From contig CAMAZB010000004.1 of NCBI GenBank assembly GCA_945862785.1, positions 1-42,363 of the forward strand: a stretch of DNA of 42,363 nt, given 5' to 3'. Positions within the stretch are counted from its first letter, which is position 1. Each line of letters starts with the position of its first letter. Made by a program: the position numbers and the translations under genes. This document shows, piece by piece, positions 1-42,363 of the stretch. Source of the stretch: an uncultured Clostridia bacterium (GTDB lineage Bacteria; Bacillota; Clostridia; Oscillospirales; Oscillospiraceae). The notes below the pieces were generated by a model that searched no databases, was not told the DNA's origin, and saw only the letters and a list, made by a program, of their open reading frames with translations.

Positions 1-129
1 ATGGCCTTGAAAGCCTTGGCTTTCAAGGCTTTCGGCTTTGTTCAGTACGCATTATTTATTTTATCTATTGCACTTGTAATTTCTGGAATTTGTATAATGG
101 CAGTTGAATATTTCAAGAAAGAACAGTAA
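1..129 (+). CDS. small hydrophobic ORF (possibly the C-terminal part of a longer gene, window edge)
   Basis: Frame 1 is open from base 1 to TAA at 127-129: MALKALAFKAFGFVQYALFILSIALVISGICIMAVEYFKKEQ; one probable TM helix. The left edge truncates the context. Confidence 0.35.
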   Translation: MALKALAFKAFGFVQYALFILSIALVISGICIMAVEYFKKEQ

Positions 130-260
130 AACAATGTTCAATTCATTAGGGTAGTCCTGCTTTTGGACTGTCCTTTTGCATAGGCAGGCATTGTACAGAG
201 AGGAAAAGAAAATTGAGAAATGCCAATATCCACATATTGGGAAATCATATCAACAGGACA

Positions 261-293
261 AAAAAGGAGCGACGGTAAAAACCGTCGCTCCTT
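261..293 (-). terminator. rho-independent terminator downstream of the Fe-ADH gene
   Basis: AAAGGAGCGACGGT-aaaa-ACCGTCGCTCCTTTT inverted repeat with an A-run on + (T-run on -). Confidence 0.75.
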
Positions 294-307
294 TTGCATA
301 TAGGGGA

Positions 308-1504
308 TTAGTAGCACTTGCGATAGATGGCCTCTTCGGACTCCAGATCGAAGGGATAGTAGGCGTTGGTCATCAGGCGCTGCTGGTTGGCCTCCACGGA
401 CTGGGGGAAGGCCTTGAAGTCGGCCTCGGTGAAGCCGCAGTCACGCAGGGGACGCAGGGGCAGGATGCGTTGCAGCAGGGCATTCATCTCGGGGATGGCG
501 TTCTTGGCCTCGCAGCCCAGGATACTGGCAACCAGCTCCTTGAAGCGCATGATCTCGCCGTCGGGGTTCTTCTCATCATAGTAGTCCATGATGGCGCCGA
601 ACAGCATGTAGTTGGACTCGCCGTGAGGCACATGATAGGTGCCGCCCAGGGGGAAGCTCATGCCGTGGACAGGGCCGCAGCCAGCCTTCAGGAAGGCGAT
701 GCCGGCATAGAAGGAAGCGGTGACGAACTGCTCCATGTACTCGAAGCGGGCGTCGGGACCTTTCTCGTCCAGCAGCTTAAAGCCCTTGAGAATCATGTCC
801 ATGGCCTTCTCGCTGAAGAGCTCGCTGGTGATGGTCTTGCGGTGGGGGCTCAGGAAGGACTCGGTGGCGTGCACCAGAGCATCGATGGCGGAGCAGGCGA
901 AGGGCTTGTAGGGCAGGGTGCGCAGCAGGTCGGGGATCAGGCAGACCTTGTTGGGGATGATGTCGTCGGAAACCAGGCCCAGCTTGGTCTCGCCGCCGGT
1001 CAGCACGCCGTCCTTCTCGTCCTTGACGATAGCCACGGAGATGTTGGTGCACTCAGAGCCGGTGCCGCAGGTGGTGGGGATGGCGATAACGTCCTTCTCG
1101 TGGACGACGGGGAAACGCTTGAAGTACAGGTTGTGCACGGTGTCGGGACGCTTGCAGCCCAGCAGCTTGCACAGGTCCATGATGGCGCCACCGCCGACGG
1201 CGATGACACGGTCATAGCTGTCATAGGGGATGGCGTCGTACATGGTCTGGATCATGGCCTCGGAGGGCTCACCGGCGCCGAACTTTTCCTGGAAGACGAA
1301 CTGGCACTTCAGACCCAGCTCCTCCATGAAGGGCTTGTAGATGAACTCGTTGGTCAGAACCACGTCACGGTCGTTCAGCTTGAACTCTTCTGCCATCTGG
1401 GCGAAGGTCTCGAACTTGTACACGGTGGGGGCGAAAATAATCTCGCGCTTATCGGCCATCAGAGAGGCGGAAAAAGCGTCCATTGCTTTAGCCATTGGAA
1501 TCAA
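308..1504 (-). CDS. iron-containing alcohol dehydrogenase (4-hydroxybutyrate dehydrogenase-like)
   Basis: 398 aa with Fe-ADH hallmarks: VGGGAIMDLCK, IPTTCGTGSECT, CSAIDALVHATESFLS, GCGPVHGMSFPLGGTYHVPHGESN. Confidence 0.85.
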   Translation of the reverse strand: MIPMAKAMDAFSASLMADKREIIFAPTVYKFETFAQMAEEFKLNDRDVVLTNEFIYKPFMEELGLKCQFVFQEKFGAGEPSEAMIQTMYDAIPYDSYDRVIAVGGGAIMDLCKLLGCKRPDTVHNLYFKRFPVVHEKDVIAIPTTCGTGSECTNISVAIVKDEKDGVLTGGETKLGLVSDDIIPNKVCLIPDLLRTLPYKPFACSAIDALVHATESFLSPHRKTITSELFSEKAMDMILKGFKLLDEKGPDARFEYMEQFVTASFYAGIAFLKAGCGPVHGMSFPLGGTYHVPHGESNYMLFGAIMDYYDEKNPDGEIMRFKELVASILGCEAKNAIPEMNALLQRILPLRPLRDCGFTEADFKAFPQSVEANQQRLMTNAYYPFDLESEEAIYRKCY

Positions 1505-1570
1505 CTCTCCTTTGAAATATAAAATTATTTGACGCTGTCCCGGCGTCAGCCGGGACAGAAGTCAACGGAA

Positions 1571-2542
1571 TTACTTACGGGCGACGGCCTTCTTCACGGC
1601 CTCCACGATGTTGGTAGCACGCAGACCGTACACGTCCATCAGGTAGTCCTGAGGACCGACCTGGCCGAACAGATCCTGGACGCCCACGAACTCCTGAACG
1701 GTGGGGCAGTTCTTGGCCAGGCAGTTGGCGACCACGGAGCCCAGACCACAGGTGACGTTGTGGTTCTCGGCGGTGACGATAGCGCCGGTCTCCTTGGCGG
1801 CCTTGATGACCAGCTCCTCGTCCAGGGGCTTCCAGGTGAACATATCGATGACGCGGACATTGATGCCCTCAGCCTGCAGGGCCTCATAGGCCTTCAGGCT
1901 CTCGTCCACCATAATGCCGGAGGTGATGATGGTGGCAACGTCCTTGTCGCTCTCGTGCAGGACAACGCCCTTGCCGATTTCGAACTCGGAGCCCTCGCCG
2001 TAGACCTGGATGATGCCCTTGCGGACGAAGCGGGTGTAGGTCACGCCCTCCACGTTCACCAATTGGCGGGTGATGCTGGCCAGCTGATCATAGTCGGCGG
2101 GGTCCAGCACGGTGGTCTCGGGGATGCTCAGGTACATGGCGGCATCCTCCAGAGGCATATGGGTACCGCCGTTAAAGGCAGCGGTCACACCGGCGTCGGA
2201 GCCCAGCACATGGACAGTCAGACCGGCGTAAGCGGCGGACATGTAGATCTGGTCATAGCAGCGGCGGGAGGAGAAGGTACCGAAGGAATGGTAAAACACC
2301 TTCTTGCCGGTGGCGGCCAGACCGGCGGCCACGCCGGCGCCGTTGGCCTCGGCAATACCGGCCTCAAAAGCGCGGTCGGGATAGTTCTTGCGCAGCATCT
2401 TGGTGTTGATGCAGCCCATCAGGTCGCAGTCCACATAGCAGATGGACTTGTCCTCGGCCATCATCTCGTTCAGGGTCAGAGCAAGACCGTCACGGCAGGC
2501 CCGGGAATCTTTTTTATGCTCACCAATCAGTTTCACGTTCAT
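1571..2542 (-). CDS. transketolase C-terminal subunit (split transketolase)
   Basis: 323 aa, pyrimidine-binding plus C-terminal domains (DCDLMGCINTKML, EAGIAEANGAGVAAGLAATGKKVFYHSFGTF, VTAENHNVTCGLGSVVA). Confidence 0.85.
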   Translation of the reverse strand: MNVKLIGEHKKDSRACRDGLALTLNEMMAEDKSICYVDCDLMGCINTKMLRKNYPDRAFEAGIAEANGAGVAAGLAATGKKVFYHSFGTFSSRRCYDQIYMSAAYAGLTVHVLGSDAGVTAAFNGGTHMPLEDAAMYLSIPETTVLDPADYDQLASITRQLVNVEGVTYTRFVRKGIIQVYGEGSEFEIGKGVVLHESDKDVATIITSGIMVDESLKAYEALQAEGINVRVIDMFTWKPLDEELVIKAAKETGAIVTAENHNVTCGLGSVVANCLAKNCPTVQEFVGVQDLFGQVGPQDYLMDVYGLRATNIVEAVKKAVARK

Positions 2543-2557
2543 CGTTCTTGCCCTCCT

Positions 2558-3391
2558 TTAAGCGTTCTTGGCTTCTTCCAAAGCCTTTTCGGCGGCGGCC
2601 AGAGCCTCGGCCCACTGCTCCTCATTGGGCTGAGAAGAGTGATCGTGCTTGGGCTCGGCGAAAGTGGCGCCCTTGCCCTTGCAGGTGTCCAGAACGATGC
2701 AGCTGGGCACGCCCTTCTTGGCGTAGGCGTTCTGGATGGCATCGTAAATGGCCTTCACATCGTGGCCGTCGATCTCCTGGGTATACAGGCCGAAAGCCTC
2801 AGCCTTCTTGGCCAAGCTGCCATGGGCCAGGATATCGTCGGTGGGGCCGTCCAGCTGATAGCCGTTGTTGTCGATGAAGTAAATGATGTTGTCCAGCTTG
2901 TGGGCATAGGCGAAGTGGAAACCCTCCCAGACCTGGCCCTCGTCAGCCTCACCGTCGCCGATGACGCAGAATACGTGGTTATCACGGCCGTCGATCTTGT
3001 TGCCCAGGGCGGCGCCGGTGGCGGTGGACACGCCCTGGCCCAGGGAGCCGGTGGTCAGATCCACGCCGGGAGTCAGCTTCCGGTCAGTGTGGCTGGGGAA
3101 CTTGGTGCCGGGCTGGTTCAGGGTGTAGGCCTCCTCCAGGGGATAGAAGCCCATCAGGCCGAAGGTGGCGTAAGCCACGGGGCCGGCGTGACCCTTGGAC
3201 AGGACCAGCCAGTCACGGTCCTCCCAGCGGGGATTCTTGGGATCGAATTTCATGACCTCTCCATACAGGACGGCCATCAGGTCGGCCAGATCCATGGAGC
3301 CGCCCACATGGCCGAAACCACGGGAGTGGATGACCTTCAGGGTCTCCAGCCGGATCTCGGCCGCCAGAACTTTGCACTTCTTCTCGTTCAT
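2558..3391 (-). CDS. transketolase N-terminal subunit (ThDP-binding)
   Basis: 277 aa; GHVGGSMDLADLMAVLY, SKGHAGPVAYA, GSLGQGVSTATGAALG, ThDP motif GDGEADEGQVWE...DNNGYQLDG. Confidence 0.9.
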   Translation of the reverse strand: MNEKKCKVLAAEIRLETLKVIHSRGFGHVGGSMDLADLMAVLYGEVMKFDPKNPRWEDRDWLVLSKGHAGPVAYATFGLMGFYPLEEAYTLNQPGTKFPSHTDRKLTPGVDLTTGSLGQGVSTATGAALGNKIDGRDNHVFCVIGDGEADEGQVWEGFHFAYAHKLDNIIYFIDNNGYQLDGPTDDILAHGSLAKKAEAFGLYTQEIDGHDVKAIYDAIQNAYAKKGVPSCIVLDTCKGKGATFAEPKHDHSSQPNEEQWAEALAAAEKALEEAKNA

Positions 3392-3582
3392 GGGGGTATC
3401 TTCCTTTCCTTTTTAAAATAAGCGCCGGGCCAGAAAGGGCTGACAGGGCGCAATATCACGCTGGCAGCCGCGCTGCCCGCCGAAGGCGAAAACAGCGTCG
3501 GGACGGGTCGCTGTGCCGCAAGTAATCGTTTGCCAGACGGTCATAAAACCACACCGGCATAGCGGGCCTGCGCTCATGAGTT

Positions 3583-3612
3583 ATTTTACCGCAGAAGCGG
3601 CGGCTGCGTCAA
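3583..3612 (-). promoter_or_regulatory. candidate sigma-A promoter for the transketolase/Fe-ADH sub-operon
   Basis: Minus strand TTGACG (3612-3607), 18-nt spacer, TAAAAT (3588-3583) in the 334-bp gap between the iPGM-like and transketolase genes. Confidence 0.45.
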
Positions 3613-3725
3613 TGACAGTTTGGTTTTTAACAAGGATAAATAAGACTGACTGAAGAAAGGCGGCGCCGCCGCTCCACGGGCACCGAGATGGGGCCTGTGG
3701 AGGGAGACGCCGCTGAATCATCGGA

Positions 3726-5294
3726 TCATTCGTACTGAGTGCCGACACCCTCGACCATGGCGTCATAAGCACGCTTGACCTTGTCGTAGTTCTTGTCGCG
3801 ATCCAGGACCACGCCGCGGCCCACGCCGTCCACAATACGGCCGAGACCGATCTCGTCCAGCTTGGCGTCCAGCTCAGCCAGCAGGGTGGGAGCAGAGCCG
3901 GGCTCAGTGGAGCGGCCATCGAAGATGATGTGGAAGTAGACCTTGTCCAGGCCGGCTTCCTTAGCCATCTCGCAGACGGAGATGGGATAGTCGATACAGC
4001 CGTGGGAGGACTTGTAGGTCAGGTAGGCCAGCAGGTGCAGAGCGGTGCCGTTCTTCTTGGCGTGCTCAATGGCCTGCAGGAAGATGGGGTTCTTCTTGAA
4101 GCTGCCGTCCTTCACGGCGGCGTCCAGACGGACATCGTCCTGCATCACGCAGCGGCCGGCGCCCAGGTTGGAGTGACCGGCCTCGGAGTTACCGGCCTTG
4201 CCGGCGCCCAGGCCCACAAACTCACCGGAGGCATGGAGTTTGCTCCAGGACTGCTCGGCCAGCAGGGAATCCCAGTAGGGGGTATCGGCCACATGGATGG
4301 CGTCGTTCTCGTCACCGGTGCCCAGGCCCCAGCCGTCGCAGATGATGAGCAGCATCTTGCGGTCCTTGCCCCAATCCTTGCCCTCGACCAGGGAACGGCC
4401 AGACATCTCGGCGGGCTGAGGAATGCCCATGACGTTCAGCACGGTGGGAGCCACATCGCCCAGGCAGCCGTCCCGCAGGGTGATGGGGGAGTTGTCGGCG
4501 GGGTCGATCATGATGAAGGGGACCAGGTTGGTGGTATGGGCGCCGTCGGGCTTACCAGCAGCGGTGTACAGCTTTTCGATGTTGCCGTGGTCGGCGGTGA
4601 TGGCCACCACATAGCCCTTGTTCAGGGCATCGTGGACCACAACATCCAGGTAGTGGCTGACATGGCCGCAAGCCTGGATCTTGGCGGCGGTGTTTTGGGT
4701 GTGGCCGATGACGTCGCCGTTGGCGAAGTTGGTGACCACGAAGTCATACTTGCCCAGGGCATCCATCACAGTGTCCGCCACCTTGGGCAGAGACAGCTCG
4801 GGCTTCTGGTCAAAGTCGATGCCCTTGGGGGAGGGGATGCACACATCGTCCTCACCGGGGAAAGCGTTGTTCTCGCCGCCGTTGAAGAAGAAGGTCACGT
4901 GGGCGAACTTCTCGCTCTCGGCGCAGTGGAACTGCTTTTTGCCGGCTTCGCTGAGAACCTGGGCCAGGGGCTTTACCACCTTGGCGGGAGCGAAGGCGAT
5001 GGGCAGGTTTTTGAACTTGTCATGGTACATGGTCATGATGACGAAGTCCAGATCGTTCAGCTTCCGGCGCTCCACCTTGTCGAAGGGATCGTCGGTGAAC
5101 ATTTCAGTCAGCTCGATCTCACGCTCGCCGCGACGGCAGCAGAACACCACGGAATCGCCATCGGCGATCTTGCCCACGGGCTTGCCGTCCTCCACCAGGA
5201 GCATAGGCTCCAGATGATAGTCGTCCTGCCCCAGTTCATATGCTCTCTTGACGGCTTCTGCCAGTTGGGCGCCGCCGCGCTTGATATCAGACAT
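3726..5294 (-). CDS. circularly permuted cofactor-independent phosphoglycerate mutase (iPGM)-like protein
   Basis: 522 aa single ORF with good SD (AGGAGG). C-terminal iPGM motifs come first (DGDSVVFCCRRGER, ESEKFAHVTFFFNGG, IPSPKG, NFANGDVIGHT, ITADHGN, GAHTTN), then the canonical N-terminus (KMLLIICDGWG, GNSEAGHSNLGAGR, DGRS, GRGVVLDRDKNYDKVKRAYDAM). Confidence 0.9.
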   Translation of the reverse strand: MSDIKRGGAQLAEAVKRAYELGQDDYHLEPMLLVEDGKPVGKIADGDSVVFCCRRGEREIELTEMFTDDPFDKVERRKLNDLDFVIMTMYHDKFKNLPIAFAPAKVVKPLAQVLSEAGKKQFHCAESEKFAHVTFFFNGGENNAFPGEDDVCIPSPKGIDFDQKPELSLPKVADTVMDALGKYDFVVTNFANGDVIGHTQNTAAKIQACGHVSHYLDVVVHDALNKGYVVAITADHGNIEKLYTAAGKPDGAHTTNLVPFIMIDPADNSPITLRDGCLGDVAPTVLNVMGIPQPAEMSGRSLVEGKDWGKDRKMLLIICDGWGLGTGDENDAIHVADTPYWDSLLAEQSWSKLHASGEFVGLGAGKAGNSEAGHSNLGAGRCVMQDDVRLDAAVKDGSFKKNPIFLQAIEHAKKNGTALHLLAYLTYKSSHGCIDYPISVCEMAKEAGLDKVYFHIIFDGRSTEPGSAPTLLAELDAKLDEIGLGRIVDGVGRGVVLDRDKNYDKVKRAYDAMVEGVGTQYE

Positions 5295-5318
5295 AAATTT
5301 GTACCTCCTGATGAAAGA

Positions 5319-6095
5319 TTACTGCCCGTCGGAGGGCGGAATGAGCTTATCCACAGCCACCTGGCCGCAGGCGGGGAAGATATCCAGCAGCTGGGGGAAG
5401 GTGTAGATTTTGGCGCTGGGCATATTCTCCTCGGTGAGCTTGAGGGGCTTGTTTTTGTTGTACTGGACGGCCACGGTCATGCCGAAGTCCACGGCCTTGG
5501 CACCCACGATATCGCGGTTGAGGTTGTCGCCCACATAGCAGCAGTTCTCCGGCTGGGCGCCCACTTCCTCCATGGCGTAGTAGTAGATGGCGGGGCCGGG
5601 CTTACGGATATAGGTGATGGAGGACTGCTGGACGGTCTTGAAGTAGGGGCGCAGACCGTCGTTGTCCAGCCATTCGTCCACTTCGCGCTTGCCCACCAGG
5701 TCGCTGATGATGCCCAGGGTGTAGCCGCGCTTGCACAGCTCCTTGACGGTCTCGGCACCGCCCTCTACCACGGTGCGGCGCCCCTTGGTCTGCCGATACT
5801 GGTAAGTCAGCTCGGCGGCGTTCTTCAGAATGCGCTCCCGGTCCATGTCGTAGGCCAGCCAGCGGGTCCACAGGACCTCCTCGGGAGCTTCGCACATGAA
5901 CTTCAGCGCCCACTCACGGTACTTGTCGTACCGCTTGTCGATGACTTCATCGAACCACTTGTTGGGGTCGTCGGTCTCCACGCCGCACAGCTCGGCGATC
6001 TTGGCCCGGGCGGCGGAGAGGTAGGCGGGATCCTCATCGATGACGCGGAAGGTACCGCCCAGATCCAGGAAAATATAACGGATATCAGTATTCAT
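5319..6095 (-). CDS. HAD-family hydrolase paralogue 1
   Basis: FLDLGGTF (motif I), GIISDL, YIRKPGPAIY (motif III Lys), VGDNLNRDIVGAKA (motif IV). Confidence 0.85.
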   Translation of the reverse strand: MNTDIRYIFLDLGGTFRVIDEDPAYLSAARAKIAELCGVETDDPNKWFDEVIDKRYDKYREWALKFMCEAPEEVLWTRWLAYDMDRERILKNAAELTYQYRQTKGRRTVVEGGAETVKELCKRGYTLGIISDLVGKREVDEWLDNDGLRPYFKTVQQSSITYIRKPGPAIYYYAMEEVGAQPENCCYVGDNLNRDIVGAKAVDFGMTVAVQYNKNKPLKLTEENMPSAKIYTFPQLLDIFPACGQVAVDKLIPPSDGQ

Positions 6096-6157
6096 TTCTA
6101 TGACCTCCAGAACGCAGGACGCGCCCGGGGCAGCCCCGGACGTCCTGCAAAATTAAT

Positions 6158-6892
6158 TTAGTTCAGGGGCGGCAGCAGATCCAGGATCTCACGGAAATCC
6201 TGGATGATCGCATCAGGACGGTTTTCCTCTGTGAACTCCACGGCATGCTTCTTCTCAGGAGACTCGAAGATGATGTTGCAGCCCACACCGGCCTTCTTGG
6301 CGCCGGGGATGTCACGCTTGACATTGTCGGCCACGGACACGCAGTCCGCCAGTTCCACGCCCATTTCCTTGGCGCAGAGCTGATAGATCTCAAAGCCGGG
6401 CTTGCGCAGGTGGCAGACGGAGGAGAGGATAACGGAGTCGAAGTATTTGTCCAGACCGTCCTCTTCCAGCCAGTCGGGAACCTCGTTCTCGCCGATCAAA
6501 TTGGAGATAATGCCCAGCTTGTAGCCCCGTTCGTGGAGACCCTTGATGACCTCCACACCGCCGTCCACGACGACGCGGCGGCCCTTGGTCTGACGATACT
6601 GGAAGCTCAGTTCGTGGCAGACCTGCTTGATGCGGACCGGGTCATAGTCGGGCAGCAGCCACTTGCACCACAGTTCCTCGTCACCGGATTCCTTGAACTC
6701 GCTCAAAGCCCACTTGCGGTAGGGCTCATAGCGATCCTCAATCATCTGGAAAAATTCCTCGTAGGGCATATCGGTGCCGGCAATCTCCGCCATCTTACGG
6801 CGGGCGTGTTTCATATAGGGTTCATCCATCAGGGCGATGCGAAGCGTGCCGCCCAGGTCAAAGAATACTGCTTTGTAACGCTTGTTATCCAT
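6158..6892 (-). CDS. HAD-family hydrolase paralogue 2
   Basis: FFDLGGTL, GIISNL, LRKPGFEIYQL, VADNVKRDIPGAKKAG. Confidence 0.85.
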   Translation of the reverse strand: MDNKRYKAVFFDLGGTLRIALMDEPYMKHARRKMAEIAGTDMPYEEFFQMIEDRYEPYRKWALSEFKESGDEELWCKWLLPDYDPVRIKQVCHELSFQYRQTKGRRVVVDGGVEVIKGLHERGYKLGIISNLIGENEVPDWLEEDGLDKYFDSVILSSVCHLRKPGFEIYQLCAKEMGVELADCVSVADNVKRDIPGAKKAGVGCNIIFESPEKKHAVEFTEENRPDAIIQDFREILDLLPPLN

Positions 6893-6923
6893 GGGTAGAA
6901 ACCTCCTGTTTCTTGATTACCGC

Positions 6924-7655
6924 TCAGACGCGGGTGGGGAAGAGGTCCAGCAGATCGCTGAGATTCTCGATGAGGTAGTCACAGGCCGCGCGCATGGTTT
7001 CCGTCCGGCCCTTCTTGGGGTCGTCAATGAGAATCATGCAGCCGAAGCCGGCGGCACGGGTGCCCTCCACGTCCCGGTCGGGGTTATCGCCGATGTAAGC
7101 GCAGCCAGCCTCCGGGGTGCCGCAGCAGCGGCAGGCCAGGTGATAGATGGCGGGGTCGGGCTTCCGCAGCCGCACCTTGGAGGAGAGAATGGTAGTGGTG
7201 AAGCAGTGGGAGATACCCTCCTCGATCATCCAGTCGGTGATCTCCGACTCCGTGATGGTGTTGGCGATGATGCCCAGCTTGTAGCCCCGGCGGTAAAGCT
7301 CCTCGATGGTGTCCACGGTGTCGAACCGGGTCAGGCGCTTGCCGTTGGTGCCGTCTCGCCAAAGAGTGGTCAGCTCCTGGGCGTGGGCGGCCACATACTC
7401 ACCGTCCACATCCGGCAGCATAATCTGCTGCCAGAACTCAATCTCGGGATAATCCAGCAGAGCAACCTTGGAGACTTCCCGGTAGGCGTCATAGCGGCCC
7501 TTCAGCTTCTTGTAAAAGACCTCCGGGTCCTCGTCGCTCTTTGCCATCTCCGCCAGTTTCCGGCGGCCCTCCGCAATGAACGCGGGATTCTTGTCCGTTA
7601 CCCGCAGCGTGCTGCCGATGTCGAAAAAGATGGTTTGAATATCAGACTGTGCCAT
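6924..7655 (-). CDS. HAD-family hydrolase paralogue 3
   Basis: FFDIGSTL, GIIANT, LRKPDPAIYHLACRCCG, IGDNPDRDVEGTRAAGFG. Confidence 0.85.
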   Translation of the reverse strand: MAQSDIQTIFFDIGSTLRVTDKNPAFIAEGRRKLAEMAKSDEDPEVFYKKLKGRYDAYREVSKVALLDYPEIEFWQQIMLPDVDGEYVAAHAQELTTLWRDGTNGKRLTRFDTVDTIEELYRRGYKLGIIANTITESEITDWMIEEGISHCFTTTILSSKVRLRKPDPAIYHLACRCCGTPEAGCAYIGDNPDRDVEGTRAAGFGCMILIDDPKKGRTETMRAACDYLIENLSDLLDLFPTRV

Positions 7656-7659
7656 TCAA

Positions 7660-8394
7660 TCACCCGCGGGCGGGGAAGATGTCCAGCAGATCACTCAGCT
7701 TGGTAATGACATGATCGGGAGTGAACTCCTTGCCGGTGGCCTTCTCCATGTTCAAGGTGTCGGGCTCATCGATACGGATCATCATGCCGAAGCCGGCGGC
7801 CTGGGTGCCCTCCACATCGCGGACGGGGTTATCGCCGACGTAGGCACAGTTGGCCTCGGGAGTGCCGATGCAGCGGCAGGCCAGGTGATAGATGTCGGGA
7901 TCGGGCTTGCGGAGACGAACCTTGGAGGACAGGATGGTGGTCTTGAAGCACTGGGCCACGCCGTCCGTAGCCATCCAGTCGGGGATCTCGGTCTCAGTGA
8001 CGGTGTTGGCGATGATGCCCAGGGTGTAACCGCGGGCGCACAGCTCCTTCAGGGTAGCTACGGCATCGGGACGGGCCACGCGGCGGCCGTCGTGATCGCG
8101 CCACAGGCGGGTCAGGCGGGCTGCATTGGCGAAGATCATGTTGGGATCATAGTCAGGCAGCATGAACTGGGTCCACAGCTCGCCCTCAGAAACATCCAGC
8201 AGAGAGGTCTTGGACAGCTTACGGTAGACCTTCCACCGCTCCTCCAGCTTGGCGAACAGCTCGTCATGGGTCTCCTTGGTTTGGATCAGCTCCATCAGGT
8301 CGGCCTCGGCCTTGTCGATGAAGGCCTGGTCCTTTACCACGATGCGGAGAGTGTTGCCAACGTCGAAAAAGATTGTCTTGATGTCGGGAGTCAT
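7660..8394 (-). CDS. HAD-family hydrolase paralogue 4
   Basis: FFDVGNTL, GIIANT, LRKPDPDIYHLACRCIG, VGDNPVRDVEGTQAAGFG; closest to paralogue 3. Confidence 0.85.
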   Translation of the reverse strand: MTPDIKTIFFDVGNTLRIVVKDQAFIDKAEADLMELIQTKETHDELFAKLEERWKVYRKLSKTSLLDVSEGELWTQFMLPDYDPNMIFANAARLTRLWRDHDGRRVARPDAVATLKELCARGYTLGIIANTVTETEIPDWMATDGVAQCFKTTILSSKVRLRKPDPDIYHLACRCIGTPEANCAYVGDNPVRDVEGTQAAGFGMMIRIDEPDTLNMEKATGKEFTPDHVITKLSDLLDIFPARG

Positions 8395-8448
8395 ACTGTT
8401 TATCCTCCTTAAAAATATAAATGTCTTGTTTTGTTGATTGTTGATATG

Positions 8449-9204
8449 TCACCGGGCATTGAAAGCGCGGATGATACCGGGGATCTCTGCCAGATCATGG
8501 ATCAGAACATCCGGCGCCAGGCCGGTGCCGGCAAAGGCGGTGTCCCGGTGGGCGATTGATGGGTTGCTGATCTGGATGGAAAGAGCCATGCCGGCGTTGC
8601 GGCACCCCAGTACATCCCGGGAAAGCGTATCGCCCACATAGGCCATTTCGCCGCAGGGAACGCCGCAGGCCGCAGCGGCCTTTTCAAAGATGGCGGCGTC
8701 AGGCTTACGGATGCCGGCAGTGGAGGACAGGATGACACAGCTCATCAGGTCCGCAATGCCGTAGTCCTCCAAAATCCGGGGAACAAAGGTGGTAGAAATA
8801 ATGTTGCTGATGATACCAATTTTCAGCCCTTCCCTGTGGAGAGCGCGGATGGTCTCCCGCATATTGGGCCGGGGGACATTTTGCACCCGGATGGCATCGT
8901 ACATCCAGGACAACTCCTCCGACACAGGCATCAGAAGCTCCTCGCTGAGCTGGAAATCTTTTAAGTAGTATTCACTCCAGATCTTCGCACTGGGAAGTTC
9001 CAGCCGGGTCTGCTCCGACCAGTGCTTGTACGCCTCTGCGTTCTCATGCAGGAGGGGAGCAAGGTTGTCGGCAGTGATGGGGAGCGCGATACCATGGGCG
9101 GAGAGAAGATCCAGCGCCCGCTGACAGAAAGCGGTCTCCAACTCCGGGGTGTGGTGGACCTCGTGAAGTGTGCCGCCCACATCAAAAAGAACTGCGCGAA
9201 TGAT
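8449..9204 (-). CDS. HAD-family hydrolase paralogue 5 (probable non-AUG start)
   Basis: The ORF track starts at GTG 9180, inside motif I. Extending upstream in frame gives (M)IRAVLFDVGGTLHEV from ATC 9204 or ATT 9201 behind SD AGGAGGAG. Motifs GIISNI, IRKPDAAIF, VGDTLSRDVLGCRNAG. Confidence 0.8.
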   Translation of the reverse strand: MIRAVLFDVGGTLHEVHHTPELETAFCQRALDLLSAHGIALPITADNLAPLLHENAEAYKHWSEQTRLELPSAKIWSEYYLKDFQLSEELLMPVSEELSWMYDAIRVQNVPRPNMRETIRALHREGLKIGIISNIISTTFVPRILEDYGIADLMSCVILSSTAGIRKPDAAIFEKAAAACGVPCGEMAYVGDTLSRDVLGCRNAGMALSIQISNPSIAHRDTAFAGTGLAPDVLIHDLAEIPGIIRAFNAR

Positions 9205-9229
9205 AGGCCTCTCCTCCTAACGAAAAACT

Positions 9230-9241
9230 GCAAACGTTTAC
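9230..9241. promoter_or_regulatory. LacI-type operator O1 (HAD operon leader)
   Basis: GCAAACGTTTAC, CG-centred palindrome just downstream of the minus-strand promoter at 9259-9287. Confidence 0.65.
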
Positions 9242-9258
9242 GACCTTTTGCTGGTTTT

Positions 9259-9287
9259 ATTCTAATTAAGCGGGGCGACTTTGTCAA
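9259..9287 (-). promoter_or_regulatory. sigma-A promoter of the HAD/iPGM-like operon
   Basis: Minus strand TTGACA (9287-9282), 17 nt, TAGAAT (9264-9259). Confidence 0.7.
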
Positions 9288-9358
9288 TATGACAAATGCC
9301 AAAGAGTGAGTGAGATTTTCGTTTTTCTGCCCAAAATCGGGAAAAATACAGAATGATA

Positions 9359-9387
9359 TTGACAATGTCAGGAAAATCGTATATGCT
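9359..9387 (+). promoter_or_regulatory. sigma-A promoter of the LacI-family regulator gene
   Basis: TTGACA (9359-9364), 17 nt, TATGCT (9382-9387). Confidence 0.65.
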
Positions 9388-9439
9388 TCTAATAAGCAGC
9401 CAAGGGGGGAGTTTTGCCCGTGGCTGCAAAAAATAAAGC

Positions 9440-9451
9440 GGAAACGTTTGC
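9440..9451. promoter_or_regulatory. LacI-type operator O2 (regulator leader)
   Basis: GGAAACGTTTGC palindrome between the promoter and the likely GTG start at 9483. Confidence 0.65.
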
Positions 9452-9482
9452 GATTTTCCGCGGTGTAGAGGAGACGGTACCA

Positions 9483-10487
9483 GTGAAAAGCGTGACTTTG
9501 AAAGACGTCGCAAAAGCGGCGGGAGTCTCCTATGCCACGGTTTCCCGCGCCTTGTCGGGAAGCCCTCAAATCGGCAGCGACACCCGGGAGCGTATCATCA
9601 AGCTTTGCGATGAAATGGGCTATACCACGAATTATGTGGCCCGCTCCATGGTGATGAAGAAGACCGACCTGATCGGCCTGGTGGTGCCCACCATCGACAA
9701 CGCATTCATGTCCGAACTGGCTTTTTACGTCGAGATGAGCGCCCGGGCCCACGGATATAACGTGATGCTGTGCAACTCGGGTCCCGACCTGAAACAGGAG
9801 AAGACGGTGGTCAAGCTGCTGCTGGGCCGCCAGGTGGACGGTATCCTGATCGTCCCCCAGAGCTCCAAGACCTATGAGAATATCCGCGCTTACACAGATC
9901 AGGTGCCCACGGTCTTCATGTCGGAGAACCTGCGTGACCAGCCCCAGAGCTATGTGGCCGCAGACAACACCCGGGGCGCCTACATTGCTACGAAATATCT
10001 TTATGAGCTGGGGCACCGGAACATCCTGTACTTCGGCCGCCGCCACACCACCACTCACCAGCTCCGTGCGGAGGGATACATGAAGGCCTGTCAGGAGCTG
10101 GGCCTCCAGCAGCAGTTCCTGGACAGCGAATATTCCCGCTCCTCCATCGCCAACGGATACGAGATGGCCAGAGATCTGTTTTCCAAACCCATTGATTACA
10201 CCGCTATTTTCGCCTCCACGGATTCCAGTGCCCTAGGTATCCTGCGGGCGGCGGACGAGCGGCACATTGATATCCCCGGCCAAGTCAGCCTGATCGGCTT
10301 TGATAACATTCCCTCCACGGCGCTGCCCCGTATTGAGCTGACTACCATCGACCAGCCAAAGCGGGAGATCGCGATTCAGGCTGTGGATATGCTGCGGGAC
10401 AAGATCGAAAACGGCACGCAGGGCTATGTCCATCAGATCCTGCTGCCTACTCTTGTTAAACGTGGGACCTGCAAGGCATTGGATTGA
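9483..10487 (+). CDS. LacI-family transcriptional regulator
   Basis: VKSVTLKDVAKAAGVSYATVSRALSGSP HTH plus periplasmic-binding-like domain. The ORF track starts at TTG 9414; GTG 9483 preceded by GAGGAGA fits the family start. Confidence 0.9.
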   Translation: MKSVTLKDVAKAAGVSYATVSRALSGSPQIGSDTRERIIKLCDEMGYTTNYVARSMVMKKTDLIGLVVPTIDNAFMSELAFYVEMSARAHGYNVMLCNSGPDLKQEKTVVKLLLGRQVDGILIVPQSSKTYENIRAYTDQVPTVFMSENLRDQPQSYVAADNTRGAYIATKYLYELGHRNILYFGRRHTTTHQLRAEGYMKACQELGLQQQFLDSEYSRSSIANGYEMARDLFSKPIDYTAIFASTDSSALGILRAADERHIDIPGQVSLIGFDNIPSTALPRIELTTIDQPKREIAIQAVDMLRDKIENGTQGYVHQILLPTLVKRGTCKALD

Positions 10488-10551
10488 TCGCAAATCATGG
10501 GACGCCCGGTGAAAAACCGGGCTCCTGTTATGAAAAAGGAAGTAGATACAT

Positions 10552-11280
10552 ATGAACGGTTACCTGTATGATCCCCATACCCATACGGCGGAGACCAGCA
10601 AGTGCGGCCACCTGTTTGCTGCCGAGGTAGTGGACCGCTATGTGCGCAACGGTTTTTCCGGCCTGGTGGTTACCGACCACCTTCATCCCGAGTACCTGTC
10701 CCGGATCGATACCCAGCACAACTGGGATATGGTCATGGACCACTACCTGACCGGCTACCATGCTTCCAAGAAGCGGGGCGACGAAGTGGGCCTGGATGTC
10801 ATCTTGGGCGCTGAGTTCCGGTTCCCGGAGAACGATAACGACTATCTGGTTTACGGCATCGACGAGCAGTGGCTCCGTTCCAACCCGTACGCCTGCTGTA
10901 TGAGCGCCCAGGAGTTTTATGACAAGTACCATAACGAGGTGCTTATCATCCACGCTCATCCGTTCCGGAAGGGCAGCGCTCCGGTCCAGGAGACTGCTAT
11001 CCATGGTGCGGAGATCATCAACGACAATCCTCGCCATGAGAACAACAACGACAAAGCGCTGGCCATGTGCCGCCGCCATCCCGAATATTACCGCCTGGCG
11101 GGCTCTGATACCCACCGGAACGGCGATGAGGCCCGTGCGGGCGTCATTCTGCCGGAACGGGTTAAGGATTCCCGCGCCTACAAGCATATGATCGAAACGC
11201 TGCAATTCCAGCTGTGGTGTCCGGAGTTCCCCGAAGTTCTGGAGGCCGACGCTGAGATGCGAAAGGAGAATAACAAATGA
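10552..11280 (+). CDS. PHP-domain protein (putative metal-dependent phosphoesterase)
   Basis: YDPHTHTAETSKCGH, VVTDHLHPEY, IIHAHPFR, GSDTHRNGD. Confidence 0.85.
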   Translation: MNGYLYDPHTHTAETSKCGHLFAAEVVDRYVRNGFSGLVVTDHLHPEYLSRIDTQHNWDMVMDHYLTGYHASKKRGDEVGLDVILGAEFRFPENDNDYLVYGIDEQWLRSNPYACCMSAQEFYDKYHNEVLIIHAHPFRKGSAPVQETAIHGAEIINDNPRHENNNDKALAMCRRHPEYYRLAGSDTHRNGDEARAGVILPERVKDSRAYKHMIETLQFQLWCPEFPEVLEADAEMRKENNK

Positions 11281-12161
11281 GCCAGTTTGAATCCCTTATT
11301 ATCGGCGAGATCGCGGAAGATACTAATGTAGACTATGACGGTACTACCATCCAGGCCATCGGCGGCGCGGTGTATTACTCCGGATTTGCCGCAGCCAACA
11401 TCGGCCACAAAATCGCGGTGCTGCCCAAGGCGGACACCACGAAGGTGGACCTGAAGGCCGCTTTCGCCAAGGCTCCCAACATCACCGTGTTCCCCGTCCA
11501 CAGCACCCATTCCTTTGTCACTAAGAACGTTTATCACACCCCTGACCGGGAGCGCCGCACCTCCACTGTGGACAGCGTGATTGACCCCTACAAGCCCTGC
11601 GAGGTCCCGGAGGAGATCGACGCTAAGATCTGGCATCTGGCCGGCCTGGTGGGCGGTGATATCCCCGATGAGATGATCCCCTATGCTGTGTCCCGGGGCG
11701 CCATGGTGGCCGTGGATGTGCAGACCATGCTGCGCTGGGCCGAGAACGGCGGCATGGTGTACCATGACTGGGCTGCCAAGAAGGAAATGCTGCCCTACAT
11801 CCGCTTCCTCAAGACCGACGCCGCCGAGGCGGAGATTCTGACCGGCACCGACGACCGGGTGGCCGCCGCCAAGATGCTGTACGACTGGGGCGCCAAGGAG
11901 ATCCTCATCACCCACAACAGCGAAGTCCTGGTCTACGACGGCAAGGAGATCTACACCTGCCCCATCAAGGCCCGGAACCTATCCGGACGTACCGGCCGGG
12001 GTGATACCACCTTCGCATGCTACATCAACGAGCGTCTGACCAAGGATATCCCCACCTCCCTCAAGACCGCCACGGCGCTGGTGTCCCTGAAGATGGAGAC
12101 TCCCGGCCCCTACATGGGTACCCGTGAGGACCTGGACGCCTATATGATGGAGTTTTTCTGA
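11277..12161 (+). CDS. PfkB-family carbohydrate kinase
   Basis: IGGAVYYSGFAAANIGHKIAVLPK; C-terminal SGRTGRGDTTFACYIN active-site region (GxGD). Overlaps the PHP gene by 4 nt (ATGA). Confidence 0.8.
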   Translation: MSQFESLIIGEIAEDTNVDYDGTTIQAIGGAVYYSGFAAANIGHKIAVLPKADTTKVDLKAAFAKAPNITVFPVHSTHSFVTKNVYHTPDRERRTSTVDSVIDPYKPCEVPEEIDAKIWHLAGLVGGDIPDEMIPYAVSRGAMVAVDVQTMLRWAENGGMVYHDWAAKKEMLPYIRFLKTDAAEAEILTGTDDRVAAAKMLYDWGAKEILITHNSEVLVYDGKEIYTCPIKARNLSGRTGRGDTTFACYINERLTKDIPTSLKTATALVSLKMETPGPYMGTREDLDAYMMEFF

Positions 12162-12182
12162 TTTCCGGTTTTCGTGCATCAA

Positions 12183-12218
12183 ACAGGCACCGCTTTGGCG
12201 GTGCCTGTTGTGTTTTTT
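12183..12218 (+). terminator. rho-independent terminator after the PfkB gene
   Basis: ACAGGCACCGC-tttg-GCGGTGCCTGT followed by a T-rich tract. Confidence 0.85.
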
Positions 12219-12257
12219 CGGAGAGCGTGATACCATGAATAAAAAGGGGGCAGGGCT

Positions 12258-12680
12258 TTGAAAAAGAAGATTATCATTGGTTTGTTAGTCCTAGCTGTCC
12301 TGGCGGTGGCATGGTGTGCCATTCCGCACCCACTGGTGGGAGCCAGCTATCAGCTGGACTATATTGATTACCATGAATACCACGGGGAAACCATCCATTA
12401 CCATGATGAGAGCTCCAAAGCGGAGCGGGAGGAGATTGAAGCCCTGCTCCGTACCTACAAGCGCAGCGCGGTACCTGTCCCGCTCCGGGGGTGGTTCGGA
12501 GATGATTATATCCATCTGACCGGCGGCAACGGCCACCGTCCCCTGCACATCCTCCTCTCTGACGGCAGTGGAGGCGGAAAACCATGCTATATGCTCTATA
12601 CTTCCGCCGAAAAGGGAGGATATCCTATCCAGGATGGCGAAAAGCTGTTGAAAGAGCTTTTGGCTATGCTCGAAGAATGA
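12258..12680 (+). CDS. hypothetical protein with N-terminal membrane anchor/signal peptide
   Basis: 140 aa, TTG start after SD; KKKIIIGLLVLAVLAVAWCA N-terminus. Confidence 0.6.
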   Translation: MKKKIIIGLLVLAVLAVAWCAIPHPLVGASYQLDYIDYHEYHGETIHYHDESSKAEREEIEALLRTYKRSAVPVPLRGWFGDDYIHLTGGNGHRPLHILLSDGSGGGKPCYMLYTSAEKGGYPIQDGEKLLKELLAMLEE

Positions 12681-12685
12681 ATGAA

Positions 12686-12715
12686 ACGTGCCTGCCCACA
12701 GGCAGGCACGTTTTT
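12686..12715 (+). terminator. rho-independent terminator
   Basis: ACGTGCCTGCC-caca-GGCAGGCACGT followed by TTTTT. Confidence 0.8.
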
Positions 12716-12728
12716 GCTCTCAAACGAC

Positions 12729-12764
12729 ACAGGACCCGCGCCTCTGCCAAAGCGCGGGTCCTGT
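12729..12764. repeat. strong 13-bp hairpin between convergent genes
   Basis: ACAGGACCCGCGC-N10-GCGCGGGTCCTGT; no clear U-tract. Confidence 0.5.
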
Positions 12765-12825
12765 GCCATAGAAGGAAAGGAGAAACAGTAACGCAAATCA
12801 GATTTGCGCTGCGGGGGAAACAGAA

Positions 12826-13437
12826 TCAGAGCTTGACCACGATATCCAGCAGGATGTCGGCGCTGAAATCGCCCTTGTCCGCGGCGTGGTTCATGTGATT
12901 GTAGATCTCACGGTATTTCAGAATCTTCTTGATGTCATCGGCCTCAAACAGCTCCGCAATAGACTGATGGAACTGGACATTCAAAGCATTTTCCAGCTTC
13001 TTGACCTTGGTGGCCTCCACGGCAACACCGGCATGGTCCTTCTCCAGCTTCTGCATGCACACCAGCAAGCCGTCCGCCATCTGAAGCAGCGTCCGGGCCA
13101 TGGCCAGCAAATGATCGTCGGGCGTGATATCGTAGATACGGGCTTCCTTCACCGTGGTCCAGGCGTAATCAGCCAGATCATCGATGGAGGTAGAGAGACG
13201 GTACAGGTCGTCCCGGTCAATGGGAGTGATGAAAGTACGGTTGATATCGTCCACCAGTTCCCGGCGAATATCGTCCGCTTCCTTTTCCTTGACCTTGACG
13301 AAATCACCCTTTTCCTGGGTGGGATCCTCACAGAAAGCGCAAAGGGCTTCCACAGCGTCGCGAATGACCTGTGCCTGCCGAATCAAAAGAGCGTAGAAAT
13401 TGAGACTTTCTTTCCGTTTAAACATCGTGTAACGCAC
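12826..13437 (-). CDS. DUF47/PhoU-like phosphate transport regulator
   Basis: 203 aa; coiled helical DUF47 features (KVKEKEADDIRRELVDDINRTFITPIDRDDLYRLSTSIDDLADY); next to a Pit transporter. Confidence 0.85.
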   Translation of the reverse strand: MRYTMFKRKESLNFYALLIRQAQVIRDAVEALCAFCEDPTQEKGDFVKVKEKEADDIRRELVDDINRTFITPIDRDDLYRLSTSIDDLADYAWTTVKEARIYDITPDDHLLAMARTLLQMADGLLVCMQKLEKDHAGVAVEATKVKKLENALNVQFHQSIAELFEADDIKKILKYREIYNHMNHAADKGDFSADILLDIVVKL

Positions 13438-13444
13438 CTCTTTG

Positions 13445-14458
13445 TCAGAAAATCATAGCGAATACGAAGTATAGGATGGCACCCAGCGTGCCGGCGATGG
13501 GAATGGTAATGAACCAGGAGGTCAGGATTTTGCCCGCCACGTTCCAGTGTACGGCCTTGTACCGCTCAGCAGAACCGACGCCCATGATGGAAGAGGAGAC
13601 GATCTGGCTGGCGGATACGGGAGCGCCCAACATAGAAGCGGACAGGATCACCGCACCGGCGGTGAGCTGAGAGGCAAAAGAGTGAATGGGCTGCACCTTG
13701 TAGATGCCGGTGCCCACGGTCTTGATGATCTTGAAGCCGCCGAAAGCGATGCCGCAGGACAGGCACAGCGCGGCGCAGGCGATGGCCCACACAGGGATGG
13801 AATCCACATTGCCACCGTAGATGCCTAGCAGGATCATCACAATACCGATGGATTTTTGGGAGTCGTTGAAGGAGTGGTTAAAGGCAAGGAAGGTCATATT
13901 GAACCACTGTGCATAGGTAAAAAATTTGTTGATGCCTACACTTGCGTGCCGCGTCAGCAGCAGGAGGAGCTTTAGGATCAGAAAGCCTACCACGAAGCTG
14001 ATAGCGGGAGTCAGGAAGATCATCAGCACCACGCGACCCCAGAAGTAGCCCCAGGAGATTGCTTTAGTGCCGAAAGCTGCGAGGCCAGCTCCTACCACGC
14101 CGCCGATCAGCGCGTGGGAAGAGGAGGCGGGGATCCCGAATCGCCAGGTCGTAATGTTCCACAGGATCGCGGCCAGGATCCCCGCCGTAATGAAAGCGAG
14201 CGCAGTGCTACGCGCGCTTGGGTCGGTGTAGAAAGCCTCACCGACCAACTTCTTGATGGTATCGGATACACTGGAGCCGACTACCAGCATCGCAAAGGGG
14301 GAGAGAACCTCCACGACGGCAGCCCAGGCCAGCGCCGGGTACGGTTTCATGGAGCGGCTGGCGATCAGGGTGGCGACAACATTGCACCCATCGTGAAAGC
14401 CGTTCACATATGTAAATACAAAGACCAATGCGGTCAGTATCCAGAAGGACGGTGCCAT
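13445..14458 (-). CDS. Pit-family inorganic phosphate transporter
   Basis: VNGFHDGCNVVATLIASRSM, SSSHALIGGVVGAG, multiple TMs. The ORF track starts at 14566 but ATG 14458 (MAPSFWILTAL) fits the TM topology and lies downstream of the predicted promoter. Confidence 0.85.
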   Translation of the reverse strand: MAPSFWILTALVFVFTYVNGFHDGCNVVATLIASRSMKPYPALAWAAVVEVLSPFAMLVVGSSVSDTIKKLVGEAFYTDPSARSTALAFITAGILAAILWNITTWRFGIPASSSHALIGGVVGAGLAAFGTKAISWGYFWGRVVLMIFLTPAISFVVGFLILKLLLLLTRHASVGINKFFTYAQWFNMTFLAFNHSFNDSQKSIGIVMILLGIYGGNVDSIPVWAIACAALCLSCGIAFGGFKIIKTVGTGIYKVQPIHSFASQLTAGAVILSASMLGAPVSASQIVSSSIMGVGSAERYKAVHWNVAGKILTSWFITIPIAGTLGAILYFVFAMIF

Positions 14459-14505
14459 AGGTACTTTTACACATCCCTTCCAAAAGATAAAATTGTGCCG
14501 ATTAC

Positions 14506-14517
14506 GCAAACGTTTTC
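14506..14517. promoter_or_regulatory. LacI-type operator O3 (Pit leader)
   Basis: GCAAACGTTTTC, same core as O1/O2. Confidence 0.6.
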
Positions 14518-14566
14518 GAAAAAGGCGGAAATAAAAACCCAGGGGGTTTTCCCTTGAGATGTACAT

Positions 14567-14595
14567 ATTATGTATGAAAGTTTCCTAAAAGTCAA
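14567..14595 (-). promoter_or_regulatory. candidate sigma-A promoter of pit-DUF47
   Basis: Minus strand TTGACT (14595-14590), 17 nt, CATAAT (14572-14567). Confidence 0.6.
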
Positions 14596-14666
14596 GTGGT
14601 CAAAGATAAGTTCGACATTTAGAACAAGTATTTTGCAAAAAGCTGGGCGCTTTCACGAAAGAAAGT

Positions 14667-14678
14667 ACAAACGTTTGC
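14667..14678. promoter_or_regulatory. LacI-type operator O4 (upstream of the pit promoter)
   Basis: ACAAACGTTTGC, same core as O1-O3. Confidence 0.6.
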
Positions 14679-14707
14679 GTAAAAATCAAAAATCCTAAAA
14701 AACAAAA

Positions 14708-14731
14708 AGACGCCTCATGCTTGGGGCGTCT
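14708..14731 (-). terminator. terminator of the MATE gene
   Basis: AGACGCC-N10-GGCGTCT with an A-rich + strand upstream (T-rich on -). Confidence 0.65.
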
Positions 14732-14764
14732 CAGACTGTCAGCAGGACCGGAGATGCCGCGGGG

Positions 14765-16144
14765 TCAGATAGACCGGGCAGGCACCTCGGACAGCTCCCG
14801 CAGTGCCTTGATCTGAATGGGGATGGCGCAGGCCAGAGTCAGGATATCGGAGACCATCTGGGTCATCTGGATACCGGTCAGCCCCAGGAGGTGAGGCAGA
14901 ATCCATACCAGAGGGATAAAGAAGATGCCCTGCCGGGCCATGGCCAGGAAAGTGGCGGGACCGGTACGGCCAATGGTCTGGAGCATCATGTTGCTCATCA
15001 CCACCCAGCCGTGGAAGCAGAAGGTGACACACTGGAACCGCAGGGCGGTAGCACCGATGGAGACTACCTCCGGGCTGTCCCGGAACAAGGCCACCAGCTG
15101 GGGAGCAAAGACGACCCCCAACGCGCCTACGGCGAAGAGGAACGCGGTAGAGCTTTTGACGCAGAACCAGAATCCTTTTTTCACACGGTCATAGAGCTTA
15201 GCACCGTAGTTAAAGCCGCATACCGGCTGGAAGCCTTGGCCGAAGCCAATCATGGCGGAGGCACCGAACATCATGATGCGCTGCACCACGCCCATGGCGG
15301 CGATGGCGGCGTCGCCGTAGGGCTTGGCTGCCAGATTCAGGCAGATGGTGGCCGCGGAGGCCAGACCCTGCCGGGCCAGGGAGGGCAAGCCGCCCCGGAT
15401 GATCTGGGAGTAATAGGACCATTTTAGCTGCACCCGGGAGATGTGGATCTGCAAGTTTCCGCCCCGGGAGCAGCCCGCCAGCAGCAGGCAGAAACTGACG
15501 AATTGGCTGATGATGGTGGCCAGGGCCGCTCCGGCTACGCCCATGTCCAGCCCGAAGATCAGCAGGGGATCCAGGGCGATGTTCAGCACGGCGCCGCTGG
15601 TGATACCCACCATGCCGTAGACGGCGCTGCCCTGGAAGCGGAGCTGGTTGTTCAGCACCAGAGAGGCGGTCATCCACGGCGCGCCAATGAGGATGATGCG
15701 CATATAGGCCTTCGCGTAGGGCAGGATGGTGTCCGTGGAGCCCAGCAGATAGGCCAGCGGTTCCAGAAAGAACTGGCCCAGAATACAGAGGAGCAGACCC
15801 ACACCCAGAGCGGAGAAAAACCCGGTGGCTGCCATATTGGAGGCGTCATCGAAGTTCTGTTTTCCCAGTTCCCGGGAGATGAAGTTGCCGCTGCCGTGAC
15901 CGAAGAAAAAGCCGATGGCCTGGATAACAGCCATCAGGGAAAAGACCACGCCCACAGCGCCGGTAGCGGCATCGCTGTCCAGTTTTCCCACGAAAAATGT
16001 ATCCGCCATATTGTAAAAGGAAGTGACCAGCATACTGATGATGCAGGGAAGAGCCAGCTGGCAGATCAGTCTGCCTACGGGTTCCTCTGTCATTTTGTGG
16101 AATTTTTGCTCTTGCTTTTCGTCCATATCTCTGACCTCAAACAT
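14765..16144 (-). CDS. MATE-family efflux transporter
   Basis: 459 aa multi-TM; EPVGRLICQLALPCIISMLVTSFYNMADTFFVGKL, GFGQGFQPVCGFNYGA. Confidence 0.9.
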   Translation of the reverse strand: MFEVRDMDEKQEQKFHKMTEEPVGRLICQLALPCIISMLVTSFYNMADTFFVGKLDSDAATGAVGVVFSLMAVIQAIGFFFGHGSGNFISRELGKQNFDDASNMAATGFFSALGVGLLLCILGQFFLEPLAYLLGSTDTILPYAKAYMRIILIGAPWMTASLVLNNQLRFQGSAVYGMVGITSGAVLNIALDPLLIFGLDMGVAGAALATIISQFVSFCLLLAGCSRGGNLQIHISRVQLKWSYYSQIIRGGLPSLARQGLASAATICLNLAAKPYGDAAIAAMGVVQRIMMFGASAMIGFGQGFQPVCGFNYGAKLYDRVKKGFWFCVKSSTAFLFAVGALGVVFAPQLVALFRDSPEVVSIGATALRFQCVTFCFHGWVVMSNMMLQTIGRTGPATFLAMARQGIFFIPLVWILPHLLGLTGIQMTQMVSDILTLACAIPIQIKALRELSEVPARSI

Positions 16145-16360
16145 TTTCGTTTTATTAAATTTTATTAAAATAGTATATCACACTTTCAAAAAAAGGAAAG
16201 TGACACTTTTACAGCACCGGCGATAAATGCTTCGCCGGAGGACGGCCTGTCCAAAGCCGTACTGGCCGCTGAGGCGGGAACTGAGACTTGGCGCTGACCG
16301 GAACAGCCCCTGCCGCATAGAATATACCGTGCCCGACCTGTCGGGCACAATATCCAGGAA

Positions 16361-16711
16361 ATGAGGGGGATCGTTTTGCATATCAGTGAAGCCTATGAGC
16401 ATGAGCCCATTCTGCCCTACCAGCCGGAAGATTCCTGTCCGGTGAACAGCTGCAATAAGACCGCCGCCCAGTGCGTGGAGGTCACCGCTCCGGTGACGCT
16501 GACGCCTACCGCCGAGGTGGGGAGCATCAGCCTTGCCTGCCAGGGCGCGCCAGACGTGGACTGCGTGACGAACGGTAAGGGGGCCAGCTGTACCCTGACC
16601 ATTACACAGAAAGTCTGCGTTTCCATACCTGTTCGCTTCGGCGTGACCATGGATTCCGATGACCCGACCATCGCCTGTGCGGACGGAAGCTGCACCAGAT
16701 GCGGTGACTGA
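16361..16711 (+). CDS. small Cys-rich protein of unknown function
   Basis: 116 aa (TTG 16376 is an alternative start with SD); CPVNSCNKTAAQCVEVTAPVTLTPTAEVGSISLACQG...CTLTITQKVCVSIPVRFGV. Confidence 0.6.
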   Translation: MRGIVLHISEAYEHEPILPYQPEDSCPVNSCNKTAAQCVEVTAPVTLTPTAEVGSISLACQGAPDVDCVTNGKGASCTLTITQKVCVSIPVRFGVTMDSDDPTIACADGSCTRCGD

Positions 16712-16900
16712 CACAAGACGCTCAGGTGCGATCAGGCGCAAACATCGGACCCGCCGGGATATCCCGGCGGGTCCGACGTCTTTTGAGCAATTTTGACTGT
16801 GAATTCGGCCTTGAAACGGGCGTGTCGGATGGGGTATACTTGGATTGAAAGACAAACCGTGAAACCGAACGGAAAAAAGTAACAGAAAGGATGATTTTAT

Positions 16901-18175
16901 ATGACCGCGTATCCCGAGATGACCGCTGAAGAGCGCAGGGCGGAATATGCCCGCCTGCAAAAGGAATTTGATGACCTGAAGGTCCGGGGACTCAGCCTGA
17001 ACATGGCCCGGGGCAAGCCCGGCAAGGCACAGCTGGACCTGGTGAGCGATATTTTTGGCCTGATGCAGAAGTCGGAGGACTATGTGTCCGACGGCATCGA
17101 CGTCCGCAACTACGGCGAGATGACCGGCCTGCCCGCCGCCAAGCGCCTGTTTGCCGACATCCTGGGCTGCAAGCCCGAGCAGGTGTTCGTGGGCGGCAAC
17201 GCCAGTTTGCAGCTCATGTACGACACGATCTCCAAGGCCTACACCCACGGTCTGCTCCACAGCGAGCGGCCCTGGTGCCGTGAAGAGAAGGTGAAGTGGT
17301 TGTGTCCCGCCCCCGGCTATGACCGCCATTTCAAAATCACCGAGTCCTTCGGCTTTGAGCTCATCACCATCCCAATGACCGAAAACGGCCCTGATATGGA
17401 CGCCGTGGAGGAAGCTGTTAAAGACCCCACCGTCAAGGGTATCTGGTGCGTACCCAAGTACTCTAACCCCGACGGCATCATCTATTCTGACGAGACCATC
17501 CGCCGCATGGCGTCTCTGAACCCTGCCGCTCCCGATTTCCTGATCATGTGGGATAACGCCTATTGCATCCATGAGTTCGAGGGTGACTATGTGGAGTTCC
17601 CGGACATCCTCAGCGAGTGCGAGAAGGCCGGACATCCCGATATGGTCTTTGAGTTTGCCTCCACCTCCAAGGTGACCCTGCCCGGCGCGGGCATCTCCTG
17701 CTTTGCCACCTCCGAGGCCAATATGGAATATATGAAAAAACTGCTGACCGTCCAGGTCATCAGTTTCGACAAGGTGAACCAGCAACGCCATGTCCTGTAC
17801 CTGAAGGACAAGGCCCATACGCTGGAGCTGATGAAGAAGCACGCCGCCATCATGGGCCCCAAGTTCCGGGCTGTGGTGGATACCCTGGATAAGGAGATCG
17901 CGCCTTTGAATATCGCCACCTGGCGGCGGCCCAAGGGTGGCTACTTTGTGTCCCTGAACGCCATGCCCGGCACCGCCAAGCGGACCCTGGCATTGTGCAA
18001 GGAGGCCGGTGTCACCATGACGAATGCCGGCGCCACCTTCCCCTACGGCAAGGACCCCCAGGATAGCAACATCCGTATTGCCCCGTCTCTTCCTCCCGTG
18101 GAGGAGTTGGAGCAGGCCATCGCCGTGTTCTGTGTCTGTCTGAAAATGGCGGCCCTGGAGAAACTGGGCGTATGA
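16901..18175 (+). CDS. PLP-dependent aminotransferase (class I, aspartate aminotransferase-type, PF12897-like)
   Basis: SLNMARGKPGKAQLDLV, VRNYGEMTGLPAAKRLFADILG, WCVPKYSNPDGIIYSDE, FASTSKVTLPGAGIS. Confidence 0.85.
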   Translation: MTAYPEMTAEERRAEYARLQKEFDDLKVRGLSLNMARGKPGKAQLDLVSDIFGLMQKSEDYVSDGIDVRNYGEMTGLPAAKRLFADILGCKPEQVFVGGNASLQLMYDTISKAYTHGLLHSERPWCREEKVKWLCPAPGYDRHFKITESFGFELITIPMTENGPDMDAVEEAVKDPTVKGIWCVPKYSNPDGIIYSDETIRRMASLNPAAPDFLIMWDNAYCIHEFEGDYVEFPDILSECEKAGHPDMVFEFASTSKVTLPGAGISCFATSEANMEYMKKLLTVQVISFDKVNQQRHVLYLKDKAHTLELMKKHAAIMGPKFRAVVDTLDKEIAPLNIATWRRPKGGYFVSLNAMPGTAKRTLALCKEAGVTMTNAGATFPYGKDPQDSNIRIAPSLPPVEELEQAIAVFCVCLKMAALEKLGV

Positions 18176-19041
18176 GATACTACGGAGCCGTCTACCGCCC
18201 CCCCTCCGAGGCGTATAGCCTCATCGTCCAGGTGACCTACGGATGCAGCCATAATACCTGCGCCTTTTGCAGCATGTACAAGGAAAAGCGGTTTGCCCTG
18301 CGTCCCCTGGACGAGGTGCTGGAGGATTTCCACATCGCCCGCCAGACCTATCGCCATGTGGACAAGGTGTTCCTGGCAGACGGCGACGCTCTGGTGCGGA
18401 AGGCCAGCGAGCTGTACACCATTCTGGATACCATCCGGGAGCTGTTCCCGGAGTGCCAGCGGGTCACCAGCTACGCCTCCCCGGCCAGCATCCGCATCCG
18501 CACCGACGAGGAGCTGCAGACCCTCCGGGCAAAGGGACTGACCATGGTCTACATGGGGCTGGAGTCCGGCTGCGACGAGGTCCTGAAGCTCATGCGGAAG
18601 GGCCACATGAGCGACGAGATTGTGGCCATGGGTCAGAAGGTTCGCCGGAACGGTATCGCCCTGTCCGTCACGGCCATCACCGGCCTGGGCGGCCCGGAGT
18701 TGCTGGAGCAGCACGCCATCGAGACCGCCAAGGCGTTCAACGCCATGAACCCGGAGTATATCGGGATGCTGACGCTGATGGTGGAGCCGGGCACGCCCCT
18801 GTACGATTGGGTGCGCGACGGAAAATTCCAGCTTCTGACCCAGCCCCAGGTGCTCCGGGAGACCCGATTGCTGGTGGAGAACCTGGACAGCCCCGGCAGC
18901 GTGTTCCGCATGAACCACGCCAGCAACTACCTGGTGCTGAAGGGCACCCTGAACCAGGATAAGGAGGTCATGCTCCGTACCATCGACGCGGCGGAGCACG
19001 ACCTGAGCCGTCTGCGGCCTGAGGAATGGCGGGGCCTTTAA
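18172..19041 (+). CDS. radical SAM protein
   Basis: VTYGCSHNTCAFCSMYKEKRF cluster motif, GLESGCDEVLKLMRKGH. Overlaps the aminotransferase stop by 4 nt. Confidence 0.85.
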   Translation: MRYYGAVYRPPSEAYSLIVQVTYGCSHNTCAFCSMYKEKRFALRPLDEVLEDFHIARQTYRHVDKVFLADGDALVRKASELYTILDTIRELFPECQRVTSYASPASIRIRTDEELQTLRAKGLTMVYMGLESGCDEVLKLMRKGHMSDEIVAMGQKVRRNGIALSVTAITGLGGPELLEQHAIETAKAFNAMNPEYIGMLTLMVEPGTPLYDWVRDGKFQLLTQPQVLRETRLLVENLDSPGSVFRMNHASNYLVLKGTLNQDKEVMLRTIDAAEHDLSRLRPEEWRGL

Positions 19042-19054
19042 GGGGGAGAAGAAC

Positions 19055-19501
19055 ATGCGGGGCAAAGGAAAGTGGATCGCCGGGACTATCCTGCTGCTGG
19101 CGGTGGTCGTTGGCAGATACCTGTATCAACGGGACCAAAATGCCCGCTATCCGCTGGATTTTGACTTGAATCAGGTAGAGACGGTGACTTTGAGCAACAT
19201 TGCTGCCACGCTTACGCTGACGGAGCCGGAGGATGTTTCTGCCGTGTACGGTGCCCTGGAGCGGATGCGTGTCACGGGGGAAGCGGAGCAGGATAACGAC
19301 ATCCCCCTGGGCAATCAGGTGTATATCCTGAAGTTTTCTCTGAAAGAAGGAGGCGGCCGTATGTTCCGGTATGACCAGAGAAGCGGCGGAACCGGCGGAG
19401 GGACTCTTTTCCGCAGCGGGCATCCGGCCTGTGAGGTGCGCCGCCTGAACCTGTTGGAATTGTGGAAAGACCTCAGCGGCGACTATCCACCGCATCCCTG
19501 A
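19055..19501 (+). CDS. hypothetical membrane-anchored protein
   Basis: 148 aa, N-terminal TM (WIAGTILLLAVVVGRYLY). Confidence 0.6.
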   Translation: MRGKGKWIAGTILLLAVVVGRYLYQRDQNARYPLDFDLNQVETVTLSNIAATLTLTEPEDVSAVYGALERMRVTGEAEQDNDIPLGNQVYILKFSLKEGGGRMFRYDQRSGGTGGGTLFRSGHPACEVRRLNLLELWKDLSGDYPPHP

Positions 19502-19515
19502 CATAAAAGCATTAT

Positions 19516-19546
19516 AAAAATGGACGCCTCCCCGGCGTCCATTTTT
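19516..19546 (+). terminator. rho-independent terminator
   Basis: AAAAATGGACGCC-N5-GGCGTCCATTTTT. Confidence 0.8.
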
Positions 19547-19599
19547 CTCAATACAGCAAAAAACATCGAGTAAGGAGCCCTCTGACTCTGGTAGGATAT

Positions 19600-20490
19600 G
19601 TGCGAGGAGGTAGCGGGATGAAGGAACAAATCTTGGCGGTCCAGCGGATGCAGGACCATATCGAAGCCCATTTGGAGGAGAACATTACCCTGGCGGACCT
19701 GGCCCGAGTGTCGCTGTACTCTCCCTGGTACTCCTACCGGCTGTTCCGGGACTACACGGGATTGACCCCGGCGGACTACATCCGCCGTCTGCGGCTGTCT
19801 CGGTCAGCCATGCGGCTGAAGCGGGGAGATTGCCGGGTGACGGACGTGGCCCTGGACTTCGGCAGCGTGGACGGCTATCAGCGAGCCTTCTACCGGGCTT
19901 TCGGCTGCAATCCCGGAGAGTATGCCAGGACGAAAATCCCAATCCCGCTGTTCATCGCCTACGGTGTCAAATTCAGAGAGCTGCGAAAGGAGACAGCAGA
20001 CATGGAAGCAGTGCAGAGCGTATTTGTCCAGCTGCTGAAAAAGCCCGCCCGCAAGGCGCTTATCAAGCGGGGCGTCCGGGCGGAGGAGTACTTTGCATAT
20101 TGTGAAGAGGTGGGCTGCGACGTGTGGGGAGTGCTGACCAGCATGGACTCCCTCTGCGGCGAGCCGGTGTGTCTGTGGCTGAAACCGCCCTACCAGAAGC
20201 CGGGCACATCCTCTTATGTGCAGGGCGTGGAGGTTCCAACGGATTACGACGGCCCGGCGCCGGAGGAATTCGATTTCATCTCCCTGCCGGAGACGGAGTA
20301 TCTGGTATTCCAGGGGGAGCCTTTCCGGGAGGAGGACTACGCCCAGGCCATCCTGGCAGTGGAGCAGGCCATGGACCGTTACGACCCGGCCCTCATCGGC
20401 TACCAATGGGATGACAGAGAGCCCCGTATTCAGCTGGAGCCCCGGGGCCAGCGCGGCTATATCGAACTGCGGGCGGTGCGCCCCCTGTGA
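19600..20490 (+). CDS. AraC-family regulator with GyrI-like effector-binding domain
   Basis: N-terminal AraC HTH (ENITLADLARVSLYSPWYSYRLFRDYTGLTPADYIRRLRLSRSAMRL) plus C-terminal GyrI-like domain. Confidence 0.85.
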   Translation: MRGGSGMKEQILAVQRMQDHIEAHLEENITLADLARVSLYSPWYSYRLFRDYTGLTPADYIRRLRLSRSAMRLKRGDCRVTDVALDFGSVDGYQRAFYRAFGCNPGEYARTKIPIPLFIAYGVKFRELRKETADMEAVQSVFVQLLKKPARKALIKRGVRAEEYFAYCEEVGCDVWGVLTSMDSLCGEPVCLWLKPPYQKPGTSSYVQGVEVPTDYDGPAPEEFDFISLPETEYLVFQGEPFREEDYAQAILAVEQAMDRYDPALIGYQWDDREPRIQLEPRGQRGYIELRAVRPL

Positions 20491-20532
20491 AAAAAGCATC
20501 CCGGCTGATAGAAGTCAGCCGGGATGCTTTTT
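20491..20532. terminator. rho-independent terminator
   Basis: AAAAAGCATCCCGGCTGA-N6-TCAGCCGGGATGCTTTTT, perfect 18-bp stem. Confidence 0.85.
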
Positions 20533-20620
20533 TCATAGCAGGCATTTCAAGCGGCTCAAAGAAAAGGGCGGCTGCCTGTACCTCGGGAGCTGTCAACCGG
20601 GGAACCGGCCGCTCACTGTA

Positions 20621-20656
20621 AAAAAACCGGCCCGGAGGTTTTCCTCCGGGCCGGTT
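20621..20656 (-). terminator. terminator of the pyrimidine operon
   Basis: AACCGGCCCGGAGG-tttt-CCTCCGGGCCGGTT, T-run on minus strand. Confidence 0.8.
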
Positions 20657-20679
20657 CGGCGTCTTGCGGAAAGACAGGA

Positions 20680-21132
20680 TCAGAATTTCTTGTCGATGGC
20701 GGTGTCGCAGTAAGCGCAGCGATAGGTGTGCTTCTCTGCGTCGCTGAGGACAAAGACGGCGTCCAGCTGGGACTCAGCCACAGTGATGCAGCGGGGGTTC
20801 TTGCAGTGGATGATGTTCACCAACTTGTGGGGCAGCTCCAGGTGCTTCTTCTCCACCCGCTTGCCGTCCCGGATGATGTTGACGGTGATGTGGGAATCGA
20901 TGTAGCCCAGAACGTCCAGATCCAGGTCCAGGGGGGAGTCAATCTTGATGATGTCCTTCCGGCCCATGTGCTCGCTGCGGGCGTTCTTGATGATGGCCAC
21001 GGAGCAGTCCAGCTCGTCCAGATGCAGATACTTGTAGATGTCCATGCTCTTGCCGGCCTGGATGTGATCCAGGACCACGCCGTTTTGGATGCTGTCGATA
21101 TTCATAAGTCGTACCCTCCTATCAGACCTCAA
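20680..21132 (-). CDS. pyrI: aspartate carbamoyltransferase regulatory subunit
   Basis: [29 protein letters not shown]; Zn site CKNPRCIT...YRCAYCD. The likely start is the internal MNIDSIQ (about 21105). Confidence 0.9.
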
Positions 21133-22042
21133 TGCCCAGCAGCTTCAGAATCAGGGCCATGCGGATGAACTTGCCGTTTTTGACCTGTCTCCAGTAAGCG
21201 GCGCGGGGATCCTTGTCTACTGCCACGGAAATCTCGTTGACGCGGGGCAGGGGATGCAGGATGGACAGGTCGGGCTTGGCGCTGGCCAGCTTCTCCGGGG
21301 TCAGGATGTAGCTGTCCTTCAGGCGGAGGTAATCCTCCTCGTTGAAGAACCGCTCCTTCTGAACGCGGGTCATGTACAGAATGTCAAGCTGGGGCATGAC
21401 GGACTCCAGATCGGTGGTCTGGGTGTAGGGGATGCCCTTCTTCTTCAGGGCCTCTTCCTTGACGTAACGGGGCAGCTTCAGCTCGGTGGGAGAGATCAGC
21501 ACGAAGTTGATGTTCTCATACCGGCTCAGGGCGTTGACCAGAGAGTGGACGGTGCGGCCGAACTTCAGGTCGCCGCAGAAGCCCACGGTGAAGTTATCCA
21601 GGCGGCCCTTTTCGCGATGGATGGTCAGCAGGTCAGTGAGGGTCTGGGTGGGGTGGTTGTGGCCGCCGTCGCCGGCATTGATGATGGGCACATCGGATAC
21701 CATGGAGGCGGCGAAAGGAGCGCCCTCCTTGGGGTGGCGCATGGCGATGATGTCGGCGTAGCAGCTGACAGTGTGGATGGTGTCGCCCACGGTCTCGCCT
21801 TTGGCGGTGGAGCTGGAGTTGGCGGAAGAGAAGCCCAGCACGCTGCCGCCCAGAGCCAGCATGGCGGACTCGAAGGAAAGGCGGGTACGGGTGGAGGGTT
21901 CGAAGAACAGCGTGGCAAGCTGCTTGTGAGCACAAGCATCCTGATATTTCACAGGATTTGCGATGATGTCTTCGGCCGTGGCGATCAGTTGATCGATCTC
22001 CTCCACGGACAGGTCGGTGACGTCAATGAGATTTCTAGGCAT
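21122..22042 (-). CDS. pyrB: aspartate carbamoyltransferase catalytic subunit
   Basis: [33 protein letters not shown]. Confidence 0.95.
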
Positions 22043-22059
22043 GATATTTATTCCTCCTC

Positions 22060-22695
22060 TCAGCCGATCCAGCTCTCATCAGAGGGATCCGCCCGGAACT
22101 TTTTGAGACGGGCGATGTCCTCGGGACGGATCTTCCCCTCGTCGGCGGCCACTTCGCAGACCGCGTCGAAATTGGAAAGGCTGTAATTGACAACATCAGC
22201 GGCGGCCAGACGGTCCAGACCCTTCTGGAGGCCGTAGGTGAAAATGGACACAATGCCGAGCACTTCGGCACCGGCTTCCCGCAGGGCCTCGACGACCTCG
22301 ATGCAGCTTCCGCCAGTGGAGATCAGATCCTCCACAACGACCACCTTCTGGCCCGGCAGCAACTTGCCCTCAATGCGGTTCTGACGCCCGTGGTCCTTGT
22401 TGCCGGAGCGGACGTAACCCATGGGCAGGCCCATGAGGTGGCCCACGATGGCGGCGTGGGCGATGCCGGCGGTGGAGGTACCCATCAGGACCTCCACATT
22501 GGGAAAGTGCTTGCAGATCAGGTCTACCAGGCCCTCCTCCACGTGAGTGCGGACGGCGGGAGCTGTCAGAGTCAGGCGGTTGTCACAGTAAATGGGGCTC
22601 TTGATGCCGCTGGCCCAGGTAAAGGGCTCGTCGGGCCGCAGGAACACGGCACCGATGCTCAGCAGGTCATGGGCAATGGTATGCTCTAAGGACAT
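22060..22695 (-). CDS. pyrE: orotate phosphoribosyltransferase
   Basis: [35 protein letters not shown] motif. Confidence 0.95.
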
Positions 22696-22733
22696 ATCGT
22701 TGATCTCCTTTCAAAAATTGACAGACGGAATGG

Positions 22734-23480
22734 TTATCGCAGCAGCGCGAACAGCAGATACAGTACCAGCATGTGGACCGGATAGAAGGAATAGAAGGCG
22801 TATTGCAGAGCTTTTCCGCCGCGGCCCCGCTGACCGTTGTACAGCCAGATGGGCAGCAGGCTAAACACCGCGAAGCCCTGCGTGGGGAAGTCCCAGCCAA
22901 GTACCGGGATGGTCATCCCCTTGAAGAACACGATGTTCAGCAGCACCAGAGCGGCGGTCTGGGCCAGCCACGCACCGGGGAAATCCCGCAGGGCGTAGAA
23001 GGCCACAACGGTCAGCACGCCCCGCCAGCCATAGTCTACCATGGCGACCAGAGACAGCAGCAGGATTCCGGCCACAGACAGCACACCCCGGAGGACGGCT
23101 TTCGCCGTCCGTTCCCGCCGGGTACGGTCAATGGCGCAGCAGGCCAGCAGACCCAGCAGCAGGGTGAACATCACGTTCTGGTGGAAGGGATAAAGCACCG
23201 TGCCGCCGTAGATGAGGTCGAAGGGAACCTCCGCGATAAGCCCAAACAGGAACAGCCGCTTGGCGTACCGCTTGCGGTCAGAGGTGTGGGAAAAACCCTC
23301 GGAGATTTGAAATGCGAAAATGGGGAATGCCAGGCGGCCAAGATAGGTCATCCAGATGTTCCCGGGTATCAGGGTGGCCCACAGGTGATCCAACAGCATG
23401 AGGAACATGGCCAGACCCCGAAGTTGGTTGGCGTTGATGCCGCCGAATGGCTTTCGGCACAGGGGGGAATTATTATACAT
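22734..23480 (-). CDS. TraX-family membrane protein
   Basis: NQLRGLAMFLMLLDHLWATLIPGNIWMTYLGRLAFPIFAFQISEGFSHTSDRKRYAKRLFLFGLIAEVPFDLI, multi-TM. Confidence 0.8.
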   Translation of the reverse strand: MYNNSPLCRKPFGGINANQLRGLAMFLMLLDHLWATLIPGNIWMTYLGRLAFPIFAFQISEGFSHTSDRKRYAKRLFLFGLIAEVPFDLIYGGTVLYPFHQNVMFTLLLGLLACCAIDRTRRERTAKAVLRGVLSVAGILLLSLVAMVDYGWRGVLTVVAFYALRDFPGAWLAQTAALVLLNIVFFKGMTIPVLGWDFPTQGFAVFSLLPIWLYNGQRGRGGKALQYAFYSFYPVHMLVLYLLFALLR

Positions 23481-23483
23481 GGA

Positions 23484-24185
23484 TCACCCGAGAAAGTCTT
23501 TCACGGCTCTCCGGTAGGCGGCCACGGGGTCCTCCGCCTGGGTAATGGGACGGCCCACCACGATGTAGTCGCAGCCGGACTTGCCCGCCTTCTCGGGGGT
23601 CATGATGCGTTTCTGATCGCCCACGGCGCTGTCCGCGAAACGGATGCCCGGGGTGACGGTGACGAAGTTCTCGCCGCACTTCTCCTTGACGAGAGCGGCC
23701 TCCAGGGGAGAGCACACCACGCCGTCCAGGCCGGAATCAGCGGCGTTTTTGGCGTAGGACATGACAGTCTCCGCCATGGGCACGTCGATGAGCAGCTCGT
23801 TTTTCAGGGCCTCCGCATCGGTGGAGGTCAGCTGGGTGACGGCGATCAGCAGGGGGCGGGTGCCGTCAGGCCGGGTCAGACCTTCCAGGGCGCCCTTCAT
23901 CATCTCGGAAGCGCCGGCGGCGTGGAGGTTCACCATGTCCACATCCAGCCGGGAGAGGACGTTCATGGCCCGCTTCACCGTGTTGGGGATGTCATGGAGC
24001 TTCAGATCCAGGAAAATCTTGTGGCCCCGGGCCTTGATGTCCCGGACGATCTGGGGGCCTTCGGCATAGAACAGCTCCATGCCAATCTTCACAAAGGGCT
24101 TCTCCCCGGCAGGGAATTGATCCAGAAAGGCTAAGGTGTCCTCACGGGTGGGGAAATCCAGGGCAATGATAACGTCTTTAGCCAT
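23484..24185 (-). CDS. pyrF: orotidine 5'-phosphate decarboxylase
   Basis: [49 protein letters not shown]. Confidence 0.95.
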
Positions 24186-25095
24186 GATGTGCTCCTCCTG
24201 TCAGTTCAGAAATATCAGTCACGCCCAGCTTTTCACAGACGCCGGGCAGGTTTTCCACAATGGTCTTGCAGGCGTAGGGGTCTTTCAGGTTGGCGGCGCC
24301 CACTTCCACAGCGGCAGCGCCCGCCAGCATCATTTCAATCGCATCCTCGGCGGAGGAAACGCCGCCGCAGCCAATGATGGGAATTTTCACTGCTTCATAC
24401 ACGTCCCACACCATCCGCAGTGCCACTGGGAACACGGCGGGGCCGGAGACGCCGCCGGTACGGTTGGCGATAACAGGCTTGCGGGATTTCAAGTCGATGC
24501 GCATACCCAGCAGGGTGTTGATCAGGCACACACCGTCGGCCCCCGCGTCCTCGCAGGCTTTCGCAATCTCCGCAATGTCCGTGACATTGGGCGTCAGCTT
24601 CATGAAGACGGGCTTGCTGGTGGCGGCCTTTACCGCTTTTGTCACCTCGGCAGCGGCCTTGGGGTCGCAGCCGAAGTTCTTGCCGCCGGCGTGGACGTTG
24701 GGGCAGGAGATGTTCACTTCCAGGATTTTGACCTGCTCCACATCGTTCAGTTTGCGGCAGTTCTCCGCATACTCCTCCAGGGAAAAACCGCCCACATTGG
24801 CGATGACAGGCCCCTGGAAAATTTTTGCGATATTGGGCACTTCGTTTGTAATCACCGCGTCGATACCGGGATTCTGCAGCCCCACGGCGTTCAGCATCCC
24901 GCCGGTCATCTCCGCGATGCGGGGCTGGGGATTGCCCAGCCGGGCCTCCCCGGTGGTGCCCTTCCAGGAGAAGCTGCCCAGGATGTTCAGGTCATAAAGC
25001 TCGGCGTACTCCCGGCCATAGCCAAAGGTGCCGGAGGCGGGAATGATGGGGTTTTTCAACTCCACGCCCGCCAAATTCACAGCGAGATTCACCAT
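24178..25095 (-). CDS. pyrD: dihydroorotate dehydrogenase B, catalytic subunit
   Basis: [59 protein letters not shown]. Confidence 0.93.
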
Positions 25096-25826
25096 ACGAT
25101 CTCCTCCTTATACAGGATGGGGCCGTCCTTGCAGACCCGCTTGTACCCGTCCTTGATGGGCACGGTGCAGCCCATGCAGGCACCGAAGCCGCAGCCCATC
25201 CGGGCCTCAAAGCTGAACTGCCCGCCCTTGAGCTGGGGCAGGGAATGGACGGCCTTCAGCATGGGCAGGGGACCGCAGGAGAGCACGTAATCACACTCCG
25301 GCACGGCTTTGATACAATCGGTGACAAAACCCTTCACGCCCATGCTTCCGTCCTCGGTGGCGATCAGCAGGCGGCAGCCCAGGGCGGCGAACTCCTCCAG
25401 ATAAAAGGCGTCCTTCCCGGTGCGGAAGCCCAAAGCAATGGTGGGATTCTGCCCCCGCTCCAGCATCCGTCGGGCCAGGCCGTACAGTGGTGCGATGCCG
25501 ATGCCACCGCCGGCCAGGATGGGATGCTCCCCGGCAAGGCTCATGTCAAAGCCGTTGCCCAGTCCGCTGAGCACATCCAGCTCAGTGCCGGGGACGCAGC
25601 GCACCAGTTCCTTGGTGCCTTCTCCCACCACCTTGACCAACAGCATCAGGGCATCCTCCGTCCAGTTGCAGATGGAGATAGGCCGCCGCAGAAACTTGCC
25701 GGGTAGCTCAATATTTACAAACTGGCCCGGCGCGGTGATGGCGGAGGTATCACCGGAGAGCACCAGCTCATAGGTGTCCTCCGTCAGCTGCCGGGCGTGT
25801 TCCAAAGTAAAGAGAGACTTTTTCAT
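25089..25826 (-). CDS. pyrK: dihydroorotate dehydrogenase B, electron transfer subunit
   Basis: PGQFVNIELPGKFLRRPISI; Cys motif EARMGCGFGACMGCTVP. Confidence 0.92.
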   Translation of the reverse strand: MKKSLFTLEHARQLTEDTYELVLSGDTSAITAPGQFVNIELPGKFLRRPISICNWTEDALMLLVKVVGEGTKELVRCVPGTELDVLSGLGNGFDMSLAGEHPILAGGGIGIAPLYGLARRMLERGQNPTIALGFRTGKDAFYLEEFAALGCRLLIATEDGSMGVKGFVTDCIKAVPECDYVLSCGPLPMLKAVHSLPQLKGGQFSFEARMGCGFGACMGCTVPIKDGYKRVCKDGPILYKEEIVW

Positions 25827-27112
25827 AAGGTATCCTCCTGTGTGTGCAGGTCGTGATAGACGATCTCCCCGCCGCAGATGGTCATGGCGACAGCGGCAGA
25901 CACGCCCCAGCCGTCAAAGGGAGTGGCCCGGCCCAGGGAGTGGAAGGTGCTGCTGTCGATGACGTGGGGCCGGTTCAGGTCCAGAACCGTCAGGTCGGCG
26001 ATCTGGCCCTCCTCCAGAGAGCCGCCGGGCAGGCCAAAGATCTTCCGGGGATTGACGCACAGAGCGTTCAGGATGGTCTCCAGCGGCACAATGCCGGTTT
26101 CCACCAGATTGGTGTACAGAATGGGGAAGGCGGTCTCCAGCCCCACGATGCCGTTGAGGCTGCCCCGCAGGCCCTTGGCTTTTTCCTCGGCGCTGTGGGG
26201 GGCGTGGTCGGTGGCGATGCAGTCCACGGTGCCGTCCAGCAGGCCCGCCACCAGGGCGTCCCGGTCCGCGGCGGAGCGAATGGGGGGATTCATTTTGAAC
26301 CGTCCTTCGTCCAGCAGGTCTTCGTCGGTGAGCACCAGATAGTGGGGCCCGGTCTCGCAGGTGACGGGAAGCCCCTCGGCCTTGGCGGCCCGGATCAGGG
26401 CCACAGACTCCTTGGTGGAGATGTGGCACACATGGTAGCGGCAGCCGGTTTCCCGCACCAGTTGAATGTCCCGCGCCACCTGCTTCCACTCGCTGGCGGG
26501 GTCGTTGCCGGGAAAGCCGTTCCGCCGGGCAAATTCCCCGTCGTGGATGGTCCAGCCTTTTGTCAGCAGGGATTCATCCTCGCTGTGAGCTACGATAGGC
26601 TTGTCCAGCGTTTTGGCAAGCAGCATGGCGCTGCGCATCATCTCCCGGGATTGGACGCCCCGGCCATCGTCGGAGAAGCCCGGAACATGGGGTGCCATAG
26701 CCGCCAGGTCTGCCAGAGCCTCGCCTTTTTCGCCCCGGGTAATGGCACCGTAAGGGTATACATGGATGTGGGCATCCCGGCGGATGATGTCCAGTTCCTC
26801 CTGCAGATGCTCTGCACAGTCCGGCACCGGCTTCAGGTTGGGCATGGCGCATACTGCCGTGTATCCGCCGGCAGCGGCGGCAGCCGTACCGGAAAAAACT
26901 GTCTCCTTATAAGAAAAACCAGGCTGTCGAAGATGAACATGAACATCAACGAAACCTGGAACGATCAAATGATTATGCAATTCAATGACGGAAAACCCTT
27001 CCGCGAGGAGGGAAGGAGAATTGTCAACAATACGGCCTTCGGAAATGGCAATATCCATATTCTGAAAAGCTCCGTTCAAAAAAACGGCTCCGCCGGTCAG
27101 CAGCAAACTCAT
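25823..27112 (-). CDS. pyrC: dihydroorotase
   Basis: VPGFVDVHVHLRQPGFSYKETV, HISTKESVALI, TDHAPHSAEEK. Confidence 0.94.
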   Translation of the reverse strand: MSLLLTGGAVFLNGAFQNMDIAISEGRIVDNSPSLLAEGFSVIELHNHLIVPGFVDVHVHLRQPGFSYKETVFSGTAAAAAGGYTAVCAMPNLKPVPDCAEHLQEELDIIRRDAHIHVYPYGAITRGEKGEALADLAAMAPHVPGFSDDGRGVQSREMMRSAMLLAKTLDKPIVAHSEDESLLTKGWTIHDGEFARRNGFPGNDPASEWKQVARDIQLVRETGCRYHVCHISTKESVALIRAAKAEGLPVTCETGPHYLVLTDEDLLDEGRFKMNPPIRSAADRDALVAGLLDGTVDCIATDHAPHSAEEKAKGLRGSLNGIVGLETAFPILYTNLVETGIVPLETILNALCVNPRKIFGLPGGSLEEGQIADLTVLDLNRPHVIDSSTFHSLGRATPFDGWGVSAAVAMTICGGEIVYHDLHTQEDTL

Positions 27113-27149
27113 GGGGTTCTCCTTTCTTCCTGTTGCTTTTCAACATATG

Positions 27150-27178
27150 ATTTTATCGGAAAGAGCGGGGGATGTCAA
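27150..27178 (-). promoter_or_regulatory. sigma-A promoter of the pyr operon
   Basis: Minus strand TTGACA (27178-27173), 17 nt, TAAAAT (27155-27150). Confidence 0.75.
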
Positions 27179-27203
27179 CGGCATTTCCGTTCTGAGCTAT
27201 ACA

Positions 27204-27232
27204 AAAAGCGGGCCGAAAGCAGGCCCGCTTTT
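27204..27232 (-). terminator. terminator of the SOD gene
   Basis: AAAAGCGGGCC-N7-GGCCCGCTTTT. Confidence 0.8.
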
Positions 27233-27257
27233 GGAGAGTTTATAGAGGAGCCGGAGC

Positions 27258-27908
27258 TTAGCCCTGGGGATACCGGGGACGCGTCTCCTGGCACTGCCCG
27301 TACAACCGGGAGACCACAGGCCAGTTGATCCGCCGCCACCAGGCCTCGAAATAGTCCGCCCTGCGGTTCTGATATTGGAGATAATAGGCGTGCTCCCACA
27401 CATCGCAGGTCAGCAGGGGACACAGGGGCAGGGGTGTATCCTGGTTGGCAGTCTTACGAATGGACAGTGTGCCGTCCCTGTCGCAGACCAGCCAGGCCCA
27501 CCCGGAGCCGAACACCCCCATAGCGGCGGTTTTCATGGAGGCTTTCATGGCGGCCATGCCGCCCAGGTCCCGGTCAATGGCGCCAGACAGAGCGTTATCC
27601 GGCCCCTCGCCGGGAGTAGGAGTGAGGCCCTGGAAGTACAACGTGTGGTTGTATACGCCCCCGGCATTGTTGCGGACACCCTGGCGGATATCCTCCGGCA
27701 GGCGGCACCAATCCTGACAGAGCTGCTCCAGCGTCCAGTCCTGGCAGGCAGGACAGGTGGCCAGCAGCTTGTTCAGATTGTCTACGTAGGCGGCAAAATG
27801 TTTGTCGTGATGAAAATGGAGGGTTTTCTCATCGATCTCCGGCTGCAGGTCGCCAGCTCCGTAGGGCAGGGGCGGCAGGGAGAAGGGATAGTGGGGTCCC
27901 ATCAGCAT
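27258..27908 (-). CDS. Fe/Mn superoxide dismutase family protein
   Basis: LPPLPYGAGDLQPEIDEKTLHFHHDKHFAAYVDNLN, GSGWAWLV, CDVWEHAYYLQYQNRRADY. Confidence 0.9.
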   Translation of the reverse strand: MLMGPHYPFSLPPLPYGAGDLQPEIDEKTLHFHHDKHFAAYVDNLNKLLATCPACQDWTLEQLCQDWCRLPEDIRQGVRNNAGGVYNHTLYFQGLTPTPGEGPDNALSGAIDRDLGGMAAMKASMKTAAMGVFGSGWAWLVCDRDGTLSIRKTANQDTPLPLCPLLTCDVWEHAYYLQYQNRRADYFEAWWRRINWPVVSRLYGQCQETRPRYPQG

Positions 27909-27969
27909 TCATCCTTTCCAAAATGATGTGCCACTAGTATATGCGCCCCGCCAAAAAAGTATCAGAAAA

Positions 27970-27999
27970 GCGCCCGCCATCCGAAAAGATGGCGGGCGC
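27970..27999 (-). terminator. terminator of the phosphoglucomutase gene
   Basis: GCGCCCGCCATC-N6-GATGGCGGGCGC. Confidence 0.75.
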
Positions 28000-28017
28000 C
28001 GGTGCGAACAGAGAATC

Positions 28018-29745
28018 TTATTTTTTCAGGCCATCCACCCACTTGCCGTACTTCTCCACGTTGGCGGCAGCGTCGGCGGCGTCCTTGCCCTGGGCCAGGA
28101 TGTAGACCTTGATCTTGGGCTCGGTGCCGGAGGGCCGGACGATGACGGAGGTGCCGTCGGCCATCTCGAACCGCAGCACGTTGGAGCCGGACAGCTCCAT
28201 GCAGCTCTGCGCGCCGGTGGCGGTGTCGGTGACGGAGCCGTCCTGGTAATCCTTCCGGGTTACGACCTTCACGCCGGAGATCTCGGCGGGAGGATTCTCC
28301 CGGAGGGACTTCATTAGGTTGGCCATATCCCGCAGACCGTCCAGACCGGGCATCACCAGGTTGTAGGTGTGCTCAGCGAAGTAGCCGTACTTCTCATACA
28401 GGGCGTCCAGCGCGTCGGCCAGCGTCATGCCCTGGGCGGCGTACCAGGCGGCCATCTCGGTCAGCAGCAGGGAGGCGGTGACGGCGTCCTTGTCCCGGAC
28501 GTAGTCGCCCACCATGTAGCCGTAGCTCTCCTCATAGGCGAAAATGACCTTGCCCTCGCCGGAGTTTTCCAGCTTGTCCTTCTTCTCCGCCAGGAACTTG
28601 AAGCCGGTGAAGGTGTCGAAGCTCTGGAGGCCGTTGACCTCAGCCACCTTGCGGGCCATCTCGGTGGTGACGATGGTCTTAAGAGCCACGGGCTTCTCCG
28701 GCAGCTTGCCGGAGCGCTTCATGGCACCGATCAGGTAGTCCAGCAGCAGAACGCCGGTCTGGTTGCCGGAGATGACCTTGAACTCGCCGTCTTTGGTTCG
28801 GACCATGATGCCCACGCGGTCGGCATCGGGGTCGGAGCCCAGGATGAAGTCGGCGCCCTCTTTCTTGGCGATATCCACCGCCAGATAGAAGCCCTCGGGG
28901 TTCTCGGGGTTGGGGGAGACAACGGTGGGGAAGTTGCCGTCGATGACCATCTGCTCAGGCACACAGATAAGGTGCTTGATGCCCAGCCGCTTCAGCGCCT
29001 CGGGAATCAGCTTGTGGCCGGTGCCGTGGAAGGGAGTGTATACCAGCTTGAAGGTGTCGGCTACCTTGGCGACGGTCTCTGCGTCGTTGACCTGGCTCAT
29101 GACGTTGGCGAGGAACTTCTCGTCGGTCTCAGTGCCCAGGACCTCAATGAGGCCCGCCTTGACGGCCTCGTCATAGTCCATGGTCTTGATGTCGTTGAAG
29201 ATGTCGATCTCGCCCAGCCGCTTGGCGATGGCATCGGCATGGTGGGGAGGCAGTTGGGCGCCGTCCTCCCAGTAAACCTTGTAGCCGTTGTACTCCTTGG
29301 GGTTGTGGCTGGCGGTGACGTTGATGCCCGCCTGGCAGTGGTACTCCCGGACGGCAAAGCTCAGCTCGGGAGTGGGCCGCAGGGACTCGAAAATGCGGAC
29401 GTGGATACCGTTGGCGGCGCAGACCTTAGCGGCCTCCACGGCGAACTCCTGGGAGTGGTTGCGGCAGTCCATGCAGATGGCCACGCCCCGGCGCTTGCCC
29501 TCCTCGCCCTCGGCGGCGATGACGTCGGCGAAGCCCTGGGTGGCCCAGCGGATGACGTGGACATTCATGTTATGAAGTCCAACATACATGGTGCCCCGCA
29601 GACCGGCGGTGCCGAACTCCAGGGGGCCGTAGAACCGGGACTCGATTTCCTTGGGGTCGTTCTTGATCGCCTCCAGTTCCGCTTTCTCCTCAGCGGACAG
29701 TGCGGGGCTTGCCAGCCATTTCTCGTATTCCTTCATGAAATCCAT
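28018..29745 (-). CDS. phosphoglucomutase/phosphomannomutase family protein
   Basis: FGTAGLRGTMYVGLHNMN, VTASHNPKEYNGYKVYWEDGAQ, GSDPDADRVGIM, RPSGTEPKIKVY. Confidence 0.92.
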   Translation of the reverse strand: MDFMKEYEKWLASPALSAEEKAELEAIKNDPKEIESRFYGPLEFGTAGLRGTMYVGLHNMNVHVIRWATQGFADVIAAEGEEGKRRGVAICMDCRNHSQEFAVEAAKVCAANGIHVRIFESLRPTPELSFAVREYHCQAGINVTASHNPKEYNGYKVYWEDGAQLPPHHADAIAKRLGEIDIFNDIKTMDYDEAVKAGLIEVLGTETDEKFLANVMSQVNDAETVAKVADTFKLVYTPFHGTGHKLIPEALKRLGIKHLICVPEQMVIDGNFPTVVSPNPENPEGFYLAVDIAKKEGADFILGSDPDADRVGIMVRTKDGEFKVISGNQTGVLLLDYLIGAMKRSGKLPEKPVALKTIVTTEMARKVAEVNGLQSFDTFTGFKFLAEKKDKLENSGEGKVIFAYEESYGYMVGDYVRDKDAVTASLLLTEMAAWYAAQGMTLADALDALYEKYGYFAEHTYNLVMPGLDGLRDMANLMKSLRENPPAEISGVKVVTRKDYQDGSVTDTATGAQSCMELSGSNVLRFEMADGTSVIVRPSGTEPKIKVYILAQGKDAADAAANVEKYGKWVDGLKK

Positions 29746-29828
29746 TTCTCATTCCTCCTATTAGAATTAGATATATGGTAAGTGAATGAAGCGGTCGTCA
29801 CAAAGTCAGCCCCATTCCGGGGAGAAGG

Positions 29829-30158
29829 TCACATATCGTAATGGTCAAAGCCGCAGAGACGGCAGTGGTACTCCCGGCCCCTGCGGTCGTAGTTGTAATG
29901 GCCGCAGACGGGGCAGCGGCTGCCGTTATAGCGGTACATTCCAACGATGACAACGCCCGGGACTGCCATGATCTTCCCAAGCACAGTGTGCCGCAGCGTG
30001 AGCCCCACGATCAGCAGCAGAATGCCCACAGGGACCAGAACGTACCGCAGGCGGCGGCGCCGCTCCCATGCTTCGATGGACTTCCGCAGGGCGGGGTCCC
30101 GTTGGGTACTTTTCGCTTCGTTTTCCATCGCAGACTCCTTTTCAGGCAAAAAACTCAA
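29829..30158 (-). CDS. small membrane zinc-ribbon protein
   Basis: TM segment plus C-terminal CPVCGHYNYDRRGREYHCRLCGF. Confidence 0.6.
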   Translation of the reverse strand: MSFLPEKESAMENEAKSTQRDPALRKSIEAWERRRRLRYVLVPVGILLLIVGLTLRHTVLGKIMAVPGVVIVGMYRYNGSRCPVCGHYNYDRRGREYHCRLCGFDHYDM

Positions 30159-30505
30159 TCCGCTTCTTCACCCGCGTGGATAGAAAAACCGCAGTCGGGA
30201 CAGCGAAAGAACAGAGTCCCGAAGTGCCGTTCCCACCGGCGGATCTCATGGCCGCAGATGGGACAGCGGGAACTGAGGAGCAGCAGGATCACCATTATAA
30301 CAGCACAGCCAAGGCCCACGGCCAGGAAAAAGAACGAATCACGGAGCTTGTACAGAGTCAGGAACATGACAGTCACAGCAGCCAGTACAAGCTGCGCGAT
30401 GCCCCGGATCTTCCAAGACCTTGCTTCCTGGGCCAATTCCGTATGGGAAAGCCCGGAACGGCCCCTGTGTTCCTTAAAATCATGCTTCAACAGAAAGACC
30501 TCCAT
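30155..30505 (-). CDS. small membrane zinc-ribbon protein (tandem neighbour)
   Basis: Two TM segments plus CPICGHEIRRWERHFGTLFFRCPDCGF. Overlaps the next gene by 4 nt. Confidence 0.6.
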   Translation of the reverse strand: MEVFLLKHDFKEHRGRSGLSHTELAQEARSWKIRGIAQLVLAAVTVMFLTLYKLRDSFFFLAVGLGCAVIMVILLLLSSRCPICGHEIRRWERHFGTLFFRCPDCGFSIHAGEEAD

Positions 30506-30519
30506 GAAGTTATGTCAAC

Positions 30520-30819
30520 TCAATTGGCCGTGTCCTCCGGCGCTTCCAGCAGCGCCGTGGCCTCCTCCAACCGGGAGGCGGGCACGTAAATCTCTACGCC
30601 CAGACCGGCGAAGCCCAGCACCACCTTGCCCTGGGTACCCACCTTGAAGGCGGGGATGCCGCATCCCTCCAGCATGGAGAGAAGGATGTCCGCCATCCCA
30701 CCCAGCTCCGGCTGCCAGGTCAGCTTTTCTGCCTTCTCCGGCTGTCCGTCAGCGCCTTTGGGCCAGCGGTCCAGCAGGCTCCGGTCAGCCATGGCCCAAA
30801 AATCTCTCGCCTGTTCCAT
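30520..30819 (-). CDS. hypothetical protein (DUF2007-like signal-transducing protein fold, tentative)
   Basis: MEQARDFWAMADRSLLDRWPKG...GIPAFKVGTQGKVVLGFAGLGVEIYVPASRLEEATALLEA. Internal ATG at 30819 preceded by AGGAGGATATTC is preferred to 30960. Confidence 0.6.
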   Translation of the reverse strand: MEQARDFWAMADRSLLDRWPKGADGQPEKAEKLTWQPELGGMADILLSMLEGCGIPAFKVGTQGKVVLGFAGLGVEIYVPASRLEEATALLEAPEDTAN

Positions 30820-30847
30820 GAATATCCTCCTCGTATACTGATTTCCA

Positions 30848-31005
30848 ATAAAACGATTGAATCGTTTTATAGCGCCGCATTTTGCGGCGCTAGCGGCAAA
30901 ACCACTGAAAATGTTGTTTAATACGATTTTCACCGCCGAAGGCGGCACGGTGCTTCGCACAGTGATAAAAACATTTTTAAATGGTTTTATTGAAGGATCG
31001 TATTA
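30848..31005. repeat. intergenic nested palindromic (MITE/REP-like) element
   Basis: ATAAAACGAT-tga-ATCGTTTTAT; AGCGCCGCA-ttt-TGCGGCGCT; TAATACGAT (30919-30927)...ATCGTATTA (30997-31005) enclosing a GC-rich palindromic core. Confidence 0.6.
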
Positions 31006-31485
31006 TTTATGATACTTGCTACCCGCGTTGATCTGGTACGCCCGGTAGATTTGCTCCAGAAGCATCACCCGTGCCAGATGATGGGGGAAGGTCATGGGGG
31101 ACATGGACAGCTTTACCGCCGCCAGCGATTTCACAGAGGGATGCAGCCCAAAGGACCCGCCGATCAGGAACACCAGATGGCTGTCCCCGCGGCTGGCGCT
31201 GTCGGCCATCAGTCGGGCCAATTCTTCGCTGGAGCGGGGCGTTCCCTCCACGCACATGGCGATGACATAAGCAGAGGGCGGCAGCTTGGAGCGAATGGCG
31301 TCCGCCTCCTTGGCCAGTGCGGTTCCGATCTGAGCAGGGGAGGGGGCCTCCGGCAACCGTTCTTCGGTCAGTTCCACAATCTCCAATTTACAGAAGCGCC
31401 CCAGCCGTTTCGTATACTCCGCCACGGCGTCGGCGTAAAACTTCTCTTTCAGTTTTCCAACGCAGAGGATGGTCACTTTCTGCAT
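31003..31485 (-). CDS. rlmH: 23S rRNA (pseudouridine1915-N3)-methyltransferase
   Basis: MQKVTILCVGKLKEKFYADAVAEYTKRL...FLIGGSFGLHPSV...LSMSPMTFPHHLARVMLLEQIYRAYQINAGSKYHK. Start reassigned to 31485. Confidence 0.95.
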   Translation of the reverse strand: MQKVTILCVGKLKEKFYADAVAEYTKRLGRFCKLEIVELTEERLPEAPSPAQIGTALAKEADAIRSKLPPSAYVIAMCVEGTPRSSEELARLMADSASRGDSHLVFLIGGSFGLHPSVKSLAAVKLSMSPMTFPHHLARVMLLEQIYRAYQINAGSKYHK

Positions 31486-32273
31486 ATGGTCCTCCTGATA
31501 ACGGGATAGGCTTCGCTCAGACAGTCCCGGGGCGCCACGGTGAGCGTCGGGGCCAAGCCTGCGGCGCATAGCGCCGTTTCCACGGCGTTGCGGGCCATAG
31601 CGGGGGTGTTGTTCTCCTTACTCAGATGGGCCAGCACAATCTCCGACGCTCCGGCCTCCGCCAGCGTCACGGCAAACCGGGCAGCGTCGTCATTGCATAA
31701 ATGCCCCTGGTTGCCCAGGATGCGCTTTTTCAAATAGTAGGGGTAAGGTCCGCTGCGCAGGGCTTCCACGTCATGGTTGGCCTCCAGGACCGCCAAATCC
31801 ACCCCGGGGAGGATAGCTTCCGCCTCCTGGGTGACATAACCAGTATCTGTCAGGATGCCGATACTGCCGTCGGAACCATCGATGCGGTAGCCACAAGAGC
31901 CTGGTGCATCATGGGATGTTGGAAAAGCAGTGACGGTCAGACAGTCAACCTGATACTGTTGACATAACTCAATCTCCTGAAATCTCGGCTCTATGCCCGC
32001 CAGCCGATAGACCAGTTCCCGGCCCACCCGGCCACTGGAGATAATCGGAAAGGAGCTCCTTTTCAGCAGGGTCTGGAGCCCCGCAATGTGGTCAGAGTGG
32101 GTGTGGGTGATGAGCAGGGCGCTTACGTCGTCCAAGCCCAGTCCCAGAGCCGCAAGGCAGGCGGTGATGCGGCGGCAGGAGATGCCGGCGTCCACCAGCA
32201 GGTGGGTGGAGCCGTGGGAGACCAGCAGCGCGTTACCGGAAGAACCGCTGGCCAGGGTATGTATGGTGGTCAA
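31473..32273 (-). CDS. walJ: MBL-fold metallohydrolase, WalJ/YycJ-like
   Basis: LASGSSGNALLVSHGSTHLLVDAGISCRRI, ITHTHSDHIAGL, VLEANHDVEALRSGPYPYYLKKRILGNQGHLCND. Confidence 0.9.
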   Translation of the reverse strand: MTTIHTLASGSSGNALLVSHGSTHLLVDAGISCRRITACLAALGLGLDDVSALLITHTHSDHIAGLQTLLKRSSFPIISSGRVGRELVYRLAGIEPRFQEIELCQQYQVDCLTVTAFPTSHDAPGSCGYRIDGSDGSIGILTDTGYVTQEAEAILPGVDLAVLEANHDVEALRSGPYPYYLKKRILGNQGHLCNDDAARFAVTLAEAGASEIVLAHLSKENNTPAMARNAVETALCAAGLAPTLTVAPRDCLSEAYPVIRRTICRK

Positions 32274-32295
32274 AAAACTACCTCGCTTCTAAATA

Positions 32296-32361
32296 GATAA
32301 AAGCATCCGCCCAGGAGAACGCCGACTAAGGTCGCCATCCTCCTCGGCGGACGCTTTTATA
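32296..32361 (-). terminator. hairpin terminator after murA
   Basis: ATAAAAGC(A)TCCGCC...GGCGGA(C)GCTTTTAT inverted repeat. Confidence 0.6.
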
Positions 32362-32392
32362 TGGTTCAAAAATGGGGCAAATATCGCCGGGC

Positions 32393-33691
32393 TCAGCCCG
32401 CGTTGGCGGCGGACTCCCGTTCCTCGGGTTCATCCACAGCCCGGATGTCTGCGCCCAGAGCCCGGAACTTGGAAACAATGTCCTCATAGCCCCGTTCGAT
32501 ATACTGGACATTGCTGATCTCGCTCTGGCCCTGGGCAGCCAGGGCAGCGATGACCAGAGCGGCACCGGCCCGCAGGTCGTAAGCCTGGATGGGGGCTCCG
32601 GTGAGATGGTCCACGCCCTCCACCACGGCGGTCTTGTCGTCCACCTGGATATTGGCACCCATACGCTTCAATTCATCTACGTAGCGATAACGGCTGCTCC
32701 ACACGCCCTCGGTCACCAGAGAAGTACCCTCCGCCAGGGAGAGTGCAGCGGTGATCTGAGGCTGCATATCGGTGGGGAAGCCGGGATAAGGCAGGGTCTT
32801 GATGTTAGTCTTCTGGAGCCGTTTCATGCGGCGGACCAAAAGGGTATCCTCGTTTTCCTGCACTTCAACGCCCATTTCCACCAGCTTGGCGGTGATGCAG
32901 TCCATATGCTTGGGGATGATATTCTTCACCAGCACCTGACCGCCGGTTGCGGCCACGGCGGCCATGTAGGTACCCGCCTCGATCTGGTCGGGGATGATGG
33001 CATAGCTGCCACCGGTGAGCTGTGATACGCCCCGGATCTTGATGGTGTCGGTGCCGGCACCCCGGATATTGGCACCCATGGAGTTGAGGAAGTTGGCCAG
33101 ATCCACGATATGGGGCTCCTTGGCGGCATTTTCAATGACGGTATTGCCCTCGGCCATGACGGCGGCCATCATGATGTTCATGGTGGCACCCACGGAGACC
33201 ACATCCAGATAGACGTTGGCACCCTTCAGCCGGCCTGTGTTGGCGGAGGCGTGGATAAAGCCGCCCTCCACCACGACCTTGGCGCCCAGAGCGGTGAAGC
33301 CCTTGACATGCTGGTCGATGGGGCGGACACCGCCGAAGTTGCAGCCGCCGGGCATGGCGACCTCGGCCTGACCGAACCGGCCAAGCAGAGCACCGATCAG
33401 GTAATAAGATGCGCGGATCTTCCGGCTCAGCTCATAGCTGGTCCGGGTGGTGTGGATATGGGTGCAGTCGATCTCCACCGTGTGGGGATTGATGGAACGG
33501 ATGCCGGCGCCGAGCTGCTCCAAGATCTTCAGGCTCATGGTGACGTCGGAAATCTGGGGGATGTTTTCAATACGGCACACACCGTCCACCAGCAGTGCGG
33601 CGGGAATGATGGCGACCGCGGCATTCTTAGCACCGCTGATCTCCACTTCGCCAAACAGGGGCTTACCGCCCTGTACAATATATTTAGTCAA
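32393..33691 (-). CDS. murA: UDP-N-acetylglucosamine 1-carboxyvinyltransferase
   Basis: ISGAKNAAVAIIPAALL, AMPGGCNFGGVRPIDQHVKGF, YPGFPTDMQPQ, DLRAGAALVIAAL. Confidence 0.95.
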   Translation of the reverse strand: MTKYIVQGGKPLFGEVEISGAKNAAVAIIPAALLVDGVCRIENIPQISDVTMSLKILEQLGAGIRSINPHTVEIDCTHIHTTRTSYELSRKIRASYYLIGALLGRFGQAEVAMPGGCNFGGVRPIDQHVKGFTALGAKVVVEGGFIHASANTGRLKGANVYLDVVSVGATMNIMMAAVMAEGNTVIENAAKEPHIVDLANFLNSMGANIRGAGTDTIKIRGVSQLTGGSYAIIPDQIEAGTYMAAVAATGGQVLVKNIIPKHMDCITAKLVEMGVEVQENEDTLLVRRMKRLQKTNIKTLPYPGFPTDMQPQITAALSLAEGTSLVTEGVWSSRYRYVDELKRMGANIQVDDKTAVVEGVDHLTGAPIQAYDLRAGAALVIAALAAQGQSEISNVQYIERGYEDIVSKFRALGADIRAVDEPEERESAANAG

Positions 33692-34041
33692 ATCTTGACC
33701 CTCTCTTCAAGACAGTTATTCTTTTGTGAAGGCAGAGCCTGCTCCCATGGAGTCAGTTTGCCCGCGGGACGGAGCTTCATACCAAACAAATGGCAATACT
33801 CGTACATATTTAGCATACCACACCGTTCCGGGAATTGCAAACCTTTCCTTTGAGATGTAAACCAAAAACAAAAATATGGAAAAATCCAACAGGCTGTCGA
33901 TAACCCCGGAAATGTAGGAAAACGGGAAGGAAGGGTGTGCGCGGCTGGCCCGCAGGACGTTTCGGAGCGCAACCGGGCGTAGCCCGGCTCTTAGCGCGGA
34001 GATGAACCCAGGAAGGGTGCCCTGCGCCATTCAAATCCAAA

Positions 34042-34851
34042 TCAGCCGGTGGTCACAACACCGGTAATGCAGTTTACATAATAATCCTCTGTGTCGGTGG
34101 TAATACACCATGCCGGCACCAGCGTCAAAGCGGAGGCGGTGCTTTGCAGTTCATAGCAGGGGGAAATCCCCGCAATGGAGGATACCGCCGCCTGCCGTTC
34201 CCGCCGCATCTTCTGGAAAGCGGTCAAGGCCGCGGCGGCGGACAGGGGTTCCTGGTCATAGGAGGAGGCGGGGCCGTTTTCAGGCAGCAGCGTGCCGCTG
34301 ACGGCCATCAGCGTTCCCCGATCCAGGGTAAACGTGACAGTGCAGTTGAACACAGGCATCTTGCCCCGCAGGCATACGGCGGCGGCGGTGCCGCTGCCGT
34401 CGTCGTCCAGCATAAAGACCGGCTCATCGTAAGAGAATTGGCGGCAGAAGTCCCGGACCAGATTGGCACCGGCGTCACCGCTTCGGGCACAGGCAATGTC
34501 AAAGCTGCCGCCGGAGCGGAACTGGGCGGCGCCGCCGGTATTGCCGGTGTAGGCGTAAATCTCACCGCCCTGGTCGTTGCGGATGGGATTGCCACCCAGG
34601 AAGAAGGCGGCCACTTTCCGTTCCTGCTCCATGTCCCGGGGCAGGGACAGACCGGCGGGCGGGGCACCGGCAGGGATGCTGTCTGCCTCCAGAGTGATGC
34701 CGTCGGCGGCCAGCAGTTCCACCAGCTGCTCCTCTGTCTGGCGGCGGGAGACTCTTTCCGAGGTCTGGCGTATAGCCAGTGAGCCGGCCAGAAAGCCGTT
34801 CACCAGGAGCAGGATAATGATAATGATGTTTTTCAGCCGGTAACGGTCCAT
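34042..34851 (-). CDS. YycI-like WalRK regulatory protein
   Basis: N-terminal TM (RYRLKNIIIIILLLVNGFLAG), position downstream of a YycH-like gene. Confidence 0.75.
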   Translation of the reverse strand: MDRYRLKNIIIIILLLVNGFLAGSLAIRQTSERVSRRQTEEQLVELLAADGITLEADSIPAGAPPAGLSLPRDMEQERKVAAFFLGGNPIRNDQGGEIYAYTGNTGGAAQFRSGGSFDIACARSGDAGANLVRDFCRQFSYDEPVFMLDDDGSGTAAAVCLRGKMPVFNCTVTFTLDRGTLMAVSGTLLPENGPASSYDQEPLSAAAALTAFQKMRRERQAAVSSIAGISPCYELQSTASALTLVPAWCITTDTEDYYVNCITGVVTTG

Positions 34852-34875
34852 GGGCTCACCGTCTTTCTTGTGGTA

Positions 34876-36162
34876 TCAGTCTGCCAGCCAGCTTGCCTCC
34901 ACAGTGCCGGCGCCGTAGTCGGCGTAGCCGATGGACAGCTCGGCACCGGGATGGCGCTGGGCGATGGCCAGCGCTTGCCGCAGCGGCAGAAGGAGGGAGG
35001 GCGTCCCGGTGGCTGTGTAGCGGCAAATCCGCAGGGACAGGGCGGAAACCGCTTTGTGGTCAAGGGTGACTTCGGCGGCGCTGGAACCGTCGGAAAAGCG
35101 AACGGGTACGCCGCCCACATGGTAAGCGAAGGTCAGAGTGGTCAGGCTGCCGCTTTGCCGGATGCTCTGAAGGTACAGGACTTCATCTCCGGCGGTGGGG
35201 GCCAGCAGGCTGTTCAGCAGGGTACCTACACCGGCGACAGCCTCTTTCAGCGTTGGGACATCCCCGGCGGCTTCAATTGACAGCGTACCGTCGCCGCCGC
35301 TTTGATAGGTGACGCTCCCGTCGGGCCGGAGGCGCAGGGAGCGTCCGCTCTCGCTGATGACCTCTGTGCCGTTGTCGGTGTAGCGGTTTTTCGTGTTGGG
35401 ATTGAAGCGCAGATCCGCAAGCAGCAGGCTGTCATCCCAGGCGGGGATCTCACTTGTGAGAGAGGACAGAGACGGGGTTTGCTCCAGGAACAGGGAGCAG
35501 GGTGACAGGTCCGTGGCATTGATGTCTTGCTCTGCCAGGTCGGCGGCGAACATGGCGCTGCCCAGTTCATACTGGCTCACGGTCTGTTCCAGGCTTTTCA
35601 GTGAAACGGCGGTGGAACAGCGGAGATAACTTGTGTCTCCATCCCACAGGAACAGGGATACTGGGTCTTGCGGACCAGATACCACCAAATAGCGGGCAGA
35701 GGGTTCGCTTGGACTGTCGGTCCCGGCTGTTTCAGCCAGAATGGACAGGGGAAGAGTTGTAAGAAAGTCATAATAGACGGAGGTATTTTGCAGAGACTGG
35801 AGGAACTCTTCCTGTCCGCAGTGGGTGAACGTCCCAGTGGAGCCCAGAACTTCCCGCAGCAGCCCTCGGAGCAAATCGTCTTCGCCGGTGGTGGCGGTGA
35901 TGCTGCCGTACCGGCCGTAGGGACCGGAGACTGCGACCCGCACCGGCGCGGTCACGGGCAGGTCCTGCTGGGACACCGCGGAGCCGTCAGCTTGGGCGGA
36001 GCCGGAGAGAAAGCGGCGCAGGCTGGCCTCCGGGCTCAGGGAGTATAGCTGCGTCTGTGCAAAGAGCAGCACGGCGGACACGGCCAGCACCGTGATAGCC
36101 AGATTTTGCAGAAAGTCCCGGCGCTGTCGGCGCTTTTCGTTCATGCCGTTCCTCCTCTCCAA
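34876..36162 (-). CDS. YycH-like WalRK regulatory protein
   Basis: N-terminal TM (LQNLAITVLAVSAVLLFAQTQLYSLSPE), position between walK and yycI. Confidence 0.75.
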   Translation of the reverse strand: MERRNGMNEKRRQRRDFLQNLAITVLAVSAVLLFAQTQLYSLSPEASLRRFLSGSAQADGSAVSQQDLPVTAPVRVAVSGPYGRYGSITATTGEDDLLRGLLREVLGSTGTFTHCGQEEFLQSLQNTSVYYDFLTTLPLSILAETAGTDSPSEPSARYLVVSGPQDPVSLFLWDGDTSYLRCSTAVSLKSLEQTVSQYELGSAMFAADLAEQDINATDLSPCSLFLEQTPSLSSLTSEIPAWDDSLLLADLRFNPNTKNRYTDNGTEVISESGRSLRLRPDGSVTYQSGGDGTLSIEAAGDVPTLKEAVAGVGTLLNSLLAPTAGDEVLYLQSIRQSGSLTTLTFAYHVGGVPVRFSDGSSAAEVTLDHKAVSALSLRICRYTATGTPSLLLPLRQALAIAQRHPGAELSIGYADYGAGTVEASWLAD

Positions 36163-36175
36163 ATGATATGGGCCG

Positions 36176-37975
36176 TCAGGCCCGGGCGGTGCGGTCCTGA
36201 GAAATGGGCAGGGTCAGGCGGATCGTGGTGCCGGGCCCTTCGTGAGGCATCAGCTCCAGCTGGCCGTGATGCCGCTGGACGATCTCCAGGGCAATGGAAA
36301 GGCCCAGGCCGGTGCCGCCGGATTCCCGGGAACGGGCCTTGTCCACCCGGTAGAAGCGGTCAAAAATGTGGGCCCGGTCTTTTTCGGGGATACCGATACC
36401 GTCGTCACAGACCTCCATCCACACTGTCTCCTCGGTGGAGCCAGCGGTGATGCGGATGTGGCCGCCGTCGGGGGTGTACTTGATGGCGTTGCCCAGCACG
36501 TTCATCATGACCTGCTCCAGTCGGCTGCGGTCGCCCACGATGAGGGGCAGGCTCTCCGGCGGGTCGTAGCGAAGCTCGTGGCCCCGCTGCTTGGCGTTCA
36601 AAGCGTTGGCACGTGCTACGCTCTCAATGGCCTCCCCGAAGGGGAAGCGGGAGAGAACCAGCTCCGCCTTGCCGGAGTCCAGACGGCTGAGGGTCAGCAG
36701 ATCCTGCACGATATGGGTCATGCGGTCCGTCTCGGTGATGATGATGTCCAGAAAGCTGTTTGCCATGTCCGGGGGGATGTCGCCATTGGCGTCCCGCAGG
36801 GTCTCGGCATAGCTGCGGACGTTGGTCAGGGGGGTCCGCAGCTCATGAGACACGTTTGCCACAAATTCCTTGCGGCGTTCCTCGTTGCGGTGCTGCTCCG
36901 TCACGTCGTGGAGCACCACCAGTACGCCGCCGCTGGCTTTGTCTGAGAAGGGCGCCAGATAGACCTCCAGCGCCCGCTCTCCCACCTGCATCTGGGCCTC
37001 GGCGTAGTTGGGCCGCTGGAGAGCCAGCATGTCCTGGAATGGATACAGGGAGCCGAACAGTTCGGCGTAATTGGTGATCTCCCGGCTGGGGCGGTGGAGC
37101 ATAGTCTTGGCGGCGGGATTGCAGTGGATCACAGTGCCTTCGTGGTCAAAGGCCACCACGCCGTCGGTCATGTGGAGGAACAGCGTGTCCAACTTGTTGC
37201 GCTCGTTCTCCACTGCCGCCAGGGTACTTTGCAGGACGCCGGCCATCTCGTTGAAGGTGCCGGTCAGAATACCGATCTCGTCTGTGGATTCCACCGGTAG
37301 GGCACTGTCAAAATGTCCGGCGGCGATCTCCACGGCGCCTGCGGTCAGCTTTTCAATGGGGTCAACCATGGTCTTGGACAGCAGGAAGCTCAGCAGCACC
37401 GAGATTAGCAGGCCAATGACCAGTGCCTGCATAATGATCTGAAAAAGCTGGCTGTTCAGCCCGGAGACCGTGTCCTTGGAATCCAGAATATAAATAATAA
37501 AGGCGTTGTCTCCCCCCAGGATGGGCACAGCCACATCCATGTAGTCGGCAGTGATGTCGCTGGCGTCGCCCACCACAGTCTCGTCACCGCTGACGGCGGC
37601 ATTCCGGGCGGTGAGCAGGTTGGGACTCTGCTCCCTGGGCAGAGCGGACTCCTCCGCCGAGCCGGCGAGGTAGGCGCCGGTGACGCCGTCGAGTATAAAG
37701 TAATTCCGGGAGCGGTAGTCGATGCCCAGCTCACCGGCTTTGACATCCAGCATATTCTTCATAAGCTCGGCCCCGTCCGCCTGGGCGGCAGCGCTGCGGA
37801 GGTCCGTCACAAAGTCCCGCTGGTCCGCGCCGAACACACTGTCCATCTGCTCATAGAAGGTGTTGATAAAAAAGCTGGAGACGCTGGTGGTCAGAAACGT
37901 ACCCACCACAGCCATCAGGGAAGTAATGAGCAGCAGCAGGATCAGCGTCAGCTTCATGTGCAGGCTGCGAAACAT
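36176..37975 (-). CDS. walK: sensor histidine kinase WalK (HAMP-PAS-HisKA-HATPase)
   Basis: FVANVSHELRTPLTNVRSYAETL, VMMNVLGNAIKYTPDGG, GTGLGLSIALEIVQRHHG. Confidence 0.9.
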   Translation of the reverse strand: MFRSLHMKLTLILLLLITSLMAVVGTFLTTSVSSFFINTFYEQMDSVFGADQRDFVTDLRSAAAQADGAELMKNMLDVKAGELGIDYRSRNYFILDGVTGAYLAGSAEESALPREQSPNLLTARNAAVSGDETVVGDASDITADYMDVAVPILGGDNAFIIYILDSKDTVSGLNSQLFQIIMQALVIGLLISVLLSFLLSKTMVDPIEKLTAGAVEIAAGHFDSALPVESTDEIGILTGTFNEMAGVLQSTLAAVENERNKLDTLFLHMTDGVVAFDHEGTVIHCNPAAKTMLHRPSREITNYAELFGSLYPFQDMLALQRPNYAEAQMQVGERALEVYLAPFSDKASGGVLVVLHDVTEQHRNEERRKEFVANVSHELRTPLTNVRSYAETLRDANGDIPPDMANSFLDIIITETDRMTHIVQDLLTLSRLDSGKAELVLSRFPFGEAIESVARANALNAKQRGHELRYDPPESLPLIVGDRSRLEQVMMNVLGNAIKYTPDGGHIRITAGSTEETVWMEVCDDGIGIPEKDRAHIFDRFYRVDKARSRESGGTGLGLSIALEIVQRHHGQLELMPHEGPGTTIRLTLPISQDRTARA

Positions 37976-38020
37976 ACCAAATCACCTTCTTTAAAGGATA
38001 GGAATGGAGAGAAGCGAGCG

Positions 38021-38731
38021 TCACACGGCAAAATAATAGCCAGCGCCGCGTCTTGTCAGTATGTACGACGGATTGGCGGGATCGGCCTCAATTTTTTCCC
38101 GCAGGCGCCGGACGGTTACATCCACAGTGCGGACATCATCGCCCACATAGCCGTAATTCCATACCTGCTCCATCAGGTCCACCCGGGAGTAGACCTTGTT
38201 GGGATGACTGGCCAGGAAGGTCAGCAGCTCGTATTCCCGCTGGGTCAGGTCGATGGGCTTTCCGTCCCGGAAGACCTGGTGGCTGTCGTTGTTGATGGCA
38301 AGGTCCCCGGCCACCGGCATGGCAGCGGCGGCGGCAGTGGCCACGGCGGGGGCGGCCATGGCGGTTCGGCGGATGTTGGCGCCCACCCGGGCGATCAGTT
38401 CCCGCATGGAGAAGGGCTTGGTAATATAGTCGTCAGCGCCGATTTCCAATCCCAGCACCTTGTCCGCTTCTTCCTCACGGGCGGTAAGGATGATGACGGG
38501 TACATTGTTGCCTTCGGCCCGCAGGGCCTTGCACACATCGAAACCGATCATCTTCGGCAGCATCACATCCAGCAGGATGAGGTCCGGATTCTCCGTCCGG
38601 GCCTTGTTCAGCCCGTCCTCGCCGTCGTAGGCCTCAAGGGTTTGATACCCTTCCCGCTGGAGGTTGAAACGCAGAATATCCACGATGTTCTTCTCATCCT
38701 CTACGATGAGGACGGTTTTCTGTTTGTCCAT
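38021..38731 (-). CDS. walR: response regulator WalR (OmpR family)
   Basis: VLIVEDEKNIVDILRFNLQREGY, LLDVMLP, winged-helix C-terminus. Confidence 0.92.
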   Translation of the reverse strand: MDKQKTVLIVEDEKNIVDILRFNLQREGYQTLEAYDGEDGLNKARTENPDLILLDVMLPKMIGFDVCKALRAEGNNVPVIILTAREEEADKVLGLEIGADDYITKPFSMRELIARVGANIRRTAMAAPAVATAAAAAMPVAGDLAINNDSHQVFRDGKPIDLTQREYELLTFLASHPNKVYSRVDLMEQVWNYGYVGDDVRTVDVTVRRLREKIEADPANPSYILTRRGAGYYFAV

Positions 38732-38757
38732 AGGAAGCCTCCAAACTTAAAATGGGA

Positions 38758-39306
38758 TCACAGGTCCAACTGCACTTTCGCCTTTAATACGGCGGCTACG
38801 GTCTTGGCGTCCTCAATCTCGCCGTTGAGACAGCGGTGGACCATCTCCTCAAAGGGGATGCGCTCCACATTCAGAAACTCGTCGGGGTCCAGGTGCTGTT
38901 CCTCCATGTGGAGGCCTTTCGCCAGGAACAGGTGCAGCACCTCGCCGTAGCAGCCCGGAGCGGGGATGATACGGCCCAGGGGCAGGAAAATGTCCGGCAC
39001 CGCGCCGGTCTCTTCCTTCAGTTCCCGCAGGGCACCGGTCACCGGATCCTCACCGGGATCCAGCTTGCCTGCGGGGATCTCCAGGAGAGTCCTGCCGAAC
39101 ACATAGCGGTACTGGGTCACAGTCAGCACGTTGTTCCGCTCGTCCAGGGCCAGCACGGCCACACCGTCCACATGGTCAACGACTTCCCGTGTGGCGGTCT
39201 TGCCGTTGGGCAGCAGCACCTCGTCTACATGGACGTTTAAAATTTTTCCCTCAAATTTATCCTCCCGGCGGAGTGTCTTTTCCGCCAGGTCCTTTGCGTC
39301 TATCAT
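38758..39306 (-). CDS. NUDIX hydrolase (ADP-ribose pyrophosphatase-like)
   Basis: GALRELKEETGAVPD NUDIX box; start MIDAKDLAEKTL at 39306 preferred over the ORF-track start. Confidence 0.9.
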   Translation of the reverse strand: MIDAKDLAEKTLRREDKFEGKILNVHVDEVLLPNGKTATREVVDHVDGVAVLALDERNNVLTVTQYRYVFGRTLLEIPAGKLDPGEDPVTGALRELKEETGAVPDIFLPLGRIIPAPGCYGEVLHLFLAKGLHMEEQHLDPDEFLNVERIPFEEMVHRCLNGEIEDAKTVAAVLKAKVQLDL

Positions 39307-39406
39307 ATAGATGTACACCTCTTTGTTTGTTTTAAACCGTTGTGGAAAGAATATATTTTCAACAGTATACCACATTCCTTCCCAAATGGAAAGGCCGTTC
39401 TTACAC

Positions 39407-39435
39407 TTGAAGAATTTACCCGCCCATGGTATACT
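39407..39435 (+). promoter_or_regulatory. sigma-A promoter of smpB
   Basis: TTGAAG (39407-39412), 17 nt, TATACT (39430-39435). Confidence 0.6.
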
Positions 39436-39469
39436 ATATAAAATTCCGCAAAAATTCCCGGCGAAAGAG

Positions 39470-39943
39470 GTGGGCCCCACGGAGAAAAAGGGCATCAAGA
39501 TCGCGGCGCAGAACCGCAAGGCATACCACGACTACTTCGTGGAGGACAAGTATGAGGCCGGTATCGAGCTGTTCGGCACGGAGGTCAAGTCCATCCGGGC
39601 CGGTACGCTGAATCTGAAGGACTCCTACTGCACCGTCAAGGACGGCGAACTGTTCGTCCACAGTATGCATATCTCGCCCTATGAAAAGGGCAATATCTTC
39701 AACCGGGACCCGGTCCGTACCCGGCGGCTCCTGATGCACAGACGGGAGATCCGCAAACTCCACGCCCTTATCAAGCAGGACGGCTACACGCTGGTGCCCC
39801 TGTCCGTGTATTTCAAGGACGCCCGGGTCAAGGTGGAGATCGGCTTGTGCAAGGGCAAGAAGAACTACGACAAGCGGGAGGCCTCCGCCAAGCGTGATGC
39901 TGCCCGTGAGATCGACCGCACCATGAAAGAGAGGAATCGATAA
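39470..39943 (+). CDS. smpB: SsrA-binding protein SmpB
   Basis: KKGIKIAAQNRKAYHDYFVEDKYEAGIELFGTEVKSIRAGTLNLKDSY. Start GTG 39470 or ACG 39479; the ORF-track start 39311 lies upstream of the predicted promoter. Confidence 0.93.
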   Translation: MGPTEKKGIKIAAQNRKAYHDYFVEDKYEAGIELFGTEVKSIRAGTLNLKDSYCTVKDGELFVHSMHISPYEKGNIFNRDPVRTRRLLMHRREIRKLHALIKQDGYTLVPLSVYFKDARVKVEIGLCKGKKNYDKREASAKRDAAREIDRTMKERNR

Positions 39944-39945
39944 TT

Positions 39946-40470
39946 ATGTCCAATCCCATTGTTACCATCACCATGGAGGACGGCCGCGTCATGACCGGCG
40001 AGCTGTACCCCGAGAAAGCCCCCAACACGGTCAACAACTTCATCTCTCTGGCCAATAAGGGCTTCTATGACGGCCTGATCTTCCACCGGGTCATCCCCGG
40101 CTTCATGATCCAGGGCGGCTGTCCCAACGGCAACGGCATGGGCGGCCCCGGCTATGAGATCAACGGCGAGTTTGCCGCTAACGGCTTCCGCCAGAACGAT
40201 CTGGTCCACACCACCGGCGTGCTGTCCATGGCCCGTACCATGGCCCCCAACTCCGCCGGCAGCCAGTTCTTCATCATGGTGGCTCCCGCTCCCCATCTGG
40301 ACGGCCAGTACGCCGCCTTCGGTCAGATCACCGAGGGCCAGGATATCGCCATCGATATCTCCCGGGTCCAGCGGAACATGATGAACGACAAGCCCAAGAA
40401 GGATGTCGTGATTGCGTCCATCCGGGTGGACACCCAGGGCGTGGAGTATCCCGAGCCCGAGACCCACTAA
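39946..40470 (+). CDS. cyclophilin-type peptidylprolyl isomerase
   Basis: YDGLIFHRVIPGFMIQGGCPNGNGMGGPGYEI, AGSQFFIMVAPAPHLDGQYAAFGQI. Confidence 0.95.
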   Translation: MSNPIVTITMEDGRVMTGELYPEKAPNTVNNFISLANKGFYDGLIFHRVIPGFMIQGGCPNGNGMGGPGYEINGEFAANGFRQNDLVHTTGVLSMARTMAPNSAGSQFFIMVAPAPHLDGQYAAFGQITEGQDIAIDISRVQRNMMNDKPKKDVVIASIRVDTQGVEYPEPETH

Positions 40471-40500
40471 ACCATCAAAATCATCAAAGGAGGCGGCCCT

Positions 40501-41259
40501 ATGAAAACTGCCATCGTCACCGGCGCATCCTCCGGCCTGGGCCGGGAGTTTGTCCGCCAGATCGCGGATGTGTTTCCTGAGGTGGAGTGCTACTGGCTCA
40601 TTGCCCGCCGGGCCGACCGGCTGGAGGAGCTGGCAGCCACCCTGCCGGACAAGCAGGTGGAGTGCTTGCCTCTGGACCTGTGCGATACCATGAGCTTTAT
40701 GGCGTATCAGGAGAAGCTGCGGCAGGAGGAGCCGGAGATTATCCTGCTGGTGAATAACGCCGGCTGCGGCTACCTGGGCAATATCGGGGAGATGGAGACC
40801 TCCACCCAGACCCGGATGATCGACCTGAACCTGCGGGCCTTGACCGCCGTCACCAATATGACGGTACCCTTCATGACTCCCGGCGGCTGCATCCTGAATG
40901 TGTCCTCCATCGCCTCCTTCTGCCCCAATCCCCGCATGACGGTCTACTCCTCCACCAAGGCATATGTCAGTTCCTTCACCGTGGGACTGGCGGAGGAGCT
41001 GCGGCCCAAGGGCCTCACCGCCACGGCGGTTTGCCCCGGCCCCATGCAGACGGAGTTTTTGGATGTCGGCGGCATCACCGGCAATTCCAAGACCTTTTCC
41101 ACGCTGCCCTATTGCGATCAGGTCCGCGTGGCGGGCGGCGCCCTCCGTGCCGCCCGGGCCGGCCGGACCATCTACACGCCCCGGCTGTTCTATAAGTTCT
41201 ACCGGGTGCTGGCCAAGGTGACCCCGGTCAAACTGATGGTCAAGCTGGCAAAAACTTAA
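40501..41259 (+). CDS. short-chain dehydrogenase/reductase
   Basis: IVTGASSGLGREF, LLVNNAGCGYLG, YSSTKAYVSSF. Confidence 0.9.
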   Translation: MKTAIVTGASSGLGREFVRQIADVFPEVECYWLIARRADRLEELAATLPDKQVECLPLDLCDTMSFMAYQEKLRQEEPEIILLVNNAGCGYLGNIGEMETSTQTRMIDLNLRALTAVTNMTVPFMTPGGCILNVSSIASFCPNPRMTVYSSTKAYVSSFTVGLAEELRPKGLTATAVCPGPMQTEFLDVGGITGNSKTFSTLPYCDQVRVAGGALRAARAGRTIYTPRLFYKFYRVLAKVTPVKLMVKLAKT

Positions 41260-41270
41260 AAAAGAAAAAT

Positions 41271-41321
41271 GTCACGAAATCGTAACACATTTCGACATCG
41301 GAATGTGTTACGATACGTGAC
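41271..41321 (-). terminator. long hairpin with T-tract on the minus strand
   Basis: GTCACG-aa-ATCGTAACACATT-N10-AATGTGTTACGAT-a-CGTGAC; minus strand continues ATTTTTCTTTTTT. Confidence 0.6.
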
Positions 41322-41353
41322 AGCAATCCCGATTCCAAACGTATCCCCAAACT

Positions 41354-41459
41354 CAATTCACAAACCAGCACAGCGTTTACGAATTGAAGAGGAGGGGCAA
41401 CGAAGCGGTGCGAGCTTTCGTCGTACGACGGAAGCGAGTGCAGCGCAGTTTGCCCTAAC
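41354..41459. repeat. structured repeat copy A upstream of ssrA
   Basis: CAATTC...GAATTG hairpin with CAGCACAGCG loop; GGGCAA...TTGCCC closing stem around TTCGTCG-ta-CGACGGAA. Confidence 0.65.
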
Positions 41460-41468
41460 TCCAGGAAT

Positions 41469-41574
41469 CCAATCGAAGCCCAGCGCAGCGGGTTCGATTG
41501 GAAGAGGAAAGACAAACGAAGCGTTGCGAACTCTCGGCGTAAGCCGGGAGTGAGTGGGGCGCAGTTTGTATTGA
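41469..41574. repeat. structured repeat copy B upstream of ssrA
   Basis: CCAATCGAA...TTCGATTGG hairpin with CAGCGCAGCG loop; ACAAAC...GTTTGT closing stem around CTCTCGGC-gtaa-GCCGGGAG. Confidence 0.65.
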
Positions 41575-41577
41575 CGA

Positions 41578-41942
41578 GGGGGTGTACCGGTTTCGACGGG
41601 GGTATGGAGGCGGGACAAGCGGGCGGCGGCGCCTGACCGCCATAAAACGGGCAATTTTATAAATTAAATAACAACAACACTGTTGCTATTGCTGCCTAAT
41701 TAAAGGCGGCCGTCTGAACCGGAGAGGCCACAGGCCGGGGAAGGCGTCGTTGATGTGGCGTCCGTGAGGCGGGAAAGAGTTGACCTGCCCACGCATCATG
41801 ACTCTCACCTGAACAGGCGGCGTGACGATTTGCCGCTTGGGATGGGAACAGGGGAGCAGATCCCCGCAATAATCGTCTGCGCCCGGAGAAAGTCCCGTTA
41901 AAATGCTTTCGGACGGGGGTTCAACTCCCCCCACCTCCACCA
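41578..41942 (+). ncRNA. ssrA: tmRNA (transfer-messenger RNA)
   Basis: 5' GGGGGTGTACCGGTTTCGACGGGGGTATG, 3' GGGGGTTCAACTCCCCCCACCTCCACCA (acceptor stem GGGGGTG/CACCTCC, encoded CCA). Tag reading frame ends ...NNNNTVAIAA-stop (ACT GTT GCT ATT GCT GCC TAA). Confidence 0.95.
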
Positions 41943-42020
41943 AACGGGTATTACACGAACACCTACTATTTTCGCGGCGGTTTCGCCGTAACGGTGTGGT
42001 TGTGATACCGACAACGATAA

Positions 42021-42056
42021 AGAGCGGTCAAGGTTTTAAGCCTTGGCCGCTCTTTT
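42021..42056 (+). terminator. terminator of ssrA
   Basis: AGAGCGGTCAAGG-N7-CCTTGGCCGCTCTTTT. Confidence 0.8.
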
Positions 42057-42057
42057 G

Positions 42058-42363
42058 TCATATTCTATCGCCGTAGGGAAGAGCCTTCATATAAGACTCC
42101 ATAAAGAGGTAATCCGGTTTTCCATCTTTGTCAACAGGCAACATTAATTCCAAATGTGGTAATGTTATGTTAGCCTGTCGACCGTAACTATACCGATATT
42201 TATTGGCTTTGAGAACTGTAATGCAAAAAAGTTTTGTATAATCGGACATTTCCACTTTAGGTACTAGCAGATATAGATCTCTGCCGCTATAAAAAGGTTC
42301 GGGCTGAAGGGCCGGGCGTAAAATTTTGTGTAAGCGTTTTTCGACAAAGTCAAGAATGGCGCT
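42058..42363 (-). CDS. C-terminal part of an HsdS-like restriction-modification specificity protein (truncated by window edge)
   Basis: Frame open to the edge: AILDFVEKRLHKILRPALQPEPFYSGRDLYLLVPKVEMSDYTKLFCITVLKANKYRYSYGRQANITLPHLELMLPVDKDGKPDYLFMESYMKALPYGDRI; 'KYRYSYGRQ...LPVDxxGKPDYxFMExYMKxLPY' resembles BcgI/HsdS-type subunits. Confidence 0.65.
   Translation of the reverse strand, partial: SAILDFVEKRLHKILRPALQPEPFYSGRDLYLLVPKVEMSDYTKLFCITVLKANKYRYSYGRQANITLPHLELMLPVDKDGKPDYLFMESYMKALPYGDRI

Follow-up and report, generated by a model that had tools for sequence, protein, structure and literature searches.

The question raised by this locus is what a protein is, and what it does, when it carries the motifs of a phosphoglycerate mutase (PGM) of the GpmI/iPGM type in exchanged order within one open reading frame (ORF). 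The frame lies in the window, by which we mean the whole analyzed stretch of 42,363 nucleotides from an uncultured Clostridia bacterium of the family Oscillospiraceae. A preliminary description of this DNA proposed that the 522-amino-acid (aa) product is a functional circular permutant in which the natural termini are fused and new termini open within the transferase domain, and the motifs it quoted are present in the order it gave. We refer to the protein as cpPGM.

Results

The gene, which starts with an ATG preceded by an AGGAGG ribosome-binding site, is divided as follows.

3726..5294, minus strand: cpPGM, circularly permuted iPGM-fold protein, 522 aa
4386..5294, minus strand: aa 1-303, corresponding to the C-terminal ~290 iPGM residues (phmmer and residue mapping)
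4359..4385, minus strand: linker EGKDWGKDR, aa 304-312, joining the old C and N termini (between the phmmer stretches)
3729..4358, minus strand: aa 313-522, corresponding to the N-terminal ~210 iPGM residues (phmmer and residue mapping)

A phmmer comparison with the Bacillus stearothermophilus iPGM (1EJJ) placed residues 313 to 521 of the query on chain positions 5 to 213 and residues 13 to 303 on positions 218 to 509, two stretches that do not overlap and stand in swapped order. The first part of cpPGM comprises the rest of the transferase domain and the metal-binding phosphatase domain (D194/H198, D235/H236, and H253), while the N-terminal-equivalent part carries D320, the nucleophile S370, H431, R461, S462 (the Asp154 position), R493, and R499. 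Homology to GpmI/iPGM extends over both domains, but the GpmI order, with the N-terminal part (DGWG and the Ser) ahead of the C-terminal part (DHGN and AHTTN), is reversed within the single ORF. Pfam places Metalloenzyme (aa 103-292, best stretch) before iPGM_N (aa 391-519), whereas in the normal order iPGM_N comes first; TIGR01307 scores 467.8 bits in two stretches (cut-off, 330.65), and NF003897 scores 383.6 (cut-off, 862). In its native order, cpPGM aligns with canonical GpmI as two half matches, while a rotated query (aa 314-522, then 1-304) gives a single collinear alignment over the whole length, with matches at an E value of ≤1e-80 in 346 of 399 Bacillota genomes (best identity, 41 to 44%; E values down to 1e-127). 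Because the halves match 1EJJ in swapped order and the rotated copy aligns collinearly, it is essentially certain from the alignments that ORF 3726-5294 is a circular permutant of iPGM. The fused termini and the full-length match after rotation anticipated in the preliminary description were thus recovered, and the new termini lie inside the transferase domain as it had claimed, between the equivalents of residues ~213 and ~218 (B. stearothermophilus numbering). Its linker is present near the place it named, although the exact span is 4359 to 4385 and not 4356 to 4388.

The AlphaFold2 model of cpPGM, built with 27 permuted sequences, has a mean pLDDT of 91.5 and a pTM of 0.82. All 22 significant Foldseek matches in the PDB (E ≤ 0.001) are iPGMs, most of them over ~300 of the 522 residues, as would be expected of a permutant in a sequential alignment.

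Approximately 70 further permuted homologues were identified among the genome_contigs loci, in Bacillota, Synergistota, Spirochaetota, and Chloroflexota, several of them from isolates. Carriers include Oscillibacter/Dysosmobacter, other Oscillospiraceae, Lachnospiraceae, Christensenella, one Sphaerochaetaceae bacterium, two Chloroflexi, and Acetomicrobium hydrogeniformans, and the fused order is found in Oscillibacter valericigenes An860 and An890, Oscillibacter sp. 1-3, and A. hydrogeniformans ATCC BAA-1850. Within the family, 4 of 201 sampled genomes (the window's own genome counted) have a permuted homologue, and within the genus, 34 of 86 do (fragments counted); the patchy spread of cpPGM suggests horizontal transfer. 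A tree combining 31 rotated permutants with 23 canonical sequences separates the two classes by a branch supported at 100/100, a topology consistent with a single permutation event. Circular permutants are generally known to arise through tandem duplication and fusion; cpPGM was probably made in this way, with the outer halves subsequently lost, and no intermediate of such a route was seen. No unpermuted sister with the same pocket was seen among the 399 Bacillota genomes, in which the best canonical matches are 41 to 44% identical to the rotated query. A viral origin was also considered and rejected, with no viral relative of cpPGM found in a scan of viral_contigs.

Active-site residues were mapped in 1EJJ numbering across permutants and canonical sequences. 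The two-metal site and nucleophile (D12, S62, D403, H407, D444, H445, and H462) are kept in 72 of 72 permutants, in agreement with the preliminary description, which saw every metal ligand and the nucleophilic Ser preserved. For the substrate site we rely on a residue list that we take from the 1EJJ structure, in which Asp154 presumably contacts the substrate. Eight of these nine residues are conserved in cpPGM, and H123, R153, R185, R191, R261, R264, and K336 are kept in all permutants with data. Position 154 is Ser in all 71 permutants with data and Asp in all 30 canonical sequences, and G120K, G121S, V122S, S124G, Y186G, W195Y, N259C, D263E, and A265E are fixed or nearly so in the permutants. 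Of the 34 fixed class-specific changes, 17 lie no more than five residues from a substrate-binding position, an enrichment over the 10.8 expected (P = 0.010), and 4 lie near metal residues, fewer than the 7.9 expected (P = 0.05). Judged from these residue patterns, cpPGM is a protein of conserved chemistry and rebuilt pocket. The most divergent permutant is that of A. hydrogeniformans, with DHGV in place of DHGN. The metal ligands also agree with those reported for the Caenorhabditis elegans enzyme (PMC5382265).

A canonical GpmI is encoded elsewhere in the window's genome (contig C56) and is 40 to 42% identical to cpPGM. Within the genus, canonical GpmI matches accompany cpPGM in nearly all carriers; none was found in the genus carriers G227 (80% complete) and G264 (67% complete). 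Acetomicrobium and one Chloroflexi carrier (L096) possess an archaeal-type PGM (aPGM) instead of GpmI. In a Christensenella metagenome-assembled genome of unestablished completeness (G956), canonical GpmI was not found and the dPGM profile gave only weak hits; its aPGM-profile match is the permutant itself. Because another PGM is present in nearly all carriers, cpPGM does not appear to be the housekeeping enzyme, and glycolytic replacement by cpPGM is ruled out for nearly all of them.

The genes surrounding cpPGM in the window are listed below.

308..1504, minus strand: Fe-containing alcohol dehydrogenase
1571..2542, minus strand: transketolase C-terminal subunit
2558..3391, minus strand: transketolase N-terminal subunit, downstream of cpPGM in Oscillibacter-type loci only
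5319..6095, minus strand: HAD1, HAD-family hydrolase directly upstream of cpPGM, motif I DLGGT (Pfam HAD; conserved neighbor)
6158..6892, minus strand: HAD2, motif I DLGGT (Pfam HAD; locus conservation)
6924..7655, minus strand: HAD3, motif I DIGST (Pfam HAD)
7660..8394, minus strand: HAD4, motif I DVGNT (Pfam HAD)
8449..9180, minus strand: HAD5, HAD-family hydrolase listed from a GTG, the true start probably lying further upstream (Pfam HAD)
9414..10487, plus strand: divergent LacI-family regulator (Pfam LacI and Peripla_BP; conserved divergent gene)
10552..11280, plus strand: PHP-domain protein (Pfam match weak at 25.0 bits, below the cut-off of 26.4)
11277..12161, plus strand: PfkB-family kinase related to TM0415 (E = 2.9e-38 to 1VK4)

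The cpPGM start lies 24 nucleotides after HAD1 in the window. Most loci share the arrangement of LacI regulator, HADs, and cpPGM, with four to five tandem HADs, and the usual order across the flanks is divergent LacI, HAD5, HAD4, HAD2, HAD1, and cpPGM. HAD3 is limited to part of the Oscillibacter-lineage loci, and Oscillibacter-type loci run on into the split transketolase and the Fe-containing alcohol dehydrogenase. Nearly all HADs of these loci have DxG, not DxD, at motif I. In the window (5319 to 9180), all five lack the second Asp of this motif (DxG[GSN]T), and HAD3 and HAD4 have IIAN as motif II, making this an expanded array with unusual catalytic motifs. No HADs of this type of array were found in the examined flanks of the Acetomicrobium (L100) and Sphaerochaetaceae (L095) carriers. 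Other gene contexts were also observed: a Pit-type phosphate transporter and a PhoU-like partner adjoin the locus in the window (12826 to 14566, minus strand); in the Chloroflexi locus L096 (1413 to 5426), cpPGM is followed by a uridine-kinase-like protein and the aPGM; and in A. hydrogeniformans (L100, 8441 to 12837), a DASS-family transporter, cpPGM, and a beta-CASP-like metallo-hydrolase stand in a row.

The PfkB-family kinase lies beside or after the operon, and its nearest solved relative is TM0415 (1VK4), described in PMC5931981 as a pyrophosphate-dependent myo-inositol kinase; the inositol-contact and pyrophosphate-signature residues used here are those named in that paper. Such a kinase is found near cpPGM in 49 loci. 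The inositol contacts D11, N78, Q141, and R145 and the donor residues K171, R229, R232, and M266 are invariant in 49 of 49 locus kinases, so that four of the five signature positions (K171, F221, R229, R232, and M266) are retained, with F221 replaced by Ile or Val. Because of this replacement, the phosphate donor of the locus kinase may be other than pyrophosphate. The kinase is present in 34 of 34 cpPGM-positive versus 8 of 52 cpPGM-negative genomes of the genus, raw counts from one genus that ignore relatedness, and none was found in the divergent Acetomicrobium (L100) and Sphaerochaetaceae (L095) carriers. A second copy with 55% identity in the window's genome (G000:C41:11412-12278) adjoins two MgtC-like genes.

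Many non-Oscillibacter loci include genes for an ABC importer (fused permease, ATPase, and binding protein), MgtC, and an H+-pyrophosphatase. In the window's genome, the importer is located on contig C21, apart from the cpPGM locus, where the cassette also encodes a putative membrane protein of 195 aa and another HAD of the DxG type (L152, G000:C21, 1 to 5627). For the importer's permease and ATPase, the related systems are those for 2-aminoethylphosphonate, sulfate, and polyamines. The binding protein, encoded at positions 1349 to 2707 of L152, had no NCBIfam model match and no solved structural relative was found, nor was a ligand found from solved relatives.

Discussion

The altered substrate site, together with the HADs, the inositol-kinase-like enzyme, and the importer around cpPGM, makes a polyol phosphate other than phosphoglycerate the most likely substrate. 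Our best explanation, which we hold tentatively and at somewhat less than even confidence, is that cpPGM is a once-arisen permutant and a paralogue of its host's own GpmI that has turned to a new substrate, as a phosphomutase or phosphatase of a phosphorylated polyol that the cell imports, for which a cyclitol (inositol) phosphate is the likeliest identity. Ser370 (equivalent to Ser62) would take the phosphate on the two-metal site while the transferase pocket holds the substrate, and the phosphate would be returned to a neighboring hydroxyl; the HAD array and the kinase resembling TM0415 would also process this cyclitol phosphate. An inositol phosphate leads the candidates, since a phosphate shift between neighboring hydroxyls, as in the iPGM reaction, suits a ring with vicinal hydroxyls, and the substrate that we infer is perhaps of this kind. 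Conservation of the ORF in ~70 genomes of four phyla points to a functional gene rather than a pseudogene, as the preliminary description supposed, but the working phosphoglycerate mutase that it implied is weakened by the GpmI of the same genome, the Asp154-to-Ser and other substrate-site changes, and the catabolic-type locus.

The retention of most phosphoglycerate-binding residues counts against a new substrate, and phosphoglycerate or a close analogue is a possible substrate of cpPGM. A second, permuted GpmI isoenzyme, belonging to a catabolic locus and feeding phosphoglycerate into glycolysis, would account for the conserved metal ligands and eight of nine substrate-site residues, for a TIGR01307 score above the cut-off, and for the transketolase and Fe-containing alcohol dehydrogenase of Oscillibacter loci, which fit a route into central metabolism. 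We nevertheless consider it unlikely given D154S and the other fixed pocket changes, the redundancy with the GpmI or aPGM of the same genomes, and a neighborhood of tandem HADs and a gene resembling inositol kinases instead of glycolytic genes. It is equally doubtful that cpPGM is a phosphatase or phosphotransferase of a non-cyclitol sugar phosphate or phosphonate-like compound brought in by the PhnU2/Afu-like importer, with the kinase incidental or acting on another polyol. The relatives of the importer permease and ATPase argue for such a substrate, and the tandem HADs and LacI regulator suggest sugar phosphates; AfuABC, once predicted to bind iron, carries hexose and heptose phosphates according to PMC4546632. 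The invariance of the four inositol-contact residues in every locus kinase stands against it. Finally, although the genome behind the window is a fragmented draft of 189 contigs, an artefact of assembly or annotation or a decaying pseudogene is refuted and practically inconceivable, because the same fused order recurs in many independent assemblies, with ~70 other genomes, isolates included, keeping the order, an intact ORF, and the catalytic residues, and because the structure model is confident; the two adjacent genes or assembly join at 4350 to 4390 that the preliminary description had allowed for are thereby ruled out.

The cyclitol-phosphate reading can be extended, as a speculation that we judge quite improbable in its full form, to an inositol-phosphate mutase or phosphatase that would shift or remove ring phosphates with the iPGM two-metal/phospho-Ser chemistry, within an undescribed pathway by which gut Oscillospiraceae, Lachnospiraceae, and relatives would import inositol phosphates derived from phytate and break them down intracellularly, using a pyrophosphate-linked kinase and HAD steps. 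A literature search found no published phytate pathway matching the cpPGM locus. Among open-licence PMC papers it likewise found no permuted iPGM, an absence that is not proof, and the preliminary description had known of none. If the locus does degrade inositol phosphates intracellularly, it would bear on the use of dietary phytate by gut bacteria. A permuted enzyme of central metabolism that seems to have been fixed a single time and then maintained in four phyla is also a natural experiment on how a moving two-domain iPGM tolerates new termini, and annotation by TIGR01307 score alone would label it GpmI.

Among known systems, the nearest to cpPGM is GpmI/iPGM, the family of TIGR01307 and of PF06415 plus PF01676, with which it shares the two-domain fold, the seven metal and nucleophile residues, eight of nine substrate-site residues, and ~42% identity after rotation. 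It differs in that its termini have moved into the transferase domain and the old termini are fused, in D154S among its 34 fixed class-specific changes, and in being rarely if ever the sole PGM and having a dedicated catabolic-type locus. The locus kinase resembles TM0415 in the inositol contacts and in K171, R229, R232, and M266 and differs in Ile or Val at F221; PMC5931981 places the TM0415 gene in a myo-inositol catabolic cluster, and the text consulted contained no permuted iPGM. The importer permease and ATPase of related loci belong to the broad superfamily of AfuABC and PhnSTUV-type importers, from which the system is set apart by a binding protein without an NCBIfam or solved-structure match.
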